DNA of 64,000 nt, taken from the NCBI GenBank assembly GCA_020403045.1, contig JADBYK010000084.1, forward strand, positions 1 to 64,000, given 5' to 3'. Under the pieces are notes generated by a model that searched no databases, was not told where the DNA came from, and was given only the letters and a program-made list of their open reading frames with translations. The translations under genes were made by a program, and so were the position numbers. Positions 1 to 64,000 of the stretch are shown in pieces (the first letter of the stretch is position 1; every line of letters starts with the position of its first letter). Source of the stretch: Cytophagales bacterium. GTDB taxonomy: Bacteria; Bacteroidota; Bacteroidia; Cytophagales; Cyclobacteriaceae.

Positions 1-303
1 AACAACCCGCTACATGCTTTGCTGAAGTCAATGCTTCGCTGTTTGATTATATCACGATGACAAATTTTGTTTTGTAGTCGGGTTGCGTATCAGTCAGCCT
101 TTAGGCTGTCAATCTTTTTTTTGTTAAGGCAACGAATAAATAGTTTATAGTTTGTTACGAATATAAATTTACAAATTTATTTGACCACCTTACCTTGCTG
201 TTGGTAGCATTTGGCTAGTGTTGGTCTCCAACCAACAATTCCCATCCTTTGGATTCAATTAAATTAGTTTAATTTAGGAACTGTTTAAATAACATTATCT
301 CCT
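1..303. other. Non-coding leader region
   Basis: No convincing gene is visible here. The stretch holds a hairpin followed by T residues (listed separately), an imperfect direct repeat of an 11-mer (ATGCTTTGCTG at 14-24, ATGCTTCGCTG at 31-41) and an inverted repeat TGTTGG/CCAACA at 219-237 with a 7-nt spacer. It is probably the 3' flank of a gene left of the window plus the 5' region of the dehydrogenase gene that starts at 304. Confidence 0.4.
95..122 (+). terminator. Putative rho-independent terminator
   Basis: Stem CAGCC (95-99) pairs with GGCTG (104-108) around a TTTA loop. It is followed within six bases by an uninterrupted run of eight T at 115-122. It would end a plus-strand transcript entering from the left of the window. 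The stem is short, so confidence is moderate. Confidence 0.45.
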
Positions 304-1641
304 ATGTGGGCTAACACAATTCTTATTCTGGGTGCTGGGCGCTCCTCCGGTTCATTAATTGATTATCTGTTAAAGATTGGAAGCACGAACAACTGGCAAA
401 TTGTTGTCGGAGATGTTGATGTAAAAGCTGCTGCTCAGCGAATCGGAAATGCGAGTAATGGCGTTGCCGTTTCGTTTAACATCAACGATGAAAGTTCAAG
501 TCGCAATACCATCGCTTCTGCAGATATCGTTGTTTCGCTGATTCCAGCAAATCTTCACCCCCTCGTGGCAAAGATTTGTTTGGCCGAGCGCAAACATTTG
601 TTAACAGCCAGTTATGTATCTGACGAAATGAAATCTTTTCATGTGGACGCAAGGAAAAACTCACTTTTGTTTTTAAACGAAAGTGGACTTGATCCCGGGA
701 TCGATCACATGAGTGCCATGCAGGTGATTGATCGGATAAAAGAGGAGGGGGGAAAACTAACTTCATTTGAATCATTTACCGGAGGGCTGATTGCCAACGA
801 TACAGATCCCGAAAACCCGTGGAGATATAAATTCACCTGGAACCCACGCAACGTGGTAATGGCCGGACAAAGCACTGCTAAGTATTTGCAAGACAGAGTC
901 TATAAGTACATTCCTTACCAGCAATTGTTCCAGCGTATTACACCCGTTTCCGTCCCGGGGCTTGGCGAATATGAAGGATATGCCAATCGGGATTCTCTCA
1001 AGTATCTTGACACCTACGGATTGCAGGGCATAAAAACGATGCTGCGCGGTACGTTAAGAAACAAAGGCTATTGCAGTGCATGGAATGTGTTGGTTCAGCT
1101 GGGTTGTTGTGAAGATGGGTATGACATGGAGGGTGTTGCCGAAATGCGGCATATCGATTTTATTAATGCTTTTGTAGTGGCACAACCGGGAAAGACCACT
1201 GAAGAAGTGATAGCCGCCACTTTCGGCTTGAATGCGAAAGGCGAAGAAATGAAGCGGTTGCATTGGAGTGGTTTTTTTACAGATGAAAAAGTAGGATTGA
1301 CAAAAGGAACTCCGGCTCAAGTGCTCGAGCACATCCTAAACAAAAAATGGAAGCTCCATACTGGCGACAAAGATTTTATTGTGATGTGGCACCGTTTTCG
1401 TTATGAAAAAGGAGGAGTTGCGAAGGAAATTCAGGCTTACCTGACAGTAACAGGAGAAGACGAATATAACACAGCTATGGCGAAGACAGTGGGTCTTCCT
1501 ATCGCTATCGCAGCCAAGTTGCTGCTTCAAGGTAAAATCAAGAGTAGGGGAGTGGTGATTCCAGTAACGAAGGAGATTTACGAGCCGGTGCTAACTGAGT
1601 TAGCGGAATTGGGTATTCGGTTGGTTGAAAAAGAGTTATAG
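304..1641 (+). CDS. Saccharopine dehydrogenase family protein
   Basis: A 445-residue protein with an N-terminal Rossmann motif (ILGAGRSSGS, about residues 7-16) and the overall layout of the saccharopine dehydrogenase / LYS9 family: an NAD(P)-binding domain, an inserted substrate domain with the conserved NESGLDPGIDHM stretch near residue 125, then a return to the dinucleotide fold. In lysine metabolism the family interconverts saccharopine and glutamate plus aminoadipate semialdehyde with NAD(P). Length and motifs fit the glutamate-forming enzyme, and no fused lysine-ketoglutarate reductase domain is present. ATG start, monocistronic, convergent with the glycosyltransferase gene downstream. 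The family is clear; the exact substrate is inferred. Confidence 0.85.
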   Translation: MWANTILILGAGRSSGSLIDYLLKIGSTNNWQIVVGDVDVKAAAQRIGNASNGVAVSFNINDESSSRNTIASADIVVSLIPANLHPLVAKICLAERKHLLTASYVSDEMKSFHVDARKNSLLFLNESGLDPGIDHMSAMQVIDRIKEEGGKLTSFESFTGGLIANDTDPENPWRYKFTWNPRNVVMAGQSTAKYLQDRVYKYIPYQQLFQRITPVSVPGLGEYEGYANRDSLKYLDTYGLQGIKTMLRGTLRNKGYCSAWNVLVQLGCCEDGYDMEGVAEMRHIDFINAFVVAQPGKTTEEVIAATFGLNAKGEEMKRLHWSGFFTDEKVGLTKGTPAQVLEHILNKKWKLHTGDKDFIVMWHRFRYEKGGVAKEIQAYLTVTGEDEYNTAMAKTVGLPIAIAAKLLLQGKIKSRGVVIPVTKEIYEPVLTELAELGIRLVEKEL

Positions 1642-1700
1642 AGTTTCGTTATTTTTGATCAACTCCAATTTCATTCCTGAGGCAAGCTGTGTCCGGTTGA

Positions 1701-1718
1701 TCCCGATAGCTATCGGGA
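1701..1718. repeat. Palindromic repeat, CCCGATAGCTATCGGG type
   Basis: A perfect 18-bp palindrome, TCCCGATAGCTATCGGGA, in the gap between two convergent genes. The same 16-bp core recurs at 51891-51906 inside a tRNA remnant. It could act as a bidirectional hairpin terminator for the flanking genes, or be one member of a dispersed palindromic repeat family. Confidence 0.7.
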
Positions 1719-1756
1719 CAAAACCTCGATTTCCAACACAAATAGCCTTCAACAGG

Positions 1757-1777
1757 CCTGCCTGTCCGGTAGGCAGG
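1757..1777. repeat. REP-like inverted repeat CCTGCCT/AGGCAGG
   Basis: Seven-base arms CCTGCCT (1757-1763) and AGGCAGG (1771-1777) enclose GTCCGGT. It lies 38 bp from the other palindrome in the same convergent intergenic gap, just beyond the 3' end of the glycosyltransferase gene. It looks like a REP-type dispersed hairpin. No T run follows on either strand, so a terminator role is not obvious. Confidence 0.6.
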
Positions 1778-1798
1778 CTCAGGCTGACAAGACTGCTG

Positions 1799-2512
1799 CT
1801 AATAGTTTTCTTGTCGGTAGTTCAAGAGTTTTCGATAGTATTTTTTAATCACTTCGGGACTTTTCTTTTGCTTAAATAAAAACATGGCAATACCATTGGC
1901 AATTTGCACTTGCAACCATGAGTTTTTTTCATACTTCCTAACAGAAATCACAACATCTTTTTGAATCAATGCAAAGGGAATTTTCGCTTTCCAAAGTCGC
2001 GCAATAAAATCATAGTCTTCCATGATCGTATAGTATTCATCAAAGCCGTTCAGTTTGGTAAAGGCACTTTTTGTAATGAATAAAGTTTGATCACCCCCTC
2101 GAAAAGTCAGTAGATTAAAACGGGTCAAATATGCATTCAAGCGCATCAAACCCGGGTAGCTTTCAAAGTCTGATCGGTAGCAACCCGACTCAAAGCCATT
2201 ATTGATTGATAGAAAAATATCATCATAAAAACTTGCTGGCACTTGCACATCAGCATGAACGAAATATAAAAGAGAGAATTTGGCTGACCGGGCTCCAAGG
2301 TTCATTTGCGCAGCTCGGTTTCTTTTTGGGCTTTCTATCACTTTCGCTCCCGCTCCAAAGGCGACTTCTTTTGTTTGATCTCTGCTTCCTCCATCCACCA
2401 CAATCACTTCTAAAAAAGAGCTGTGATTATGTTGGGTAAACTGTAAAACGGCTCTAGCTATTATCGAGGCTTCATCCACAGCAGGAATGATGATAGATAT
2501 TCCGTTAGACAT
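1799..2512 (-). CDS. Family 2 glycosyltransferase (TIGR04283-like)
   Basis: A 237-residue GT-A fold enzyme: nucleotide-sugar start ISIIIPAVDEA near the N-terminus, VIVVDGGSRDQT near residue 38, and a degenerate DxD-type motif FVHADVQVP near residue 95, followed by a GGDQTLFI stretch and a C-terminal acceptor region. The overall pattern fits the 'selenodomain-associated transferase 2' (TIGR04283) branch of GT2. The partner genes often found with that branch (radical SAM protein, transferase 1) are not here. I chose the ATG at 2512 over an in-frame GTG at 2524 because homologous proteins begin directly at this strand. The acceptor is unknown. Confidence 0.75.
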   Translation of the reverse strand: MSNGISIIIPAVDEASIIARAVLQFTQHNHSSFLEVIVVDGGSRDQTKEVAFGAGAKVIESPKRNRAAQMNLGARSAKFSLLYFVHADVQVPASFYDDIFLSINNGFESGCYRSDFESYPGLMRLNAYLTRFNLLTFRGGDQTLFITKSAFTKLNGFDEYYTIMEDYDFIARLWKAKIPFALIQKDVVISVRKYEKNSWLQVQIANGIAMFLFKQKKSPEVIKKYYRKLLNYRQENY

Positions 2513-2595
2513 ATTTGCGTTCACGGTTCAAGTTAGTAAATGGATTTAAAGTCAACTATACGAAGACAATAAGCTCATTGGATTACATTTGCGGG

Positions 2596-3165
2596 ATGTC
2601 CCTGGAAGAGAAAGTAAACTTGGTGGAGTCGGTGTTTGAAAAACTGGACAAGGAAATTTCCACATTTCAGTCTTGGTCAGGGTTACACTGCAAATTTGGA
2701 TGTGGTAAGTGTTGTACCAAACCCGACATTGAAGCAACGATACTTGAGTTTCTTCCCTTTGCCTATTTTCTTTACCAGAATAAACTTGCTGAGGAGTGGC
2801 TCGAGAAGCTGGAAAATAGCGATTCTTCGATTTGCCTGGTTTTTAACCCTACACAAGCGGGTGCGGGTCTATGTTCACGATATCATCATCGGGGGCTCAT
2901 ATGTAGGCTGTTTGGCTATTCTGCTCGCACCAACAAGTATTCAAAAAAGGAATTGATTACCTGTCAAATTATCAAAACCGAGCAGAAGGAGAGTTATGAG
3001 CTGGCAGAAAGCAAGATTGAAGCGGATGAAGAAGTGCCAGTAATGAGTGCGTATTATATGCAACTTCACGCCATTGACATTGAGTTAACAAACCAGTTTT
3101 ACCCGATAAATAGTGCCATGAAAAAAGCCATCGAAACGGTTTTGCACTATTATGCTTATCGTTGA
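2596..3165 (+). CDS. YkgJ-family cysteine cluster protein
   Basis: A 189-residue cytoplasmic protein with the YkgJ-type signature: CKFGCGKCC near residue 33-41 and a later CSRYHHRGLICRLFG segment, matching the usual 'C...RP..CR' half of the family. The conserved cysteines are proposed to bind a metal or an Fe-S cluster; no reaction is established for the family. The ATG at 2596 is preferred to upstream non-ATG codons because the family core begins about here. It sits 4 bp after a TACATTTG element (2584-2591) that matches the Bacteroidota -7 box, so the mRNA may be leaderless. The 3' end overlaps a small minus-strand gene by 10 bp. Confidence 0.75.
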   Translation: MSLEEKVNLVESVFEKLDKEISTFQSWSGLHCKFGCGKCCTKPDIEATILEFLPFAYFLYQNKLAEEWLEKLENSDSSICLVFNPTQAGAGLCSRYHHRGLICRLFGYSARTNKYSKKELITCQIIKTEQKESYELAESKIEADEEVPVMSAYYMQLHAIDIELTNQFYPINSAMKKAIETVLHYYAYR

Positions 3166-3368
3166 TGGATGTGGCTGAACAGACTTTTTAGCTGTACTAA
3201 AATTTTAAATTTTTGGCTCGTTTTCTTTACTTGAAGGGCAAGTTCAGGAGTAGCCGAGTTCATTCCTGTTGGGATTTCGCTGCTTTCTGACAGGTGCACG
3301 GTTGCAGCAACCAGAAAGGCAATCAAAACACCAAAAACAGTCAGAATATCTTTTCTATTGATCTTCAT
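3156..3368 (-). CDS. Small single-pass membrane protein, unknown
   Basis: A 70-residue protein with a charged N-terminus (MKINRKD) and one hydrophobic helix at about residues 9-23, followed by a short hydrophilic tail. There is a plausible ATG start and clear space upstream, with only a 10-bp convergent overlap with the YkgJ gene. I recognise no family. Its reality rests on the membrane segment and on filling an otherwise empty gap; it could be a chance ORF. Confidence 0.4.
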   Translation of the reverse strand: MKINRKDILTVFGVLIAFLVAATVHLSESSEIPTGMNSATPELALQVKKTSQKFKILVQLKSLFSHIHQR

Positions 3369-3487
3369 ACTTTGTAAATAGAATACTCTTTGGAACGCAA
3401 CTTGTTACAAAAACCGCCAAAATGGTATCAATGATTCGAACTTCTTTCTGCTTAAATTTGTCGGATCGAAGGCTTAAAAATTACAGC

Positions 3488-4072
3488 ATGAACAACAAAA
3501 TAATTTTCTTCTTATTCATTTTAGCAATTTTTTCAACTTCTGATCCCGTCCAGGCTCAGGAATCAAGCGGAGCATCGCCAGTAAAATGGATGACCTTTGA
3601 ACAGGCCGTGGAACGTACAAAGACCGAAAAAAGGAAGATTTTCATTGATGTGTATACCGATTGGTGCGGGTGGTGCAAAGTCATGGACAAAAACACGTTT
3701 GCTGATCCTACTGTGGCGAAACTGTTGAACGAGAAGTTCTATCCCGTAAAATTTGATGCTGAGCAGACAGCAGATGTGGTGTTCAATGGTACCACCTTCA
3801 AATTTGTGCCATATGGAAATAAGGGAACCCATCAATTAGCAGCAGCATTGCTCAATAACCAGCTAAGCTACCCGACTGTTACCTTTCTGGAAGAGGATTT
3901 TACTGCGGTTTATCCGTTAGCGGGCTATCGTAAGCCAGAAGAGTTTCATCCGTACCTGATTTTTTTCGGGGGAAATCATCACAAGAAGGGTCAGAATTCC
4001 TATGCGGAATTTATGAAAACGTACAGATCACCCTATGTAACCGTTTCTCATTCAGAAGCTCCAAAAAACTAA
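3488..4072 (+). CDS. Exported thioredoxin-fold protein
   Basis: A 194-residue protein with a signal peptide (MNNKIIFFLFILAIF..., cleavage probably after VQA near residue 23) and a thioredoxin-fold domain containing the redox pair Cys60-Gly-Trp-Cys63. The fold resembles DUF255/thioredoxin_7 proteins, which work in the periplasm as disulfide reductases or isomerases. The ATG at 3488 is chosen because it gives a clean signal peptide; upstream in-frame starts would add an unrelated leader. It overlaps the convergent lipoprotein gene by 4 bp. The partner protein is unknown. Confidence 0.8.
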   Translation: MNNKIIFFLFILAIFSTSDPVQAQESSGASPVKWMTFEQAVERTKTEKRKIFIDVYTDWCGWCKVMDKNTFADPTVAKLLNEKFYPVKFDAEQTADVVFNGTTFKFVPYGNKGTHQLAAALLNNQLSYPTVTFLEEDFTAVYPLAGYRKPEEFHPYLIFFGGNHHKKGQNSYAEFMKTYRSPYVTVSHSEAPKN

Positions 4073-4575
4073 TTGCTTTGGCAGGTTGCAATACCAAAAC
4101 GGCCACCGGCATTAGATTTCGTTGCTGACGCACCAATGTTTCCAGCAGCTAAAACAATGTCTTTTTCGGGCCCCACATCTGACAAATGTATTTTGATGCA
4201 AGCTTCAAGGTTGGCCAAATCCGAATAGCTTATTGCCGTTTCATCGGCCAACTTGGTCAAAGTAGTTTCGCTTTTTCCGGTTTGGCCGGCCAAGGGGGTT
4301 AGCAAAGCCGCCACGCTGGCTCCAGGTGTTGATAAATTACCCAAATGTAGATGAACAGGGTATTTTGTGTTACCCGAAACACCCGTAAGATCTACCACCA
4401 CAACTAATGATCCGTCTCTTTTTTCTTTAAAAGCTACTGTTCCGGAAACATCATATTGTGATGCCTTTTGAAGTGCGTAGGTTGTTTGTTTCCCGGTAAA
4501 TTCACTTACATTCTCGTTTGATGAACATGCGCTCACCAAACACAAAAAAGTTACAATCCCACCAATCGTTTTCAT
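4069..4575 (-). CDS. CHRD-like lipoprotein
   Basis: A 168-residue lipoprotein precursor: MKTIGGIVTFLCLVSAC gives a lipobox with the lipidated Cys at about residue 17. The mature part has alternating beta-strands with a histidine cluster VHLHLG and a later KIHLSDVG segment. This arrangement resembles CHRD-type beta-sandwich domains, but the match is from pattern only. The start is placed at ATG 4575, which yields the signal sequence; a longer reading frame exists upstream but makes no sense as a leader. Function unknown; cell-envelope location is well supported. Confidence 0.6.
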   Translation of the reverse strand: MKTIGGIVTFLCLVSACSSNENVSEFTGKQTTYALQKASQYDVSGTVAFKEKRDGSLVVVVDLTGVSGNTKYPVHLHLGNLSTPGASVAALLTPLAGQTGKSETTLTKLADETAISYSDLANLEACIKIHLSDVGPEKDIVLAAGNIGASATKSNAGGRFGIATCQSN

Positions 4576-4716
4576 AGTTGTTCTTTTAACGAGTATAAAG
4601 TTAGATAATAAAATTAAGAATTTTCCCACAAACAGTCATTTCACACTAGATTTGTAAATTGTGTTTTTGGCATGGATATGGTTTATTTGATAACGGTTTA
4701 ACTGACAATAATATTT

Positions 4717-6087
4717 GTGAGGTACACAGTTTTTATACTTTTTGTTTTGGTGGCATGTAGCCCCGCCAGCACGCCAACAAAAAAGGACGACAAAAACCCC
4801 AAACCTGATTGGTTAGCAGCAAAGCCCAATCAACCTTCTTACTATATTGGGATAGGCCGCGCCACGAAAGACGGAGTTACGAATCACATACAGGCCGCAA
4901 AAAAAAGTGCGTTGGAGGATCTCGTATCTGAGATTAAAGTTAACATCTCATCCTCTTCTGTGTTGAGTTCGATAGATGCCAACAAAGAATTTCAGGAGAA
5001 ATATGAGCAGATTATCCAAACCACAGCTGCCGATGAAATTGAGGAATTTGAGCAGGTAGACACCTGGCAAGACGAACGAAATTTTTGGGTGTATTACAGA
5101 CTCTCGAAACAGCGCTATAAAGAAATTAAAGACGAGCAAAGGCGAAATGCTGTTTCCATCGGTCTCGATTTCTTTAAAAAGGCAAAAGATTCAGAACGAA
5201 ATAAAGAACCAGTCTTAGCCTTGGGCTTTTACTACCAGGGATTCAGAGCCATTCAAAAGTACTTAGCAGAACCCATCCGGTTGGAATATGAAGGCAAGGA
5301 GATTCTATTGACCAGTGAGATTATTGCCAGTATGCAGGTTTTGTTTGACAAAATGGATATAGCGTTAAATCCAACTCAAATCACGCTGAATCGCAGGGTT
5401 TCTACGAGCGAACAGACAATTACCGCCAAAGTTTTTGATAAAGCCACAAAGAAGGTAATTGCAGACGTGCCGCTGAAAGCAGAATTTGAAAAGGGATCTG
5501 GCAACGTTTTCCCAACTTACAAAACGGACGGGAATGGTCAGACAAAAATTTTGCTGACAAAAATCAGCTCCCGAGATTTAGAACAAACTGTTTCTGTAAA
5601 ACTCAATCCACTTAGTTTTGCGGGCGCAACTGCTACCACTATAGATTCATTAATTGTGCAACGTATGGTGGTGCCGCGCGCCACAGTGCTCTTGAGAGTA
5701 CAACGGCCAACGGTTTACCTGGCTGCTATTGAAAAAAGCCTGGGAGCTGTTAAGCAAAGCCAACAAATCACAAATCGAATCAGAAATTATTTAACAAACG
5801 CTGGATTTGAATTTACCGAAGAAAAAAGCAAGGCTGAGCTGATGGTAGACGTGACTGCAAACTCTGAAAAAGGAGCCGTTTCCGGAAGTATCTATATCAC
5901 TTATGTTACCGCGGTCATCAGGGTGGCGGCAGTTAAGGATAACAGGGAGATTTATACAACAACATTGGACAGGGTTAAGGGTTTTAGCCTTGATTTTGAA
6001 AGATCCAGCCAGGAAGCTTATAATAAATCGCTTGAAATTTTAGAAAAGGAAAAGCTACCCGAGCTCCTAAACTCTATTTTGCAATAA
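4717..6087 (+). CDS. LPP20-like lipoprotein (456 aa)
   Basis: Starts with GTG. MRYTVFILFVLVAC is a short lipoprotein signal with Cys14 as the lipidation site. Residues about 30-140 (PDWLAAKP..., YYIGIGRA..., then the AAKKSALEDLVSEIKVNISS stretch) match the LPP20 N-terminal domain, in which a helix-strand unit precedes a tail. The remainder holds an Ig-like/invasin-type segment (residues about 225-310, TITAKVFDKATKK) and a C-terminal region seen in Bacteroidota envelope proteins. It is followed by a second, shorter LPP20-like lipoprotein, suggesting a pair. A TAGATTTG element at 4647-4654 could be the -7 box of its promoter. Exact role unknown. Confidence 0.7.
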   Translation: MRYTVFILFVLVACSPASTPTKKDDKNPKPDWLAAKPNQPSYYIGIGRATKDGVTNHIQAAKKSALEDLVSEIKVNISSSSVLSSIDANKEFQEKYEQIIQTTAADEIEEFEQVDTWQDERNFWVYYRLSKQRYKEIKDEQRRNAVSIGLDFFKKAKDSERNKEPVLALGFYYQGFRAIQKYLAEPIRLEYEGKEILLTSEIIASMQVLFDKMDIALNPTQITLNRRVSTSEQTITAKVFDKATKKVIADVPLKAEFEKGSGNVFPTYKTDGNGQTKILLTKISSRDLEQTVSVKLNPLSFAGATATTIDSLIVQRMVVPRATVLLRVQRPTVYLAAIEKSLGAVKQSQQITNRIRNYLTNAGFEFTEEKSKAELMVDVTANSEKGAVSGSIYITYVTAVIRVAAVKDNREIYTTTLDRVKGFSLDFERSSQEAYNKSLEILEKEKLPELLNSILQ

Positions 6088-6186
6088 AAATCAACGTTTC
6101 GGGGCTTTTTTGGCGTATTTTTAGTTTGAAACAATAGTGGCCTCTAAATTGCATTTACTAACTTGCTAACCAAATTTAAATTCAAT

Positions 6187-6759
6187 ATGAAACGAATCGC
6201 AAATCTCTCTTTAGTACTGATGGTTATTGCGGCTGCAATTATCAGCGGATGTGCCAAGAAAAAAACGCCCACTCCTGATGGCGAAAAAGAAGTTGTTATC
6301 CCTTGCTCGGGACCTGATTTTTTTACTACTAATAAAGTATTCAGAGCAAACTCAATTGGCGAAAGTATGGATCAGGTAACGTCAAAAAAGAAAGCATTGA
6401 CAAATGCAAGAAATGACCTAGCCCAAGCTATTCAGACAACTGTAAAAACAGTCACTGATAATTACACGAACTCCCGGTCAATGAACCGCAAAGAGGAATT
6501 AGAGCAGAAGTTTGAGAGTTTGAACAGAGAAGTGGTGGAGCAATCTTTAACGGGCATTCGCACTATCTGCGAAAAACTGGTTCAAACCAAAGATGGTAAC
6601 TACAAAACCTATATTGCGTTGGAGCTTTCTGCCGATGATTTGGTAAAGCAGTATAATGATCGTCTTTCTAAAGATGATCGCTTGAAAATTGATTACGACT
6701 ACGAAAAATTCAAGGATACGTTTGATAAAGAGATGGAAAAAAGGAAAGGCGGCAATTAA
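6187..6759 (+). CDS. LPP20-like lipoprotein (190 aa)
   Basis: A lipoprotein with signal MKRIANLSLVLMVIAAA and lipobox ISGC. The mature domain repeats the LPP20 pattern of its upstream neighbour: an FRANSIGES motif, then a helical KKKALTNARNDLAQAI segment, a long charged helix and a strand YKTYIALELS. The ATG at 6187 is chosen; an in-frame TTG eight codons upstream would spoil the signal peptide. It lies 99 bp after the larger paralogue and ends before a clear terminator, so the two probably share a transcript or at least a function. Outer-membrane or periplasmic location is likely. Confidence 0.7.
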   Translation: MKRIANLSLVLMVIAAAIISGCAKKKTPTPDGEKEVVIPCSGPDFFTTNKVFRANSIGESMDQVTSKKKALTNARNDLAQAIQTTVKTVTDNYTNSRSMNRKEELEQKFESLNREVVEQSLTGIRTICEKLVQTKDGNYKTYIALELSADDLVKQYNDRLSKDDRLKIDYDYEKFKDTFDKEMEKRKGGN

Positions 6760-6781
6760 TACGCTGGCGTTAAGAAAGAGA

Positions 6782-6813
6782 AATCCTGATCAGAAATGGT
6801 CGGGATTTTTTTT
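6782..6813 (+). terminator. Rho-independent terminator
   Basis: A 10-bp stem, AATCCTGATC (6782-6791) with GGTCGGGATT (6798-6807), includes two G-T pairs around the loop AGAAAT. A run of T reaches 6813. It sits 22 bp after the LPP20-like gene and ends that transcript. Confidence 0.8.
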
Positions 6814-6953
6814 GGATATTGCTGGATATCCGGGTAGGCCATTGCAAAAGAAATTGGGCCGGTCTTAGGAGCGGGCTGGTAGATGTGAAAGTCTGTGCGG
6901 TCAATCAGACCTGGTCGGGTCTGAAGTTTGTGTACCCATTAGCGGATCGATGA

Positions 6954-7601
6954 CTACTTCCAGTTAGCAGGGTCAAGCCGCCAGGATTTGACATATACCA
7001 ACTGATTCTCATCTAAGTATTTTCTATCTAATGCTTCTTGAAGGAGATGATTGAAATCACTCAGACAAATGAGTGATACTTTTTCATCTTCGAAGCTCTT
7101 TTCGCTCTGGTCAAAACCGTAAGTAAAAATGGCAACCATTCCAATTACGTCAAAGCCTGCCTCTCGCATAGCCAGTGCTGCTTTTAAAGAACTGCCGCCC
7201 GTGGAAATAAGATCCTCCACCAGAACGACTTTTTGATCGAGTTCAATTTTCCCTTCAATTAAGTTGCCCATGCCATGCTCTTTCGGTTTAGGGCGAACAT
7301 AGACGAATGGCAGGCCTAATTCTTCTGCCACCAAAGTACCTTGTGGAATTCCCGCTGTGGCTACACCGGCAATGCACTCCGCTTGGGGAAAGTTTTCACG
7401 AATGGCCATCGCCAGGGCTTTTTTGATGAACGATCGGATAGGAGGATAGGAGAGAGCTAGCCGATTGTCACAATAAATCGGAGATTTCCAACCAGAACTC
7501 CATGTAAAAGGTTTTTGATGGTTTAACTTAATCGCCCCAATATCCAGTAACTTTGCAGCTACTTCTCGGGCTGTTTTATTTTGAATCTTTATTCTGCTCA
7601 T
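6954..7601 (-). CDS. Orotate phosphoribosyltransferase
   Basis: A 215-residue enzyme of pyrimidine biosynthesis that joins orotate to PRPP to make orotidine monophosphate. The PRPP-binding loop VVLVEDLISTGGS is at residues 125-137, the flexible catalytic loop YVRPKPKEHG at 101-110, and the N-terminal substrate segment FTWSSGWKSPIY at 32-43 is typical. Length is normal for bacterial PyrE. ATG start at 7601, cytoplasmic, divergent from the Nudix gene, with a GGGCA/TGCCC inverted repeat (7626-7637) in the shared upstream region. Confidence 0.95.
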   Translation of the reverse strand: MSRIKIQNKTAREVAAKLLDIGAIKLNHQKPFTWSSGWKSPIYCDNRLALSYPPIRSFIKKALAMAIRENFPQAECIAGVATAGIPQGTLVAEELGLPFVYVRPKPKEHGMGNLIEGKIELDQKVVLVEDLISTGGSSLKAALAMREAGFDVIGMVAIFTYGFDQSEKSFEDEKVSLICLSDFNHLLQEALDRKYLDENQLVYVKSWRLDPANWK

Positions 7602-7725
7602 GAGGCAAGCAATTTATAATGAATCGGGCAACTGCCCAATTACGGAAGCTTTTATTCGTGAACGTTTTGTTGGAATGAGAATAATTTATGTTTTTGCAAC
7701 TTCTTAAGAAAGTAGATCAGACCCT

Positions 7726-8403
7726 ATGAACCTGTTCATCAACGATATTCCTGTTCGAATCTTACTTCCTGAAGAAAAGCCTGAAGCCGGGCATTTTAAT
7801 GTTGAGATTAATGCGTCCACGGAACCCATCAACAAAGCCAAGCTGCTGCACCATGTCTGGCTAAATCAGGCGAGCGTACAGGACATGGATCTGGTTTTTG
7901 ACTTGATTAATTCTAAAGTTCCAATCAACCTGTTGTCGCTTACAGTCAGTATCAACGACTATGAGGCGTTCAAGAAATACTTAAAAGGAAAATTTAAGGT
8001 TATCAAAGCGGCTGGTGGACTGATCAAGAAAAAGGATAAGTTTTTGATGATTTATCGGATGAAGAAATGGGACTTACCGAAGGGAAAGCGCGAGAGTGGC
8101 GAACGATCGGTAGAAACCGCAGTGCGCGAGGTGGAAGAAGAATGTAACGTGCGGGTAAAGCTCGGAAAAAAGATATGCACCACCTGGCATACTTACACCA
8201 TGAATAAGAATAGTATGCTCAAAAAGACCAAATGGTATGAAATGGCCTTGGTTGATGATTCCAATAGTAAGCCAAGTGTGGAGGAAGACATTGAGGAGCT
8301 ACGTTGGATGACCCAGAAAGAAGTCTATCATGCATTAGAAAACTCCTACAAATCGATACGGTTTGTATTCGAAGAATACTATAAGACCGAAAAAGTTGGC
8401 TAG
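7726..8403 (+). CDS. Nudix hydrolase with N-terminal extension
   Basis: A 225-residue protein whose C-terminal half is a Nudix domain. The Nudix box runs from Gly120 to Val142 (GKRESGERSV..., REVEEEC) with the REVEEE metal-binding core. The first 95 residues form a separate small domain common to a Bacteroidota group of these enzymes and not recognised further. Nudix enzymes hydrolyse nucleoside diphosphates linked to another group; substrate unknown. The 3' end overlaps the convergent coaD gene by 4 bp. Upstream, TTTG at 7666-7669 and TATGTTTT at 7687 form a weak promoter-like pair. Confidence 0.85.
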   Translation: MNLFINDIPVRILLPEEKPEAGHFNVEINASTEPINKAKLLHHVWLNQASVQDMDLVFDLINSKVPINLLSLTVSINDYEAFKKYLKGKFKVIKAAGGLIKKKDKFLMIYRMKKWDLPKGKRESGERSVETAVREVEEECNVRVKLGKKICTTWHTYTMNKNSMLKKTKWYEMALVDDSNSKPSVEEDIEELRWMTQKEVYHALENSYKSIRFVFEEYYKTEKVG

Positions 8404-8858
8404 TTTAATTTGTAGGGAAGAAATCCGGACACGTCCCCTTTGTATTTATGTACTTCACGAATGATCGATGAACTGATCGCTGCAAGTCCTGGAGACGTAA
8501 TTAGGAAAACCGATTCCAGGTCAGCGTTCAAATGCCGGTTCACTTGAGAGATGCTATTTTCATATTCGAAATCAGTCGTATTTCTTAAGCCGCGAAGCAA
8601 GTAGTTTGCGCCATTCTTCTTTGCAAATTCAGCGGTCAGCTCTGAATAGGTTTGAACGGAGATAGCTGGGTTGCCCTTAAATGTTTCATTGATTTTATCG
8701 ATCATAAAATCGATTGGAAAGTATCGCTGCGTTTTGCCACTATTATAACCCACGGCAATAATTATCTCATCGAACAGAGAAAGTCCTCTTAACACAATGT
8801 CTTCGTGCCCCCTCGTAAAAGGGTCAAATGACCCGGGGAATAAAGCGATTCTTTTCAT
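8400..8858 (-). CDS. Phosphopantetheine adenylyltransferase
   Basis: A 152-residue CoaD. It transfers AMP to 4'-phosphopantetheine in the fourth step of coenzyme A synthesis. The nucleotidyltransferase motif FDPFTRGHED is at residues 11-20, and the ISSSIIREV segment near the C-terminus is the expected second nucleotide-binding motif. ATG at 8858 is preferred over a GTG three codons upstream, which lies inside the preceding gene. It directly follows the DUF3822 gene (stop at 8860), a linkage that recurs in Bacteroidota, so the two are probably co-translated. Confidence 0.95.
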   Translation of the reverse strand: MKRIALFPGSFDPFTRGHEDIVLRGLSLFDEIIIAVGYNSGKTQRYFPIDFMIDKINETFKGNPAISVQTYSELTAEFAKKNGANYLLRGLRNTTDFEYENSISQVNRHLNADLESVFLITSPGLAAISSSIIREVHKYKGDVSGFLPYKLN

Positions 8859-8859
8859 A

Positions 8860-9750
8860 TCAGGCACTCAACAGATCGAGTGAATAGAGGTCAAAGAAAT
8901 GATGTTCTTGCACTTCGTCAAACATGTAGCCAAAACCCAGATTTTCGGGACGGGTGCCAAAATTCACATTTCGGATATACTTCACAAATTCTGTATAGTG
9001 AGGTGACTTTTTCCCGATATAGCCCCAAAGCAAAACCTCGCTGGTTTGCTGATCCATTTTCAGCCCATTCATCGCCAGCATGATGTACTTCACATAATCT
9101 GAAAACTGGGAGATCACAAATTGATTGTAATAAATAAGTTTGCCTTTTTGCGCAGAAAGAACATGGAGTTTGAAACGGTCAACGTATAAATACAAAGGAC
9201 TGTTGGAAAGCTTGTTAGAATAAACCGATACGCCTTCGATCAATGCCGCTGACTGATGAAAGAAATTCAGTTTTGTATTTTTGTAGATCCCGCACAGCCA
9301 CTCGTATAGGTCACTTTGAATTGCAAACACTGTCACAATATCTTGTGTGGTATTCTGGCAGAAAAGAACTGTTTCTGCCGTGGTATCAACGCGGGCATTG
9401 AATTTCAAATAGTCAAGCGCCTTATCAGACTGAAAGACGGCAGCAGGAACCTGAACGAATTTATTATTTTTTATGGATACTTTCACCTCCATCCAAAAAC
9501 CGGCCTGAAGAATGGAGTGTTCTTCAAACAATGTCTTTACCAATTGCATCAACTCTTGATGGGTATGAAGGTCGGCAAGTATGTAATCTTCAAAAAAAAG
9601 TAGCCGATGATCGCTGGCAGCGACAACGGCTATTTGAAAATCTCTCACACCTAGTTGGATCAAGAGGCGGTATTGATGAAGGCTTTCTTCATCAAACCGA
9701 TCATCTTTGATCTTTTTTATTAACTTATACTGGGCGAAAGGGGGTTGCAA
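8860..9750 (-). CDS. DUF3822 family protein
   Basis: A 296-residue protein matching the Bacteroidota DUF3822 family, which resembles the actin-like ATPase fold of pilus assembly proteins such as PilM. Typical features are a first half with RLLIQLGVRDFQIAVV and a second half containing YLYVDRFKLHVLSAQKGKL, the strand pattern seen at duplicated ASKHA-type domains. No catalytic residues are established. Only a TTG start is available, since an in-frame TAA, the stop of the upstream gene, lies just ahead. It is 9 bp behind that gene and 1 bp before coaD, giving a three-gene operon. Confidence 0.75.
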   Translation of the reverse strand: MQPPFAQYKLIKKIKDDRFDEESLHQYRLLIQLGVRDFQIAVVAASDHRLLFFEDYILADLHTHQELMQLVKTLFEEHSILQAGFWMEVKVSIKNNKFVQVPAAVFQSDKALDYLKFNARVDTTAETVLFCQNTTQDIVTVFAIQSDLYEWLCGIYKNTKLNFFHQSAALIEGVSVYSNKLSNSPLYLYVDRFKLHVLSAQKGKLIYYNQFVISQFSDYVKYIMLAMNGLKMDQQTSEVLLWGYIGKKSPHYTEFVKYIRNVNFGTRPENLGFGYMFDEVQEHHFFDLYSLDLLSA

Positions 9751-9759
9751 GGAAAGGAA

Positions 9760-10575
9760 TTATTGCGATTCCCAATTTCCAGAAGTAGTTACGTCAAATT
9801 TAGACCCGAAATGTAATGGCTTCCTTCCTTTTGCCTCATTACTTTCTTTGCGCATAGGGTTAATCGGTTTAGGGTCACCAACCTCAATCACCTGTACCAT
9901 CACGCCATTTTTATCCACTTTGCCAATAAAGATGTTAAACTTTTGGCCATCCAAACCTGGGACTTCTCCAATTTTTTTGAGATCCACGTTCGGCTCGAAT
10001 GCGTAATCCCAATAGTTAATGAGCAGGTCTCCTTTTTTCACCTCAGTACCAGTGGCAATTGAAGCTAATGCCGTAATGACACCCTGTTCCTGGAACGGAA
10101 CATCTTGCATTTTGTCTCCAACCTTAAGAAGGTAAGCCTTCTGATTTTTAATGACGCGGTCGCCATTTTTTACTTTGTAGCCCATAAACACCCCATTGTC
10201 AGAAGCATTTACTGTAAAATTTTTCTTGAAAATTCTTTCTTTAGCAGGGGTGTAACCCAGTGTATCGAAAAAGACCTTCACGATCTCCTGGCCGTAACCG
10301 ACTTGAGTGATTTCTTCTCGCCTTTGAATGTTAGGCACTTTACCATTTTCGATAAAGTTACTAAGCGAATCCCAATTGGCGGTGTAACGTTTGTTCACTT
10401 CCTGAAAAACGATTTCTGCTTCTCTAATAAGCTTTAATCTGGCGATTACGGCATTTTCCGTATTCTGTATCGCTTCTCTGTCTTCAATGGTGCCCTGCAC
10501 ACCTCGATAAAGTCGAAAAGCGAGAAATAAGCTGGCGGCAACTAATACAATAGTGAGGATTCTATTAATGTTCAT
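9760..10575 (-). CDS. Membrane-anchored protein of unknown function
   Basis: A 271-residue protein with one N-terminal transmembrane helix (ILTIVLVAASLFLAF, about residues 5-19) and a soluble periplasmic part. The region after the anchor (RYTANWDSLSNFIENGKV) resembles a pseudopilin-like stretch, followed by a beta-rich domain with repeated lysine-glycine turns. I recognise no named family, but the layout with DUF3822 and coaD downstream suggests a conserved operon. The ATG at 10575 gives the helix directly after the start; an upstream non-ATG codon adds eight residues. Possible link to DUF3822 function is inferred from adjacency only. Confidence 0.6.
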   Translation of the reverse strand: MNINRILTIVLVAASLFLAFRLYRGVQGTIEDREAIQNTENAVIARLKLIREAEIVFQEVNKRYTANWDSLSNFIENGKVPNIQRREEITQVGYGQEIVKVFFDTLGYTPAKERIFKKNFTVNASDNGVFMGYKVKNGDRVIKNQKAYLLKVGDKMQDVPFQEQGVITALASIATGTEVKKGDLLINYWDYAFEPNVDLKKIGEVPGLDGQKFNIFIGKVDKNGVMVQVIEVGDPKPINPMRKESNEAKGRKPLHFGSKFDVTTSGNWESQ

Positions 10576-10632
10576 GAGGTTAACAGGTTTAGCTTGCAAT
10601 TATAGATATTTTATGTGGTTAAAAGCAACCAA

Positions 10633-11106
10633 TTACAACTTAAAATAGCCTCTCAGTGCCATGATTTCGTCAATTCTCTGCGTTTTCTTGAATATCCCAT
10701 GGCGATGAGCCGTGTTGATTTTTTTAAGGTCAGCCTCTGCCGTGAAAACAATATTCTGAATTATCTGATTTCTTCCCGATTCGGGGTCTGTTCCGACTTT
10801 CAAGTTTCCTCCTTTTTCATTTACCATAAAAAATAGCTCAATCGCGTGAAGTGGCACACTGATAAACTCGCAGGTGAACAAAAAGTCACCAACTTCTACG
10901 GTTAATCCGGTTTCTTCCATAAATTCTCGCGTCAGACATTCCTTGGCGGTTTCCCCAAACTGCATGCCACCACCCGGAAAAGACCAAAAATCGCCTTCAA
11001 CTAACCCCCGATGATTGACCAAAAGCAGTTGGTCATTTCTGATGCAAATTCCGCAAACCCTGACTCTAAGCCGATTTCCGTACAATTCCAAAACCGATTT
11101 GTCCAT
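10633..11106 (-). CDS. Nudix hydrolase
   Basis: A compact 157-residue Nudix protein. The Nudix box is at residues 46-70 (GGGMQFGETA..., REFMEETGL), with the REFMEE catalytic core intact and preceded by a SFPGGG loop. The family removes nucleoside diphosphate derivatives; substrate cannot be told from sequence. It is the last gene of a minus-strand run behind DUF423 (19-bp gap) and YggS, and it starts with ATG. Confidence 0.85.
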   Translation of the reverse strand: MDKSVLELYGNRLRVRVCGICIRNDQLLLVNHRGLVEGDFWSFPGGGMQFGETAKECLTREFMEETGLTVEVGDFLFTCEFISVPLHAIELFFMVNEKGGNLKVGTDPESGRNQIIQNIVFTAEADLKKINTAHRHGIFKKTQRIDEIMALRGYFKL

Positions 11107-11125
11107 TTTTTGAAGCCAACTAAAA

Positions 11126-11515
11126 TTAGAGTGTCTTCGGATTTCGCACCACAGAATACAATAAAAACCCCCAGCCGGTCAGAAGAAAAATGCCGCCAAT
11201 GGGAGTGATAAGCGCGACCTTATTTGTGTTTAGCAGGGCCATCACATACAAACTTCCACTGAATAATAATGTGCCGGTGAAGACAAATGTAGCACTTGCC
11301 TTTATGCTACTGCCTTTCACTTGGTTCATTAGCGCACCAATAGCCAGCATTGTTAAAGCATGAAAGAAATGATACCGGGTTGCCAGTTCGTAGGTATCCA
11401 CGCGGTTGTTTTCGACTAAAAGCGATTTAAAAGCATGTGATCCAAACGCGCCCAGCGCTACAGCAAGTCCACCAAGAAGCGAACCGAAGATCAATGTTTG
11501 TCTTTGTGAAAGCAT
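11126..11515 (-). CDS. DUF423 membrane protein
   Basis: A 129-residue protein with four predicted transmembrane helices and the typical DUF423 N-terminus: FGSLLGGLAVALGAFGSHA, then an ATRYHFFHAL motif between the first two helices. No biochemical role is established for the family. It follows YggS with a 3-bp gap, so translation is probably coupled. Confidence 0.85.
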   Translation of the reverse strand: MLSQRQTLIFGSLLGGLAVALGAFGSHAFKSLLVENNRVDTYELATRYHFFHALTMLAIGALMNQVKGSSIKASATFVFTGTLLFSGSLYVMALLNTNKVALITPIGGIFLLTGWGFLLYSVVRNPKTL

Positions 11516-11518
11516 TTG

Positions 11519-12190
11519 TCAAATGTTGTAATTTCTTTCTCCAAAAATACTAGTGCCAATACGAACCAGTGTGCTGCCTTCGTCCATCCCGATTCGGTAA
11601 TCACCGCTCATTCCGATTGATAACTCCTTCATTTCTACTTGAGGAGGTAATGTCTTGCCCCGGATCTTTTCAAAAAAAACTTTCAAACTCCTGAATTCAG
11701 CCCGAATCTGTTGTTGGTTGTTTGTGAAACTAGCCATCCCCATTAGTCCTACTACTCGAACGTTATGAAACGAAAGCGGATAGTTGTCCAATAGTTCGAT
11801 GACTTCCTCCTGGCTAAAACCAAACTTGGTATCTTCATTGGCAATATACATTTGGAGAAGACAAGGAATAATTCGGTTGATCTTTTGGCCCTGTTTGTTG
11901 ATTTCTTCCAATAGCCGAACACTATCCACCGAATGAATGAGGGAGACGAAGGGGGCAATGTATTTTACTTTGTTCGATTGTAAGTGGCCAATCATATGCC
12001 ATTCAATGTCTTTGGGTAGTGCTTCATACTTGGCGAGCATTTCCTGCGCCTTGTTTTCTCCAAAGACCCTCTGGCCTGTCTGGTACGCCTGTAGTATCTT
12101 TTCAATAGGCTGGGTTTTGCTCACTGCGATCAACTTACACCCCGCGGTGAGGGTTTCATTAATTGCCTTTATATTACTTTTAATGTCCAT
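11519..12190 (-). CDS. YggS-family PLP-binding protein
   Basis: A 223-residue single-domain TIM-barrel protein of the YggS/PROSC family, which controls pyridoxal phosphate homeostasis. The PLP lysine is Lys25 in AVSKTQP. Other family marks are FGENKAQE, WHMIGHLQSNK and the late MGMASFT and LSIGMSGDY segments that line the cofactor phosphate. It lacks the C-terminal domain of alanine racemase, as expected. First gene of a three-gene operon. Confidence 0.92.
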   Translation of the reverse strand: MDIKSNIKAINETLTAGCKLIAVSKTQPIEKILQAYQTGQRVFGENKAQEMLAKYEALPKDIEWHMIGHLQSNKVKYIAPFVSLIHSVDSVRLLEEINKQGQKINRIIPCLLQMYIANEDTKFGFSQEEVIELLDNYPLSFHNVRVVGLMGMASFTNNQQQIRAEFRSLKVFFEKIRGKTLPPQVEMKELSIGMSGDYRIGMDEGSTLVRIGTSIFGERNYNI

Positions 12191-12239
12191 TGTTTAACTT
12201 AGCCCGTTCTTATCAAAGCGCTAACCGGATCGTAAAGTT

Positions 12240-13772
12240 ATGGCCATACTTGGAACCTTACTGAAAAAAGGAATAAAACTTAGGGAGAATTTGCAGCAAG
12301 AGTATTCTTCTCCATTAGAACTCCAAAAGAATGAACTCAAGGAGTTGATGATAGCGGCAAGTCACACAGAGTTTGGGAAATACTATGATTTTCCAAAGAT
12401 ACTTACTCGATTCAAGAAGGGAGGTCAAGCATTTTACATGGCCTACAAAGCAGTGGTACCGATTCACGACTACAATAAAATATACAAAGACTGGTGGCAG
12501 CTGTCATTGAAGGGTGCCAAAGACATCGCGTGGCCGGGCAAGATTAAATACTTTGCCCTTAGCTCTGGTACCTCAGAAGCAGCTTCCAAGCACATTCCGG
12601 TCACCAAAGAGATGACCAAGGCGATTCAAAGGACCAGCATCAGACAAATTATTTCACTTTCTAAGTATGATTTGCCTCCTAAGGTGTTTGAGTCAGGTAT
12701 TCTAATGATTGGTGGTAGCACGCACCTCAATAAAAGGGGTAATTATTTTGAGGGTGACTTGAGTGGCATTCAAGCAGCGCGACTTCCATTCTGGTTTCAA
12801 CACTTTTACAAGCCTGGTAAAAAAATCGCAAAGGGAAGAAATTGGGATACTAAGTTGGATGAGATAGTTAAAAAAGCGAAAGAGTGGGATATAGGCATTG
12901 TGGTTGGAGTGCCCGCTTGGATTCAAATTTTGATCGAAAAAATTATTGCCTATTATCAAGTGGCAAATATCCATGAGATTTGGCCTAATCTATTGGTCTA
13001 TGTGCATGGAGGTGTTTCAATGGATCCGTACCGGAAAGGATTTGAGAAGTTAATGGGTCGCCCTATCTATTTTATTGAAACCTATTTGGCATCAGAGGGA
13101 TTTATAGCCTATCAGGCGCTTCCAAAGCATAAGTCGATGAAGTTGGTTCTCAATAATGGTATTTTTTACGAGTTTGTTCCTTTTGAGGAAAAGAACTTTC
13201 TGCCATCAGGTGATATTCGCCCGGATGCTGAAGCAATTTTGATTGAAGATGTAGAAGAGGGAAAGGAATATGCGTTGTTACTATCAACTTGTGCAGGTGC
13301 ATGGCGTTATTTAATTGGAGATGTGATCAAGTTTACCTCACTGGAGGAGTCGGAGATTATTATTACCGGAAGAACAAAGCATTTCCTGAGCTTATGTGGG
13401 GAGCACCTATCGGTGGATAATATGAACAAAGCAATTGAATTGGCTTCCAATGAAATGAATATTCAGATTAACGAATTTACCGTTGCCGGAATACCCCACG
13501 AAAATTTGTTTGCGCACCATTGGTATGTAGGCACAGATGATAAAGTAGATGCAAAGGCGCTTAGGGACCGAATCGATTTTTACCTGAAGGAATTAAATGA
13601 TGATTACGCAGTGGAAAGAAGTGCTGCGTTGAAGGATGTTTTCGTGGAAGTTCTGCCATTGCATAAATTTTATGATTGGATGGAATCAAAAGGAAAAGTG
13701 GGAGGGCAAAATAAATTTCCTCGGGTAATGAAAAATGCCCAGCTTGATGATTGGAAAAAATTCATTGCCTAA
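12240..13772 (+). CDS. GH3 auxin-responsive promoter family protein
   Basis: A 510-residue adenylate-forming enzyme of the GH3 superfamily. Landmarks are the phosphate-binding ALSSGTSEA stretch near residue 105, a central FIETYLASEGFI, and a C-terminal ATP/acyl region with LIGDVIKFT and IIITGRTKHFLSLCGEHLS. GH3 enzymes conjugate amino acids to acyl groups; bacterial members are widespread in Bacteroidota with unproven substrates. ATG start, followed 9 bp later by the LysE gene, so the two may be co-expressed and the exporter could handle a product; this is inference. Confidence 0.85.
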   Translation: MAILGTLLKKGIKLRENLQQEYSSPLELQKNELKELMIAASHTEFGKYYDFPKILTRFKKGGQAFYMAYKAVVPIHDYNKIYKDWWQLSLKGAKDIAWPGKIKYFALSSGTSEAASKHIPVTKEMTKAIQRTSIRQIISLSKYDLPPKVFESGILMIGGSTHLNKRGNYFEGDLSGIQAARLPFWFQHFYKPGKKIAKGRNWDTKLDEIVKKAKEWDIGIVVGVPAWIQILIEKIIAYYQVANIHEIWPNLLVYVHGGVSMDPYRKGFEKLMGRPIYFIETYLASEGFIAYQALPKHKSMKLVLNNGIFYEFVPFEEKNFLPSGDIRPDAEAILIEDVEEGKEYALLLSTCAGAWRYLIGDVIKFTSLEESEIIITGRTKHFLSLCGEHLSVDNMNKAIELASNEMNIQINEFTVAGIPHENLFAHHWYVGTDDKVDAKALRDRIDFYLKELNDDYAVERSAALKDVFVEVLPLHKFYDWMESKGKVGGQNKFPRVMKNAQLDDWKKFIA

Positions 13773-13781
13773 CGACCACAG

Positions 13782-14420
13782 ATGGATATTGTTTTTAATG
13801 GCTTTAAGTTTGGCATTGTTCTCGCTTTTTTGATTGGCCCGGTTTTTTTTACCATCATCCAAACCAGCATTGAGCGGGGTTTTTGGAATGGTGCGTGGGT
13901 AGCGTTAGGCGTTTCACTAAGTGACGCTGTTTATGTAGCTATTTGTTACTTTGGCTTGTTTCAATTTTTGAATGAACCAAGATTCCGTACTCAAATGGCG
14001 TATGTGGGAGGCGCTATTCTGGTTTTGTTTGGCCTGTATCACCTTCTTATAAAAAGTAGAAAGGCTCGGTTAGAATTAAGTAAATCTACGAGTGAACCTA
14101 GTGCTTTTAAGTATTTTGCAAAGGGGTTCATCATCAATGGTATTTCCCCAATGGTTGTCATATTTTGGATTGGAACATTGAGCTTTGCAACTGTCGATTT
14201 TGGCTACAGCCGTGGGTTTGAAATGTTGATCTTTTTTGTGGCTTTACTGTTTACTGTACTTGCTACCGATTTAATCAAAGCTTTTCTGGCGGACAAACTC
14301 CGCGCACTCATCACCAGAAGATTTCTTATGATAATGAATGTTGTTGTTGGTATTTGCCTGATCATTTTTGGAATAAGGCTTTTCTGGATGGCTAAAACGG
14401 CTTTTGATTCAATCGGTTAG
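13782..14420 (+). CDS. LysE-family amino acid exporter
   Basis: A 212-residue inner-membrane protein with about six hydrophobic segments. The first helix ends in the family motif FLIGPVFFTIIQTSIERGF. The LysE/RhtB family exports amino acids or related small molecules using the proton gradient. Length fits the family. It follows the GH3 gene closely on the same strand. Substrate unknown. Confidence 0.85.
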   Translation: MDIVFNGFKFGIVLAFLIGPVFFTIIQTSIERGFWNGAWVALGVSLSDAVYVAICYFGLFQFLNEPRFRTQMAYVGGAILVLFGLYHLLIKSRKARLELSKSTSEPSAFKYFAKGFIINGISPMVVIFWIGTLSFATVDFGYSRGFEMLIFFVALLFTVLATDLIKAFLADKLRALITRRFLMIMNVVVGICLIIFGIRLFWMAKTAFDSIG

Positions 14421-14531
14421 TTTTTGCCATGACAGACGATAGTGTTAAAAACTAGTTAAACCCTCTACATGGTTCGTTATATTTTGGCTAAAACGAAACT
14501 TTTGCTCCCATTTTGTAGTTAAATTTGCGTT

Positions 14532-14927
14532 GTGAAGAAGTTATCATTGATTTCTCTTGCGTTAGTCTATCTGCTTTTGTCGGTGGGTATAGCTAAGTCA
14601 ACCCATTTCTGCATGGGTAGAGAACAAAACTCTTCTCTTTTTTCTTTTGAGGCTAAAAAATGCCCCTGTTTTCGATCTATGGAAAAAGCAAAATCCTGTT
14701 GTGAGGATGAGCATGAAATTGTGAAGATCGAAGATGATCAATCCACAAGTCAGGTAGTACATTCACCAACACCGACATTTAATTTAATTGCGACCTTTTT
14801 TTTCAAGGAAGAAACTTTACTTCCCCAATCCGAACAGCTTTCTCTTGCCGAGCTAAGTTTAGCACCTCCCAAAATACCGATTTACCAGGCTGTTTGTAGC
14901 CTTGTCTTTTACGAGTCGGAAGTTTAA
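14532..14927 (+). CDS. HYC_CC_PP family protein, probable copper handling
   Basis: A 131-residue exported protein (MKKLSLISLALVYLLLSVGIA) with the three marks of the Bacteroidota HYC_CC_PP family: HFCMG near residue 25, clustered cysteines KCPC and SCC between about residues 43 and 57, and a late APPK. The cysteines and histidine are suited to binding a soft metal. The start is GTG at 14532, just 4 bp after TAAATTTG (14520-14527), a fit to the -7 box; the mRNA may be nearly leaderless. It heads a three-gene cluster with an HMA protein and a TonB receptor. Confidence 0.8.
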   Translation: MKKLSLISLALVYLLLSVGIAKSTHFCMGREQNSSLFSFEAKKCPCFRSMEKAKSCCEDEHEIVKIEDDQSTSQVVHSPTPTFNLIATFFFKEETLLPQSEQLSLAELSLAPPKIPIYQAVCSLVFYESEV

Positions 14928-14988
14928 AATTGATTGAAGGCGTATCAAAAGCCGAACTATCTTTTTTAAATTTTAACCATTCGTAACT

Positions 14989-15339
14989 ATGAAAACAAAA
15001 TATTTTATCATTATTCTGGCAGTCATGCTTTCTGTAAGTGTGTATGCGCAATCCAATGTCGTCACCGCCTCTATCAAGGTGTATGGAAACTGTTCAATGT
15101 GTAAGAAGCGTATTGAGACGGCATTAGATCACAAAGGAATTAAAAAAGCTGAGTGGAATACTAAATCCAAACAACTCGATGTGGTCTACAACTCGTCTAA
15201 GATTACAGAAGTACAGATTCATGAGCTGGTAGCCAAGATTGGCCATGATACCGACAAGGTGAAAGCAAAAGATGAAACCTATGCGTCTCTTCCGTTTTGT
15301 TGTTTATATCGTGACCATGAGATGAAAGACGATCACTAA
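14989..15339 (+). CDS. Exported heavy-metal-associated (HMA) domain protein
   Basis: A 116-residue protein with a signal peptide ending near VYA-QS (residues 20-22) and one HMA domain carrying the CxxC metal site Cys35-Ser-Met-Cys38. The short C-terminal tail has a further CC and histidines (LPFCCLYRDH), unusual for a plain chaperone and perhaps a second metal site. HMA domains bind Cu(I) and related metals. It lies 61 bp behind the HYC_CC_PP gene and 11 bp ahead of the receptor. The gap upstream has a TATCTTTT that could be a weak promoter. Confidence 0.85.
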   Translation: MKTKYFIIILAVMLSVSVYAQSNVVTASIKVYGNCSMCKKRIETALDHKGIKKAEWNTKSKQLDVVYNSSKITEVQIHELVAKIGHDTDKVKAKDETYASLPFCCLYRDHEMKDDH

Positions 15340-15350
15340 GGCAACGAACT

Positions 15351-17594
15351 ATGAAACATTTTTTAATTTGTTTTTTAGCGTTTGCTTGGCCGCTTGGGGC
15401 ATCGGCACAAAAAATAATGGGACTTGTCGTTGAAAAAGACGCCACCGGTAAAGATCAACCTCTTCCCGGTGCGAATGTTTATTGGCTGGGGACTATGCAA
15501 GGAGTTACCACACGTGATAATGGTGTGTTCTTGATTGATCGGGTAACTGGAAATGATAAACTAGTTGTCAGTTTTGTTGGCCATCGCACCGATACTATTT
15601 TGGTTACTGATCAAACCAACATACGAGTTGAGTTGAAATCAGATCAGGTATTACAAGAAGTGGTAGTCGAAGGATGGAAGCCTACCACGGTGGCAAATCT
15701 GAGTTCTGGCATCAACGTCATTGAAATGAGTGAGAAGGAGTTATTCAAGGCAGCTTGTTGTAATCTATCGGAAAGTTTTGAAACCAATCCATCGGTGGAC
15801 GTAGCATTTACCGATGCACTCACAGGAACGAAACAAATACAAATGTTGGGGCTCTCAGGCTCAAACACATTAATATCTATTGAAAACATGCCGGGCGTTC
15901 GTGGCTTGGCCGCGAGTCAGGGAATTCAATTTATTCCTGGCACCTGGATTAACTCCATTCAGGTAACAAAAGGCGTTGGTTCGGTGGTCAACAGTCATGA
16001 AAGTATTGCTGGCCAAATCAACGTTGAATTGAAGAAACCGCAAGAAAGCGACAAACTTTATGTCAACGGCTACATCAACAATACGGGCAGAGCAGAAGCT
16101 AACACGATAGTGACAGCTCAAGTTTCAAAAAAGTGGGCAACTACTTTTTTGCTTCATGGCAGTATGCGCCCCTTGGAAATTGATCAGAACCAAGATTCGT
16201 TTTTGGATTTCCCTACCGGGCAACAGGTGAATTTTGTGAATCGTTGGGTGTACAACTCTAACGGATGGCTCGGACAAGTTTCCTTAAAATACTTGAATGA
16301 TCGAAAACTGGGAGGGCAAACCGGGTATAGCCCTGAGCGAGATAAATTTACCACCAATCGATATGGACTGGAAATTAATACAGATCGATTAGAAGTCGTA
16401 GGAAAGTTAGGCTATCAATTTCCTGCAAAGCCTTACAAAAGTTTTGGTCTTCAGCTAAGTGCGCTCCGGCATGTACATGATAGTTATTTTGGATTTAATG
16501 TGCATAACGCAAACGAACAATCCGCTTACGCAAATTTAATTTATCAGTCGATTATCAGTAACACCGCTCACAAGTTCAAGACAGGGTTGAGTTTTTTGTA
16601 TGATCGATATATTGAAACATTGGGGATCAACAGCAACACGAGTCAGAATGACTTTAGCAGGACAGAGCAAGTCAACGGTGCCTTTTTCGAATATTCGTAC
16701 GATGATTTGAAGAAATTTTCGGTTGTGGCCGGGCTACGAGCAGACTATCATAATTTGTTTGGGATTTATTGGACACCCCGACTTCATGCCAAGTATAATC
16801 TCACAGAAAGTACTGTTCTTCGGGCTTCTTTTGGCAGAGGCTGGAGGTTGGCTAACATCATTGCCGAAAATTCTGCTTTTCTAGCTTCTTCTCGTTCTGT
16901 GGTTCTCTCTAACCGTCAAACAAACAACGCCTATGGTTTTCGTCCTGACGATGCATGGAACTATGGACTGAGCCTGCAGCAGGATTTTACTCTTGACTAT
17001 AGACCGGGAAATATTAGTGTGGATTACTTCTTCACGGACTTCGCTAATCAAGTGGTGATGGATTGGGATAGGAATGCGCAAGAGATTAATTTCTTTGGCC
17101 TAGTTGGAAGATCTTTTTCTCATAGTTTTCAAGCGCAGGTGGATTACCAATTGGCAAGGCGATTGGATATCAGAATCGCGTATCGTTGGTTGGATGTACA
17201 AACCGATTATCTAAATGGACGATTGCAACGCCCCATGGTGCCACGCGACAGAGCATTTGTTAATCTGGCATACAAAACGAAAAACAACTGGTCATTTGAT
17301 TGGACATTGAACCGAATTGGTATTCAACGACTACCTGATATGGAAACAAATCCCATCATCCATCAATTACCACCTCAATCAGAACCCTACTATTTGATGA
17401 ATGCGCAAGTGACCAAAGATTTGGGTGATAAATGGAGTGTTTATGTGGGTGGAGAGAACCTGAACAACTTTACTATCGCGAATCCAATTGTAGCCGCCAA
17501 TGCACCTTTTGGGCCACACTTTGATAGCTCGATGATTTGGGGCCCTATTTTTGGGGTTACTGTTTATGCGGGTTTTAGATTCCGGGTGAAATGA
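15351..17594 (+). CDS. TonB-dependent receptor, probable metal uptake
   Basis: A 747-residue outer-membrane receptor. Signal peptide to about residue 19, CarboxypepD-regulatory-like domain about 22-98, then a plug and a 22-strand type barrel. The plug carries the unusual Cys136-Cys137 pair in FKAACCNLSESF, followed by TDALTGTKQIQML, a combination shared by receptors found beside HMA and HYC_CC_PP genes. Together these three genes look like one copper acquisition or sensing module. Substrate is inferred from context. The gene ends 2 bp before the convergent BatA-like gene. Confidence 0.88.
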   Translation: MKHFLICFLAFAWPLGASAQKIMGLVVEKDATGKDQPLPGANVYWLGTMQGVTTRDNGVFLIDRVTGNDKLVVSFVGHRTDTILVTDQTNIRVELKSDQVLQEVVVEGWKPTTVANLSSGINVIEMSEKELFKAACCNLSESFETNPSVDVAFTDALTGTKQIQMLGLSGSNTLISIENMPGVRGLAASQGIQFIPGTWINSIQVTKGVGSVVNSHESIAGQINVELKKPQESDKLYVNGYINNTGRAEANTIVTAQVSKKWATTFLLHGSMRPLEIDQNQDSFLDFPTGQQVNFVNRWVYNSNGWLGQVSLKYLNDRKLGGQTGYSPERDKFTTNRYGLEINTDRLEVVGKLGYQFPAKPYKSFGLQLSALRHVHDSYFGFNVHNANEQSAYANLIYQSIISNTAHKFKTGLSFLYDRYIETLGINSNTSQNDFSRTEQVNGAFFEYSYDDLKKFSVVAGLRADYHNLFGIYWTPRLHAKYNLTESTVLRASFGRGWRLANIIAENSAFLASSRSVVLSNRQTNNAYGFRPDDAWNYGLSLQQDFTLDYRPGNISVDYFFTDFANQVVMDWDRNAQEINFFGLVGRSFSHSFQAQVDYQLARRLDIRIAYRWLDVQTDYLNGRLQRPMVPRDRAFVNLAYKTKNNWSFDWTLNRIGIQRLPDMETNPIIHQLPPQSEPYYLMNAQVTKDLGDKWSVYVGGENLNNFTIANPIVAANAPFGPHFDSSMIWGPIFGVTVYAGFRFRVK

Positions 17595-17596
17595 TG

Positions 17597-18640
17597 TTAA
17601 TCTTGCAATACATTGCTTAAGAAGGAAGACTTCAGCAGTAGCCAGAGCAAGAAAAAAGCAATCGCCCACTTTAGATAGATAAAATAGAAATCTGAGGTGT
17701 CTTTGAATCGGCTTTCTTTGATTTCTGCTTTTTCGTACTGGTCGATTCTTTTAAAAACATTTTTTAAGGCTTCGTTATCCGTGACGCGAAAGAACTCGCC
17801 CCCACCGATTTCAGCAATCTTGCGCATGGTACTTTCATCCACCGTGTTCTCAACCATTTGCGGTCGGCCGAAAAAGTCTTTTCCAAAAGGAACCATCCCT
17901 TCCTGGCCTACAACAATAGTATACAGCTTTATGTTGTAGGCGCCCGCCAACTCTGCCGATGTAATTGGATCAATATTACCGGCTGTATTATCTCCATCGC
18001 TAATCAAGATGCAGACTTTCGATTTTGATTCTGACTCACGCATCCGGTTGGTTACCACGGCTAGCGCACTACCAATCGCTGTGCCTCGGGATTCGATCAT
18101 TTCGAAATTGATATCATTGAGGTAATTCTTTAACAAGTCGTAGTCAGTGGTAAGTGGAGCGAGTGAAAACGCATCTCCTGAAAAGACGACCAACCCTATT
18201 CGATCCTGCTTTCTTCCCTTAATAAAATCACGCGCAACGTCCTTGGCCGCCTCTAGCCGGTTGGGTTTGAAGTCTTCGATTTGCATTGATTGAGAAATAT
18301 CCAACGCAATCATAATGTCAATCCCCTCCGTCCATTGTTCCACCTTTTCATTGGTACGTTGGGGGCGTGCAAGGGCTGTGAGTAACAGGGCAATAACGAG
18401 CGACAAAATAATCTCTGGAAAAAATCGAATAAGATTTAGCGGAGAACTTTTTAAATCACTTTGTACCAGGGCAACAGGCAGCTTCTGATTCAAATAATAG
18501 CGCATGAGCCAGCGAAGAAAAAAAAGTAAGGGAATGGCAAATAGCCCATACAGAAATAGTTGGTTCTCCCAAGTAAATCCGTTCAGCACTGAGGGACTGA
18601 ACCATTCCAATGAATACCACGGATCTAAAAAGCTATCCAT
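17597..18640 (-). CDS. BatA-like von Willebrand factor A protein
   Basis: A 347-residue membrane protein: two N-terminal hydrophobic segments (about 29-43 and 74-91), then a VWA domain with the MIDAS motif DISQS at residues 114-118, FSGDAFS and ISDGDN, and a C-terminal helix. This is the BatA layout of aerotolerance-type proteins, which are thought to act with MoxR ATPases on the cell envelope. The 5' end overlaps the preceding gene's stop by 8 bp. No MoxR gene is in this cluster. Confidence 0.85.
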   Translation of the reverse strand: MDSFLDPWYSLEWFSPSVLNGFTWENQLFLYGLFAIPLLFFLRWLMRYYLNQKLPVALVQSDLKSSPLNLIRFFPEIILSLVIALLLTALARPQRTNEKVEQWTEGIDIMIALDISQSMQIEDFKPNRLEAAKDVARDFIKGRKQDRIGLVVFSGDAFSLAPLTTDYDLLKNYLNDINFEMIESRGTAIGSALAVVTNRMRESESKSKVCILISDGDNTAGNIDPITSAELAGAYNIKLYTIVVGQEGMVPFGKDFFGRPQMVENTVDESTMRKIAEIGGGEFFRVTDNEALKNVFKRIDQYEKAEIKESRFKDTSDFYFIYLKWAIAFFLLWLLLKSSFLSNVLQD

Positions 18641-19532
18641 TTTTTATCTCATCTAGTTTTTTGTAAAACTGATCTTCGCTATAGCTCTTCAAGTTCACAA
18701 AATGATCGATTCGATCTGGTTGATTGGCATAGATCATGCGATCAATGGCAGCCAATGAAAGAATCATCCGTTCGTCTTTTTCTAATTCATTAATCTCCTT
18801 TGTAGTAAACTTAGTGTAAGGCTTTCCAATAAGATTCTCCAAGTATTTCTTCCAGAGCAATAGCGCGGACTCTGTCGCCTGTGGCGAAAAATTTACCTGT
18901 AATTTCTCTGTTGCATTGCTGAGTTGAAGAACAAAAGCCTGATGGTTTTTTGTTAGCTTCTTTACTCTAAAGTACTTCTTAATGCGTTTGCCAAAAATGA
19001 TCCAACCTGCGATTAGCAGAACCAACACAATTCCAACAAAAAGTAACAGAATCGGATAGTTGAGTAGCCATGAAACCTTTAAGTAATTGGTATTTGTTTT
19101 TAAGGGTACTTTAGCCAGTTGCACCGAGTCCGGCAGCGTTTTGACCAATCTCGAGAATAATAAAGTATCTATTGGTGAAGAGACGACCACACAGTCTTTT
19201 TCGTTTACCACAAAAAGAGGAAGCTGTAGAAATTGCAAACTGTCGATCTCGAACGTTAGAAGGGTGTAAACAACACTGTCGTAGCTAAATCCTTGCTTTG
19301 TGCTAGTAGGCACAAACGATTTTTTTTGAAACTCAAAAGGGGCAAAAGAAAAAGTAGAATCAGGAAAAAGAATAGTTGCCGTGGCCGGATAATGGGCAGT
19401 TAGGTAGAAAGATACGGGCTGTCCCAGGCGAACGCTGTCTTGTATAAATCGCCCCTTTACTTTTACTTCTTGTGCAGAAATAGATAAAGAAGTAAGAATG
19501 CAAAAAACGGAAATTAGAAATCGCTCAGACAC
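18633..19532 (-). CDS. BatD-like protein
   Basis: A 299-residue protein: signal peptide (MSERFLISVFCILTSLSISA), a beta-rich periplasmic part, one transmembrane helix at about residues 155-175 (LLLFVGIVLVLLIAGWIIF) and a cytoplasmic helical tail. The order and neighbours fit a BatD-type partner of BatA, though I see no motif that proves it. GTG start; overlaps the DUF58 gene by 8 bp and the BatA gene by 8 bp, so the three are translationally linked. Confidence 0.65.
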   Translation of the reverse strand: MSERFLISVFCILTSLSISAQEVKVKGRFIQDSVRLGQPVSFYLTAHYPATATILFPDSTFSFAPFEFQKKSFVPTSTKQGFSYDSVVYTLLTFEIDSLQFLQLPLFVVNEKDCVVVSSPIDTLLFSRLVKTLPDSVQLAKVPLKTNTNYLKVSWLLNYPILLLFVGIVLVLLIAGWIIFGKRIKKYFRVKKLTKNHQAFVLQLSNATEKLQVNFSPQATESALLLWKKYLENLIGKPYTKFTTKEINELEKDERMILSLAAIDRMIYANQPDRIDHFVNLKSYSEDQFYKKLDEIKNG

Positions 19533-20403
19533 TTTTAAATGATTTATTCCTCACTTTAAACAGCTTTAACAATTTGGGAACAAAATCTTCGTTCGTATCC
19601 ACTGAAATAAAATTGATTTGATGCTTTCGACTAAATTCGGCCAACTCTTTTTCGCGTAAACCATGGTGCGAAGAGATCGCTTCACGAAATCCGCCAAATG
19701 AGGTGTTGACCCAGAGCGTCTTCTTTGATTCTTTATCCAACACCGGGATAATTCCCAACTTTGGCAACTCTGTTTCTCGCTTGTCACTTATCTTAATCAT
19801 CACCAAATCATGTCTTCGTGCCAAAGACTTTAAGTTATGGTAGTAGCCTTCGTCAATAAAATCAGAAATCATGACGATAACGCTTCTTCGTTTAATGGAG
19901 TTGAGTGCGAACGAAATCGCCTTGGAAAGATTGGTTTTAAGAGACTTTGGTTCCAGTTTGATGATGTTGTAAATGATATCGTACGCCTGTTGAATACCTT
20001 TTTTTGGTTTAATAAACTTTTCTCGTTCGTCTGAATAGCAGATCAGGCCAATCTGGCTGGATTCCTTGGCACCTGAAAGAGCCAAAACCCCACAAATTTC
20101 TTTTCCGATGTCAACCTTTGTCTTTCCGGGACTGCCTATTTCTTGAGATGCACTTACGTCAAGAATGAAAAAGATTGTTTGTTCCTTTTCTTCCTTGAAT
20201 GTCTTTACAAATGTGCCATGGCCCTTTGCCGATACGTTCCAGTCAATGGATCGGATATCGTCACCATATTGGTAAGGCCTTACGTCATCGAACTCAAGGC
20301 CAGTACCCTTAAAAATAGAGTGAAAATCCCCCTGCATCTGGCTATTGACGGCCTTGCGAATTTGGATTTCGTATTTTCTTAGCTTTTTAAGTAACTCCCT
20401 CAA
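19525..20403 (-). CDS. DUF58 family protein
   Basis: A 292-residue protein with the DUF58 core: FKGTGLEFDDVRPYQYGDD near residue 30 and DIRSIDWNVSAKG just after, then a VWA-like fold with ILDVSAS and a C-terminal strand. DUF58 proteins accompany MoxR ATPases and BatA/BatD. The start is TTG at 20403 because no ATG lies upstream and the family starts in this position. First gene of the minus-strand trio. Confidence 0.85.
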   Translation of the reverse strand: MRELLKKLRKYEIQIRKAVNSQMQGDFHSIFKGTGLEFDDVRPYQYGDDIRSIDWNVSAKGHGTFVKTFKEEKEQTIFFILDVSASQEIGSPGKTKVDIGKEICGVLALSGAKESSQIGLICYSDEREKFIKPKKGIQQAYDIIYNIIKLEPKSLKTNLSKAISFALNSIKRRSVIVMISDFIDEGYYHNLKSLARRHDLVMIKISDKRETELPKLGIIPVLDKESKKTLWVNTSFGGFREAISSHHGLREKELAEFSRKHQINFISVDTNEDFVPKLLKLFKVRNKSFKSV

Positions 20404-20543
20404 GGGTTTAATTTTTAAGACTTCAAAAATAAGAAAACGATTTATTTAATCCGTCACTGTCCTTTTTACCTTTTATTGGTGAAATACCGATAGCCAAAGC
20501 AAGTCGCAAGGTGTTTTTTAAACGGGAGTTCGGCAAGGTTCTG

Positions 20544-20576
20544 TTGCGGTTTTGTAATTTCGTGGCGCTAATTTTG
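20544..20576 (+). promoter_or_regulatory. Putative -33/-7 promoter for the DUF4296-mutS2 pair
   Basis: TAATTTTG at 20569-20576 fits the Bacteroidota -7 box (TAnnTTTG). The best -33 match is TTG in GTTGCGG at 20544-20546, about 22 bp upstream, plus a TTTG at 20551-20554 that is too close. The fit is partial. Confidence 0.35.
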
Positions 20577-20612
20577 CTGATCTGGGCATCATAGAAGTTG
20601 AACAAAAAATTT

Positions 20613-20966
20613 ATGAGACTATTCGGGCTGTTGTTAGTTTTATGTTTCGTTTCGTTTTCAGGTTGCCAGAAAGAGCAAGAGAGGAGTAGGGATAAAGATA
20701 TTTTAGGCAAAAAGGAGCTAACGACCTTTTTGATAGAGATGTACCTGGCCGAAGCAAGAGCTGATAATCTGCCCATCTCCAAAGACTCAGCGATCAAATT
20801 GTTTTATCCCTACGAGCAAAAGTTGATGCAAAAATTTCAATTAGCGGATTCTTCATTGAAAAAAACCTACCAATACTATGCCGACCACCCCAAGGAAATG
20901 GAAGAGGTGTATGATGCTTTGATCGATTCGCTGAGTTTGCGGGAACAACGAACAACTCACGAATGA
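20613..20966 (+). CDS. DUF4296 lipoprotein
   Basis: A 117-residue lipoprotein. Signal MRLFGLLLVLCFVSFSGC gives the lipidated Cys18; the mature part is helical with DILGKKELTTFLIEMYLAEA and LFYPYEQKLMQKF, the two helices of the DUF4296 family. The ATG at 20613 gives a proper lipobox; an in-frame TTG at 20598 would add five residues. The stop overlaps the mutS2 start by 4 bp (ATGA), so translation is coupled. Role unknown. Confidence 0.8.
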   Translation: MRLFGLLLVLCFVSFSGCQKEQERSRDKDILGKKELTTFLIEMYLAEARADNLPISKDSAIKLFYPYEQKLMQKFQLADSSLKKTYQYYADHPKEMEEVYDALIDSLSLREQRTTHE

Positions 20967-23329
20967 TCTACCCAGATGATTTTGAGTATAAAATTGGATT
21001 TGACCAGATTCGGGCAAAGTTAAAGGCGTATTGCCTTAGCTCATTAGGTACGGCCAACGTAGATGGCATTCAATTTTCTGCAGAGTTCGAGGTGGTGCAG
21101 CGTTGGCTTTTTCAGTGTGATGATTTTAAGCAGCTACTTGCTAAGGGAGAGCAATTTCCGGCATCTCATTATTTCGATCCTTCGGAACTCTATGCAACAA
21201 TTTCTATAGAAGAAAGCTTTATCGAAGAAGATAGCTTTCGTTTGTTACTTTTATCTTTTCAGACGATTCTAGAGGCGACTGATTTCCTGGAAAAGAATAA
21301 GGAGAGCTATCCAAACCTTTTTCAACTTTCTTCTCATATTAAGCTCTCTAAGCAGCTAGTCCAATCTATTCAGTCAAAATTTGATGAGAATGGTCATTTG
21401 CGCGATCAGGCAAGTTCTGATTTGGCTCGGATTCGTAAGTCATTGAGAGATGAAGAGGGTAAGGTTAGGCGTTTGACTGAGCAACTTTTCCGGCACGCTT
21501 CTTCGCAAGGCTGGGTTCCGGAAGGAGCGTCACCAACCATACGAGAGGGTCGCCTGGTAATCCCGATCTTGGCGGAGCATAAACGAAAACTACGAGGCTT
21601 TATTTTGGATGAGTCGGCTACCGGCCAAACAATTTACATGGAGCCCTCGGAAGTGTTAGAGGCAAACAATGAGATACGTGATTTATTTTTTGCTGAGCGG
21701 AGGGAGATCATTAAGGTGCTGAAAGTGCTTACCACTTTGTTGCGCCAGCACCTTTCAGAAATTCAAAAAGCTTACGTTTTTCTAGGGCAGATCGACTTGA
21801 TTCGTGCGAAGGCAAAACTGGCATTGGAGTTAGATGCGGATTTGCCGGAATTGAATGCTAACCCTACACTTTTGTGGACTCAAGCTCGCCATCCCTTGCT
21901 TTTTTTATCACTGAAAGGAAAAAAGAAAGTGGTTCCGCTGGACATTGAGTTGACAGATCAAGATCCGTTCTTGTTGGTGTCAGGGCCTAACGCAGGAGGG
22001 AAGTCGGTGTGTCTAAAAACCGTTGGGTTAATCCAATATATGTGTCAATGCGGGCTCTTAGTGCCGCTGTACAATAGGTCACGCATGGGTATTTTTAAAA
22101 ACATCTTCATCGACATTGGCGATCAGCAGTCGATGGAAAATGATTTAAGTACCTATAGCAGTCACCTAAAAAATATGGGATATTTCCTCAATAGTTCCAA
22201 CCATCACACCTTGGTTTTATTGGATGAGTTAGGCTCGGGTACAGATCCAAATTTTGGTGGGGGCATTGCGGAGGCAATTCTTTCAGGGTTAGTTGATAAA
22301 AAAGTATGGGGAGTGGCCACTACTCACTATTACAACTTGAAGTTATTTGCAGAAAAGCGAGGCGGAGTCCGCAACGGGTCGATGCGTTTTGATACCAAAC
22401 AGTTAGAACCACTTTTTACGCTCGAGATTGGCAAGCCAGGGAGCTCTTTTGCGTTGGAGATCGCCCGAAAGTCGAAGCTGCCAGACGGAGTTTTGCAGCG
22501 TGCAGAACAATTGATCGGAGGTGAGCTTATCGGATTAGAGACATTGATGAAGTCAGTCGCTGAAGAAAAGCAACAGCTGGAAAAAAAACAGAGAGATTTT
22601 CAATTCAACGAAAAGAAGTTGGAGCAAGAACTACAGCGATACCAGACACTCAGTACAGAGTTGGAATTGAAAAGAAAGGAAATACTGAACAAGGCAAAAA
22701 CCGAGGCGGCCTATCTATTGAAAGAGACCAATCGTGAGATTGAAAAGACGATCCGGCACATTCAAGAAAACAAAGCGGAAAAAAAGGAGACTAGAAAAGT
22801 GCGGGCGGGGCTGAACGAACTGGCCACTAAAGTTCAACCCGAGAATAAGGCGTTGAAACTAAGCACGGATGTTACTTTGCAAGTCGGTGATCGGGTTCGG
22901 ATGATAGGCCAGGACGTGACGGGGACTTTGCTCTCCATTAAGGGAAATTCCACAGTTGTTCAATTTGGTAATCTTCAGTCTCACCTTAAACTTTCGCAAT
23001 TGGTCAGAAGCGATTTGGTAGACGCCAATCATTCAGCAAGAAAGGCGCGCTCTTTTGGTATTAACGTACTGGAAAAACAATCTTTTTTTGAATCGACATT
23101 AGATGTTCGAGGGAAGCGGGTAGAAGAAGTAGGCGCGATTTTAGATCAGTTTTTAGACGATGCAATCTTACTAGGCCAGGGCGAACTTAAAATTTTGCAT
23201 GGCAAGGGGGAAGGGGTTCTACGTAAGGTAATTCGAGAGCAATTAAAAAGGACAAAGCAAGTTGCTTCTTTTAAAGACGAGCACGTTGATCGTGGAGGCG
23301 ATGGGATTACTGTGGTGATTTTGAAGTAA
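20963..23329 (+). CDS. MutS2 (endonuclease MutS2)
   Basis: A 788-residue MutS2. Order: MutS core and clamp, ATPase with Walker A SGPNAGGKS at 340-348, Walker B LLDELGSGTDP near residue 430, a coiled-coil stretch at about 525-600, then a C-terminal Smr domain with LDVRGKR and HGKGEG. Family role is ribosome rescue or suppression of recombination, with the Smr domain as nuclease. Length is normal. It begins with ATG overlapping the DUF4296 stop and ends 5 bp before the convergent DUF2283 gene. Confidence 0.93.
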   Translation: MIYPDDFEYKIGFDQIRAKLKAYCLSSLGTANVDGIQFSAEFEVVQRWLFQCDDFKQLLAKGEQFPASHYFDPSELYATISIEESFIEEDSFRLLLLSFQTILEATDFLEKNKESYPNLFQLSSHIKLSKQLVQSIQSKFDENGHLRDQASSDLARIRKSLRDEEGKVRRLTEQLFRHASSQGWVPEGASPTIREGRLVIPILAEHKRKLRGFILDESATGQTIYMEPSEVLEANNEIRDLFFAERREIIKVLKVLTTLLRQHLSEIQKAYVFLGQIDLIRAKAKLALELDADLPELNANPTLLWTQARHPLLFLSLKGKKKVVPLDIELTDQDPFLLVSGPNAGGKSVCLKTVGLIQYMCQCGLLVPLYNRSRMGIFKNIFIDIGDQQSMENDLSTYSSHLKNMGYFLNSSNHHTLVLLDELGSGTDPNFGGGIAEAILSGLVDKKVWGVATTHYYNLKLFAEKRGGVRNGSMRFDTKQLEPLFTLEIGKPGSSFALEIARKSKLPDGVLQRAEQLIGGELIGLETLMKSVAEEKQQLEKKQRDFQFNEKKLEQELQRYQTLSTELELKRKEILNKAKTEAAYLLKETNREIEKTIRHIQENKAEKKETRKVRAGLNELATKVQPENKALKLSTDVTLQVGDRVRMIGQDVTGTLLSIKGNSTVVQFGNLQSHLKLSQLVRSDLVDANHSARKARSFGINVLEKQSFFESTLDVRGKRVEEVGAILDQFLDDAILLGQGELKILHGKGEGVLRKVIREQLKRTKQVASFKDEHVDRGGDGITVVILK

Positions 23330-23334
23330 ATCAA

Positions 23335-23547
23335 CTACGAAGCCTTTGTATACTCGATAGATATTACCTTTTCAAGGTTGACATGTTGAGAGGCATCCAT
23401 GATTTCGATACCAATAATCTTGTTGTCACTTCCAATATCAAGAACAATATCTTCACTGATTCGCTTATTGGTGATTGAGTGATCTTCTTGCTCCAACCTT
23501 AAGTAGAGCAGGTCTGTTTGGCTGTTATAATGTATGGTCAAAATCAA
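23335..23547 (-). CDS. DUF2283 protein, possibly decaying
   Basis: A 70-residue protein with the DUF2283 core: DLLYLRLE and ISEDIVLDIGSDNKIIGIEIMDAS. Family members are usually encoded directly after a DUF4258 gene. Here only a TTG start is available (23547); it overlaps the TGA stop of the degraded partner as TTGA. An ATG would be expected at this spot, so the start may have been lost and the gene may be weakly translated or dead. Pairings of DUF2283 and DUF4258 have been suggested as toxin-antitoxin-like, unproven here. Confidence 0.6.
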   Translation of the reverse strand: MILTIHYNSQTDLLYLRLEQEDHSITNKRISEDIVLDIGSDNKIIGIEIMDASQHVNLEKVISIEYTKAS

Positions 23548-23801
23548 AATTTTCCATAAAAAACATATACCGTGACGGTAATGATTGTATCATTTTGGAC
23601 GATAAAATACACCTCAAGTTTTTTTTCTTCTTAGTATTTGCCATTTCTAAATTCTCGAAAAATAAAAACTTTGGTTTTCCCGAGTCTCCCTTTCTTGCCA
23701 ATCAGTTCGGTGCCGTTTTCAATCGTTTCTATGATTTCTAACTTAGAGGCTCCTTTTTCGAAAGCTCTTTGTAGGGTGTGCGGCTCGATTTGGATATCCT
23801 C
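23544..23801 (-). pseudogene. DUF4258 pseudogene (nonsense mutation, no start)
   Basis: Reading this frame from 23801 gives GATATC..., encoding DIQIEPHTLQRAFEKGA, then IIETIENGTELIGKKGRLGK, FIFREFRNGKY, a stop, and EEKKLEVYFIVQNDTIITV, ending at TGA 23544-23546. This is a DUF4258 sequence with one in-frame TAA at 23631-23633 in place of the usual second tyrosine codon of the NGKYY stretch. There is no ATG, GTG or TTG between the preceding TAG (23802-23804) and the conserved part. The downstream frame stays open, so decay looks recent. Confidence 0.65.
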
Positions 23802-23851
23802 CTAACAAATATACAAAACTCGAACAGTTTCAATTGACAGCTTTTGCACAT

Positions 23852-23875
23852 AAAAAAGCCCCTCCGCGGGGCTTT
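23852..23875 (-). terminator. Rho-independent terminator
   Basis: Read on the minus strand, an AAAGCCCC (23875-23868) / GGGGCTTT (23862-23855) stem is followed by a T run (plus-strand A 23852-23857). It lies 20 bp past the stop of the lipoprotein gene at 23895 and ends that transcript. Confidence 0.8.
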
Positions 23876-23894
23876 GAAGTGTTTTTTATGTCTG

Positions 23895-24365
23895 TTAAAG
23901 GCCAAATTTAAAAACCCAATTGCCTTTTACCTGATCAACTCGAGTGTAACCTGCGCCCTGAAAATTGAAAGAAATTTCCAGAGCACTCTCACTGACCACG
24001 TAAGTCATATCCAGCTTATCTGTTGTATTCTCAGGATCTCGAGTAATTAACGTAGTCTCTTGACCTTTCACAAAAGCCCAATTTCCACTGGCTTTCCAAG
24101 GGCTCAAAGATGGGCGCCCGACTGTGGTGTAACTAAAAGAGGTTGCTCCTTTTGTTCCTGTAATAGTAAGTTGAAAAGCAGAATAGCTTGGCGTAGTTAC
24201 CGCATTTCCATCCAATGTCACCGAAGTGAGCTTCCAGGTTTTTGTCAGCTTAGTCAATTGTTGGTCAGCAATAGGTTCTGCTGGTTTGCTTTCGCTACCA
24301 CAATTTGTTAAGGTGAACAGTACTCCCACTGACAGAAAAAGTAAAATGAGTTTGAATGATTTCAT
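23895..24365 (-). CDS. Lipocalin-like lipoprotein
   Basis: A 156-residue lipoprotein: signal MKSFKLILLFLSVGVLFTLTNC with Cys22, then a short linker and a beta-barrel-like domain beginning with WKLTSVTLDGNAV and containing SGNWAF and TTLITRDPENT. The pattern resembles small lipocalin-like proteins of Bacteroidota that have a W near the first strand and no assigned ligand. Monocistronic, followed by a clear terminator. Confidence 0.65.
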   Translation of the reverse strand: MKSFKLILLFLSVGVLFTLTNCGSESKPAEPIADQQLTKLTKTWKLTSVTLDGNAVTTPSYSAFQLTITGTKGATSFSYTTVGRPSLSPWKASGNWAFVKGQETTLITRDPENTTDKLDMTYVVSESALEISFNFQGAGYTRVDQVKGNWVFKFGL

Positions 24366-24530
24366 GTGCTAATGTTTGTTTAATCTTTTGTTAGCCTCCG
24401 CGAGAATTAATCTCCAACGAAGTGGTTTTTAAAATTCAACTGTTAAACTTACAAAAAAGGTATTAGTAAAGGAAAAGACAAAAGTATTTAGTCGATAATA
24501 ATTCTCAAAACTGACCTTAATGTCGCGATA

Positions 24531-25163
24531 TTATGGTTTGTAACCCCTTTTATAATTCAAAATATCGACTTTTTCAGCAGTTGAGGGATACTCCATGTCC
24601 TGATTTGATGCAATTATTATTAAGCTTTTACCCAGTAGCATAGTTAGGTTTTTCCAGTACCATTCAATCGACTTTTTATCGAGGTTAGCTGTCGGTTCGT
24701 CCAGAAAAAGCAACTCAGCTTTTGAGAAGAAGGCAAGACCTAGCTTTAGACGCTGGCGCATACCTGAAGAGAAATTGGAAACCTGCTTTTGACGCGCATG
24801 TGTTAGCTCCATTTTCTCGATGATTTCATCGATTGTAATGCCGTTACAGGTTTGCTTAAAGCAGAAGTGGAATTTCACCATTTCATAGAGCGTAAACTCA
24901 TCAATTAAATCCATGTATGGGGCTGCAATGGCCAGCGATTTGTACACTTCATGGCTGTCGAAATGACCCGCTCCGGTTTCATAGCTCACCCTGCCACCAC
25001 TGGGCGGCAACTGACCCGTTAAAATCTGAAGTAACGTGGATTTTCCGGAGCCGTTCGGCCCCACTAACGCATATGTCTTTCCAAACTCAAATCGGTAAGA
25101 AAGTTTGTGGAATATCCACTCTCTGTTAAAACGCTTGCTTAGTTCGGTGGCTATGATATTCAT
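24531..25163 (-). CDS. ABC transporter ATP-binding protein
   Basis: A 210-residue ABC ATPase: Walker A GPNGSGKS at 35-42, signature NFSSGMRQRLKLG and Walker B LLFLDEPTANLD. No permease gene is adjacent. Its ATG overlaps the lpxA stop (ATGA), placing it at the end of the lipid A operon, so it may serve envelope biogenesis; that link is inferred from position only. The substrate and partner are unknown. Confidence 0.85.
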   Translation of the reverse strand: MNIIATELSKRFNREWIFHKLSYRFEFGKTYALVGPNGSGKSTLLQILTGQLPPSGGRVSYETGAGHFDSHEVYKSLAIAAPYMDLIDEFTLYEMVKFHFCFKQTCNGITIDEIIEKMELTHARQKQVSNFSSGMRQRLKLGLAFFSKAELLFLDEPTANLDKKSIEWYWKNLTMLLGKSLIIIASNQDMEYPSTAEKVDILNYKRGYKP

Positions 25164-25960
25164 TCAAATGACCCAATGCCATTTGATAGGCCCTTCATTA
25201 TCCCTCGCTCTGATCCGCGAATGAAATTCACGATATAATCCCGCTCAGTACTATTCGGCAACTCTTTTTCTACCAGATCCAACGCTTTAGCATTATTCAA
25301 ACCTTTTAGAAAAATGTAGCGATAAACTTCTTGTATTTCTGAGATCTTATCCGTGTCGAAACCACGTCTACGCAGTCCGATGGAATTAACACCACAATAG
25401 GTAAGTGGCTCTCTGGCCGCTTTTGTAAATGGGGGCACGTCTTTTCGAACCAGCGAACCACCTGAAACCATCACATGCGCACCTACTTTTACAAATTGGT
25501 GAACGGCACTTGATCCCCCAATGATGGCCCAATCCTCAATTTGGACGTGACCAGCTACTTGCACTGCGTTGACCAGAATGCAGTGGTTTCCGATCACACA
25601 ATCGTGGGCCACGTGCACATAAGCCATTAGCAAGCAATCACTGCCAATCAATGTTTTGAACTTATCCGTGGTTCCACGGCTAATTGTTACGTACTCGCGA
25701 ATGACACTGTTATCACCAATATGGGTCTCAGTCTTTTCACCCGCAAACTTCAGATCTTGTGGAATTGAAGATACTGATGCGCCCGGGTAGATTTTTACAT
25801 TTTTTCCCAGTCTACTTCCTTCCCAAATCACTGCGTTTGGGCCGATCCAACAACCATCTCCAATCACAACATCAGCTTTCACCGTTGCAAAAGGTTCGAT
25901 GGTTACATTGTTGCCAATTTTGGCATCGGGGTGGATATTGGCTAGGGGATGATAACTCAT
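25160..25960 (-). CDS. UDP-N-acetylglucosamine acyltransferase
   Basis: A 266-residue LpxA. It adds the first O-linked hydroxyacyl chain to UDP-GlcNAc in lipid A synthesis. Left-handed beta-helix repeats run through the first two thirds. The catalytic region has VHVAHDCVIGNH, where the His of AHD is the general base. The C-terminal helices carry GLRRRGFD. ATG start overlaps the lpxC-fabZ stop by 4 bp. Confidence 0.95.
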   Translation of the reverse strand: MSYHPLANIHPDAKIGNNVTIEPFATVKADVVIGDGCWIGPNAVIWEGSRLGKNVKIYPGASVSSIPQDLKFAGEKTETHIGDNSVIREYVTISRGTTDKFKTLIGSDCLLMAYVHVAHDCVIGNHCILVNAVQVAGHVQIEDWAIIGGSSAVHQFVKVGAHVMVSGGSLVRKDVPPFTKAAREPLTYCGVNSIGLRRRGFDTDKISEIQEVYRYIFLKGLNNAKALDLVEKELPNSTERDYIVNFIRGSERGIMKGLSNGIGSFE

Positions 25961-27354
25961 AGATCTTTTCTAACAATACTTGCGGTCATTGTTCCTTCAC
26001 AAACCAACGTGTTGCCCACGTAGGCTCTTCCGGACATTTTTGCGATACCCCTTCTGATAGGAGCCAGTAGATCGCATTGAATAACCAATGAATCGCCAGG
26101 AAGAACCATTTTCCTAAATCGAAATTCATCGATCCCCAGGAAATAGGTCCAATAGTTCTCAGGATCTGGAACCGTATTGAGTACTAAAATACCACCAATC
26201 TGTGCCATTGATTCAACTTGCAAAACACCCGGATAGACCGGGTTCATCGGAAAGTGTCCCTGAAAATAATTTTCGTTCATGGTCACATTCTTTACACCCA
26301 CAACCCGTTCTTTATCCAGATATATGATCTTATCAATCAATAAAAAAGGATAACGATGGGGGAGCGTACTGATGATTTTATTGATGTCCATCACCGGAGG
26401 TAATGATGGGTTGTATTTTGGCACACCCTTCTTTCCTTCGGCCAACATTAATCTCTTTAGCTTTTTTGCAAAGGCCACGTTGGCCGCGTGACCGGGGCGT
26501 GCAGCTAATATTTGCGCTTTTAATGGGCGACCTGCTAAGGCAAGATCACCAACAATGTCTAACAGTTTATGACGTGCAGGTTCATTGTTGTAGCGCAATT
26601 CTACGTTGTTCAGAATGCCTTCTTTCTTTACCTCTACTTTTGGTTTATTCAACATCTTGGCAATGTTGTCCAACTCATCCGGCTCCACCACTCTGTCCAC
26701 AATTACAATGGCATTGTTTAAATCGCCACCTTTGATCAGGTTGTTTTTGTACAGCATTTCGAGCTCATGCAAAAAACAAAAAGTGCGGCATGATGCTATC
26801 TCTTTTTCAAATTGTTGAATACTAGTGATCGATGCATGTTGACTGCCAAGAACGGGAGAGTTGTAATCGACCATCACAGTAACGCGATAGTCATCCAGAG
26901 GCAATGCAGCAATCTCTACATTCCGCGCTGTTTCCCTATAAAATATGGAGTCCTGCACTTCGAAGAAATCACGAAGCGCATTTTGATCTTCGGTCTCTGC
27001 TTCCTTTAACACATTTACAAACTGAATAGAACTTCCATCCATGATTGGTGGTTCAGGGCCGTCAAGTTGAATCAACACATTATCAATCTCTAGCCCTACC
27101 AAAGCAGCCAAGGTATGCTCAATGGTACTGATTCGCGCCCCACTCTCTTCGATGGTAGTTCCGCGCGACACATCAACAACTTTGTCGCAGTCTGCATCAA
27201 TAATAGGTGAACCAGGTAAATCAATCCGCTGGAACTTGATTCCATGATTTGGCTTTGCGGGCAAAAAGGTCATATTGGTTTGAACCCCCGTGTGGAGGCC
27301 AACTCCTGAAATAGTGACCGATTTTTTTATGGTCTGCTGCTTGTGATTTAGCAT
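25957..27354 (-). CDS. Bifunctional LpxC deacetylase / FabZ dehydratase
   Basis: A 465-residue fusion. The N-terminal two thirds are LpxC (UDP-3-O-acyl-N-acetylglucosamine deacetylase) with zinc ligands His80 (STIEHTLAAL), His262 and Asp266 (RHKLLD). Residues about 320-465 are FabZ (3-hydroxyacyl-ACP dehydratase) with LPHRYPFLLID, catalytic His367 in GHFP and Glu381 in VLQVES. The fusion joins a lipid A step to fatty acid elongation and is usual in Bacteroidota. It overlaps lpxA by 4 bp. Confidence 0.96.
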   Translation of the reverse strand: MLNHKQQTIKKSVTISGVGLHTGVQTNMTFLPAKPNHGIKFQRIDLPGSPIIDADCDKVVDVSRGTTIEESGARISTIEHTLAALVGLEIDNVLIQLDGPEPPIMDGSSIQFVNVLKEAETEDQNALRDFFEVQDSIFYRETARNVEIAALPLDDYRVTVMVDYNSPVLGSQHASITSIQQFEKEIASCRTFCFLHELEMLYKNNLIKGGDLNNAIVIVDRVVEPDELDNIAKMLNKPKVEVKKEGILNNVELRYNNEPARHKLLDIVGDLALAGRPLKAQILAARPGHAANVAFAKKLKRLMLAEGKKGVPKYNPSLPPVMDINKIISTLPHRYPFLLIDKIIYLDKERVVGVKNVTMNENYFQGHFPMNPVYPGVLQVESMAQIGGILVLNTVPDPENYWTYFLGIDEFRFRKMVLPGDSLVIQCDLLAPIRRGIAKMSGRAYVGNTLVCEGTMTASIVRKDL

Positions 27355-27460
27355 TTTTAAAAAGTTCGCAAATCTAACTTAGATTTAGTAGATATCCCAA
27401 GAATCAGGCTAAATGGGTTTGATAGAGGCTCTTTTTACGAAAAAAAGCAGTTATCAGTAC

Positions 27461-28543
27461 TTATTCGGTGTGATTGCCATTGTCGGACCCTTCGCCATTC
27501 ATTGGCATTCCATTATCAAGTCGCTTTTCCAGTGTACGCAGCCGGTCGTTCAGATCAGGTAAACGCTTAAAAACCGCGTAGGAGCGGAAGTAGTCTTTTA
27601 TATCAAATGCGGGATAGCCTAGTATCTTCTGCCCCTCTTCCTTAATGGATTTTGAAATTCCCGCTTGTGCCCCAATACTGGTTTTGTTGGCAATCTCCAG
27701 ATGTCCTGCAATGCCAACCTGGCCAGCAATGACATTTCCCTCGCCCAACTTCGTTGAACCGGAAATGCCCGCTTGGGCTGCAATCACCGTGTTCTGTCCA
27801 ACCTCCACGTTGTGGGCAATTTGAATCAAGTTGTCGAGTTTAACGCCTTTTCGGATGATTGTAGAATCACCAAATAAAGTCGCACAGTCAATAACTGTAT
27901 TTGCTCCAATTGACACATTATCTTCAATTATAACATTGCCCAATTGTGGAATTGTCTTATACGTACCATCAGCTTGTGGCGCAAATCCAAAACCATCACT
28001 TCCAATGACAGTACCTGCATGGATCACACAATTGTTTCCAACTTTTGATCTGGCATACAACTTTACGTTCGGGTGAAGAATGGTGTTATCACCAATCGTT
28101 ACATTATCACCAATAAATACATGCGGATAGACTTTTACATTATGACCGATACTCACGCTGTTGCCTATGTAGCTGAATGCTCCCCGATAGATGTTATTTC
28201 CTGTCGTAGTATTCGAACCTATAAAACTCGGTTGTTCAATACCTGATTTTTGAAAGCTGATTAGCTTATGGTATTCTTCCAATAAAATTGTAAAACTGCT
28301 ATAGGGATCGTCTACCAAAATCAATGCCGGAATAATTTCACGCTTGGGTTGAAAGTCTTTTTTAACGATCACTGCACTGGCTTGGGTCGAGTATATAAAT
28401 TGCTCGTATTTCGGATTGGAGAGAAAAGCGATCTGCCCCTTTTTAGCATCCTGAATTTTGGCGAGCATAGTGATGGTCTGGGTGCCATCTCCACTTACTT
28501 GCCCACCCAGCATGCCGGCTATTTGCGAAACAGTAAACTCCAT
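27461..28543 (-). CDS. UDP-3-O-(3-hydroxymyristoyl)glucosamine N-acyltransferase
   Basis: A 360-residue LpxD, the second acylation step of lipid A. It has the N-terminal uridine-binding domain (to about residue 100), then left-handed helix repeats, with the catalytic loop [13 protein letters not shown] holding the active His. The C-terminal tail is longer and more polar than in proteobacterial LpxD. It lies 106 bp upstream of lpxC-fabZ and is probably in the same transcript. Confidence 0.95.
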
Positions 28544-28610
28544 AGTTTTTTTCTAGACATGCGCAATGGGGATCAAAAGAGTCTCAATTCACTCATAACC
28601 AACCGTCTAA

Positions 28611-29840
28611 TTACAAATATATGTTTTTAGGCCAGCATATATAGTTTTTCTCTACGATTTTGCTCATTGCTCTAATGGTGGGTAAGTCGGAAGCTTCAAC
28701 GATATCAACCACCTGACCAGATTTTGTTAGAATATTGATCGGTTGGCCTCCGGTTATATAAGCCTCATTGCTCACGGTGCCATAAGAAAATAAATAGTTG
28801 GCATCTTTTCTTAAAATGCCGAACGACTGATGTACAGCTTGTCGTACACTTTCGATTTCTGTTTTCTTTATCGGGTCCACACGCAACGAAATTTGAAACA
28901 ACTCCCGGATCAAAAGCCGATTGCATAAACCCGAAAGAATCTCATCTGGATGATCTCGCCAAAGTTTAATGGCTCCCCAAATATCACTATCATCTAATTG
29001 GCCAAATGTTTCAAGCAGATCGGGCTGAGCGGAAAACTCTGCTAATGTATAGTTTTGTCTAAGAAACAGTTTCAGTGGCTCGCTTGCCGTTAGCGAGTCT
29101 TCGGCATGACAAAGGTATTGTGCCCTTCGTATCAGGTTGACCAACATTCTTTCTGCACTCACCGATGTTTTGTGTAAATACACTTGCCAATACATAAGCC
29201 TGCGAGCATGCAGAAAGCTTTCAATGCTGAATATTCCTTTCTCTTCCACCACAAGCATTCCATTATGGACGTTCAGCAATTCAATGATTCGATCGATTCC
29301 GATGGTCCCCTCCATTACTCCCGTAAAAAAGCTGTCGCGTTTTAAGTAGTCGAGACGATCGATGTCGAGTTGACCACTAATGAGTTGGTGAAAGAATTTT
29401 CTGGGGTAACTATTCCTAAAAAACTGAAGCGCCAATTCAAGTTGACCATTGAACTGTTGGTTCAGCGATTTCATGAATAAGTAAGAGAGGCTCTCATGGG
29501 GCACGCCCTCCAAAAGCGTTTGCTCCAACGTATGCGACAGTGGCCCATGTCCAATATCATGAAGCAAAATGGCAATCTGTGCGGCTTCCAGTTCCTGTTC
29601 ACTTACTTCTATTCCTTTTGCCCGCAATGTTCCCATGGCCCGTTCCATTAAATGCATAGCACCAAGGGCATGGTGAAAACGTGTATGCTGAGCGCCTGGA
29701 TAAACCAAATTACTCAGCCCAAGTTGCTTAATGTGGCGCAAGCGCTGAAAATAGGGGTGTTGAATGATGTCATAAATCAACTCGTTTCTGATGGAGATGA
29801 AGCCATAAACCGGATCGTTGATGATTTTCTTTTTGTTCAC
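28611..29840 (-). CDS. HD-domain phosphohydrolase
   Basis: A 409-residue HD protein with the motif HTRFHHALG at about 52-60, the HD pair His94-Asp95 in ILLHDIGHGPLSHTLE, and a later Asp in DIDRLDYLKRDSF. The arrangement matches the SAMHD1/YdhJ-like branch; related enzymes act on nucleotides or dNTPs. The start is GTG at 29840. It sits upstream of lpxD on the same strand, a common Bacteroidota order. Confidence 0.85.
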   Translation of the reverse strand: MNKKKIINDPVYGFISIRNELIYDIIQHPYFQRLRHIKQLGLSNLVYPGAQHTRFHHALGAMHLMERAMGTLRAKGIEVSEQELEAAQIAILLHDIGHGPLSHTLEQTLLEGVPHESLSYLFMKSLNQQFNGQLELALQFFRNSYPRKFFHQLISGQLDIDRLDYLKRDSFFTGVMEGTIGIDRIIELLNVHNGMLVVEEKGIFSIESFLHARRLMYWQVYLHKTSVSAERMLVNLIRRAQYLCHAEDSLTASEPLKLFLRQNYTLAEFSAQPDLLETFGQLDDSDIWGAIKLWRDHPDEILSGLCNRLLIRELFQISLRVDPIKKTEIESVRQAVHQSFGILRKDANYLFSYGTVSNEAYITGGQPINILTKSGQVVDIVEASDLPTIRAMSKIVEKNYICWPKNIYL

Positions 29841-29979
29841 TTTCAGAACTCGCTTTTAATGGATACTCAATTAATTGAAACCTGCCGACCCACAAAAAAA
29901 ACCAGACTTCTTTCCGACTGTAACATCAAGTTGGTTTTAATAGGGAACGAAATTGCTTAAATTAGAGAAAATTTATTCT

Positions 29980-31539
29980 ATGCAAAGATACAATATCTTG
30001 TGGGCCGATGATGAAATAGATATGCTCAGGCCACACATTCTCTTTCTCCAACAACGCGGATATGATATCACACCAGTGAATAATGGCTCTGATGCAGTTG
30101 AGCAGGCTGAGGCAAAGCATTTTGATATTGTTTTTTTAGATGAGAACATGCCTGGTATTTCCGGTTTGGTGGCGCTTGGCCGGATAAAGTCGATCAAACC
30201 TAACCTACCGGTCATCATGATCACGAAGAACGAGGAAGAGCGAATTATGGATGATGCCATTGGCGGAAAGATTGACGATTACCTTATTAAGCCCATAAAT
30301 CCAAGTCAAATTCTTTTGGCAATCAAGAAAATACTTGACAACAAAAGGCTGGTGATTGAAAAAACCAATTCCAACTACCAACAGGAATTCCGGAAGATTA
30401 GCATGGCTTTTTTGGATGAAATGAACCATGAACAATGGGCTGATCTCTACCGGAAATTGGTCTTTTGGGAACTACAAATGGACGATGCCGAAAACCACGA
30501 TATGGCCGAGGTGCTGGAGTCTCAGAAAGTGGAGGCGAATAACAATTTTTGTAAATTCATCAGGCGCAATTACGAAAGCTGGCTAAACAACCCCAACATC
30601 GACAAACCATTGCTATCTCATCAGCTGATGAAGAAAAAAGTCTTACCTGAACTCAATCCCTCGATTCCTACCTTTCTCGTGCTCATCGACAATTTACGAT
30701 TTGACCAGTGGAAAGTCATAGAACCAATGATAGCCGAATTTTTCAATGTGGATAAAGAAGAAACCTATTACTCCATTTTACCCACTACCACTGCCTATGC
30801 GAGAAACGCCATCTTCAGTGGAATGATGCCCGCAGAAATGGTCAAGACTCATCCTGATCTTTGGGTAGGCGAAGACGAAGATGAATCAAAAAATAATTTT
30901 GAAGACGAGTTTTTAGCCAGGCAGCTAAAACGAAATAATTTAAATATCAAATTCTCTTACAACAAGATAAAGAAACTTGAAGAGGGGCGAGACTTGGCTG
31001 ACTCGGTCAACAATTTATTCAACAACAATCTAAATGTGATCGTTTACAATTTTGTAGATATGTTGTCTCACGCACGAACCGACATGGCCATGATTCGAGA
31101 GTTAGCTCCTGACGAATCAGCGTACAGGTCAATTACCAAATCATGGTTCATGCATTCTCCTTTGTTAGAGATTCTAAAAAAGATATCCGAGAAGAAGGTA
31201 AAGATGATCATCACTACAGATCACGGCACCATTCGGGTGAAGCGACCCTTTAAGATCATTGGAGACAAAACGGTGAACTCCAATTTGCGATACAAACAGG
31301 GTAAAAATCTTAACTATGAGGGAGATCGGGTGATGGAGGGGCTAAAGCCGGAGAAACTATTTTTGCCGAAATCGAACATGTCGACTACCTATGTTTTTGC
31401 TATAGAAGATCAGTTTTTCGCTTACCCCAATAACTACAATTATTACGTGAATTTTTACAAAGATACCTTCCAGCATGGTGGGGTGAGCCTCGAAGAAATG
31501 ATCATTCCGGTAATTTCACTATCTTCGAAAAATGGCTAA
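29980..31539 (+). CDS. PorX, response regulator / alkaline phosphatase-like T9SS regulator
   Basis: A 519-residue PorX. A CheY-like receiver at about 1-125 has Asp10, Asp11, phospho-acceptor Asp54, Thr82 and Lys104. The C-terminal PglZ-type domain of the alkaline phosphatase superfamily has LIDNLRFDQW, SILPTTTAYARN, NFVDMLSHARTD and TTDHG. PorX is the regulator of type IX secretion. The ATG at 29980 puts the receiver at the exact start; an upstream TTG would add nine residues. Its stop overlaps tsaE by 8 bp. Confidence 0.95.
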   Translation: MQRYNILWADDEIDMLRPHILFLQQRGYDITPVNNGSDAVEQAEAKHFDIVFLDENMPGISGLVALGRIKSIKPNLPVIMITKNEEERIMDDAIGGKIDDYLIKPINPSQILLAIKKILDNKRLVIEKTNSNYQQEFRKISMAFLDEMNHEQWADLYRKLVFWELQMDDAENHDMAEVLESQKVEANNNFCKFIRRNYESWLNNPNIDKPLLSHQLMKKKVLPELNPSIPTFLVLIDNLRFDQWKVIEPMIAEFFNVDKEETYYSILPTTTAYARNAIFSGMMPAEMVKTHPDLWVGEDEDESKNNFEDEFLARQLKRNNLNIKFSYNKIKKLEEGRDLADSVNNLFNNNLNVIVYNFVDMLSHARTDMAMIRELAPDESAYRSITKSWFMHSPLLEILKKISEKKVKMIITTDHGTIRVKRPFKIIGDKTVNSNLRYKQGKNLNYEGDRVMEGLKPEKLFLPKSNMSTTYVFAIEDQFFAYPNNYNYYVNFYKDTFQHGGVSLEEMIIPVISLSSKNG

Positions 31540-31972
31540 TGCAGAACTTGCTACAATGGACAAGGTTTTTGGACTTCAAGACCTGGATGCCATTTCAAAG
31601 GATATTATTAGGTCGGCACAAGGACTATCCGTTTGGCTGATCAATGGCGAAATGGGTGCCGGAAAGACAACCCTGGCGAAATCTATCTGTCGCGAGCTGT
31701 CCGTAACGGAGGTTGTATCAAGCCCTACTTTTTCTATCATTAATGAATATAAAACCGCTGAAGGCAAATCCATTTTCCATTTTGATTTTTACAGATTAAA
31801 ATCTGAAGTGGAGGCATTTGACATTGGAGTAAACGAATATTTTGAATCTGGCAGTATTTGTTTGGTTGAATGGGCGGAAAAAATCCCATCACTAATTCCG
31901 GAACACTATTTTGAGATTACACTACAAATTAACGACCTAACCAGTCGCGCGATAAATTATGGCAGGCACTGA
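31532..31972 (+). CDS. tRNA threonylcarbamoyladenosine biosynthesis ATPase TsaE
   Basis: A 146-residue P-loop protein. Walker A GEMGAGKTT is at 39-47, followed by the conserved SSPTFSIINEY and VEWAEKIP stretches. TsaE drives the TsaB/TsaD complex that makes t6A at position 37 of ANN-decoding tRNAs. The first ATG (31532) overlaps porX; a second ATG at 31556 would also give a full domain. The end overlaps ald by 14 bp. Confidence 0.93.
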   Translation: MANAELATMDKVFGLQDLDAISKDIIRSAQGLSVWLINGEMGAGKTTLAKSICRELSVTEVVSSPTFSIINEYKTAEGKSIFHFDFYRLKSEVEAFDIGVNEYFESGSICLVEWAEKIPSLIPEHYFEITLQINDLTSRAINYGRH

Positions 31973-33188
31973 GAAGAAAAAAACAGGTTTTGAGGCATTG
32001 GCAAAATCAAGTTTGTATCCCCAGGAGGAGTTACTCAATGTAAAAAGAGGAAAGAAATCATTTTTCATTGGCTTGCCAAGAGAGATTTCTTTACAGGAGA
32101 GTCGTATCAGTTTGACTCCGGACGCGGTGGAGTTGTTAGTTAGTAATGGTCATGAAGTGTGGGTAGAGACAAAAGCGGGCGAGGGTTCCAAATTCAGCGA
32201 CAAGCAGTACAGCGAAGCAGGTGCTAAAATTGCCTATTCGCCATCCGAAGTGTACAAGGCAGATATTATTTTAAAGATTGAGCCACCCACCGTGGAAGAG
32301 TTGGAGTATTTCAGACCTGATCAAACACTGATATCCGCTTTACAGATGGGTTACTTGAGTAGTGAGAGAATCAACGCTCTTCTAAAAAGGCGAGTGACTT
32401 CGTTGGCCTACGAATTTATTGAGGACAAAGTGGGAGGCATTCCAATTGTACGAGCCATGAGCGAGATTGCGGGAAGTACGGTGATGCTCATCGCGGCTGA
32501 ATACCTTAGCACAACAAAGAATGGAAGGGGTATCATTCTAGGAGGCATAACAGGCGTTCCTCCTACAAAAGTGGTAATCATCGGGGCGGGAACCGTTGCT
32601 GAATATGGTGCCAGAGCCGCCTTGAGTCTGGGTGCAGAGATTCAGGTTTTTGACAACCATCTCTACAAACTAAGGAGAATTAAACATACTCTTGGGCATC
32701 AGTTTTACACGAGCACAATTGATACCGTTACATTGAGCGAATGCTTAAAAAATGCGGATGTGGTTATAGGCGCGCTACGGGTTGAAAAAGGAAGGCCGCG
32801 TCACGTAGTGTCAGAAGAAATGGTGAGTCAGATGAAACCAGATTCCCTAATAATTGACTTAAGTATCGATCAGGGCGGATGCGTAGCAACCTCAGAAATT
32901 ACTTCGCACGCGAATCCGGTATTTAGAAAATATGATGTCATTCACTACTGTGTTCCCAACGTGGCCTCGCGCGTGGCCAACACGGCAACCACGGCTCTGA
33001 GCAATATCTTCACACCTACTATTTTAAGAGCCGCTGAAGAAGGCGGAGTGCAAGAAATGATATTTGCCCATCGTTGGTTTATGAAAGGCGTCTATACTTA
33101 CAAAGGAAATCTGACCAATGAATCGGTAGCCAGAAAGTTCGATATGAAGCACAAGGACATTGAACTATTACTGGCGGTTAGAAGGTAG
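31959..33188 (+). CDS. Alanine dehydrogenase
   Basis: A 409-residue NAD-dependent enzyme that converts alanine to pyruvate and ammonia. N-terminal catalytic part PREISLQESRISLTPDAVE near residue 40 and VWVETKAGEGSKFSD; NAD domain VVIIGAGTVAEYGARAALS near residue 205. The protein has an N-terminal extension of about 30 residues before the family core. It overlaps tsaE by 14 bp. Confidence 0.92.
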   Translation: MAGTEKKKTGFEALAKSSLYPQEELLNVKRGKKSFFIGLPREISLQESRISLTPDAVELLVSNGHEVWVETKAGEGSKFSDKQYSEAGAKIAYSPSEVYKADIILKIEPPTVEELEYFRPDQTLISALQMGYLSSERINALLKRRVTSLAYEFIEDKVGGIPIVRAMSEIAGSTVMLIAAEYLSTTKNGRGIILGGITGVPPTKVVIIGAGTVAEYGARAALSLGAEIQVFDNHLYKLRRIKHTLGHQFYTSTIDTVTLSECLKNADVVIGALRVEKGRPRHVVSEEMVSQMKPDSLIIDLSIDQGGCVATSEITSHANPVFRKYDVIHYCVPNVASRVANTATTALSNIFTPTILRAAEEGGVQEMIFAHRWFMKGVYTYKGNLTNESVARKFDMKHKDIELLLAVRR

Positions 33189-33191
33189 TTT

Positions 33192-33983
33192 CTAAACGCT
33201 GAAAAAATCAATGAATGGTTGACCGCTCAATGCGAGATGGTGCAATTGAATACAAATCAAGGTATAAAGAATACTAAAGGCGCATGTGAACAGCCGGGGC
33301 TGTTTTGTTTTTGCCGAGATAAAAAATGCGAAAAGTGGTATTGCTTGGAGTCCATGAAGGGTAATGAAGTGAGCTGAGCGTAAATCGCCACCCAACGTAC
33401 TCCAATTCAAAAGAGGAATTCCATTTCCACCATCGGGCACACCGATGTTGTGCCCCAAATTTCCAATCATCATCCCACCCGCTAAGCCACCCAGCAGAAA
33501 TAGAAATAATCCTGCCTGCCACGCCAATCTCATATTGCTATTGAGTGTCGTTTTGCCAAAAACAAAAAGTACCCAAGTATGAAGGATCAGTACGGAGTTG
33601 ATTCCAATGAACGTACCCATCACACTGAAAAGCGTAGCATTCAGGGCGCTGGAAATATTATAATGCGAACTAACTCCGCGGCCAGCCTGCACAGCGATAA
33701 TGATCATTTCTACCAGCATGCAGACAGTGATGCCCCAACAGATGAATCGCACTGTACGTTGATTCGTTAAATACCTTAGTAGCCAGCCAAATGTCCATAA
33801 GTACAATCCAATGCTCATGGAAAACTTAAGCGGTTTAATCCACCGGTTTACACCCATCAATTGGACATCATCTACGAATACAAGGATCAACAATACAACA
33901 GCCAACAGAAAATGCAGCAGACCAACCCAAAATAGGAGTGGGTTCTCTTTACGAATCACCCCAACTGACTCAAAAATTTTCAT
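33192..33983 (-). CDS. Polytopic membrane protein, unknown
   Basis: A 263-residue inner-membrane protein with about seven hydrophobic helices (the first at about residues 17-38, FWVGLLHFLLAVVLLILVF). Conserved-looking stretches are NRWIKPLKFSMSI, the mid-loop NLGHNIGVPDGG and HFITLHGLQAIP. I do not recognise a named family. It overlaps the ABA4-like gene by 14 bp and follows it on the same strand, so the two probably act together or are simply co-transcribed. Confidence 0.65.
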   Translation of the reverse strand: MKIFESVGVIRKENPLLFWVGLLHFLLAVVLLILVFVDDVQLMGVNRWIKPLKFSMSIGLYLWTFGWLLRYLTNQRTVRFICWGITVCMLVEMIIIAVQAGRGVSSHYNISSALNATLFSVMGTFIGINSVLILHTWVLFVFGKTTLNSNMRLAWQAGLFLFLLGGLAGGMMIGNLGHNIGVPDGGNGIPLLNWSTLGGDLRSAHFITLHGLQAIPLFAFFISAKTKQPRLFTCAFSILYTLICIQLHHLALSGQPFIDFFSV

Positions 33984-34404
33984 GGATGAATTTTTTGGTT
34001 TTGGATGCTCTTAAAAGAAAAAAAAGAAGTAAGCCAATAGGACCAAAAAACAAAGTCATTATCAGACAGGGAACAAGAAGGTAGTGCGGCATACCATTCT
34101 TTTGCCCATTAGACAATTCCCAACTTCCGATAAAAAGATCGAAGGCCAAGTAGTGGATCCAGCCGGCTGTTACACCCCACGGGCTTGTAAACAATTTCAT
34201 TACACCCTGCAACGAATTGAAATCACCCTCTTGCTTACCAAAAAACAGTACGATTAATGTAAAATAAACCAGCCCCAATAAAAGCGAAAAGACGCCAGAG
34301 ATGACGATCGTTTTAGTCCATTTCCATTTGGGTGCAAAAATCAACAGCAGCCAGCCGAGTGGTGCTATAGTATTACAAATTTGAAAAAGTTTGTCAGGTG
34401 TCAT
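33970..34404 (-). CDS. ABA4-like (DUF4281) membrane protein
   Basis: A 144-residue membrane protein with four helices. The LFTSPWGVTAGWIHYLAFDLF segment and the spacing of the tryptophans match ABA4-like proteins; plant ABA4 is a neoxanthin synthase, but bacterial members have no assigned reaction. It precedes the other membrane protein, with overlapping ends. Confidence 0.75.
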   Translation of the reverse strand: MTPDKLFQICNTIAPLGWLLLIFAPKWKWTKTIVISGVFSLLLGLVYFTLIVLFFGKQEGDFNSLQGVMKLFTSPWGVTAGWIHYLAFDLFIGSWELSNGQKNGMPHYLLVPCLIMTLFFGPIGLLLFFLLRASKTKKFIHENF

Positions 34405-34494
34405 CGTAAAAGGGTTTTAGTGAGCAATAGTTTTTGCTAGAAAATATTGCTAGTTACTATATTATTGAGCAATTTCGTCAAAGTCAAATTTAGC

Positions 34495-35154
34495 TTGAAA
34501 ACGAGACTCATCATATTTTTTATTATTCTATCTTTTCGTATGGATGCACAAGAGTTACCAATGCCCATCAAGTATTTAGCGCTTGGTGATTCCTATACCA
34601 TTGGCGAAAGTGTGACTGAGCCGGAGAGATGGCCAAATCAACTGGTAGATTCCCTGACAAAGAAAGGCATTCAGATCGGTAAGCCCACGATTATTGCAAC
34701 CACTGGCTGGCGCACCGATGACTTACGAAATGCGATGACAAAAGCCAATCTTAAAAATGAATATGAATTGGTTTCATTACTCATCGGTGTTAACAATCAA
34801 TATCAGGGAAAGTCTAGTGCGATGTATGCAAGTGAGTTTGAAGAACTATTAAAATGGGCCGTTCGATTAGCGGGAGGAAAGAAGCAACGTGTCTTCGTGG
34901 TTTCTATTCCTGATTATGGCTTTACTCCTTTTGGCAAGCCTAAGCAAGAAGCGATTTCAAAAGCCATCGATGAATTCAATGAAATCAATGCGCAAATAAC
35001 TTACAAGCATGGAATTCGATATTTTAATATCACTGATATTTCGCGAGACGGCTTAAGCGATCCAACCTTAGTTGCTGCTGATGGATTACATCCATCGGGC
35101 AAAATGTATGCGTATTGGGTTGAGCTTATTTCTAAAGGATTAGATATCCATTAA
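34495..35154 (+). CDS. SGNH/GDSL hydrolase, exported
   Basis: A 219-residue lipase/esterase-type hydrolase: signal peptide (MKTRLIIFFIILSFRMDAQ), block I LGDSYTIGE with Ser33, block III LIGVNNQ, and block V DGLHPSG with catalytic Asp and His. TTG at 34495 is chosen as the start because it yields the signal peptide; other in-frame codons upstream give a longer, implausible leader. It converges on another SGNH hydrolase gene 20 bp away. Confidence 0.75.
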   Translation: MKTRLIIFFIILSFRMDAQELPMPIKYLALGDSYTIGESVTEPERWPNQLVDSLTKKGIQIGKPTIIATTGWRTDDLRNAMTKANLKNEYELVSLLIGVNNQYQGKSSAMYASEFEELLKWAVRLAGGKKQRVFVVSIPDYGFTPFGKPKQEAISKAIDEFNEINAQITYKHGIRYFNITDISRDGLSDPTLVAADGLHPSGKMYAYWVELISKGLDIH

Positions 35155-35174
35155 CAAGCGTCTTTGGGCGATTG

Positions 35175-35783
35175 CTAGATCAGCTTTAAGAATACAGCGC
35201 TCAGGTTTCTGGCGATAATTCGATGTCCCTCTACGTTTGGATGGATGCCATCCGCCTGATTCAATTTTTCATTTCCACCAACACCATCCAGTAAAAAGGG
35301 AATCAATGTTGCCTTATTCTGTTTGGCTAGATCTGGGTAGATTTTGCTAAATTCTTTGCTGTACTGTGGCCCCATGTTGGGCGGAACCATCATTCCTGCA
35401 ATGACTAGTTTTGCCTTTGGATTTTTGTTTTTTACTTTATCTAAAATCCCCTGCAAATTCTTGCGCGTTTGATCAAGAGGTAATCCGCGCAACCCATCGT
35501 TGGCGCCTAGTTCTAATATGAAAATGTCAATGGGTTGTCTCAGCACCCAATCGATTCGAGCTAGCCCACCAGCTGATGTTTCGCCACTAAGACCTGCATT
35601 CGTCACGCTAACCACGCGCTTTTTTTTATTCAGTTCTTTTTCGATGAGTGCGGGAAATGCTTCTTCAGGCGATAGCCCGTAGCCGGCTGTTAAGCTATCA
35701 CCAAAAAATAGCAAAGAGGTTGGCCTATCAGATTTTTGAAAAGCAAACAGGGCTACAATAAATAAGATGCTTTTTACGACCAT
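35175..35783 (-). CDS. TesA-like arylesterase (SGNH hydrolase)
   Basis: A 202-residue hydrolase with a short signal-like N-terminus, block I FFGDSLTAGYG (Ser30), block III LGANDGLRG, and block V DGIHPNVEGH. The architecture and the divergent YbbA/YbbP-type ABC genes match the tesA-ybbA-ybbP arrangement. The enzyme hydrolyses thioesters or aryl esters in related bacteria. Confidence 0.88.
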   Translation of the reverse strand: MVVKSILFIVALFAFQKSDRPTSLLFFGDSLTAGYGLSPEEAFPALIEKELNKKKRVVSVTNAGLSGETSAGGLARIDWVLRQPIDIFILELGANDGLRGLPLDQTRKNLQGILDKVKNKNPKAKLVIAGMMVPPNMGPQYSKEFSKIYPDLAKQNKATLIPFLLDGVGGNEKLNQADGIHPNVEGHRIIARNLSAVFLKLI

Positions 35784-35932
35784 GTCTAAAGTAATTTGTT
35801 ATTCATTTGTTAACGTCCAACAGCGCAACGGAATGCTTTGAGGTGGCCGCAAAATATATTGTTGCGAGATAAAACATTTTAGGATAATAAACGATTACTT
35901 TGAGCAAGGGTTTAATTTTAGTTCAAGATAGT

Positions 35933-36631
35933 ATGAGCGATGTAGTATTGCAATGTGAACACCTTACAAAGACATATCAGTCTGGAGAAAGACCATTAAC
36001 TGTTTTGGATGACGTTTCTTTTAGTGCAGTGCAGGGAACTAGTCTTGCCATCATTGGACCATCGGGTAGTGGTAAAACTACACTGCTGGGGTTATGCGCA
36101 GGCTTAGACATACCTACCAGCGGGGTTTTGTCTTTGATGGGATTCAAACTCAACGCGATGAATGAAGATGACCGAGCCTATGTACGGAATCAATTTGTCG
36201 GATTTGTTTTTCAGAACTTTCAGTTGTTACCTACGCTCACAGCACTTGAAAATGTGATGGTTCCCCTGGAGCTTCGCGGAGAAAAAAACATTTCTACCAA
36301 AGCGAAGGACTTACTGGCAAGAGTAGGACTAGAGGATCGGTTTCATCATTTTCCGACCCAACTTTCTGGTGGAGAACAGCAGCGGGTAGCACTGGCCAGG
36401 GCTTTTATTACCTCTCCCCGGATTTTATTTGCTGATGAACCAACCGGAAACTTGGATGAAGAGAATGCGCACCAGATAACCGATCTTATTTTTGCGATGA
36501 ATAGGCAAGAAAAAACTACGCTTATTCTGGTCACACATAATTTAGAATTAGCTGAAAAGACAGAGCGAATTCTGCAAATGAAGGGTGGTAAGCTAGTAAA
36601 CGAACGAGTTACTGGTTTAGCTGTCAGCTGA
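35933..36631 (+). CDS. ABC transporter ATP-binding protein, YbbA/LolD type
   Basis: A 232-residue ATPase with Walker A GPSGSGKT at 42-49, signature [14 protein letters not shown] and Walker [13 protein letters not shown]. The short variant and its companion permease fit the lipoprotein-release or macrolide-type exporter group. ATG 35933 is favoured over a TTG at 35900. It is 19 bp ahead of the permease. Confidence 0.9.
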
Positions 36632-36650
36632 GCTTTATCCCTTTACAACA

Positions 36651-39218
36651 ATGATCGAGTACATCATCAAAATTAAAAAAGTTACAAAAAATATTTTTCA
36701 GGATCCCTGGGTCTGGAAAATGGCATGGCGCGATGGACGACAAAATCTATCGCGATTATTTCTTTTCACGGCTGCCCTGATCACGGGCATTTCTGCTGTG
36801 GTGGCCATTAGTTCTCTCAATTATTCTTTGCAAGAAGAACTAGATCGCAACGCAAAAGAGTTACTGGGCGCAGATCTGGTGTTGAATTCCAACAAGAAAT
36901 TCGAAACTGATATTTTTAGTGTTATCGACACCACAAAGCAACAAATTGCCAGAGATGCCGATATGGCTTCGATGGTGATGTTTATGAACACACAACAGTC
37001 GAGGCTGGTGAAGTTGACTGCGATGAAAGGTGATTTTCCATTTTATGGTGAAATGGCCACTTTCCCATCAAACGCGTATGAATTGATGAAGACGGGACGA
37101 TATGCGATGATGGATGAGTCACTCGCCTCACAATATCAGATTAGCTCAGAGGACTCAATAAAAGTCGGAACCAAAATTTTTAAGATGGCGGGGGTTGTCA
37201 CAAAGATACCCGGTGGAGGTGGATTGACCTCAACGCTAGCCCCGGCTGTTTATATCTCACTTGATGCGTTGGATTCAACGGGCTTGGTTCAGTTTGGAAG
37301 CCGCGTTGGGTATAGTTTGTATGTCAAGACAAGGTCAGAAATAGAAACCAATAAGTTGATCGAGAGGATAAAACCTCTCTCCAAAAAAATAGGATTTGGC
37401 TATGAGACTGTTCAAGCCAGAAGGGATGGCTTAGGTCAGGGACTCAAGTCGGTGTATCGTTTCTTTTCGCTGCTTGCATTTGTGGCGCTTGTACTAGGGT
37501 GTATTGGCGTAGCCAGTTCAGTACATATTTACGCAAGGGAAAAAAGAGATGATGTGGCCATACTTCGGTGCATTGGCTCGTCTGGCTGGCAGGCTTTTAA
37601 TATTTATTTTATACAGATTTTTGTTCTCGGAATCATTGGAAGTGTTGTTGGATCTGGGTTGGGAGTAGTTATCCATCAATCCATCCCATTTGTTTTTCAA
37701 GAGTATATTCCGTTGAAGCTTCAATTCGCCATTTCGTGGCGCGCAATAGTGGAGGGAATTATCTTGGGCGCGATAGTTTCGGTTCTCTTTACATTGTTGC
37801 CCCTGGTATCCGTTCGGTTTGTTCCGCCACTAACAGTGTTGCGTGCAGATTTTGATCCCGGCAAGTTCTTTTCAAAAACGAAATGGTTGGCCATTGGCTT
37901 AATTGTTTTGTTCCCGATTTTAGCTGCGGCTTATCAGACAAAAAGCCTACTGACTGGCGCCTTGTTTTCAGTTGGATTAGCAGTAGCATTGTGCCTTCTT
38001 GCCTTGGTAGCTATTGGATTGTTGTTTTTTGTGCGAAGGTATTTCCCTACTAATGCTTCGTTTATTTTCAGGCATGCGCTTTCAAATTTATTTCGTCCCA
38101 ACAATCAAACCAGAGTATTGATGGTAACTATTGGGTTAGGCACATTTATTATTTCAACACTGAATGTAATTGAGAAGAGCTTGTTGAATCAGGTTGAGTT
38201 TTCCGGTGGTAAGAACCAGTCAAATACCATTTTGTTTGACATTCAGCCAAACCAAAAAGAAGGTGTCGTAAAGTTGATTAAAGATCAGCCGTTGCCGGTG
38301 AATCAGGTGGTTCCGATTATTACGTGCCGAATCAAAGAACTAAAAGGCAAAAGTATTGAAGAGATTCAAAAAGATACAACAAGTATTCCCGAATGGGCGT
38401 TGACCCGGGAGTATCGAGTTACGTATAGAGACAGTTTGACGTCTTCCGAAGAACTGATAAAAGGTGACTTACAAAAGTATTATCCACAGAAGAAAGATTC
38501 TGTTTTTGTTACAATTTCCGAGGGCATGCATGAAACGCTGCAATTGAAAATTGGCGACTCTCTCGTTTTTGATTTGCAGGGTGTTCCCATGAAAGCATGG
38601 ATCGGTGGCATTCGAAAGGTGAATTGGCCAAAGGATCCACCCAATTTTATTTTTGTTTTCCCAACTGGTGTTCTTGAAAATGCTCCACAGATTTATGTGG
38701 CAAGTACCCGTGTAGATGACCCACAAGTGGCAACACGCTTTCAACGCGCGTTGGTGACTGACTATTCGAATGTGTCGCTGATAGATTTGCGCTTGATATT
38801 GAGCACCGTGGATGAACTGTTTAATAAGATCGGATTGGTGGTTCGTTTTCTTGCATTGTTCAGTATTGTTACCGGTCTGGTTGTGTTGGCGGGGGCTGTA
38901 ATGAATAGCAAATTTGTTCGGATGAAAGAGAACGTACTGTTGCGCACAATTGGAGCCCGCACTAGTCAGTTGACCAAGATAACGTTGATTGAGTACGGTT
39001 ATCTAGGAGTTTTTTCAGCCTTTACCGGAATGTTGTTATCATTAGGTGGAGGCTGGCTGTTAACGAAATTTTTCTTTGATGTACAGTTTTCAATTGACCC
39101 CTATGAATTGGCTGCGATTGGTGCCGGGGTGATTTTTCTTACAGTCTTTATAGGGTGGTTCAATTCACGAGAAGTTATCTCTACCCCGCCACTACAGGTT
39201 TTGCGCAAGGAAGGTTGA
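36651..39218 (+). CDS. ABC transporter permease, YbbP/FtsX type
   Basis: An 855-residue permease with duplicated FtsX cores. Helices cluster around residues 35-55, 270-290, 320-345, 365-390, 410-430, 440-460 and 485-505, with a large periplasmic loop between them, then a second set near residues 735-845. The layout is the YbbP type that pairs with YbbA and a TesA-like esterase. Substrate unknown; lipid or lipoprotein transfer is the usual suggestion. Confidence 0.88.
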   Translation: MIEYIIKIKKVTKNIFQDPWVWKMAWRDGRQNLSRLFLFTAALITGISAVVAISSLNYSLQEELDRNAKELLGADLVLNSNKKFETDIFSVIDTTKQQIARDADMASMVMFMNTQQSRLVKLTAMKGDFPFYGEMATFPSNAYELMKTGRYAMMDESLASQYQISSEDSIKVGTKIFKMAGVVTKIPGGGGLTSTLAPAVYISLDALDSTGLVQFGSRVGYSLYVKTRSEIETNKLIERIKPLSKKIGFGYETVQARRDGLGQGLKSVYRFFSLLAFVALVLGCIGVASSVHIYAREKRDDVAILRCIGSSGWQAFNIYFIQIFVLGIIGSVVGSGLGVVIHQSIPFVFQEYIPLKLQFAISWRAIVEGIILGAIVSVLFTLLPLVSVRFVPPLTVLRADFDPGKFFSKTKWLAIGLIVLFPILAAAYQTKSLLTGALFSVGLAVALCLLALVAIGLLFFVRRYFPTNASFIFRHALSNLFRPNNQTRVLMVTIGLGTFIISTLNVIEKSLLNQVEFSGGKNQSNTILFDIQPNQKEGVVKLIKDQPLPVNQVVPIITCRIKELKGKSIEEIQKDTTSIPEWALTREYRVTYRDSLTSSEELIKGDLQKYYPQKKDSVFVTISEGMHETLQLKIGDSLVFDLQGVPMKAWIGGIRKVNWPKDPPNFIFVFPTGVLENAPQIYVASTRVDDPQVATRFQRALVTDYSNVSLIDLRLILSTVDELFNKIGLVVRFLALFSIVTGLVVLAGAVMNSKFVRMKENVLLRTIGARTSQLTKITLIEYGYLGVFSAFTGMLLSLGGGWLLTKFFFDVQFSIDPYELAAIGAGVIFLTVFIGWFNSREVISTPPLQVLRKEG

Positions 39219-39314
39219 TAGCTATCGCAAAAAGCAATAAGGGGAAGCAACTTTCCAAGTCAACGCCCGTATCAGTATTTTAGGGACCTCGATTTTTTGT
39301 TAAAAGGGTATCCA

Positions 39315-40082
39315 ATGAAAAGCTTACTTACATTGATCGTATTCTTGCAGGTGCTTATTGCATCTGCTCAAGTAGGGGATATTAAAAGTGCTTCATCAAA
39401 CAACGCGAGTAGAGGGGGTGATCGTGGCGGATCCGGAGGTAGTGCCTTTTTCTTTTATTTCATGGCCGATGCGATCAATGGGTTGGCCGATTGGCAGCAG
39501 TACAAACTCAAGAAGAGAGAAGTTAATCCTTCCCTAGTTTCATTGGATGTAATCACCCAGGTGGCCACCCAACCTTCGAGATACTATTTGGTTAATCCAC
39601 GTGTTCGAGGCAATTGGGGGCTTTTCTCCAGTGATTTTCGATTCAACTACCTGCTGGAGGAAACGGTGAATGGAACCACTGACTTGAGTTCCATAGACTG
39701 GCAAATAGTGCAGTTTAATATTGTGACAACACGAAACGTGGTGGGGCGCCTGGGCGCTGGCTTTATGAAAGAAAATTTTGGAGGTAGGCAGACATTTTTT
39801 GAATCGAGTGTTGGTGCGTTGATCCAATCGAGCTCCAAGAAAACGGGTGTTTCATTTGAGTACCGCTGGGCAAAAGATTTTGAAACCGACATTAATGCAA
39901 GGCGAGAATTCAGTGTCCAATTCGAGAAAAGATTGATCTCTCGTGGTTATTGGAATACCTATTTAAGTATTGGTGGAGTTTACCAACGGTATTACGAATC
40001 AATTTCCGTGTGGGGAGTTCAAGCCGGGCTGGCATTTAGGATATTTGAGCCAGCTGTTTCCATTTCGAGTGGAGAGCAATAA
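39315..40082 (+). CDS. Outer-membrane protein of unknown function
   Basis: A 255-residue exported protein: signal MKSLLTLIVFLQVLIASAQ, then a glycine-rich linker (RGGDRGGSGGS), and strands ending in aromatics that fit a small beta-barrel, e.g. FRFNYLLEET and WNTYLSIGGVYQRYY. No family is recognised. The ATG at 39315 gives the signal peptide. It is followed by a bidirectional terminator. Confidence 0.6.
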   Translation: MKSLLTLIVFLQVLIASAQVGDIKSASSNNASRGGDRGGSGGSAFFFYFMADAINGLADWQQYKLKKREVNPSLVSLDVITQVATQPSRYYLVNPRVRGNWGLFSSDFRFNYLLEETVNGTTDLSSIDWQIVQFNIVTTRNVVGRLGAGFMKENFGGRQTFFESSVGALIQSSSKKTGVSFEYRWAKDFETDINARREFSVQFEKRLISRGYWNTYLSIGGVYQRYYESISVWGVQAGLAFRIFEPAVSISSGEQ

Positions 40083-40093
40083 CAATGGCTACA

Positions 40094-40135
40094 AAAAAAG
40101 CAGAGAACAAATTTATTTTGCTCCCTGCATTTTTA
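40094..40135. terminator. Bidirectional terminator
   Basis: A 12-bp stem with two mismatches, GCAGAGAACAAA (40101-40112) and TTTGCTCCCTGC (40118-40129), is flanked by seven A upstream and five T downstream. It lies between the 3' ends of convergent genes and can stop both transcripts. Confidence 0.7.
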
Positions 40136-40149
40136 AAGAAAATTTCGGA

Positions 40150-43100
40150 TTATTTTTTAATCAATTTTACTGTAGTTGATTTTTTATTTGATTTTAACCT
40201 TACGTAGTATAAACCGGTGGCCTGTTCGGTGAGATCGATATTTTGTTCATGGTTGCCTGCTGGTAATTTTTCAGATAGTTGTGAGCCGATAGAATTACCC
40301 TTCGCGTCTAATGTCTCTATTGTTATTTTCATGTCTTCTATGAGCGTAAACTGAATTTTTGATTTTCCGCCAGTTGGGTTTGGGAAAACGGTCAGGTCAC
40401 TGATAGGCTCCGACAACTCTACACCTGTGGGTGGTTGTTGAATAAACAAATTGTCGATCGACCACCCCCAACCAGTCGTTGCATCGGCATCAGCTTTCAA
40501 ACGGAAGCGAAATAACAAAGTATCGGTAGCTTTGAATTTTGACTTTAAGTCGATCGTTTGATCAACGGATAAAGATGGGACACCTGTTTGATTCACATTA
40601 TAAGCGGCTAGCCATTGCGCGTTTGCCGAGGCGTTATATCCGTCTTTGAGAGGAATCCAGTTCAGCCCATCTTTGGTGGCTTCTACAACCACAAAATCTT
40701 TAAACGCGGGTTGACCGAATGTGACGCCAGTGGCAGATGGTTGCACAAGGGCGACATCTTGATAAAAGAAATTGGAATTGGTATTGTCAACAACTATCGG
40801 TTGCAGAAGGATAGCGGTTGCCTCTTGGTTTGGAAAGTAGTTGTGAGCGGTTTGCAAACTCTGATTGGACGATCCGAAATTGGACAACAAAAAATTCTCA
40901 ACCGAGAAATCAGAAATCGTTTTGAATAAATTGGCATACTGTTTTTGAAATGGGCTTATCAAGTTCAATTGTTTGCCTGCAAACGTTAGTGACGGGAAGG
41001 GCGCCTTGTCTTTGAATCCAACAATTTTAACATCCACATTTCCTGGTGCTACGCCTTTAATATTTACTATGTAACCTCCACTAGTCTGTTGACCAATCTT
41101 TCCTATTTTTTGGTTGTTGATAAAAACTTGTACAGAGTCAGTAGCGGTCAATAGTTTGTATCGAACAACTAAGTCAGACTTTGGCGAAGTCCCTACGGCT
41201 TCGACAATTGGCTTTTCAAATGAGCTTTTTTGTACAGCACTTAACTGCGCAGTCCAAATCCCGCGGCCATGAGAAGCAATTACTAACTGGTCGTCTTGTG
41301 CTTTAATGTCCCATACCGATACTTTGGGGAAATCATTTATTAATGCCCATGATTGCCCGTTATTTAACGACTCCACAATTCCAATTTCGGTTCCGACCCA
41401 AATAATATCCGGATCGTCAGTTCGCACATACAAACAATACACGGCTACGTCTGGAAATCCGTTGGAACTTGATGAGCCTGAACTGAACCCTGAGATGTCT
41501 GTCCAACTTTGACCAAGATTGGTTGTGCGCAATACTTTTGGCCTACCCGCGAAAGAAAACAATGCATAAGCAGTACTCTGTTGTGTAGGATGAGAAGCCA
41601 GCTTGGTAATCGATCCCAGTGCTGTGGTTGTATAATTATTTGTAGGAGCAAATGATATCCCGCCATTGATTGAAACGTGTAGATTACGCAACGTCCCGGA
41701 ATTGGCCATACCGTTGCCTGCCCAAACGATGTTTGCGTTTGCTCTTGATACTTCAATATCCATCAGTGAGGACGAGCCACCCCACTTATCTGCGATCGGA
41801 GTGAGAATCCACGACTGCCCAAAATCAGGTGAACGGAAAACTCCGGCAGAGGAAAGTGTGAAGAGTACGTCTGGGTTGTCGCGGGAGTTGGCGAGTTTTG
41901 AAATAAAGGGGTGAGTACCGGAAAGTCCACTAGTAGCCACAGCCCAAGTCGATCCTCCGTCAAGGGAACGCCTGAAATTATTGCCTTGTGAACCACCGAT
42001 CAATTTGCGACCATCGAAGTTGTTCCAGATTACTTCAAACCCATCACCGCCAATATTAAATGAATAGCTGGTTGTTTTGTTGGCTAAAATTCCGCTGGGC
42101 GACTTCCATGTTCCATTGTCTTGCATACCACCGAAGTATTCCTCGGCACCTGGGCGTTTGTCTGCTCCGTAAAATTGACTAGTGTTGTAAGAGTTTCCGG
42201 CAAAACTCCATTCTCCATCATTGAGCCCAGGAGTAGACGAGACATTTGAAACAGAAACACCGCCATCATTTGCGTTCAAAATCTTATATGTATTTGCTGT
42301 CATGGGAATCATGACAATATTATGATGATCCACATGAACTATGCTATTCTTATTTGGATTTCCATATTGACCTCTGCCGTCTGTTATAAAAGTAGTGGTG
42401 GTACTGAGGCGTGTGAAGCGGAGGATTCCATTCGTAGTGGGTGGCCACGTTGCTCCCTGTGTCAGGAAAGGCCAAATATTAAACATCATACTAAATTCGT
42501 GACCACCATTTTTGCTGATATCAGCACTTGGTGATGAGGCATTGTAGGCCACATTATTGATAAACAGATATTCTCTGGCTTGCAAAGTGGCATCTGGACT
42601 ATCCACGTTGCCGGGAATTAGATCAAAAGCCCCATCTCGCCCCTGATCTCGAAAAGATGCCATCAACTGCCTATTGTTAGTGATATCCCAAACTTCAAAA
42701 GGTACGTTGATGTAATCCTGATAACTATAATTTACCGCAGCTACTCCAGAACTAGAGCCGGTTGGCACAAGAAATCGGTGCGCTTTCTGTGATCGAGAAG
42801 GGCCAAAACGAACTTCAACGGAAATGTTATTAGACGAGCTTCCAACATCAAAGCTACCATTCGAAGCACCGCTAAAATTTGTTAGTGTCATAAAATTTGA
42901 AAAACCGACATCTTCAACAATATAAAATCCTCCAGTTGATGCAGCAGATTCCAATTTTGCCCGAAAGAGATTAATTCCACCAAAATAGACTACGTCTCGA
43001 TCAAAAGGGTCGCAGGCAATCGTGTTATCATACCAGCCCTGTCCATCGTCCAGTTGAGTTCCGCCCAGAAAATCAAGGGGCACATTGTTCAATGTTAAAT

Positions 43101-44097
43101 TGATGATTGACCAAGATACCCCTGCATTGTCACTCATCAGCATTTTTGGTGAGTCTCCGTTCTCACAAGAGGCAAAAATTCTGTTTGTCTTTACAGGAGA
43201 GATGTCGATCTCACAGCGTAGCATTTGGCCCATGCCAACATTTGAAAGTGTCCAGGTGTCTCCCGCATTAATCGACTTTAGAACCCCCACTCCATTTCGT
43301 GTGGAGTATTGGATGCTAAAATTTCCTGGAGTTGCTTTCAGATCCTGGATGAATGTTAAGGTTGATACTTTTGTCCAGTTGTTTCCACCATTGGTAGTTT
43401 TGTAGATGCCTGAGTTGGTTGCTACCACCACAATATTTTCATTATTCGGATCGACAATGGCTCGGTTAATATCATCAAAGTTGCTGGTAGTAGGAAGATA
43501 ACTCCATGTTTGGCCGCGGTCGGTTGATTTGTACATTCCGTTGCCTTGAACCCCGTCAATGTTGCCAAAACCTTCTCCTGTGCCAAGGTAAATAGTATTG
43601 GGATTTGAAGCTGCCATTGCCAATACCGTAGTGGCTAAATTCGACAGATCTGGTGTTACCAGAACCCAGCTATTGCCTGCATTTGTTGTCTTCCAAACAC
43701 CTCCACTTGCTGACCCTGCAAGCCATGTATTCCTTGTTGGATCGGCTGGGTCAACTAATAACCCGCGAGTCCTTCCTGGTACATTGGATGGACCACGTTC
43801 TTTCCATTCGAGAACACCATTTGCTTGTGTTCTGCCGTTTTTTCGCGCTGCCTGAGCAGTAAGCTGCGCGGCTCGCAACTCCGAAATCAGGAACCCATTT
43901 TTATACTGTGGTGAAGTAGCATCTTCTGGAGTTCTTATGTCTTTATGAAATTTGATGAACTCTTCAGGGCCATCGGCTGCCGGCTCGCTACTGGTATTCT
44001 CTTTTTCGGTTTTTGGATATGGTCCCTTTGTTTGGATTGCGATCAAAATAGAAAAGCAGAACGCGAGGACAAACGTGAGTAGTTTCGACAGGTTCAT
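40150..44097 (-). CDS. Asp-box (BNR/VPS10-like) protein secreted by T9SS
   Basis: A 1315-residue secreted protein. Signal peptide at the N-terminus, then ten or so Asp-box repeats of the form SxDxGxTW (STDRGQTW, TTNGGNNW, SLDGGSTW, TTNLGQSW, SLNNGQSW and others) that build beta-propeller blades as in sortilin/VPS10-like proteins and sialidases. The last about 80 residues form a T9SS type A sorting domain with VFPNPTGG and a final VKLIKK. It should be exported by the T9SS, whose regulator PorX is in this window. Catalysis is not shown by sequence. Confidence 0.88.
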   Translation of the reverse strand: MNLSKLLTFVLAFCFSILIAIQTKGPYPKTEKENTSSEPAADGPEEFIKFHKDIRTPEDATSPQYKNGFLISELRAAQLTAQAARKNGRTQANGVLEWKERGPSNVPGRTRGLLVDPADPTRNTWLAGSASGGVWKTTNAGNSWVLVTPDLSNLATTVLAMAASNPNTIYLGTGEGFGNIDGVQGNGMYKSTDRGQTWSYLPTTSNFDDINRAIVDPNNENIVVVATNSGIYKTTNGGNNWTKVSTLTFIQDLKATPGNFSIQYSTRNGVGVLKSINAGDTWTLSNVGMGQMLRCEIDISPVKTNRIFASCENGDSPKMLMSDNAGVSWSIINLTLNNVPLDFLGGTQLDDGQGWYDNTIACDPFDRDVVYFGGINLFRAKLESAASTGGFYIVEDVGFSNFMTLTNFSGASNGSFDVGSSSNNISVEVRFGPSRSQKAHRFLVPTGSSSGVAAVNYSYQDYINVPFEVWDITNNRQLMASFRDQGRDGAFDLIPGNVDSPDATLQAREYLFINNVAYNASSPSADISKNGGHEFSMMFNIWPFLTQGATWPPTTNGILRFTRLSTTTTFITDGRGQYGNPNKNSIVHVDHHNIVMIPMTANTYKILNANDGGVSVSNVSSTPGLNDGEWSFAGNSYNTSQFYGADKRPGAEEYFGGMQDNGTWKSPSGILANKTTSYSFNIGGDGFEVIWNNFDGRKLIGGSQGNNFRRSLDGGSTWAVATSGLSGTHPFISKLANSRDNPDVLFTLSSAGVFRSPDFGQSWILTPIADKWGGSSSLMDIEVSRANANIVWAGNGMANSGTLRNLHVSINGGISFAPTNNYTTTALGSITKLASHPTQQSTAYALFSFAGRPKVLRTTNLGQSWTDISGFSSGSSSSNGFPDVAVYCLYVRTDDPDIIWVGTEIGIVESLNNGQSWALINDFPKVSVWDIKAQDDQLVIASHGRGIWTAQLSAVQKSSFEKPIVEAVGTSPKSDLVVRYKLLTATDSVQVFINNQKIGKIGQQTSGGYIVNIKGVAPGNVDVKIVGFKDKAPFPSLTFAGKQLNLISPFQKQYANLFKTISDFSVENFLLSNFGSSNQSLQTAHNYFPNQEATAILLQPIVVDNTNSNFFYQDVALVQPSATGVTFGQPAFKDFVVVEATKDGLNWIPLKDGYNASANAQWLAAYNVNQTGVPSLSVDQTIDLKSKFKATDTLLFRFRLKADADATTGWGWSIDNLFIQQPPTGVELSEPISDLTVFPNPTGGKSKIQFTLIEDMKITIETLDAKGNSIGSQLSEKLPAGNHEQNIDLTEQATGLYYVRLKSNKKSTTVKLIKK

Positions 44098-44480
44098 TAA
44101 TACTTTTTTATGGTTGATAAATTGATTTTTCTGGTATAAGAAGACAAGTCCTCGCCCGCTTTGATCATGCCGGGCGCATTCAATAGCTCAAGGGTGGATG
44201 CGTCAATCCACTTGATGTAACCGGGAATAAAAGACTCCTCAACGACAATTTTTTCAGTTTTGACTTCTATGACAACAGCACGGAGCATTCTTGTCGGCTG
44301 TTGGATGTCCTCTTTTTGAACGTACAAAATAAATTGTCCTGAAGAATTCGGGAATGAATCAAGTTTGGTCCCCAATTTTTGAGCTGCGATTTCAAATGGT
44401 GTATTTGTTTCCTGAACTTGCTGCTTCGTTTTGCAGCCATTGAACCCAATGAAAACTAAAAACAACAACAGATATCTCAT
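44097..44480 (-). CDS. Small lipoprotein, unknown
   Basis: A 127-residue lipoprotein with signal MRYLLLFLVFIGFNGC (lipidated Cys16) and a beta-rich domain (FILYVQKED, AVVIEVKTEK). It overlaps the T9SS gene start by 1 bp and follows the AsnB-like gene, suggesting one transcription unit with both. Confidence 0.65.
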   Translation of the reverse strand: MRYLLLFLVFIGFNGCKTKQQVQETNTPFEIAAQKLGTKLDSFPNSSGQFILYVQKEDIQQPTRMLRAVVIEVKTEKIVVEESFIPGYIKWIDASTLELLNAPGMIKAGEDLSSYTRKINLSTIKKY

Positions 44481-44491
44481 TGATTTAAAAA

Positions 44492-45748
44492 TTATGTTTT
44501 TTGTTTTTTCTTCTTCGCTGCAGGAAACAAGATGTTGTTCAATATCAATCGATAGCCAGGCGAATTGGGATGCAAGTGCAGATCGGTTGGCTCTTCGCCA
44601 ACAGTATGCTGATAATCTTCCGGATCATGCCCGCCATAGAACGTATAAAAACCTTTACCCATCACACCATGTAAGTATTTGGCTTCTTTGATTTCTTTGT
44701 TTTCGCCCATGATAGTAACATCGGGCTTGATCAGTTGTTTTTTAAACCCGGTCGTTTGGCCATAAAATCCCTTTATAACCCGCGAATGATTTTGGGTAAG
44801 CATGCTGGGAATCGGATCCCACTTGGCCGAAAACTGAAACAAATTGAAATAGTCATTGTCTTGGCGAAGTCCACGCTCGGGCGCATTGTTATCAATATCC
44901 GAAAATTCATATTGATACGGATCTCTGCTGAGGTGAAAATCAGTAAAAGCAAAAGTGTTGTCGAAGTTTAATTTTTCTTGCGCTTGCGGGTCGGCTGCAT
45001 CACCGTCATACATTCGTTCACAGATATCTACACCCTCAGCCGCCAGCGCAATGTCGTACGAATCTGTGGCAGAGCACATGGCAAACAAAAATCCACCACC
45101 CGCCACGAATTCTTTCATCCGCTTGGCAACAGCCAGCTTTAATTGCGAAACCTTACCGAACCCATGCTTTCGGGCCAAGCCTTCTGCCTCCTTTACTTGA
45201 TCCAGGTACCAGGGCATGTTGGCGTAGCTTGAATAGAATTTGCCGTATTGCCCGGTAAAATCTTCGTGGTGCAAGTGGAGCCAATCATATTTCGTCAATT
45301 CACCGCCCATCACTTCGTCATCAAAGATGACGGTATAGGGGATTTCTGCATAGGTGAGAACCAGAGTCACTGCATCGTCCCAGGGCTGCTTCGATTTTGG
45401 CGAATAAACAGCGATTCTTGGATATTTCTCCAACTTCATAATGTCATAGTTGGCAGCGGGGCTGGCGATTTCAGTTATGATGGAGTTGGCTTGTGCATCT
45501 GAAATAATATCAAAAGTGACTCCCCGGACTACCAACTCATTTTGTATTCGAGGGTGGTACTTGGTCATAAAGCTGCCCCCACGGTAGTTCAATAACCAAT
45601 CTACTTCCTGATCCATTTTAAGGACCCAATAGGCTATTCCATAGGCTTTTAGGTGGTTGCTTTGTTTTTCGTCCATTGGAATAAATACATAATTCCCTAA
45701 AACCAGCTTTGAGGACAGAACAAATAATAACAAAATGCAACTTCTCAT
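44492..45748 (-). CDS. 'Asparagine synthetase B-like' exported protein
   Basis: A 418-residue protein with a signal peptide (MRSCILLLFVLSSKLVLG). Bacteroidota annotations often call this family asparagine synthetase B, but the N-terminal catalytic Cys of the glutaminase domain and the PPi-loop are absent. What is seen is a mixed alpha/beta domain with VDWLLNYRGGSF, IFDDEVMGG and HLHHEDFTGQYGKF stretches, then GGHDPEDYQH, more like a GATase1-type or ThuA-like fold. The ATG at 45748 is chosen for its signal peptide, about 50 residues inside the longest frame. Function unknown. Confidence 0.6.
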   Translation of the reverse strand: MRSCILLLFVLSSKLVLGNYVFIPMDEKQSNHLKAYGIAYWVLKMDQEVDWLLNYRGGSFMTKYHPRIQNELVVRGVTFDIISDAQANSIITEIASPAANYDIMKLEKYPRIAVYSPKSKQPWDDAVTLVLTYAEIPYTVIFDDEVMGGELTKYDWLHLHHEDFTGQYGKFYSSYANMPWYLDQVKEAEGLARKHGFGKVSQLKLAVAKRMKEFVAGGGFLFAMCSATDSYDIALAAEGVDICERMYDGDAADPQAQEKLNFDNTFAFTDFHLSRDPYQYEFSDIDNNAPERGLRQDNDYFNLFQFSAKWDPIPSMLTQNHSRVIKGFYGQTTGFKKQLIKPDVTIMGENKEIKEAKYLHGVMGKGFYTFYGGHDPEDYQHTVGEEPTDLHLHPNSPGYRLILNNILFPAAKKKKQKT

Positions 45749-45796
45749 CGTTAAAAACCCCTGTTTTGCTTTGTAACAATTTTTAGCCCCATTAGT

Positions 45797-45829
45797 CTTG
45801 AGGTAAACATGGTTAAAGGTATAACTTTG
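45797..45829 (+). promoter_or_regulatory. Putative promoter for the MacB-like permease gene
   Basis: CTTG at 45797-45800 and TAACTTTG at 45822-45829 are separated by 21 bp, close to the Bacteroidota consensus TTTG-N19-21-TAnnTTTG. The start codon follows 36 bp later. Confidence 0.5.
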
Positions 45830-45864
45830 ATCTTCAAAATGAATAAAACGAAACCAATAATTGA

Positions 45865-47100
45865 ATGGATTTAGTTGAAAATGTAAAGGAGGGACTTCGC
45901 TCAATAAAAGCCAACATGCTCCGTTCTGTGCTAACCGCTTTGATCGTAGCGATTGGTATCACCTCTTTGGTTGGGATCCTAACGGCCATTGACGGTATAG
46001 AATATTCCATTTCTGAGAGCTTGTCTTCATTGGGTGCCAATACTTTTGATATTCGTTCAAAATTCAACAGAGGAAACAACCGTGATGGATTGAAGGAGAA
46101 AAACTATTCTCCACTATTGTTAGCTGAAGCACAAAAGTTTATTGATGAGTATTCATATCCTGCCACTATTAGCTTATCGGCACGACTAACGATTCTGGCA
46201 GAAATAAAGCATGGATCTGAAAAAACAAATCCAAATGTAAACGTAACCGGAGTTAATGAAGACTACATGCCGATCAAAGGCCTTAACATTGAAAATGGTC
46301 GTAATTTTTCACGATTTGAAATCCAATATGGTTCGAAAGTGGCCGTGATTGGGTTTCAGTTGGCAAAGACATTGTATGGTGAAAACAAGAACCCGGTAGG
46401 AACTGAGATATCATTTAAAGGCACTCAGTTTAAAGTGATTGGCACGATGGTAGAGAAAGGTGAACTATCAGAAAATAATTTCGACAACATGGTCTTGATT
46501 CCTATTATCGTGGCCAACCAACTGGCGTCCGGGCAGGGCCTAAATTATAGGTTGACGGTTGGTATCCAAGACCCCGATCAAATGGACTATGCCATGGGCG
46601 AGGCCACTGGGTTGATGCGCAAGATTCGGGATGACGATGTTGGTAATGAGAACTCGTTCGATTTAGAAAAGAGCGAGTCGTTGGCGCAGAATTTAGAATC
46701 GATTACATCTGGTCTGCGTTTTGGTGGATTTGGTGTTGGTTTCATTACATTGTTAGGTGCATCTATTGCATTAATGAACATTATGCTGGTCTCGGTTACC
46801 GAGCGTACCCGCGAAGTGGGGGTGAGGAAGGCGTTAGGTGCGACTCCTTTGCGAATCCGTCAGCAATTTGTGATCGAGGCCATTGTTGTTTGTGTTTTGG
46901 GAGGAATAGGAGGGATCATACTTGGCATTCTTATCGGGAATCTCATCTCCCGAGCAATTGGTATTGATACCTTCGTGGTGCCGTGGCTTTGGATGATGGT
47001 CGGTATGGGTATTTGTATTATGGTTGGCCTATTTTCGGGTTGGTATCCGGCAAGCAAGGCGTCAAAACTCGATCCTATTGAGTCGTTGAGGTTTGAGTAG
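45865..47100 (+). CDS. MacB-like ABC transporter permease
   Basis: A 411-residue permease with a MacB-type periplasmic core between helix 1 (about 21-45) and helices 2-4 (about 285-400). The FtsX part begins after residue 275, with RTREVGVRKALGAT as the family mark. No ATPase gene is adjacent, so it must share one from elsewhere. It could export peptides or lipoproteins. Confidence 0.85.
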   Translation: MDLVENVKEGLRSIKANMLRSVLTALIVAIGITSLVGILTAIDGIEYSISESLSSLGANTFDIRSKFNRGNNRDGLKEKNYSPLLLAEAQKFIDEYSYPATISLSARLTILAEIKHGSEKTNPNVNVTGVNEDYMPIKGLNIENGRNFSRFEIQYGSKVAVIGFQLAKTLYGENKNPVGTEISFKGTQFKVIGTMVEKGELSENNFDNMVLIPIIVANQLASGQGLNYRLTVGIQDPDQMDYAMGEATGLMRKIRDDDVGNENSFDLEKSESLAQNLESITSGLRFGGFGVGFITLLGASIALMNIMLVSVTERTREVGVRKALGATPLRIRQQFVIEAIVVCVLGGIGGIILGILIGNLISRAIGIDTFVVPWLWMMVGMGICIMVGLFSGWYPASKASKLDPIESLRFE

Positions 47101-47122
47101 TGGGTGGGCGCTGGCTTTTTAC

Positions 47123-47165
47123 TTTTAGCTTATAGCTTCTAGCTTTTAGTTTCTGGCATCTAGCT
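47123..47165. repeat. TAGCTT-rich imperfect tandem repeat
   Basis: Units such as TTTTAGCTTATAGCTTCTAG and CTTTTAGTTTC repeat with a 7-14 bp rhythm between two convergent genes; the tract reaches into the last codons of the AraC-type gene. It resembles a drifting intergenic repeat. Confidence 0.55.
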
Positions 47166-48056
47166 CTTTCCCATTAAATACTTTTTTGGAGTTACTCCAA
47201 ACTTCTTTTTGAAAGCTGCAATAAAATGACTTGGATTGGTATAGCCAATTTGGTAGGCTACCTCATTGACCTGGTATTTGGCTGAATCTAGTAATATTCG
47301 TGAATGATCGAGTTTATGATCGAGCAAAAAGCCAAAGACAGTGTTACCATAGATTTCTTTGAAGCCTACTTTGAGTTGATAATCGTTCAACCCTACGATC
47401 TTGGCCAGCTCTTTCAACGTAGGCGGTGTATCAATATTTTTCAACAGGTGTTCTTTCACCTGCTTAATTTTTCGAACGGTTTCTTCGTCATTGAGGAACG
47501 GACACGTTTCCGTATTAGGCAGTCGATTTGAAAAATAAAGACTCAAGAGCTCGTAAAATTTCCCTTGGTAAAACAGCTTTTGGGCACTTTCGCTTAGCTG
47601 CGTGCTAAACAATTGGTTGAGTACTAAAAGTATCGCAGAGGGAATATCACGTTCATCATAAAACTTTCGATTGCTATTCTCAGGCCTTAAAAGAGGAAGT
47701 GCATCATGCACAAAAAGCTTGTGCAGACTTTCTAATGAAATCGTCATGAACACCATTTTCGCCTGCGGACTCAGCTGAAGGATAAAAGGCAAATCCTTTT
47801 CGGGATTGTAGAAGAAATAGTTTTTACCTTTTACAATCTCTCGAGTGTATTGCGGGCCAAAAGCGAACGCTGCGTTGCCTTCCAGACAAAAATAAAAGTG
47901 GATAATGCCTTTTTGAATGAGACTATCCATGCTCACCATTTCCGGGGTTCTGTTTTCGGAGAAGGAAAGTGAGAGATCTTCTTTCTCAAACAAAACCGAT
48001 AAACTTCCTTTTTGGGTATTTTTTTCCATTACTGCCGGTTTGCCGTGATCAATCAT
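47160..48056 (-). CDS. AraC-family transcriptional regulator
   Basis: A 298-residue regulator. The C-terminal 100 residues hold two helix-turn-helix units (LKELAKIVGLNDYQLKVGFK; VNEVAYQIGYTNPSHFIAAF), ending with the family's KKFGVTPKKYL. The N-terminal sensor domain is not recognised. It lies divergent to the heme-type receptor gene, with an inverted repeat in between, so it probably controls that locus; PchR-type regulators of iron uptake have the same layout. Confidence 0.88.
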   Translation of the reverse strand: MIDHGKPAVMEKNTQKGSLSVLFEKEDLSLSFSENRTPEMVSMDSLIQKGIIHFYFCLEGNAAFAFGPQYTREIVKGKNYFFYNPEKDLPFILQLSPQAKMVFMTISLESLHKLFVHDALPLLRPENSNRKFYDERDIPSAILLVLNQLFSTQLSESAQKLFYQGKFYELLSLYFSNRLPNTETCPFLNDEETVRKIKQVKEHLLKNIDTPPTLKELAKIVGLNDYQLKVGFKEIYGNTVFGFLLDHKLDHSRILLDSAKYQVNEVAYQIGYTNPSHFIAAFKKKFGVTPKKYLMGKS

Positions 48057-48064
48057 AAGCTAAA

Positions 48065-48078
48065 ATGACGGAAGTCAT
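48065..48078. promoter_or_regulatory. Inverted repeat, possible operator
   Basis: ATGAC (48065-48069) and GTCAT (48074-48078) are separated by GGAA, forming a perfect dyad 9 bp upstream of the AraC-type gene start. It is a candidate binding site for that regulator or another repressor controlling the divergent region. Confidence 0.4.
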
Positions 48079-48208
48079 GTTTATTGGATAGCGTCAATTC
48101 AAATACTTTGACAAAAGTACCATTATTTAGTAATTTGATCCTCCGCGGCATTAATTATACTTTTTTGGGTATTTTTTGGCGTTTGAGCCGGTCATATTTG
48201 CGACCTTA

Positions 48209-50386
48209 ATGAAGAAAGTGTTTGTCAGGTTTGGGTTGATGTTGTTTGCTAACACAGCAGCAATCATTAGTGTTTTTGCGCAAACTTCTACACCAGTCGA
48301 TTCTCTAAAGGAGCTACAACTAGAAGAAGTAGTCGTAACGGGCACTCGATCGGAAAGGACTTTGGGTGCTTTGCCAATGCCAGTGACCTTGCTGAAAGCC
48401 GATTTGATAAAATCAATGGGCTCAGTCAGGCTTAATGATGTGCTTACCGAGCAAACAGGGATAGTGATTGTTCCCCAAATTAACGGCCAGGGAAGTGGAA
48501 TTCAATTACAGGGATTGGATCCCGCTTACACACTTATTTTAGTGGACAGCGAGCCGATCATTGGCAGATATACTGGCACATTGGAATTATCGCGGTTGGC
48601 TGTCGGCAATATCAAGCAAGTAGAGATCATCAAAGGGCCCTCATCAAGTTTATATGGATCTGATGCATTGGCAGGCGTTATTAACATCATTACTGAAAGG
48701 CCCTCTTCCAATCAGGGAAACCTCAATGTTCGGTATGGCACAAACAATACACTTGATTTAAATGCAAGCGGAAGCTTGATTGGAAAAAATGTGGGCGTTT
48801 ATCTATTTGGTAATCGATACAGTACAGATGGTTATGATCTGAGCCCGGAGAATTTTGGTAAGACCGTTTCTCCTTTCAGAAATTTTACATTAGGCACCAA
48901 AGTAACTTATCGCTTGGGTTCACGAACCGACTTTAGTGTGGGCGGCCGCTACTTCGATGAAAAACAAGATTTGAACTTTGATGTATTGTCCAATGGAATC
49001 TCCACTCGCACCTATGGCGAAGGAAAAGTTTTGGATTGGAATCTAAATCCTGTTATCACTCATCGATTCTCAAATAAGTTGAAAGGGACGGGGCGCTTCT
49101 ATACAACCGAGTATTCGACAAACACATTTTTGAAAAAGCAAAGCAACGACAGCCTAACATACCGCGATAATTTTCGGCAGGCATTTACTCGCTATGAAGC
49201 GATGGGCGAATACTTTTTTAATGAGAAACACATCGTTACCTTAGGTGCAGGGCATATCCAGGAAGCCGTTTCCACTTCGCGCTACAATGATCAATTGGAA
49301 AGACTGCAGCAAACCGACTACGTTTTTGCACAGCATGAGTGGACTCCTTACCAACCACTAGTGATGATTGCCGGTGTGCGTTATGATCGCAATTCCATTT
49401 ATGGTGATCAGCTCAGCCCAAAGTTTTCTATGCGTTTTGAGTTAAACAAAAAAATTTCTTTCCGCGGATCAATTGGTGTCGGTTTTAAAGCCCCGGATTT
49501 CAGACAGTTGTATTTCAATTTTAATAATCAAGCCGGAGGTGGATACAGTGTTTTGGGAACGGAGGTGATAAAAGACAAGCTAGGCGAATTTCAAGCACAA
49601 GGATTAATTCAATCCTATCTTTTTGATCCTTCGTTGTTAGGAAAGTTGAAAGCCGAATCTTCGGTGGCGATTAATATTGGCGGTAGAGCCGAAGTGTTGC
49701 CAAAGTTGAGTTTAGACTATAATTTTTTTCGAAACGAAGTCGATAACTTGATAGAGACACAGTTGGTGGCCATTAATACTTCAGGACAAAGCATCTATAG
49801 TTTTCGGAATATACAGCGTGCGTTGATGCAAGGAATAGAGGCAGATTTGTCTTACCCAATTAATAGTTTTTTCTCGGTATCCCTAGGCTATCAGCTCTTG
49901 TTTGCAAAAGATCGAGATGTGTCAGAGGCGGTTGATCGCGGATTGGTTTTTTGGCGGGACCCCAATACTTTAGTAACCCAACGGCTCAAACCAAGTGAAT
50001 ATTTTGGCTTATACAATCGCTCTCGTCATACGGGCAATTTCAAAATATTTTATCGCAATAATGAAACAGGGTTAGATGCCACCTTGCGCGTTGTTTACCG
50101 AGGCAAATTTGGCTTAGGAGGTATCAATGGAAATATACAAGGAGAAACGATTGCGCCATCCGATCGCAATAGCAATGGTGTGTTGGATGATTACGATCAG
50201 TTTGTGAATGGCTACGCTCTCATAAATACCGCTATTGCAAAGTCAGTAAAGTCATTTCGGTTTCAGGTCGGCATTGACAACCTTTTTGATTATACCGATC
50301 CTGTCAATATTCCGAATTTACCGGGTAGACTTATTTACCTGAGTGCCGGCTACACTTTTAAAAATCATTCATCTAAAAATCAATAA
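48209..50386 (+). CDS. TonB-dependent receptor, HmuR-type
   Basis: A 725-residue outer-membrane receptor. Signal peptide MKKVFVRFGLMLFANTAA, plug from about residue 35 (LEEVVVTGTRSERTLGALPMP) and a barrel ending in a typical aromatic residue region (LIYLSAGYTF). The plug lacks the CarboxypepD domain. The adjacent hmuY gene supports heme as substrate. The ATG at 48209 gives a clean signal; 8 bp upstream is CATATTTG, a near -7 box. Confidence 0.88.
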   Translation: MKKVFVRFGLMLFANTAAIISVFAQTSTPVDSLKELQLEEVVVTGTRSERTLGALPMPVTLLKADLIKSMGSVRLNDVLTEQTGIVIVPQINGQGSGIQLQGLDPAYTLILVDSEPIIGRYTGTLELSRLAVGNIKQVEIIKGPSSSLYGSDALAGVINIITERPSSNQGNLNVRYGTNNTLDLNASGSLIGKNVGVYLFGNRYSTDGYDLSPENFGKTVSPFRNFTLGTKVTYRLGSRTDFSVGGRYFDEKQDLNFDVLSNGISTRTYGEGKVLDWNLNPVITHRFSNKLKGTGRFYTTEYSTNTFLKKQSNDSLTYRDNFRQAFTRYEAMGEYFFNEKHIVTLGAGHIQEAVSTSRYNDQLERLQQTDYVFAQHEWTPYQPLVMIAGVRYDRNSIYGDQLSPKFSMRFELNKKISFRGSIGVGFKAPDFRQLYFNFNNQAGGGYSVLGTEVIKDKLGEFQAQGLIQSYLFDPSLLGKLKAESSVAINIGGRAEVLPKLSLDYNFFRNEVDNLIETQLVAINTSGQSIYSFRNIQRALMQGIEADLSYPINSFFSVSLGYQLLFAKDRDVSEAVDRGLVFWRDPNTLVTQRLKPSEYFGLYNRSRHTGNFKIFYRNNETGLDATLRVVYRGKFGLGGINGNIQGETIAPSDRNSNGVLDDYDQFVNGYALINTAIAKSVKSFRFQVGIDNLFDYTDPVNIPNLPGRLIYLSAGYTFKNHSSKNQ

Positions 50387-50395
50387 TTATTTACT

Positions 50396-51070
50396 ATGAA
50401 AATGTCTAAATCAATTCTCTCTGTTTTCGTTTTATGCGTTGTGGGTTCTTTATTCTCTTGTTCAAACAACGATCCGGCACCGGTCGCGTTGTCTGCTATA
50501 ATTTTTAAAGATCTGAATGCCGATTACGCACCTCTTGTATTTGGAAGCCCAACTGCTCCGCCAACACGTCCGGCAGAGAAAAAGAAGTATACATTTTTTA
50601 GTTTTAAAACTGGGCAGATCGTTGCCAACGCAGATAGCGCAACCTTAAAGTGGGACATTGGGTTCAGATCTACATCCATCATTTTTAACGGAGGCACTAG
50701 CGGACCTGGCGCAGCTGGGGCAATAGTTCAACAAGGACTTTTTGATGAGATAAAGGAAGCGCCCATTTCTGGTTACGTGCTTGACAATAAGACAAACAAT
50801 CAATTCGCGGTCTCTAGCGCACCATTCGTTGCCGGTGTTTCTACCACGACAAATAATTGGTGGCTCAATTCTGGAACACAGACATCAACTATTGTGTCGC
50901 CAATTGCAGGAAAGGTCATTATTGTAAAAACAGCGGATGGCCGCTATGCTAAAATGGAGATACTGAGCTACTACAAGGGTGCTCCCGCAAACGTGAATAA
51001 CCTTACTGATTTAGATCGCTATTATACATTCAAGTATGTCTATCAACCAGGAAACTCAAATAGTTTTTAG
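50396..51070 (+). CDS. HmuY-family heme-binding lipoprotein
   Basis: A 224-residue lipoprotein with Cys22 in SLFSCSNN, followed by a HmuY-like beta-rich domain with KKKYTFFSFKTGQIV and TTNNWWLNSG. HmuY proteins take heme from host or environmental hemoproteins and pass it to HmuR. It lies 9 bp after the receptor gene. The heme ligands cannot be confirmed from sequence alone. Confidence 0.82.
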   Translation: MKMSKSILSVFVLCVVGSLFSCSNNDPAPVALSAIIFKDLNADYAPLVFGSPTAPPTRPAEKKKYTFFSFKTGQIVANADSATLKWDIGFRSTSIIFNGGTSGPGAAGAIVQQGLFDEIKEAPISGYVLDNKTNNQFAVSSAPFVAGVSTTTNNWWLNSGTQTSTIVSPIAGKVIIVKTADGRYAKMEILSYYKGAPANVNNLTDLDRYYTFKYVYQPGNSNSF

Positions 51071-51122
51071 TAGTTAACTTAAAAATGCCACGGTCATACG
51101 GGGTGTGTTATTTAATAGTTCT

Positions 51123-51425
51123 ATGAAGTTTAGAATAAAGCTACTGCGGTTTGTAGGAATCACTGAAGGCATTTCGTTTTTGATCTTGTTGCTAATTGCG
51201 ATGCCACTAAAGTATTTTTTTGGCTGGCCCTTCGCAGTGAAAGTAGTAGGTTGGGTACATGGAATTTTGTTTGTGGCTTACATCGCTGCAGTACTATTGG
51301 CCATCAGGGCGATGAAATGGAGTTGGTTTTCTGTTGGGGTTGCACTGGCGGCTTCCTTGGTGCCGATAGGTACGTTTATATTAGATAGATCATGGAAAAG
51401 GAGAGAGAATGAGTTAGCTGGATAA
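51123..51425 (+). CDS. DUF3817 membrane protein
   Basis: A 100-residue protein with three transmembrane helices and the DUF3817 marks FVGITEGISFL at residues 9-19 and VGWVHGILFVAYIA near residue 41-54. Function unknown. It follows the heme genes on the same strand by about 50 bp. ATG 51123 is preferred to a GTG at 51105. Confidence 0.8.
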   Translation: MKFRIKLLRFVGITEGISFLILLLIAMPLKYFFGWPFAVKVVGWVHGILFVAYIAAVLLAIRAMKWSWFSVGVALAASLVPIGTFILDRSWKRRENELAG

Positions 51426-51437
51426 TTTGAATCTGTG

Positions 51438-51470
51438 TTTGGCCGATTATCCTACAAACTGTTACATTTG
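51438..51470 (+). promoter_or_regulatory. Promoter of the tRNA-Met gene
   Basis: TTTG at 51438-51441 and TACATTTG at 51463-51470 are separated by 21 bp, a full match to the Bacteroidota -33/-7 consensus. The tRNA begins 19 bp after the -7 box. Confidence 0.8.
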
Positions 51471-51489
51471 CACTCTGTTTTAATAAAAC

Positions 51490-51563
51490 GGGCCCTTAGC
51501 TCAGCTGGTTAGAGCATCAGACTCATAATCTGAGGGTCGCTGGATCGTTCCCAGCAGGGCCCA
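51490..51563 (+). tRNA. tRNA-Met (CAT)
   Basis: A 74-nt cloverleaf. The acceptor stem GGGCCCT pairs with AGGGCCC; D-arm GCTC/GAGC; anticodon stem TCAGA/TCTGA with loop CTCATAA and anticodon CAT at 51524-51526; variable loop GGGTC; T-arm GCTGG/CCAGC; discriminator A, and CCA is not encoded. The T-loop is ATCGTTC, with A and T where T54 and A58 normally stand. Elongator Met is favoured, though tRNA-Ile2 (lysidine-modified CAT) is possible. Confidence 0.9.
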
Positions 51564-51589
51564 CTTTTCCTGTCAGACAAGACTGTAAA

Positions 51590-51898
51590 ATGTCCGGTTG
51601 CTACATTCTCTACAGTCAGCATTTGAAACGCTTCTATATTGGAGCAATTCATGATGATTTAGACTCCAGAATAAAAAAACATAACGAGGGCACCAATGGA
51701 ATTACTAAGTTCACAGCGAAGGCAACGGATTGGCAATTATATCTTTTTATTGCATGTGAAACATACGCCCAAGCGATTTGCATTGAGCGGCATATAAAAC
51801 GGATGAAAAGTTCAGTTTATATAAGGAATCTAACAATGCATCAAGAGATTGTCGATAATTTAAAATTGAAATGCAAGAGCGTCAGACTCCCCCGATAG
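51590..51898 (+). CDS. GIY-YIG nuclease family protein
   Basis: A 102-residue protein of the UPF0213/YhbQ-like GIY-YIG type. The catalytic framework is intact: Tyr5 (CYILYS), Tyr16 in FYIG, Arg27 and His31 in DSRIKKHN, Glu66 in IERHIKRMKS. ATG start 27 bp after the tRNA 3' end. The last residues (SVRLPR) are translated from the tRNA remnant, and the TAG stop lies inside the inserted palindrome. Related proteins are standalone DNA nucleases; the position between tRNA copies suggests a homing function. Confidence 0.88.
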   Translation: MSGCYILYSQHLKRFYIGAIHDDLDSRIKKHNEGTNGITKFTAKATDWQLYLFIACETYAQAICIERHIKRMKSSVYIRNLTMHQEIVDNLKLKCKSVRLPR

Positions 51899-51942
51899 CT
51901 ATCGGGGCTGAAGGGTCGCTGGATCGTTCCCAGCAGGGCCCA
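51876..51942 (+). pseudogene. Truncated tRNA-Met remnant
   Basis: The remnant starts at the D-stem (AGAGC) and runs to the 3' end of the tRNA-Met, but the acceptor 5' half and D-loop are missing. The anticodon loop and the start of the 3' stem (ATAAT) are replaced by an 18-bp palindrome, and one extra A follows CTGA. From GGGTC onward it is identical to the intact gene. Confidence 0.85.
51890..51907. repeat. Palindromic repeat inside tRNA remnant
   Basis: CCCCGATAGCTATCGGGG, a perfect 18-bp palindrome, sits between the two halves of the anticodon stem of the tRNA remnant. Its 16-bp core equals the palindrome at 1701-1718. It supplies the stop codon of the GIY-YIG gene. Confidence 0.8.
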
Positions 51943-51972
51943 CTTTTAAATTCCTTTTCGAAAGGAGCACTT

Positions 51973-52602
51973 GTGCCAGCCAATTCATCCTTTAAGAATG
52001 TTATTTTCGATTTGGGTGGCGTCATTCTCGGCTTAGATGTAAACCAGACTTACCGTCAATTTGCGAAACTCAGCGGAAAAACGGTCGATCATTTGAAGGC
52101 CAAAGCTGCAAACGTTACATTTTTTGAAGATTTTGAACGAGGACGTATTTCAGATACAGCCTTTAGAGACCAGTTAAGATTGTTTTTGGAAATTGACTTG
52201 TCAGACGAACAAATTGACAACGGTTGGAACGCTATGTTACTTGATTTGTCCGTTGCCCGTCTTGATCTGCTAAAAAAGATTGGGCTAAAATTTCGGATTT
52301 TTTTGCTGAGCAACACAAACAACATTCACCTTCAGGCATTTAATGGTATTGTCCGTACTGCTATTGGCGATCAGCTGTTTGGCAACTACTTTGAGAAAGA
52401 TTATTACTCGCACTTTTTGGGCATGCGCAAGCCGGATCGGGAAATTTTTCAATACGTTTTGCACCAGAATGGTTTGAAAGCGGAAGAAACTCTTTTTTTG
52501 GACGACAGCGTTCTTAACTTGCAAGGTGCAGCAACCTTAGGCATCCAAACTCTTCACATTCAACACCCCGATCAACTATTTTCCCTTTTTAATGAAGCAT
52601 AG
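51973..52602 (+). CDS. HAD-superfamily hydrolase
   Basis: A 209-residue phosphatase of the HAD IA type: motif I IFDLGGVILG (Asp13), motif II LLSNTN, motif III Lys in GMRKPDREIF, motif IV FLDDS. The second Asp of motif I is replaced by Gly, as in related YihX-type proteins. I chose GTG 51973, preceded by AAAGGAG at 51961-51967, because the longest frame starts inside the tRNA remnant and would translate 34 tRNA-derived or linker residues. The end overlaps the protease gene by 11 bp. Confidence 0.85.
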   Translation: MPANSSFKNVIFDLGGVILGLDVNQTYRQFAKLSGKTVDHLKAKAANVTFFEDFERGRISDTAFRDQLRLFLEIDLSDEQIDNGWNAMLLDLSVARLDLLKKIGLKFRIFLLSNTNNIHLQAFNGIVRTAIGDQLFGNYFEKDYYSHFLGMRKPDREIFQYVLHQNGLKAEETLFLDDSVLNLQGAATLGIQTLHIQHPDQLFSLFNEA

Positions 52603-53737
52603 TTTTAAAGAATATCTTTTACATGGCGGCTTATTTATCGTCACGTTTATCACCACTACCATGGCGGGTGCCGAGTGGACGAATGGAAAATCAATTCTAG
52701 CTGATTCTTACACTTGGGCAGATTTTGCGAGCGGACTACCGTATTCAATTTGTTTCCTGATGATATTGACGGCTCATGAATTTGGGCATTATTTCGTAGC
52801 GGTCTTCTACCGCGTTAGAACCACCCTGCCTTTTTACATTCCACTTCCACCGGTCTCGTTAATGCTTGGCACATTGGGTGCCGTCATTCGTATCAAAAGC
52901 CCTATACGGTCTACGAAAGAAAATTTTGATATTGGTGTTGCCGGACCGTTGGCCGGGTTTGTTGTGTCCGTTGGTTTTTTGATATATGGATTCACCCATT
53001 TACCGCCACCCGAATACATTTTTCAATTTCATCCGGAGTATGAGCAGTATGGACTTGAGTATGCTAGCTATGTTTATACGGCTCAGTTTATGCCGCCCGG
53101 TTCAGTCGACATAATCATTGGTAAAAATTTGCTCTTTCTTTTTTTTGAAAATGTTTTTTCTGACCCCACTCGTTTACCCAACGTGCATGAGATCATTCAT
53201 TATCCGTTTTTGTTTGCCGGCTTCCTGTCACTAATTTTTACAAGCATCAATTTACTTCCCATAGGGCAATTGGATGGTGGGCACGTACTCTACGGATTGG
53301 TGGGTAGAAAGAATCACAAAATTATTGCTTCTGTTATTTTCATAGCCTTTCTTTTTTATGCAGGTATCGGTTTCATTTCACCTTTTGAGCCGCTTGATAA
53401 ATTGATATATGAAATTCCCCTCTTTGTCGCATTTTTATTTTTTGCGTTGAAAGGGATGGGGCTAAGCACTCAAGATAATGTGCTGGCCGCGCTGGCCATT
53501 TTCACTGCTCAATACCTGATCGCTACTCTTTTCCCGCACGCACAAGGCTATTCGGGCTGGTTGTTGTTTGCGTTTATCATTGGGCGGTTCATAGGCATCC
53601 AACATCCACCCTGTGAGATAGAAGAGCCGCTCTCAACTGAGCGGGTTGTTATTGGCTGGTTAGCGTTGGTGATTTTTGTGCTGTGCTTTACGCCACAACC
53701 CATTCAGTTGATTGAACACGTTATGGTGCAACCATAA
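52592..53737 (+). CDS. Site-2 protease family (M50) membrane protein
   Basis: A 381-residue polytopic membrane protein with the zinc motif HEFGH at 62-66 and the second half LDGGH at 227-231 in LLPIGQLDGGH. M50 proteases cut substrates inside the membrane; targets are often anti-sigma factors or signal proteins. No PDZ domain is visible. The ATG overlaps the HAD gene, and the 3' end overlaps the convergent T9SS gene by 17 bp. Confidence 0.88.
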   Translation: MKHSFKEYLLHGGLFIVTFITTTMAGAEWTNGKSILADSYTWADFASGLPYSICFLMILTAHEFGHYFVAVFYRVRTTLPFYIPLPPVSLMLGTLGAVIRIKSPIRSTKENFDIGVAGPLAGFVVSVGFLIYGFTHLPPPEYIFQFHPEYEQYGLEYASYVYTAQFMPPGSVDIIIGKNLLFLFFENVFSDPTRLPNVHEIIHYPFLFAGFLSLIFTSINLLPIGQLDGGHVLYGLVGRKNHKIIASVIFIAFLFYAGIGFISPFEPLDKLIYEIPLFVAFLFFALKGMGLSTQDNVLAALAIFTAQYLIATLFPHAQGYSGWLLFAFIIGRFIGIQHPPCEIEEPLSTERVVIGWLALVIFVLCFTPQPIQLIEHVMVQP

Positions 53738-55610
53738 TCTTCTCAGTGTGCCACACTTGATTGAAATACCGAACTAGGTAAAGCCCGGGTACCGGATGGC
53801 TAATTGTAATTTCCTTGTGATCGAAACCATCAGCTTGTTCAAAGGAAACTGAACTACCAGTTACGGTGTAGAGTTGAATTTCTTTTGCTTCGTTGGGTAG
53901 AAAAAATCGTTGCTGAGTTGGGTTGGGAAAAGGTTTTGCAGAAGCACTCTCGGCTACGCTTGTAGTAAGGTCTTTCGGTTTCCCGAAAACAGGGCGAATC
54001 ATCAAACTTCCTTTCAAGGTTTTATTTTGAATCCAACTGCCCGATGAGTTGACAAAAATCTTTTCACCTGAATTGTTATTGGCATCGAGGCCGATAGGAA
54101 TTTCCGCAGCCGAAGTCAGTTTCCAACCCAAGTAGAAAGTATTTTTCACTACTACACCGCCAGGAATGTCCACCCTCTTAAAAATGGTTTTGTCATTTCT
54201 GTTGCTGCGCTCTACAGGAATTATCTTCTGAAAAAGATAATCGGATTGATTGCCAGTAAGCGCATCTAAAATATGCAGTTGGATATTTTGATTGGTTTCA
54301 TCGCCAAATTTTGGAAAGAACAGATCGATGCCAACAATCGTATCCTGTTTGTTGGTTGACATGTCAAACTGATATGCGAGTTGTGTGCCGGCACCGGTAA
54401 TGTTGGCGCCATATTCTGCTACTCCGTCATCATAGCTATAGTATTTCGCCATAACAAACGTCCGATTGGTGGTGTCATTTTTTCTAAAATCAATGGGTGA
54501 AAACACTAGCGGATCATAGTCTCCATCAACAACTTGATTGTCTTTGGTGGTAATGCTGAGCTTGTAATTCAAATAGATAGAGTCTGCACCTATGTCCAGG
54601 CTGGCAGGCACTATCTGGGTGGCAGTTTGAATTTCTGACTGTGAGAATGGTGGCAAAAGGGTTGCATTTGCTGCATTATCTAACTGTACAATTTCTATGA
54701 CGCTGTTGCTTGACTTGAAGGTACGTTTCGCAACGGACAAAAAATTATTGATGTTCTGGGGGGTACTTTTTAAATTGAACACCGAAAACTTTGGTTTGGT
54801 AAAAGAAGTTGAATTTAAATGCTTGATTGGAATAGCCGTGTATAGATTAAAAATTGTGGTTATTGGTTGAGTAATTGAACGATCAGGGTAAGAATTGTCG
54901 TTGGCCGTGCGTCCTTTGTTAACGTAGACATAGTCCACATTCCATGTATCGAACGGGCCAGACAGCCTTCCAAAGTTTTGGAATCGAAATTGAAATTCAT
55001 TGTGAAAATATTCATCACCAACAATAGGTACTAGAATTTGGATAAATTCATCTGGTTTTGATAGACTGCTGCTTTCAATGCTCCACGCTTGCCGCCATTG
55101 CCCTGCCGCATTTTTGAATAGTAGCGAGAACACGTCACCCGGCTCTGGGGCATCTCCATTTCCGGCAAATTGATAGAAAAAACTGATGTAGACACCTGAA
55201 CGTTCAGCGGGTGGCACATCTCCCAACTTCAATGGCCCCGATGTTAATTGATCGGCAAGTCCGTTGGCAAGTACATTATTTACTGAGTAGGGTTTCCCTT
55301 GCGCATCATACCCATCGAACGTGGCTACATTGAGCGAGGGCGGATCGATGCCTGTGCCGCTATTCACCCACACGCCACTATTTTTTTCCCAGGTTGTTGT
55401 ATCGGGAAATGGTGTTTTGGTCGAAGAGAAGTCATCCCAAAAAGGAAGTGCTCGTGCCGGCAACGATTCGGTACGCGCTGCCTTATTTTCTTTGCTAGGG
55501 GATTGTCTGTCTATCTGCACTATCTTCAATTGCGAAAAAGCGTTGAATGAGCTCGCAACTCCTACTGCAAGAAGAGTTTTAAATATGATCGAGTATTTAC
55601 CATTCAACAT
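53721..55610 (-). CDS. T9SS-secreted protein, unknown
   Basis: A 629-residue exported protein with a signal-like N-terminus (IIFKTLLAVGVASSFNAFSQ). The central part has beta-rich domains with no catalytic motif. The last 70 or so residues are a T9SS sorting domain with PFPNPTQQRFF and PGLYLVRYF. Start ATG 55610 lies in a short tandem repeat. Confidence 0.78.
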   Translation of the reverse strand: MLNGKYSIIFKTLLAVGVASSFNAFSQLKIVQIDRQSPSKENKAARTESLPARALPFWDDFSSTKTPFPDTTTWEKNSGVWVNSGTGIDPPSLNVATFDGYDAQGKPYSVNNVLANGLADQLTSGPLKLGDVPPAERSGVYISFFYQFAGNGDAPEPGDVFSLLFKNAAGQWRQAWSIESSSLSKPDEFIQILVPIVGDEYFHNEFQFRFQNFGRLSGPFDTWNVDYVYVNKGRTANDNSYPDRSITQPITTIFNLYTAIPIKHLNSTSFTKPKFSVFNLKSTPQNINNFLSVAKRTFKSSNSVIEIVQLDNAANATLLPPFSQSEIQTATQIVPASLDIGADSIYLNYKLSITTKDNQVVDGDYDPLVFSPIDFRKNDTTNRTFVMAKYYSYDDGVAEYGANITGAGTQLAYQFDMSTNKQDTIVGIDLFFPKFGDETNQNIQLHILDALTGNQSDYLFQKIIPVERSNRNDKTIFKRVDIPGGVVVKNTFYLGWKLTSAAEIPIGLDANNNSGEKIFVNSSGSWIQNKTLKGSLMIRPVFGKPKDLTTSVAESASAKPFPNPTQQRFFLPNEAKEIQLYTVTGSSVSFEQADGFDHKEITISHPVPGLYLVRYFNQVWHTEKIMVAP

Positions 55611-55627
55611 TTAGAATTCAACATTTA
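55602..55627. repeat. Tandem repeat overlapping a start codon
   Basis: ATTCAACATTTA occurs at 55602-55613 and 55616-55627, period 14. The first copy holds the ATG of the T9SS gene on the minus strand and the second holds another ATG out of frame. Similar AT-rich repeats follow. Confidence 0.6.
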
Positions 55628-55645
55628 AAATTCACAGTTCAAGAC

Positions 55646-56434
55646 TTAAAGCGGCTCTTTAAACCCTTTAGGAGCAATCCAAAGGTGAATAGGCTCGCCA
55701 ATTCTAACGGAATCGCCAGGTAAAGGAACTTGCTTGTAAACGAACGGAACGATCCCGGTAGTATCTTGTCCATCGGGGATTTCCACCGTACCCAAATGCA
55801 AATTCCAGCCGGATAGTTTTAGCAATGCAGTTTTATAGGCATCGCCAATGAGGTTTCCAACTACGAAATCAGCTGGGCCATTTCCGTCACCCACAACGAG
55901 GTCGATGGTTGCGCCTTTGAAGATACGTGTGCCAGCTAAAATCACTTGACCTTTATGCCTCATCTCTGTCACCAAATTGCGAAAGGGACTCGCTTCGTAG
56001 TAGATGTTTCCAATTCGCAACTCGTTGCTTTTTAATACCACCTCTGCGTTGATCAATGAGCGATCTACTAAATCGGGCACAGGCAAAGTAGTAGGCGTGG
56101 TGCGATTGATAGATACATAAATAGTTCTGTTTTCCTTGACTTCTTCGCCTGTTTTAGGAAACTGTTTTAGAATGGAAAGCGGATCGGCATCTTCCAAATA
56201 AGCAGAATCGTTGACCGCAATGCGAAGTGTTTTTTCCGCCAATAGTTTTTCCGCTTCTTCCATCGTCAATCCTGTCAAGTCAGGAACGGATATGGATTTC
56301 CCGTGGTTCGTCACATTGGGTAGGTAGATATAAAAATAGGTAATCGCTAATACTGCGATCAGCGAAAAGGCGATTCCAACATTTGCGAAAAGCCCTCCAA
56401 CAGTGTTTGATTTGAAAAATGGCTTCAAATTCAT
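55646..56434 (-). CDS. PASTA-domain membrane protein
   Basis: A 262-residue protein: cytoplasmic N-terminus, one transmembrane helix (about residues 18-38), then three PASTA repeats with SVPDLTGLTMEEAEKLL, LPVPDLVDRSLINAEVVL and a third after VVGNLIGDAY. PASTA domains bind peptidoglycan or muropeptides. No kinase domain is present. It lies 6 bp behind ddl, so the pair acts in cell-wall metabolism. ATG 56434 is preferred to a TTG two codons upstream. Confidence 0.85.
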   Translation of the reverse strand: MNLKPFFKSNTVGGLFANVGIAFSLIAVLAITYFYIYLPNVTNHGKSISVPDLTGLTMEEAEKLLAEKTLRIAVNDSAYLEDADPLSILKQFPKTGEEVKENRTIYVSINRTTPTTLPVPDLVDRSLINAEVVLKSNELRIGNIYYEASPFRNLVTEMRHKGQVILAGTRIFKGATIDLVVGDGNGPADFVVGNLIGDAYKTALLKLSGWNLHLGTVEIPDGQDTTGIVPFVYKQVPLPGDSVRIGEPIHLWIAPKGFKEPL

Positions 56435-56440
56435 ATTCAA

Positions 56441-57526
56441 TCAAAATTTTAAAGATGATTCGAAACCTCTCTCTACTCTTTTTGTTTTTTGGAATCGCTC
56501 CATTGCCATGTCTGCCAATTTGGTGAGCAAATCTGTAAACGAAACACCACGCTCATTCCACATCATTGGAAACATGCTGGAATTGGTGAACCCTGGGATC
56601 GTATTGATTTCGTTTACGAAGACGTCCCCAGAGCTTGTTAAAAACAAATCTACTCTGGCAAAATCTTCACACGAAAGTGCCTGGTAGGCAAGCAAGGAGA
56701 GTGTTCTAATTTTTTCTTGTACAGCTGCATCGAGCTTCGCGGGCACTTCGATGGACACCGCATTTCCATCTACGTATTTAGCATTGAAGTCATAAAACTC
56801 ATACTGTTTGCTAATGATAATTTCACCGGGCAACGAAGCTTGCGGAGGATAGTTACCCAGGATGGCACATTCCACTTCTCTGCCCTGAACATACTTTTCC
56901 AATAACACGCACTCATCGTAGCGAAAACCTTCGTCAATGGCTTTTGCGAAATCTTCTTTTGATTTTACTTTTGATACGCCAACTGACGAGCCCAGATTAG
57001 CAGATTTCACCATGAAAGGCAACCCTAATTTTTCTTGCACTTTTTCAAATTGCAGATCTTCTTTTTCTGAATAGTTAACTGCGATAAAATCCGCTACCGG
57101 AATCCCTGCTTCTTTGAGCAATCGTTTAGTCACCAATTTACTCATCGACATCGCAGACCCCAGCACGCCAGTACCTATCATCGGGAGATCGATAGCCTTG
57201 ATGAGTCCTTGAATACTTCCGTCTTCACCATCGGTTCCGTGCAGGACAGGAAAAATGATGTCTACGCTGATCTTCTTCCCACTTTTGGTTTGAAAGGTAG
57301 GTGCCGAAGGATTGAGTGTGAGTGAAAGTTCTTCGCCTGTCTCTATTTCTTTATGAACTGTCTCGGTCAGATACCAGATTCCTTTTGTGGAAATGCCAAT
57401 CAGAAAAGGTTCGAATCGCTGTTTGTCAATATATTGGAAAATGTTTCTGGCCGAGTTAATGGAAACGCCATGCTCAACTGACTTTCCTCCATATAAAATT
57501 GCAATTCTGGTCTTGTTCATGGGCAT
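56441..57526 (-). CDS. D-alanine--D-alanine ligase
   Basis: A 361-residue ATP-grasp enzyme that makes the D-Ala-D-Ala dipeptide for peptidoglycan. N-terminal GGKSVEHGVSINSARNI, LHGTDGEDGSIQG, ATP-binding LPFMVKSANLGSSVGVSK, and the Mg-binding end VNEINTIPGFT near residue 310-320. Two ATG codons, 57526 and 57520, are possible. Operon with the PASTA gene. Confidence 0.93.
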   Translation of the reverse strand: MPMNKTRIAILYGGKSVEHGVSINSARNIFQYIDKQRFEPFLIGISTKGIWYLTETVHKEIETGEELSLTLNPSAPTFQTKSGKKISVDIIFPVLHGTDGEDGSIQGLIKAIDLPMIGTGVLGSAMSMSKLVTKRLLKEAGIPVADFIAVNYSEKEDLQFEKVQEKLGLPFMVKSANLGSSVGVSKVKSKEDFAKAIDEGFRYDECVLLEKYVQGREVECAILGNYPPQASLPGEIIISKQYEFYDFNAKYVDGNAVSIEVPAKLDAAVQEKIRTLSLLAYQALSCEDFARVDLFLTSSGDVFVNEINTIPGFTNSSMFPMMWNERGVSFTDLLTKLADMAMERFQKTKRVERGFESSLKF

Positions 57527-57536
57527 AAAATTACTT

Positions 57537-57568
57537 CAAAGATGTTAAAGTATTTACCGGATATCAAG
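57537..57568 (-). promoter_or_regulatory. Putative promoter of ddl
   Basis: On the minus strand CTTG (57568-57565) and CATCTTTG (57544-57537) are separated by 20 bp, close to the -33/-7 consensus with C for T at the first base of the -7 box. It ends 10 bp before the ddl start. Confidence 0.4.
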
Positions 57569-57589
57569 CAACGCCATTCACTAATTCGA

Positions 57590-60556
57590 CTAGTTGCCAA
57601 CATACACTTTGCGTGCACTAAGTTGGCCAGCCATCTGAAGGCGTATGATGTACACACCGACTCCACGATTACTTAAATCTACCGAGTACGTTTGGTTAAT
57701 TGTTTCTGGCAGGGTCTCTTCGACAACCAGTTGACCAATGCTGTTGTAAACCTGTAGGCCAACGGTTTGTCGTTCTTCCAGATTGAATGTGATTTTAACG
57801 GGAGTGCCAGTACCGCCATATACAGCATAAGGACTTTCTACTTTCAGTTGAGTTGGGCTGTTGTCAGCAAAAAAATCGATGTTGTCCAGGTATAAGTTAT
57901 TGCCGTTTCCATTGACCGCCACAAAAGCAATTCGAACATTGGCTTGCCCTACATAATTTTGGAGATTGATGAAATTATTTTTCCAATCTGACGAAAGCAC
58001 TGGCTTCCATGAATCTTCCGAGTCTGTCACAGCCAGTTGACTGCCGATTTGGTCAAACAAAATATCAGTATAAGTAGCACCACAATCAGTAGAAGCCAGG
58101 ACACGCAGTTTTTCGCAGCCATTTATTCGCTTCGCGTAACTCGCATCAAAGAATACACTTGCTTCCGTATTGTTTGTTAAGTCTAGGACAGGGCTCACCA
58201 ACCAAGAGTCGGCTCCTATAGTTTTGTTTGAGAAGGAGTTGTAAACCAGCGATTGCTGGTAGTTGGTACTTGTCTTTGCCCAGGTTGGTTGCTGCTGCTG
58301 ACTGATAACTGTCCATTTTTGTAAAGAGTTGCTATCAAATCGTTCGCGTAAGGGAATTCTTTCTCTTGTGTCATTAATGACGACTTGATAGACGTTGGTA
58401 TTGTCTAGCGCATTTTGATCGGCAATTCCATTTGGGCTTAAGATATTTACGGTGAGTTGGTTTCCCCCAAGTACGAGTCGGGGTTGGGTGACTTCGATAA
58501 TAGTTTCAGCATTGGGAGCAAGTGCAAGACCTGAAAATGACTGGAAACTTGTACCTCCGTTACCCAGTGAAACCGAACAAGTCAATGAATTGACCGTGGT
58601 TGTTCCAACGTTTCTGATTCTTAATTTTATAGAAGAATAGAGTGAACATGTGACGGGTGCAGGGCTTTCGAGTTTCACTAATTTTAGATCGGTCACGGCA
58701 CTTGTCACTACCCGCACATTGCTCAGGTAAAGATTATTTCCATTTCCATTTGTTCCCTCAAACGCCAGCTGAATTGATTTTCCAATAAATGAAGTGAGCG
58801 GAATTACTTCTGTCACCCAATCAGTAGCTCCTGGAACAAATGCACAAAGAGTTGATGAAGATGTTGCTAACATTTCATCTGATTTATCAAAAATTGGTGT
58901 GGTCACCAGATCAAATCGGCACACATCAGAAGTTAATACCCGAAGCCTTTCGCCAACGGTTCCGGGATATTGCGCGTAAGCGCGCTCGAAAATCAAGTAG
59001 GCGTTTGTTTGAGTAGTCAAATCAATTAAAGGTGTTATGAGTCTATCTAGAGTCCCTATTTGGGTGTAATCGTAGTATTTTAAGTACATAGATGATTTAC
59101 CCCCGCTGGAAGACAGTTGCCACGTAATCGAATTGTCTGGATTAGTTACAGACCAACCTATTGGGAAACTTGTAAATGATTCGCTTATGGGCAATGTCGC
59201 TACAACAGGTGTAGTGGTAACCACTGTCCGTGAGTCATTGGCACTGTTGTTATCAATGGTTCCGTTTGTAATTGTAATAACAAACTCAAACTGCGTGACT
59301 GATCCGGTGGATAGTGAAACAGGTAAAAAGTCAATTTGTTGTTCTGCATTTACCGCAAGAGTTAGCAGTAGGTTTTTGGTTTCGATGACACTGTTGTTTC
59401 TTTTTAGTTGAAGTTGCGCTGAAGAAATCAGATTAGTACCGAAATTTCTGATGGTAATTGAAGGCACCACAGATCCGCTACAAGCGGTGCTAGTTGGTGA
59501 CGAAACAGTTTTAATTCCCAAGTCATTGGCAACAGCTGTAGGGGGCAACGAGCCAACAGAATTGGGAAGCTCTTTTCTCCGCGGGCTGTTCGCAGCAACA
59601 AAATTCATTCTGGCTACCTGCCCTTGCGTGAAAATATTCATGCATGCGTCATCGGTATAATCGAGGTAGTTCTGAAACATTTTTGTGTTGCTGCATGATG
59701 TCTGCGGGTGAGACGGGCACCCATTTGTCGAACTATTTTGAACTGGCGTATCGTCTACATAGTCGGTGCTGGTAGAACAACTGCTCACATCTCCCCAGAT
59801 ATGGCGCAGGCCAAAAAAGTGACCCATTTCATGGGTGAGTGTTCTTCCTTTGTTGTAACGGCTAGACAAATCAAAGGCGCCCGCATCGTTTGAACCAAAA
59901 TGGCGGTAGTTCACCACGATTCCATCCGTAAGCCGCTCTATGGGAGAGTCCGCCAAGCCAGGGAGAGATGACACCGGGAATTGTGCATAGCCGAGGAAAT
60001 CGGTTATTGAGCTGACCCACACATTTAAATACTGTTCTGCGGGCCAATAGCTTTGTGACTTGAGAAGAAAATCATCGTTGAATGACCACGATGTTTTTGA
60101 GCCTTTTACTCTAACGATTCCGTTGGTAGCAATACCAGTTGGGTCTTGTTTAGCTAACACAAACTGAACGTCAAAACTACCTGCCACGGGTTGAAACAAA
60201 CTGGGCGTGTTCATCTGGTCTGCATTTAGCCGATTGAAATCGTTGTTGAGGACCGTCATTTGAGAGAGCACTTGTGCATCTGAAATATTGAGCCCTGTGC
60301 CAATTGGTTCGCCATTGTGAACGATATGAACGACCACCGGAATGGTGAGGGTTGTTTGGGTTCGTTCTGCGCGTTGCGAATTTTTCAATCGTTGATTTAC
60401 GTGTTGTGCCATCCATCGCTCAAAGCCATCCTCCGTTCTCTTTGGATTTTGGCGCTCGAGTTTCTTTTCGTATTCCACTGTGCCGCATCTTCTTTGTGCA
60501 TAAGTGGAAAGGGGTAACAATACCATAAAAATTAGACAGAAGAAGCAAACGCGCAT
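57590..60556 (-). CDS. M43-family zinc metalloprotease with T9SS sorting domain
   Basis: A 988-residue secreted protease. Signal peptide, then a pappalysin-like (M43) domain with the zinc motif HEMGH at 242-246 and third ligand His252 (HExxHxxGxxH), followed by cysteines typical of the family. The middle holds two choice-of-anchor/MAM-like beta-sandwich units with intervening CARDB-like segments. The last 80 residues form a T9SS sorting domain ending in KVYVGN. Exported to the cell surface or medium. Confidence 0.9.
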   Translation of the reverse strand: MRVCFFCLIFMVLLPLSTYAQRRCGTVEYEKKLERQNPKRTEDGFERWMAQHVNQRLKNSQRAERTQTTLTIPVVVHIVHNGEPIGTGLNISDAQVLSQMTVLNNDFNRLNADQMNTPSLFQPVAGSFDVQFVLAKQDPTGIATNGIVRVKGSKTSWSFNDDFLLKSQSYWPAEQYLNVWVSSITDFLGYAQFPVSSLPGLADSPIERLTDGIVVNYRHFGSNDAGAFDLSSRYNKGRTLTHEMGHFFGLRHIWGDVSSCSTSTDYVDDTPVQNSSTNGCPSHPQTSCSNTKMFQNYLDYTDDACMNIFTQGQVARMNFVAANSPRRKELPNSVGSLPPTAVANDLGIKTVSSPTSTACSGSVVPSITIRNFGTNLISSAQLQLKRNNSVIETKNLLLTLAVNAEQQIDFLPVSLSTGSVTQFEFVITITNGTIDNNSANDSRTVVTTTPVVATLPISESFTSFPIGWSVTNPDNSITWQLSSSGGKSSMYLKYYDYTQIGTLDRLITPLIDLTTQTNAYLIFERAYAQYPGTVGERLRVLTSDVCRFDLVTTPIFDKSDEMLATSSSTLCAFVPGATDWVTEVIPLTSFIGKSIQLAFEGTNGNGNNLYLSNVRVVTSAVTDLKLVKLESPAPVTCSLYSSIKLRIRNVGTTTVNSLTCSVSLGNGGTSFQSFSGLALAPNAETIIEVTQPRLVLGGNQLTVNILSPNGIADQNALDNTNVYQVVINDTRERIPLRERFDSNSLQKWTVISQQQQPTWAKTSTNYQQSLVYNSFSNKTIGADSWLVSPVLDLTNNTEASVFFDASYAKRINGCEKLRVLASTDCGATYTDILFDQIGSQLAVTDSEDSWKPVLSSDWKNNFINLQNYVGQANVRIAFVAVNGNGNNLYLDNIDFFADNSPTQLKVESPYAVYGGTGTPVKITFNLEERQTVGLQVYNSIGQLVVEETLPETINQTYSVDLSNRGVGVYIIRLQMAGQLSARKVYVGN

Positions 60557-60656
60557 AGCGGGAAAGTTAATCCATAACGATGGAAAATCCTTTAGAATAC
60601 AATGAATGAGGAAAGTTTATTGGCCATTTAATGGCTCGGAATGGAATTGCGTAACC

Positions 60657-60929
60657 TTAGAGCGGGATCAGATTAACGACTTCTATCAGTCGGATTTCGG
60701 GAACAGATTTTCTAACGGCTTCTTCAACCCCAGCTTTAAACGTCATAGATGACATCTTGCAACTGCCGCAGTTACCGGTAAATTCCAATTTGAGAACGTG
60801 GTCGTGACTGATATCCAAGACCTTCACATTGCCACCGTCTGCCAACAAGTAGGGTCGAATGGAGTCAAGAGAAGCTTCAACTCTTTCACTCAATTCCTCT
60901 ATTTTCAATTTTTTCGTAACACTTGTCAT
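60657..60929 (-). CDS. NifU C-terminal domain protein
   Basis: A 90-residue Fe-S scaffold with the NifU C-terminal motif CGSC (Cys54, Cys57) and the preceding LLADGGNVKV. It delivers clusters or helps assemble them. Its ATG overlaps the Mrp stop (ATGA), and the two are co-translated. Confidence 0.9.
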   Translation of the reverse strand: MTSVTKKLKIEELSERVEASLDSIRPYLLADGGNVKVLDISHDHVLKLEFTGNCGSCKMSSMTFKAGVEEAVRKSVPEIRLIEVVNLIPL

Positions 60930-62020
60930 ACTGTTATCTCTACTTTTTTGGTAGTGTCAAAGGTAGCATTTCGTATGGCAACTTGCCGAGCCAAACTTTC
61001 TGCCAAGTGGGTAAAAGCCAACGCGGCAGTGCCGCCCTTCATGACAGCTGGCAGCCCGCTATCACCACTTTCGCGGATGGATTGCACCAACGGAATCTGC
61101 CCAAGGAATGGCACGTTGAACTTTTCCGCCAGGTTTTTTCCACCATCTTTTCCGAATATAAAGTACTTATTGTCAGGCAGTTCTTCCGGGGTGAAATAGG
61201 CCATGTTTTCAATTACCCCCAATACAGGAACATTGATGGAAGGTTGTTTGAACATTGCCAAGCCTTTCACTGCATCGGCCAAAGCCACTTTTTGAGGTGT
61301 GGTTACGATAATGGCTCCCGTTACCGGAACCGTTTGAACAAGCGTCAAGTGAATATCGCTGGTGCCAGGAGGCAGATCAATCAATAAATAGTCTAAGTCG
61401 CCCCAAATGGTGTCTCCAATAAACTGTTTCAGCGCAGAACTTGCCATAGGTCCGCGCCAAACCACGGCACTCTCCGGTGGGGAGAGAAATCCGATGGACA
61501 TCAATTTGACGCCATACTGTTCCAACGGCATTATTAAATTCTTACCGTTGACCACTTTTACTTCCGGTTGCTCACGTTCACAGTTGAACATGACTGGGAT
61601 GGACGGCCCAAAAATATCAGCATCAATCAAACCTACTTTGGCACCTGATTGCGCGAGGGCTACTGCTAAATTGGTAGTTACCGTTGATTTTCCAACGCCT
61701 CCTTTACCGGAGGCAATGGCAATGATATTTTTTACGCCTGGTAGGAGAGGAGCATTGTCCCTTAGAGTCGTTACCGATGAAGTCATTAAAATATTGATCA
61801 CGACATTATCTCCGACAACTTTTTTAACCGCCTCAAGGCAGTCGTTTTTTATTTTTTCTTTTAACGGGCAAGCCGGAGTGGTGAGGACTACCGTGAAACT
61901 CACTTTTTCATCTGACACGACTATGTCCTTGATCATGTTTAACGTGACCAGATCCTTTTTTAAGTCTGGGTCGTTGACAGTAGAAAGGGCTTGTAAAATG
62001 GCGGAATTTGTAATACTCAT
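60926..62020 (-). CDS. Mrp/ApbC-type Fe-S carrier ATPase
   Basis: A 364-residue protein: N-terminal DUF59/MIP18-like domain (NDPDLKKDLVTLNMI), then a MinD-like P-loop ATPase with SGKGGVGKS at 104-112 and IDADIFGPS. The C-terminal CxxC that binds a bridging cluster in E. coli Mrp is absent; the corresponding segment reads ENMAYFTPEELPDNKYF. ATG 62020 is chosen because upstream sequence has no family similarity. It is linked to the NifU-type gene. Confidence 0.88.
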   Translation of the reverse strand: MSITNSAILQALSTVNDPDLKKDLVTLNMIKDIVVSDEKVSFTVVLTTPACPLKEKIKNDCLEAVKKVVGDNVVINILMTSSVTTLRDNAPLLPGVKNIIAIASGKGGVGKSTVTTNLAVALAQSGAKVGLIDADIFGPSIPVMFNCEREQPEVKVVNGKNLIMPLEQYGVKLMSIGFLSPPESAVVWRGPMASSALKQFIGDTIWGDLDYLLIDLPPGTSDIHLTLVQTVPVTGAIIVTTPQKVALADAVKGLAMFKQPSINVPVLGVIENMAYFTPEELPDNKYFIFGKDGGKNLAEKFNVPFLGQIPLVQSIRESGDSGLPAVMKGGTAALAFTHLAESLARQVAIRNATFDTTKKVEITV

Positions 62021-62103
62021 AGCGATACAACTATAAACCTTTAAACCGAAAATTGGTTTGCAAGGTAGAAAGAAACAAGTTAGTCGGGCAGGGTCGATCA
62101 ACA

Positions 62104-62142
62104 CTTTTTGACTAAAAATTTGATTACTAAAAGGTATCTTTG
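62104..62142 (+). promoter_or_regulatory. Putative promoter of the DUF5618-dnaG operon
   Basis: TATCTTTG at 62135-62142 is a full match to the -7 box. The best -33 elements are CTTTTTG at 62104-62110 (24 bp gap) and TTTG at 62119-62122 (12 bp). The start codon lies 24 bp downstream. Confidence 0.5.
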
Positions 62143-62166
62143 CAAGAACGTCCAAAAGCAAAAACC

Positions 62167-62607
62167 ATGTCCACTAAAGAGCGACAAAACCGTTACCGTG
62201 AAGCAGTGAGATACATTTCTAATGCTTCTGAGATTCTTCGTGCCAAAGCACAAAAAAAGGATAAATATTATCAGGATGACAAATATGTAAGGATGGCTTG
62301 TGCCACTGCCTACAACGGGGTGCTTTTGGCTGCCGATACGTATCTGGAAATGATGGGAAAGGCCATTGAAAAGAAAAAGGGAGCGAGAGTAAGTGTGGAC
62401 GATTATAGAATGCGCCTCGCAAAGCTAGATAAATCTGTATTGAAAAATTTCAATACCGCCTACGAGATACTCCATTTGGTTGGTTATTTCGAGGGTGAGA
62501 CGAAATCTGATATCATAAGGTCGGGTATCGATTCGGCTATTGACGTGATCAACCAAATCAAACCCGCTGGAGAGGCCGACCTTCAACTCAATCAACTCCC
62601 TTCTTGA
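62167..62607 (+). CDS. DUF5618 family protein
   Basis: A 146-residue helical protein matching the DUF5618 family, with YREAVRYISNASEILRAKA at the N-terminus and MACATAYNGVLLAADTYL near residue 42. No cofactor motif. The ATG at 62167 fits the family start. Its stop TGA overlaps the dnaG TTG start as TTGA. Function unknown. Confidence 0.75.
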   Translation: MSTKERQNRYREAVRYISNASEILRAKAQKKDKYYQDDKYVRMACATAYNGVLLAADTYLEMMGKAIEKKKGARVSVDDYRMRLAKLDKSVLKNFNTAYEILHLVGYFEGETKSDIIRSGIDSAIDVINQIKPAGEADLQLNQLPS

Positions 62608-64000
62608 TCACTCGCGACACCATTGAAGAAGTTAAAAACCGCATCGATATAGTAGATGTGATTAGTGACTTTATCACGCTTAAGAAGTCCGGTGCGAATT
62701 ACAAGGCGCTTAGTCCATTCGCCAACGAAAAGACACCTTCTTTTTTTGTGGTACCGGCAAAAGGGATTTTTAAAGATTTTAGTAGTGGCAAAGGAGGGGA
62801 TGCTTTTTCGTTTGTGATGGAGCACGAAAAGCTGAGCTATGCGGAAGCCATTCGCTATCTCGCAAAAAAATATGGGGTTGAAATAAAGGAAGATAAACTA
62901 AGTGATGAGGGAAAGGCCGAGCAAAGTGAGCGCGAAGGTCTTTACATACTCATGAACTTCGCCAAAGAGTATTACAAAAATATTCTTCACTCCCATGACG
63001 AAGGCAAGGGCATAGGACTTAGCTATTTTCGCGAGCGAGGTTTTACGGATCGTACCATCGAAAAATTTGAATTAGGTTTCGCTTTAGAAGGATGGGAGCA
63101 TTTCAGTAAAGAAGCCATTACAAAAGGCTACAACAAGGAACTACTGGAAAAAACCGGTTTGGTCGTCAAGAAAGAAGATAACCCTGACGGCACAATAAGA
63201 ACTTATGATCGCTTCCGCGGTCGCGTCATTTTTCCCGTCCACAATATTTCAGGCAAGGTGATCGCCTTTGGTGCCCGCATGATGGGCAAGGAGAAGAACC
63301 AGCCGAAATACATCAATTCACCGGAGACAGACATTTATCATAAAAGCGATGTTCTTTATGGTTTGTATCAGGGAAAGAATGCCATTCGCCAACAGGATGT
63401 TTGTTATTTGGTCGAGGGCTACACAGATGTGATTTCAATGCATCAATCTGACGTGGAGAATGTGGTGGCCTCCTCGGGCACGGCATTGACCGAGAGTCAA
63501 ATTAAACTGATCCATCGTTTCACAGAGAACGTAACTGTTTTGTTTGATGGCGACTCGGCTGGTATCAAAGCCGCGCTTCGAGGCATCGATATGATTTTGA
63601 AAGGCGGACTCAATGTGCGTGTGGTTTTATTCCCCGATGGTGAAGATCCCGATAGCTATTCACGCAAAGTAGGAACCACGGAGTTTCAGAAATTCCTGAA
63701 GGAACGCACACAGGATTTTGTGTCGTTTAAGACGAGCTTGTATGCAAAAGAGGCGGCAGGAGATCCTATCAAAAAGGCTGAGTCAATCAAAGAAATTGTA
63801 ACCAGCATCGCGTTAATCCCCGATCCGGTTAAACGTTCCGTTTATATTCAAGAGACGAGTAACTTGCTCAAGATGTCTGAGCAGGTTTTGCTCAGCGAGT
63901 TGAATAAGATTTTAATACAAGAACGCAGAAAGAACGAAAAAGAGAAACTTCGCGAGCAGGAGGAAGGACCAATAGGTGCAGATCCAACAGTCGAGGTTGC
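62604..64000 (+). CDS. DNA primase DnaG (5' part, cut by window end)
   Basis: The frame stays open to the window end (465 codons). The N-terminal domain reads SPFANEKTPSFF and IFKDFSSGKGG where other DnaG proteins have the four zinc ligands, which here are Ser37, Ala40, Asp58 and Ser61, so the zinc ribbon is ligand-free. The catalytic core has the Toprim motif VEGYTD near residue 270 and LFDGDSAGIKAA near 313, with GRVIFPVHN before it. TTG at 62604 is the start, overlapping the DUF5618 stop. The helicase-binding part is beyond the window. Confidence 0.92.
   Translation, partial: MITRDTIEEVKNRIDIVDVISDFITLKKSGANYKALSPFANEKTPSFFVVPAKGIFKDFSSGKGGDAFSFVMEHEKLSYAEAIRYLAKKYGVEIKEDKLSDEGKAEQSEREGLYILMNFAKEYYKNILHSHDEGKGIGLSYFRERGFTDRTIEKFELGFALEGWEHFSKEAITKGYNKELLEKTGLVVKKEDNPDGTIRTYDRFRGRVIFPVHNISGKVIAFGARMMGKEKNQPKYINSPETDIYHKSDVLYGLYQGKNAIRQQDVCYLVEGYTDVISMHQSDVENVVASSGTALTESQIKLIHRFTENVTVLFDGDSAGIKAALRGIDMILKGGLNVRVVLFPDGEDPDSYSRKVGTTEFQKFLKERTQDFVSFKTSLYAKEAAGDPIKKAESIKEIVTSIALIPDPVKRSVYIQETSNLLKMSEQVLLSELNKILIQERRKNEKEKLREQEEGPIGADPTVEV

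Follow-up and report, generated by a model that had tools for sequence, protein, structure and literature searches.

A one-gene GIY-YIG unit at a tRNA-Met gene and a probable family of SegB-like, integrase-free elements lodged at bacterial tRNA genes

Results

We analyzed a 64,000-nucleotide stretch of DNA from a Cytophagales bacterium (the window), in which a unit carrying a single GIY-YIG nuclease gene is located between an intact tRNA-Met gene and a broken copy of that gene. This unit probably belongs to a family of integrase-free, chromosomal, SegB-like homing elements that are lodged at tRNA genes and leave an intact tRNA in place. Each element comprises a single-domain GIY-YIG nuclease, mostly of about 80–100 aa, and a piece of the host tRNA that in most cases is marked by a GC-rich hairpin. 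The observations presented below are the anatomy of the elements, their association with tRNA genes, the fit between nuclease clades and tRNA type, one empty site, tandem and decayed copies, and one transfer-like case. By analogy with a known phage system, we infer that the nuclease drives the movement of the unit.

Organization of the unit at the tRNA-Met gene

The tRNA-Met(CAT) gene at 51490–51564 is the only tRNA that ARAGORN calls in the whole window (Table 1). The initial annotation had reported an intact tRNA-Met, which is present, with its end at 51564 and not at 51563. It had also described a second copy of the tRNA from the D-stem onward. This copy is real, ends at 51943, and carries, in place of its anticodon loop, a palindrome that had been overlooked. 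The figures of 35 bases for the direct repeat and about 365 bp for the unit were superseded, because the exact repeat spans 36 bp (51533–51568 and 51912–51947) and its two copies are spaced 379 bp apart. The TAG stop codon of the nuclease gene (51896–51898) falls inside the palindrome CCCCGATAGCTATCGGGG. Only one whole ORF of at least 60 aa is present in the 379-bp unit, namely, the GIY-YIG gene, in agreement with the earlier statement that no integrase is present. The arrangement as first described is therefore real, but that description had missed the palindrome, the mirror-image form of the element (tRNA downstream and a 5′ piece upstream of the nuclease), and the tandem arrays.

Table 1. 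Features of the tRNA-Met locus in the window
Feature	Position	Strand	Basis or remark
Intact tRNA-Met (CAT), the resident and restored tRNA	51490..51564	+	ARAGORN; also uninterrupted in the empty site L014
36-bp exact direct repeat, copy 1 (tRNA 3′ part plus TTTT)	51533..51568	+	Repeat comparison
Inserted unit, 379 bp	51569..51947	+	Extent set by comparison with the empty site; borders movable within the 36-bp repeat
GIY-YIG nuclease ORF, 102 aa	51590..51898	+	Stop codon within the palindrome
Broken tRNA copy, D-stem to 3′ end	51876..51943	+	Interrupted by the palindrome
Perfect 18-bp palindrome CCCCGATAGCTATCGGGG	51890..51907	.	Replaces the anticodon loop of the broken copy
36-bp exact direct repeat, copy 2	51912..51947	+	

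The nuclease and its relatives

GIY-YIG is the only Pfam match of the window protein (E 5.2e-11, above the cut-off), which confirms the nuclease gene initially called at 51590–51898. The catalytic residues had been described as intact, and the key positions are indeed invariant (Y16, G18, H31, A62, E66, and K70) or nearly invariant (Y5, S9, and R27) in an alignment of 30 family members that includes the window protein. When the family profile was compared with proteins of solved structure, the best sequence matches were UPF0213 proteins (1zg2 and 1ywl, E 1.4e-18), followed by the structure-specific nuclease SLX1 (E 1.6e-8) and, weakly, by I-TevI (1mk0, E 0.0042). Slx1 functions in repair and depends on a partner. 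The window protein itself weakly matches an NCBI group I intron endonuclease model (E 0.0056, below the cut-off), and three of the 30 members weakly match the PHROG entry “homing endonuclease with GIY-YIG motif.” In PADLOC, one PDC-S14 model is weakly matched by eight of the 30 members and another by three (best E 1.2e-5), and no PADLOC model is matched by the window protein. Background on the GIY-YIG superfamily is given in the available part of PMC1564403, and further background in that of PMC10448857.

The window nuclease is encoded by a separate ORF beside a contiguous tRNA gene and outside any intron. No group I or group II intron was detected at the Rfam gathering score in the 45 loci scanned, window locus L007 included; these loci comprise sets of 10, 20, and 15, with 12 non-nuclease loci in the last set. 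A group I intron within the tRNA is thus ruled out by the contiguous tRNA and the lack of an Rfam match at that score. Carriage by a phage or plasmid was likewise rejected, because the window protein found no match among plasmids and phages and two other family members found none among viral contigs.

An empty tRNA-Met site in a related genome

An empty version of the site is found in another genome of the genus (G010, locus L014), wherein the order is DUF3817, tRNA-Met, HAD, with tRNA-Met directly before the HAD gene. The flanks correspond to those of the window, with DUF3817 at 97% aa identity upstream and, downstream, HAD at 91% aa identity and the M50 peptidase at 96% over 285 aa. The sequence past the tRNA in L014 is CACTTTTAAAATTCC, and the window carries CACTTTTAAATTCC past the broken copy and not past the intact tRNA. 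Because the post-tRNA sequence of L014 matches the window only past the broken copy, the window can be described as the empty site plus the 379-bp unit. A multiple alignment, which keeps the L014 flank at the intact tRNA, does not demonstrate this relationship alone. As judged from these sequences, the difference would fit a gain of the unit and its precise loss through the 36-bp repeats equally well.

The initial annotation had proposed a minimal unit with no gene other than the nuclease, one that restores the tRNA gene at which it inserts. It had also suggested a search of relatives for empty sites and for copies of the nuclease beside other tRNA genes. Its proposal is supported by both searches, which yielded one empty site with conserved genes on both sides (L014 in G010) and further copies that adjoin many tRNA types together with pieces of the respective tRNA.

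Further arrangements were seen at tRNA-Met in other genomes. In G011 (L015), the nuclease relative has 55% aa identity and comes with a slightly different palindrome, and the stretch read there includes no HAD gene. The relative in G003 is more distant (40% aa identity). Upstream of tRNA-Met in G005 lies a sequence that resembles a decayed relative, with 45% identity over 77 aa. At sites matched by tRNA type only, no nuclease was present in the 230 bp downstream of tRNA-Leu(caa) in G003 and G005 or of tRNA-Val(tac) in G003, G004, and G019. Occupied loci with conserved flanks in G000 and G010 look vertically inherited. In total, the contrast of occupied and empty alleles is represented by one empty site with both flanks (L014), and horizontal spread by one case, the tRNA-Gly element described below.

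Small GIY-YIG genes adjoin tRNA genes across the genus

The genome from which the window derives holds 12 GIY-YIG domains, of which two are in long frames (604 and 463 aa), one belongs to a free-standing clade, and nine are of the small type. Six of these nine adjoin an intact tRNA. For two others, located at contig ends, the neighbor is a 3′ piece of a tRNA, and the last is truncated where its contig ends. Outside the 12, a further unit of this genome (G000) seems to begin behind tRNA-Val(tac) at the start of contig C1 (L246), where it is cut by the contig end.

For the genus, we drew 95 small GIY-YIG regions from 25 genomes among the matches listed, leaving out open frames of at least 300 aa; the regions held 111 hits, with more than one hit in 13 of the 95. 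A tRNA gene lies within 400 bp on the same strand in 61 of these regions, upstream of the nuclease in 44 and downstream in 17. Counted over the same listed matches, the tRNAs within 400 bp number 78 on the strand of the nuclease versus 0 on the opposite strand, and tRNA density is 0.92 per kb within 500 bp versus 0–0.03 per kb at 0.5–6 kb. As a control, UvrC regions from 20 genomes of the genus had a tRNA within 400 bp in 0 of 20 cases. Chance adjacency was therefore rejected on the basis of strand, distance, and the UvrC controls. The linked tRNA types include Leu, Pro, Gly, Met, Ser, Arg, Asp, His, Val, Phe, Thr, Ala, Asn, and Glu.

Among the 34 regions with no tRNA within 400 bp, 18 represent one separate free-standing clade, 12 are no more than about 520 bp away from a contig end (among them L131, which has different, longer GIY-YIG proteins), and L100, L118, L133, and L159 fall into neither group; L118 is UvrC-like by our reading. 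The separate clade (L086, L088, L095, L096, L104, L171, and others) also consists of small GIY-YIG genes.

An unusual order was noted in G007 (L147, 5418–6334), namely, tRNA-Ser, tRNA-Pro, tRNA-Arg, nuclease, and a hairpin-marked tRNA-Pro piece, as if the tRNA-Arg had been caught inside a Pro-type unit.

A piece of the same tRNA lies across the nuclease

Seven of the 61 tRNA-linked loci offered less than 150 bp on the side of the nuclease away from the tRNA and were left out, and 54 testable loci remained. Among the matches listed, 40 of these 54 carry on the far side of the nuclease, outside called tRNAs, an exact piece of the same tRNA of at least 15 nt. This count was 41 before called tRNAs were masked, excludes L089 (wherein the piece lies inside another ARAGORN tRNA), and covers loci that are not all independent, since some represent the same site in related genomes. 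Pieces of this length were present in 0 of 381 control windows, wherein the longest was 11 nt, and chance duplication was therefore rejected. In 13 of the 54 testable loci (before L089 masking), the 15-nt piece was absent for the nearest tRNA.

The end of the tRNA that is represented depends on the side on which the tRNA lies. With the tRNA downstream, the piece starts at the first base of the tRNA in 14 of 14 loci. With the tRNA upstream, it reaches the last base in 22 of 26, and at the other four the longest stretch is internal and the copies are longer, up to nearly complete. A hairpin (MFE −9 or lower) is present at the inner end of the piece in 36 of the 40 loci. In the first set, the corresponding count was 37 of 43; for comparison, such a hairpin occurred in 103 of 860 random segments and, at the equivalent place, in 12 of 43 intact tRNAs. 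These MFE counts supersede an earlier strict count (a copy at a score of at least 35 in 40 of 56 loci, and a hairpin arm of at least 6 in 31 of 40 versus 24 of 40 intact tRNAs), which passed over bulged hairpins and used poor regions at some tandem loci.

Palindrome sequences vary between loci, with the hairpin usually retained. The hairpins are located in the D, anticodon, or T arm, and no disrupted site is common to all broken copies. The T-loop core is missing on the copy side in 20 of 29 upstream-tRNA loci and retained in nine. Because of these different arms and the nine retained T-loop cores, one universal cutting site is unlikely, and a single cleavage site protected in all copies was not supported.

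Past the tRNA end, identity extends no further than 4 nt in 22 of 43 loci. In 17 of the 43 it continues for at least 8 nt, often through the terminator and partly from tandem units, and these longer repeats look more like local duplication. At tRNA-Leu(caa) and tRNA-Val(tac) loci with a downstream nuclease, the nuclease mostly starts just past the terminator-like hairpin of the tRNA.

Nuclease lineages, transfer, and selection

A tree of 95 nucleases was computed after dropping frames with stops and frames shorter than 55 aa; it is based on only 87 columns, and many of its forks are therefore unresolved. With one row per region (n = 52), the tRNA amino-acid type changes 19 times on the tree, versus a mean of 37.3 and a minimum of 33 in 200 shuffles. 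The nuclease clades thus appear to follow tRNA type, a pattern to which descent at fixed sites would contribute and which it may partly reflect. Neighboring clades hold different tRNA types, which suggests switching between types.

The tRNA-Gly nuclease of G018 has a dS of 0.215 versus that of G013 and 0.248 versus that of G024. For the same two comparisons, 11 and 7 reciprocal-best ORF pairs from the fetched regions have dS values of at least 1.34 and at least 1.38, some of them saturated. Within about 12 kb, G018 resembles G013 and G024 only in the element, in the sequence closely flanking it, and in two tRNAs. These values are good evidence that the tRNA-Gly element passed horizontally between species, from one case and a short gene (about 9–10 synonymous differences). 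The pair G013–G024 looks vertical, with a nuclease dS of 0.069 versus 0.06–0.5 in nine other pairs. Among 10 close nuclease pairs, dN/dS is 0–0.22 in eight and 0.35 and 0.49 in two, with the tandem pairs a few bases apart, and these ratios indicate purifying selection in most of the close pairs measured.

Arrays, decayed copies, and stray palindromes

In G091, a tandem array consists of 7.9 units of 364 bp. The two unit ends read are hairpin-broken pieces resembling the 3′ part of tRNA-Met. No tRNA called by ARAGORN is located within 600 bp of the array. Stop codons occur inside several nuclease copies among the matches listed, and G018 holds a hairpin-marked tRNA-Leu(taa) piece without a nuclease.

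A scar at tRNA-Cys was observed in the genome of the window, wherein 74-bp tandem repeats with no nuclease gene are present in L202 (1–330, C26) and L203 (860–1002, C32). The repeat includes a tRNA-Cys 5′ piece with a D-loop hairpin, ahead of an intact tRNA-Cys, and its remaining part may derive from the tail of a nuclease that has been lost.

The palindrome core CCCGATNNNNATCGGG occurs at 16 sites in the 4.0-Mb genome, some with no tRNA called nearby, and CCTGCCTGCCGGCAGGCAGG occurs once in the genome of the window, inside a tRNA-Arg piece. The single occurrence of CCTGCCTGCCGGCAGGCAGG led us to reject the palindrome as an abundant genome-wide REP, yet with the 16 sites of CCCGATNNNNATCGGG its origin may be REP-like. 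CCCGATNNNNATCGGG is also found inside two structured RNAs matched by Rfam, an RNase P RNA gene and a cobalamin riboswitch (L208 826–1226 and L210 872–1085), and hairpin elements may therefore insert into structured-RNA loops. In the window, the palindromes TCCCGATAGCTATCGGGA (1701–1718) and GCCTGCCTGTCCGGTAGGCAGGC (1756–1778) have no tRNA nearby.

Occurrence beyond the genus

With the 30-member profile, matches were obtained in 60 of the 80 genomes examined in the class, counting the genome of the window. Among the best 29 loci of the class outside that genome, a tRNA is located within 600 bp, and always on the same strand, in 22, of which 17 have a tRNA piece of at least 12 nt. At the phylum level, the 29 best-scoring loci outside the genome of the window, a biased sample, include seven with a tRNA within 160 bp and 22 with none within the locus. 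Linkage to tRNA is therefore not general to small GIY-YIG genes. In a second phylum-level set of 20 regions (the 19 next listed hits shorter than 250 aa plus L276, chosen for its array), nine have a tRNA and seven of those have a piece; L266 of this set is the same place as L288 of the class set.

Among six loci from other groups, four have no tRNA. A Melioribacteraceae locus has tRNA-Ala, a nuclease, and a 27-bp repeat of the 3′ flank of the tRNA, and in Candidatus Oleimmundimicrobium (L047, 2410–3197) a small GIY-YIG gene follows a tmRNA, an RNA that ends in a tRNA-like part.

Discussion

The nearest precedent among known systems is SegB of the T-even phages. As described in the available part of PMC13096335, SegB is a free-standing GIY-YIG nuclease whose gene, without an intron, lies next to tRNA genes of many different isotypes. 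It makes its cuts inside tRNA genes, and the tandem tRNA–segB repeats that arise by recombination depend on it; a tRNA end and the nuclease gene share short homology. The window family similarly consists of intron-less GIY-YIG genes beside tRNA genes of many types, with tandem units, but is found on bacterial chromosomes, whereas SegB is found in phage genomes. The hairpin-marked tRNA piece and the tRNA-type-specific clades belong to the window family and are not described for SegB in that part of the source, a comparison of descriptions and not of sequences. By our reading, the SegB motif RAWTSGAAC given there, which is GTTCSAWTY on the other strand, resembles the tRNA T-loop. Among the matches listed in our literature search, from which subscription papers and preprints were mostly absent, no title or abstract beginning describes such elements in bacteria.

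Integrative elements use tRNA 3′ ends as attachment sites. The window unit resembles them in that it borders a tRNA whose 3′ end is duplicated and of which an intact form remains, but it differs in its size of 379 bp, its one nuclease gene, and its lack of an integrase. The family differs further in that the tRNA lies downstream in 17 of the 61 tRNA-linked loci among the matches listed, with the 5′ end duplicated instead where a piece was found. An element with a tyrosine or serine integrase was rejected because the one whole ORF of the unit is the GIY-YIG gene. For REP palindromes with RAYT transposases and for IS200/IS605 elements, hairpins are the working ends. The combination of a small nuclease gene with short GC-rich palindromes is shared with these elements, but the enzyme is GIY-YIG and not Y1/HUH, and the palindromes of the window family sit in tRNA pieces; given that the unit encodes no Y1/HUH transposase and that its only protein is GIY-YIG, this identity was also rejected. 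Group I introns with homing endonucleases occur in bacterial tRNA genes (PMC3984707, available part), and their endonucleases share with the window family a nuclease gene lodged at tRNA genes, but the window tRNA is uninterrupted.

The SegB precedent (PMC13096335, available part) provides the cut-and-repair logic that we propose for bacterial chromosomes. The nuclease would cut the tRNA gene, or a structure that it forms, in DNA without the unit, and host homologous recombination would repair the break from unit-carrying DNA. Homology to the tRNA would guide the exchange, with the result that the tRNA is made whole again and the marked piece ends up across the nuclease, and recombination between the repeats could yield tandem arrays or deletion of the unit. 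The hairpin probably keeps the piece from being a functional tRNA and a cutting target, or marks the end of the element.

Several points speak against this homing model. An intact tRNA remains beside the nuclease and would hence be open to self-cutting, and clades by tRNA type would also be expected from vertical descent at fixed sites. In addition, transfer is represented by one case only, 13 of 54 loci are without the piece, some repeats run past the tRNA end, and two dN/dS values reach 0.35 and 0.49. The broken copies also have no disrupted site in common, and the searches with the window protein in plasmids and phages and with two other members in viral contigs yielded no carrier. Nevertheless, we favor homing as the probable explanation. 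The family is probably of the free-standing homing endonuclease kind, with a real chance that it constitutes a new class. More tentatively, this class might be defined as integrase-free elements of about 350–400 bp in which the nuclease and the hairpin-marked tRNA piece are the whole mobility machinery, and whose lineages specialize on one tRNA species, use its 3′ or 5′ end, regenerate the tRNA, and switch over time.

The SLX1 match favors another mechanism, in which an Slx1-like nuclease recognizes a hairpin extruded in DNA and not the tRNA sequence, with the palindrome as the working end and the tRNA piece as a guide to integration. UPF0213 (1zg2, 1ywl) and then SLX1 are the nearest solved relatives, in 36 of 40 loci the inner end of the piece bears a strong hairpin, which is usually retained as the palindrome sequence varies by locus, and hairpin-marked pieces outlast the nuclease in the 74-bp tRNA-Cys repeats and the tRNA-Leu(taa) piece of G018. 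However, clades by tRNA type suggest that the tRNA sequence matters, unless they stem from descent, and the same palindrome motif occurs elsewhere without a called tRNA nearby. We consider this mechanism unlikely, although it merits some weight.

Alternatively, GIY-YIG genes may have been captured by local tandem duplication and inherited vertically, with REP-like palindromes piling up in unconstrained tRNA copies. The 17 of 43 repeats that run at least 8 nt past the tRNA fit this view, as do the similar palindromes elsewhere in the genome (including the RNase P RNA gene and the cobalamin riboswitch), the occupied loci with conserved flanks in G000 and G010, and clades by tRNA type, which accord with descent. 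We judge it improbable in light of the dS evidence for transfer, the repeated association with many tRNA types in many families and on the same strand in every counted case, and the end rule of the pieces with a hairpin at the inner end. It is still harder to credit that the nucleases serve the host, either in phage defense or by keeping incoming elements out of tRNA genes, where integration is common. Purifying selection in most close pairs would suit such a role, as would the PADLOC matches (eight of 30 members to one PDC-S14 model and three to another, the window protein to none), but these matches may reflect the shared domain only, and patchy presence, stop codons in some copies, tandem arrays, scars, and the lack of a second gene in the unit all argue against it.

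The sites, specificity classes, and empty allele are defined, and the homing hypothesis is therefore directly testable. Genes for tRNAs are favorite docking sites of large integrating elements, which are known to use integrases, and a one-gene, integrase-free unit appears to fill the same niche in many Bacteroidota and at many tRNA types. If the homing explanation is true, bacterial chromosomes would join phage genomes as a setting of SegB-like biology, a natural set of nucleases that are each matched to one tRNA gene would be at hand, and many small GIY-YIG genes, as well as some assembly breaks at tRNA genes, would be accounted for.
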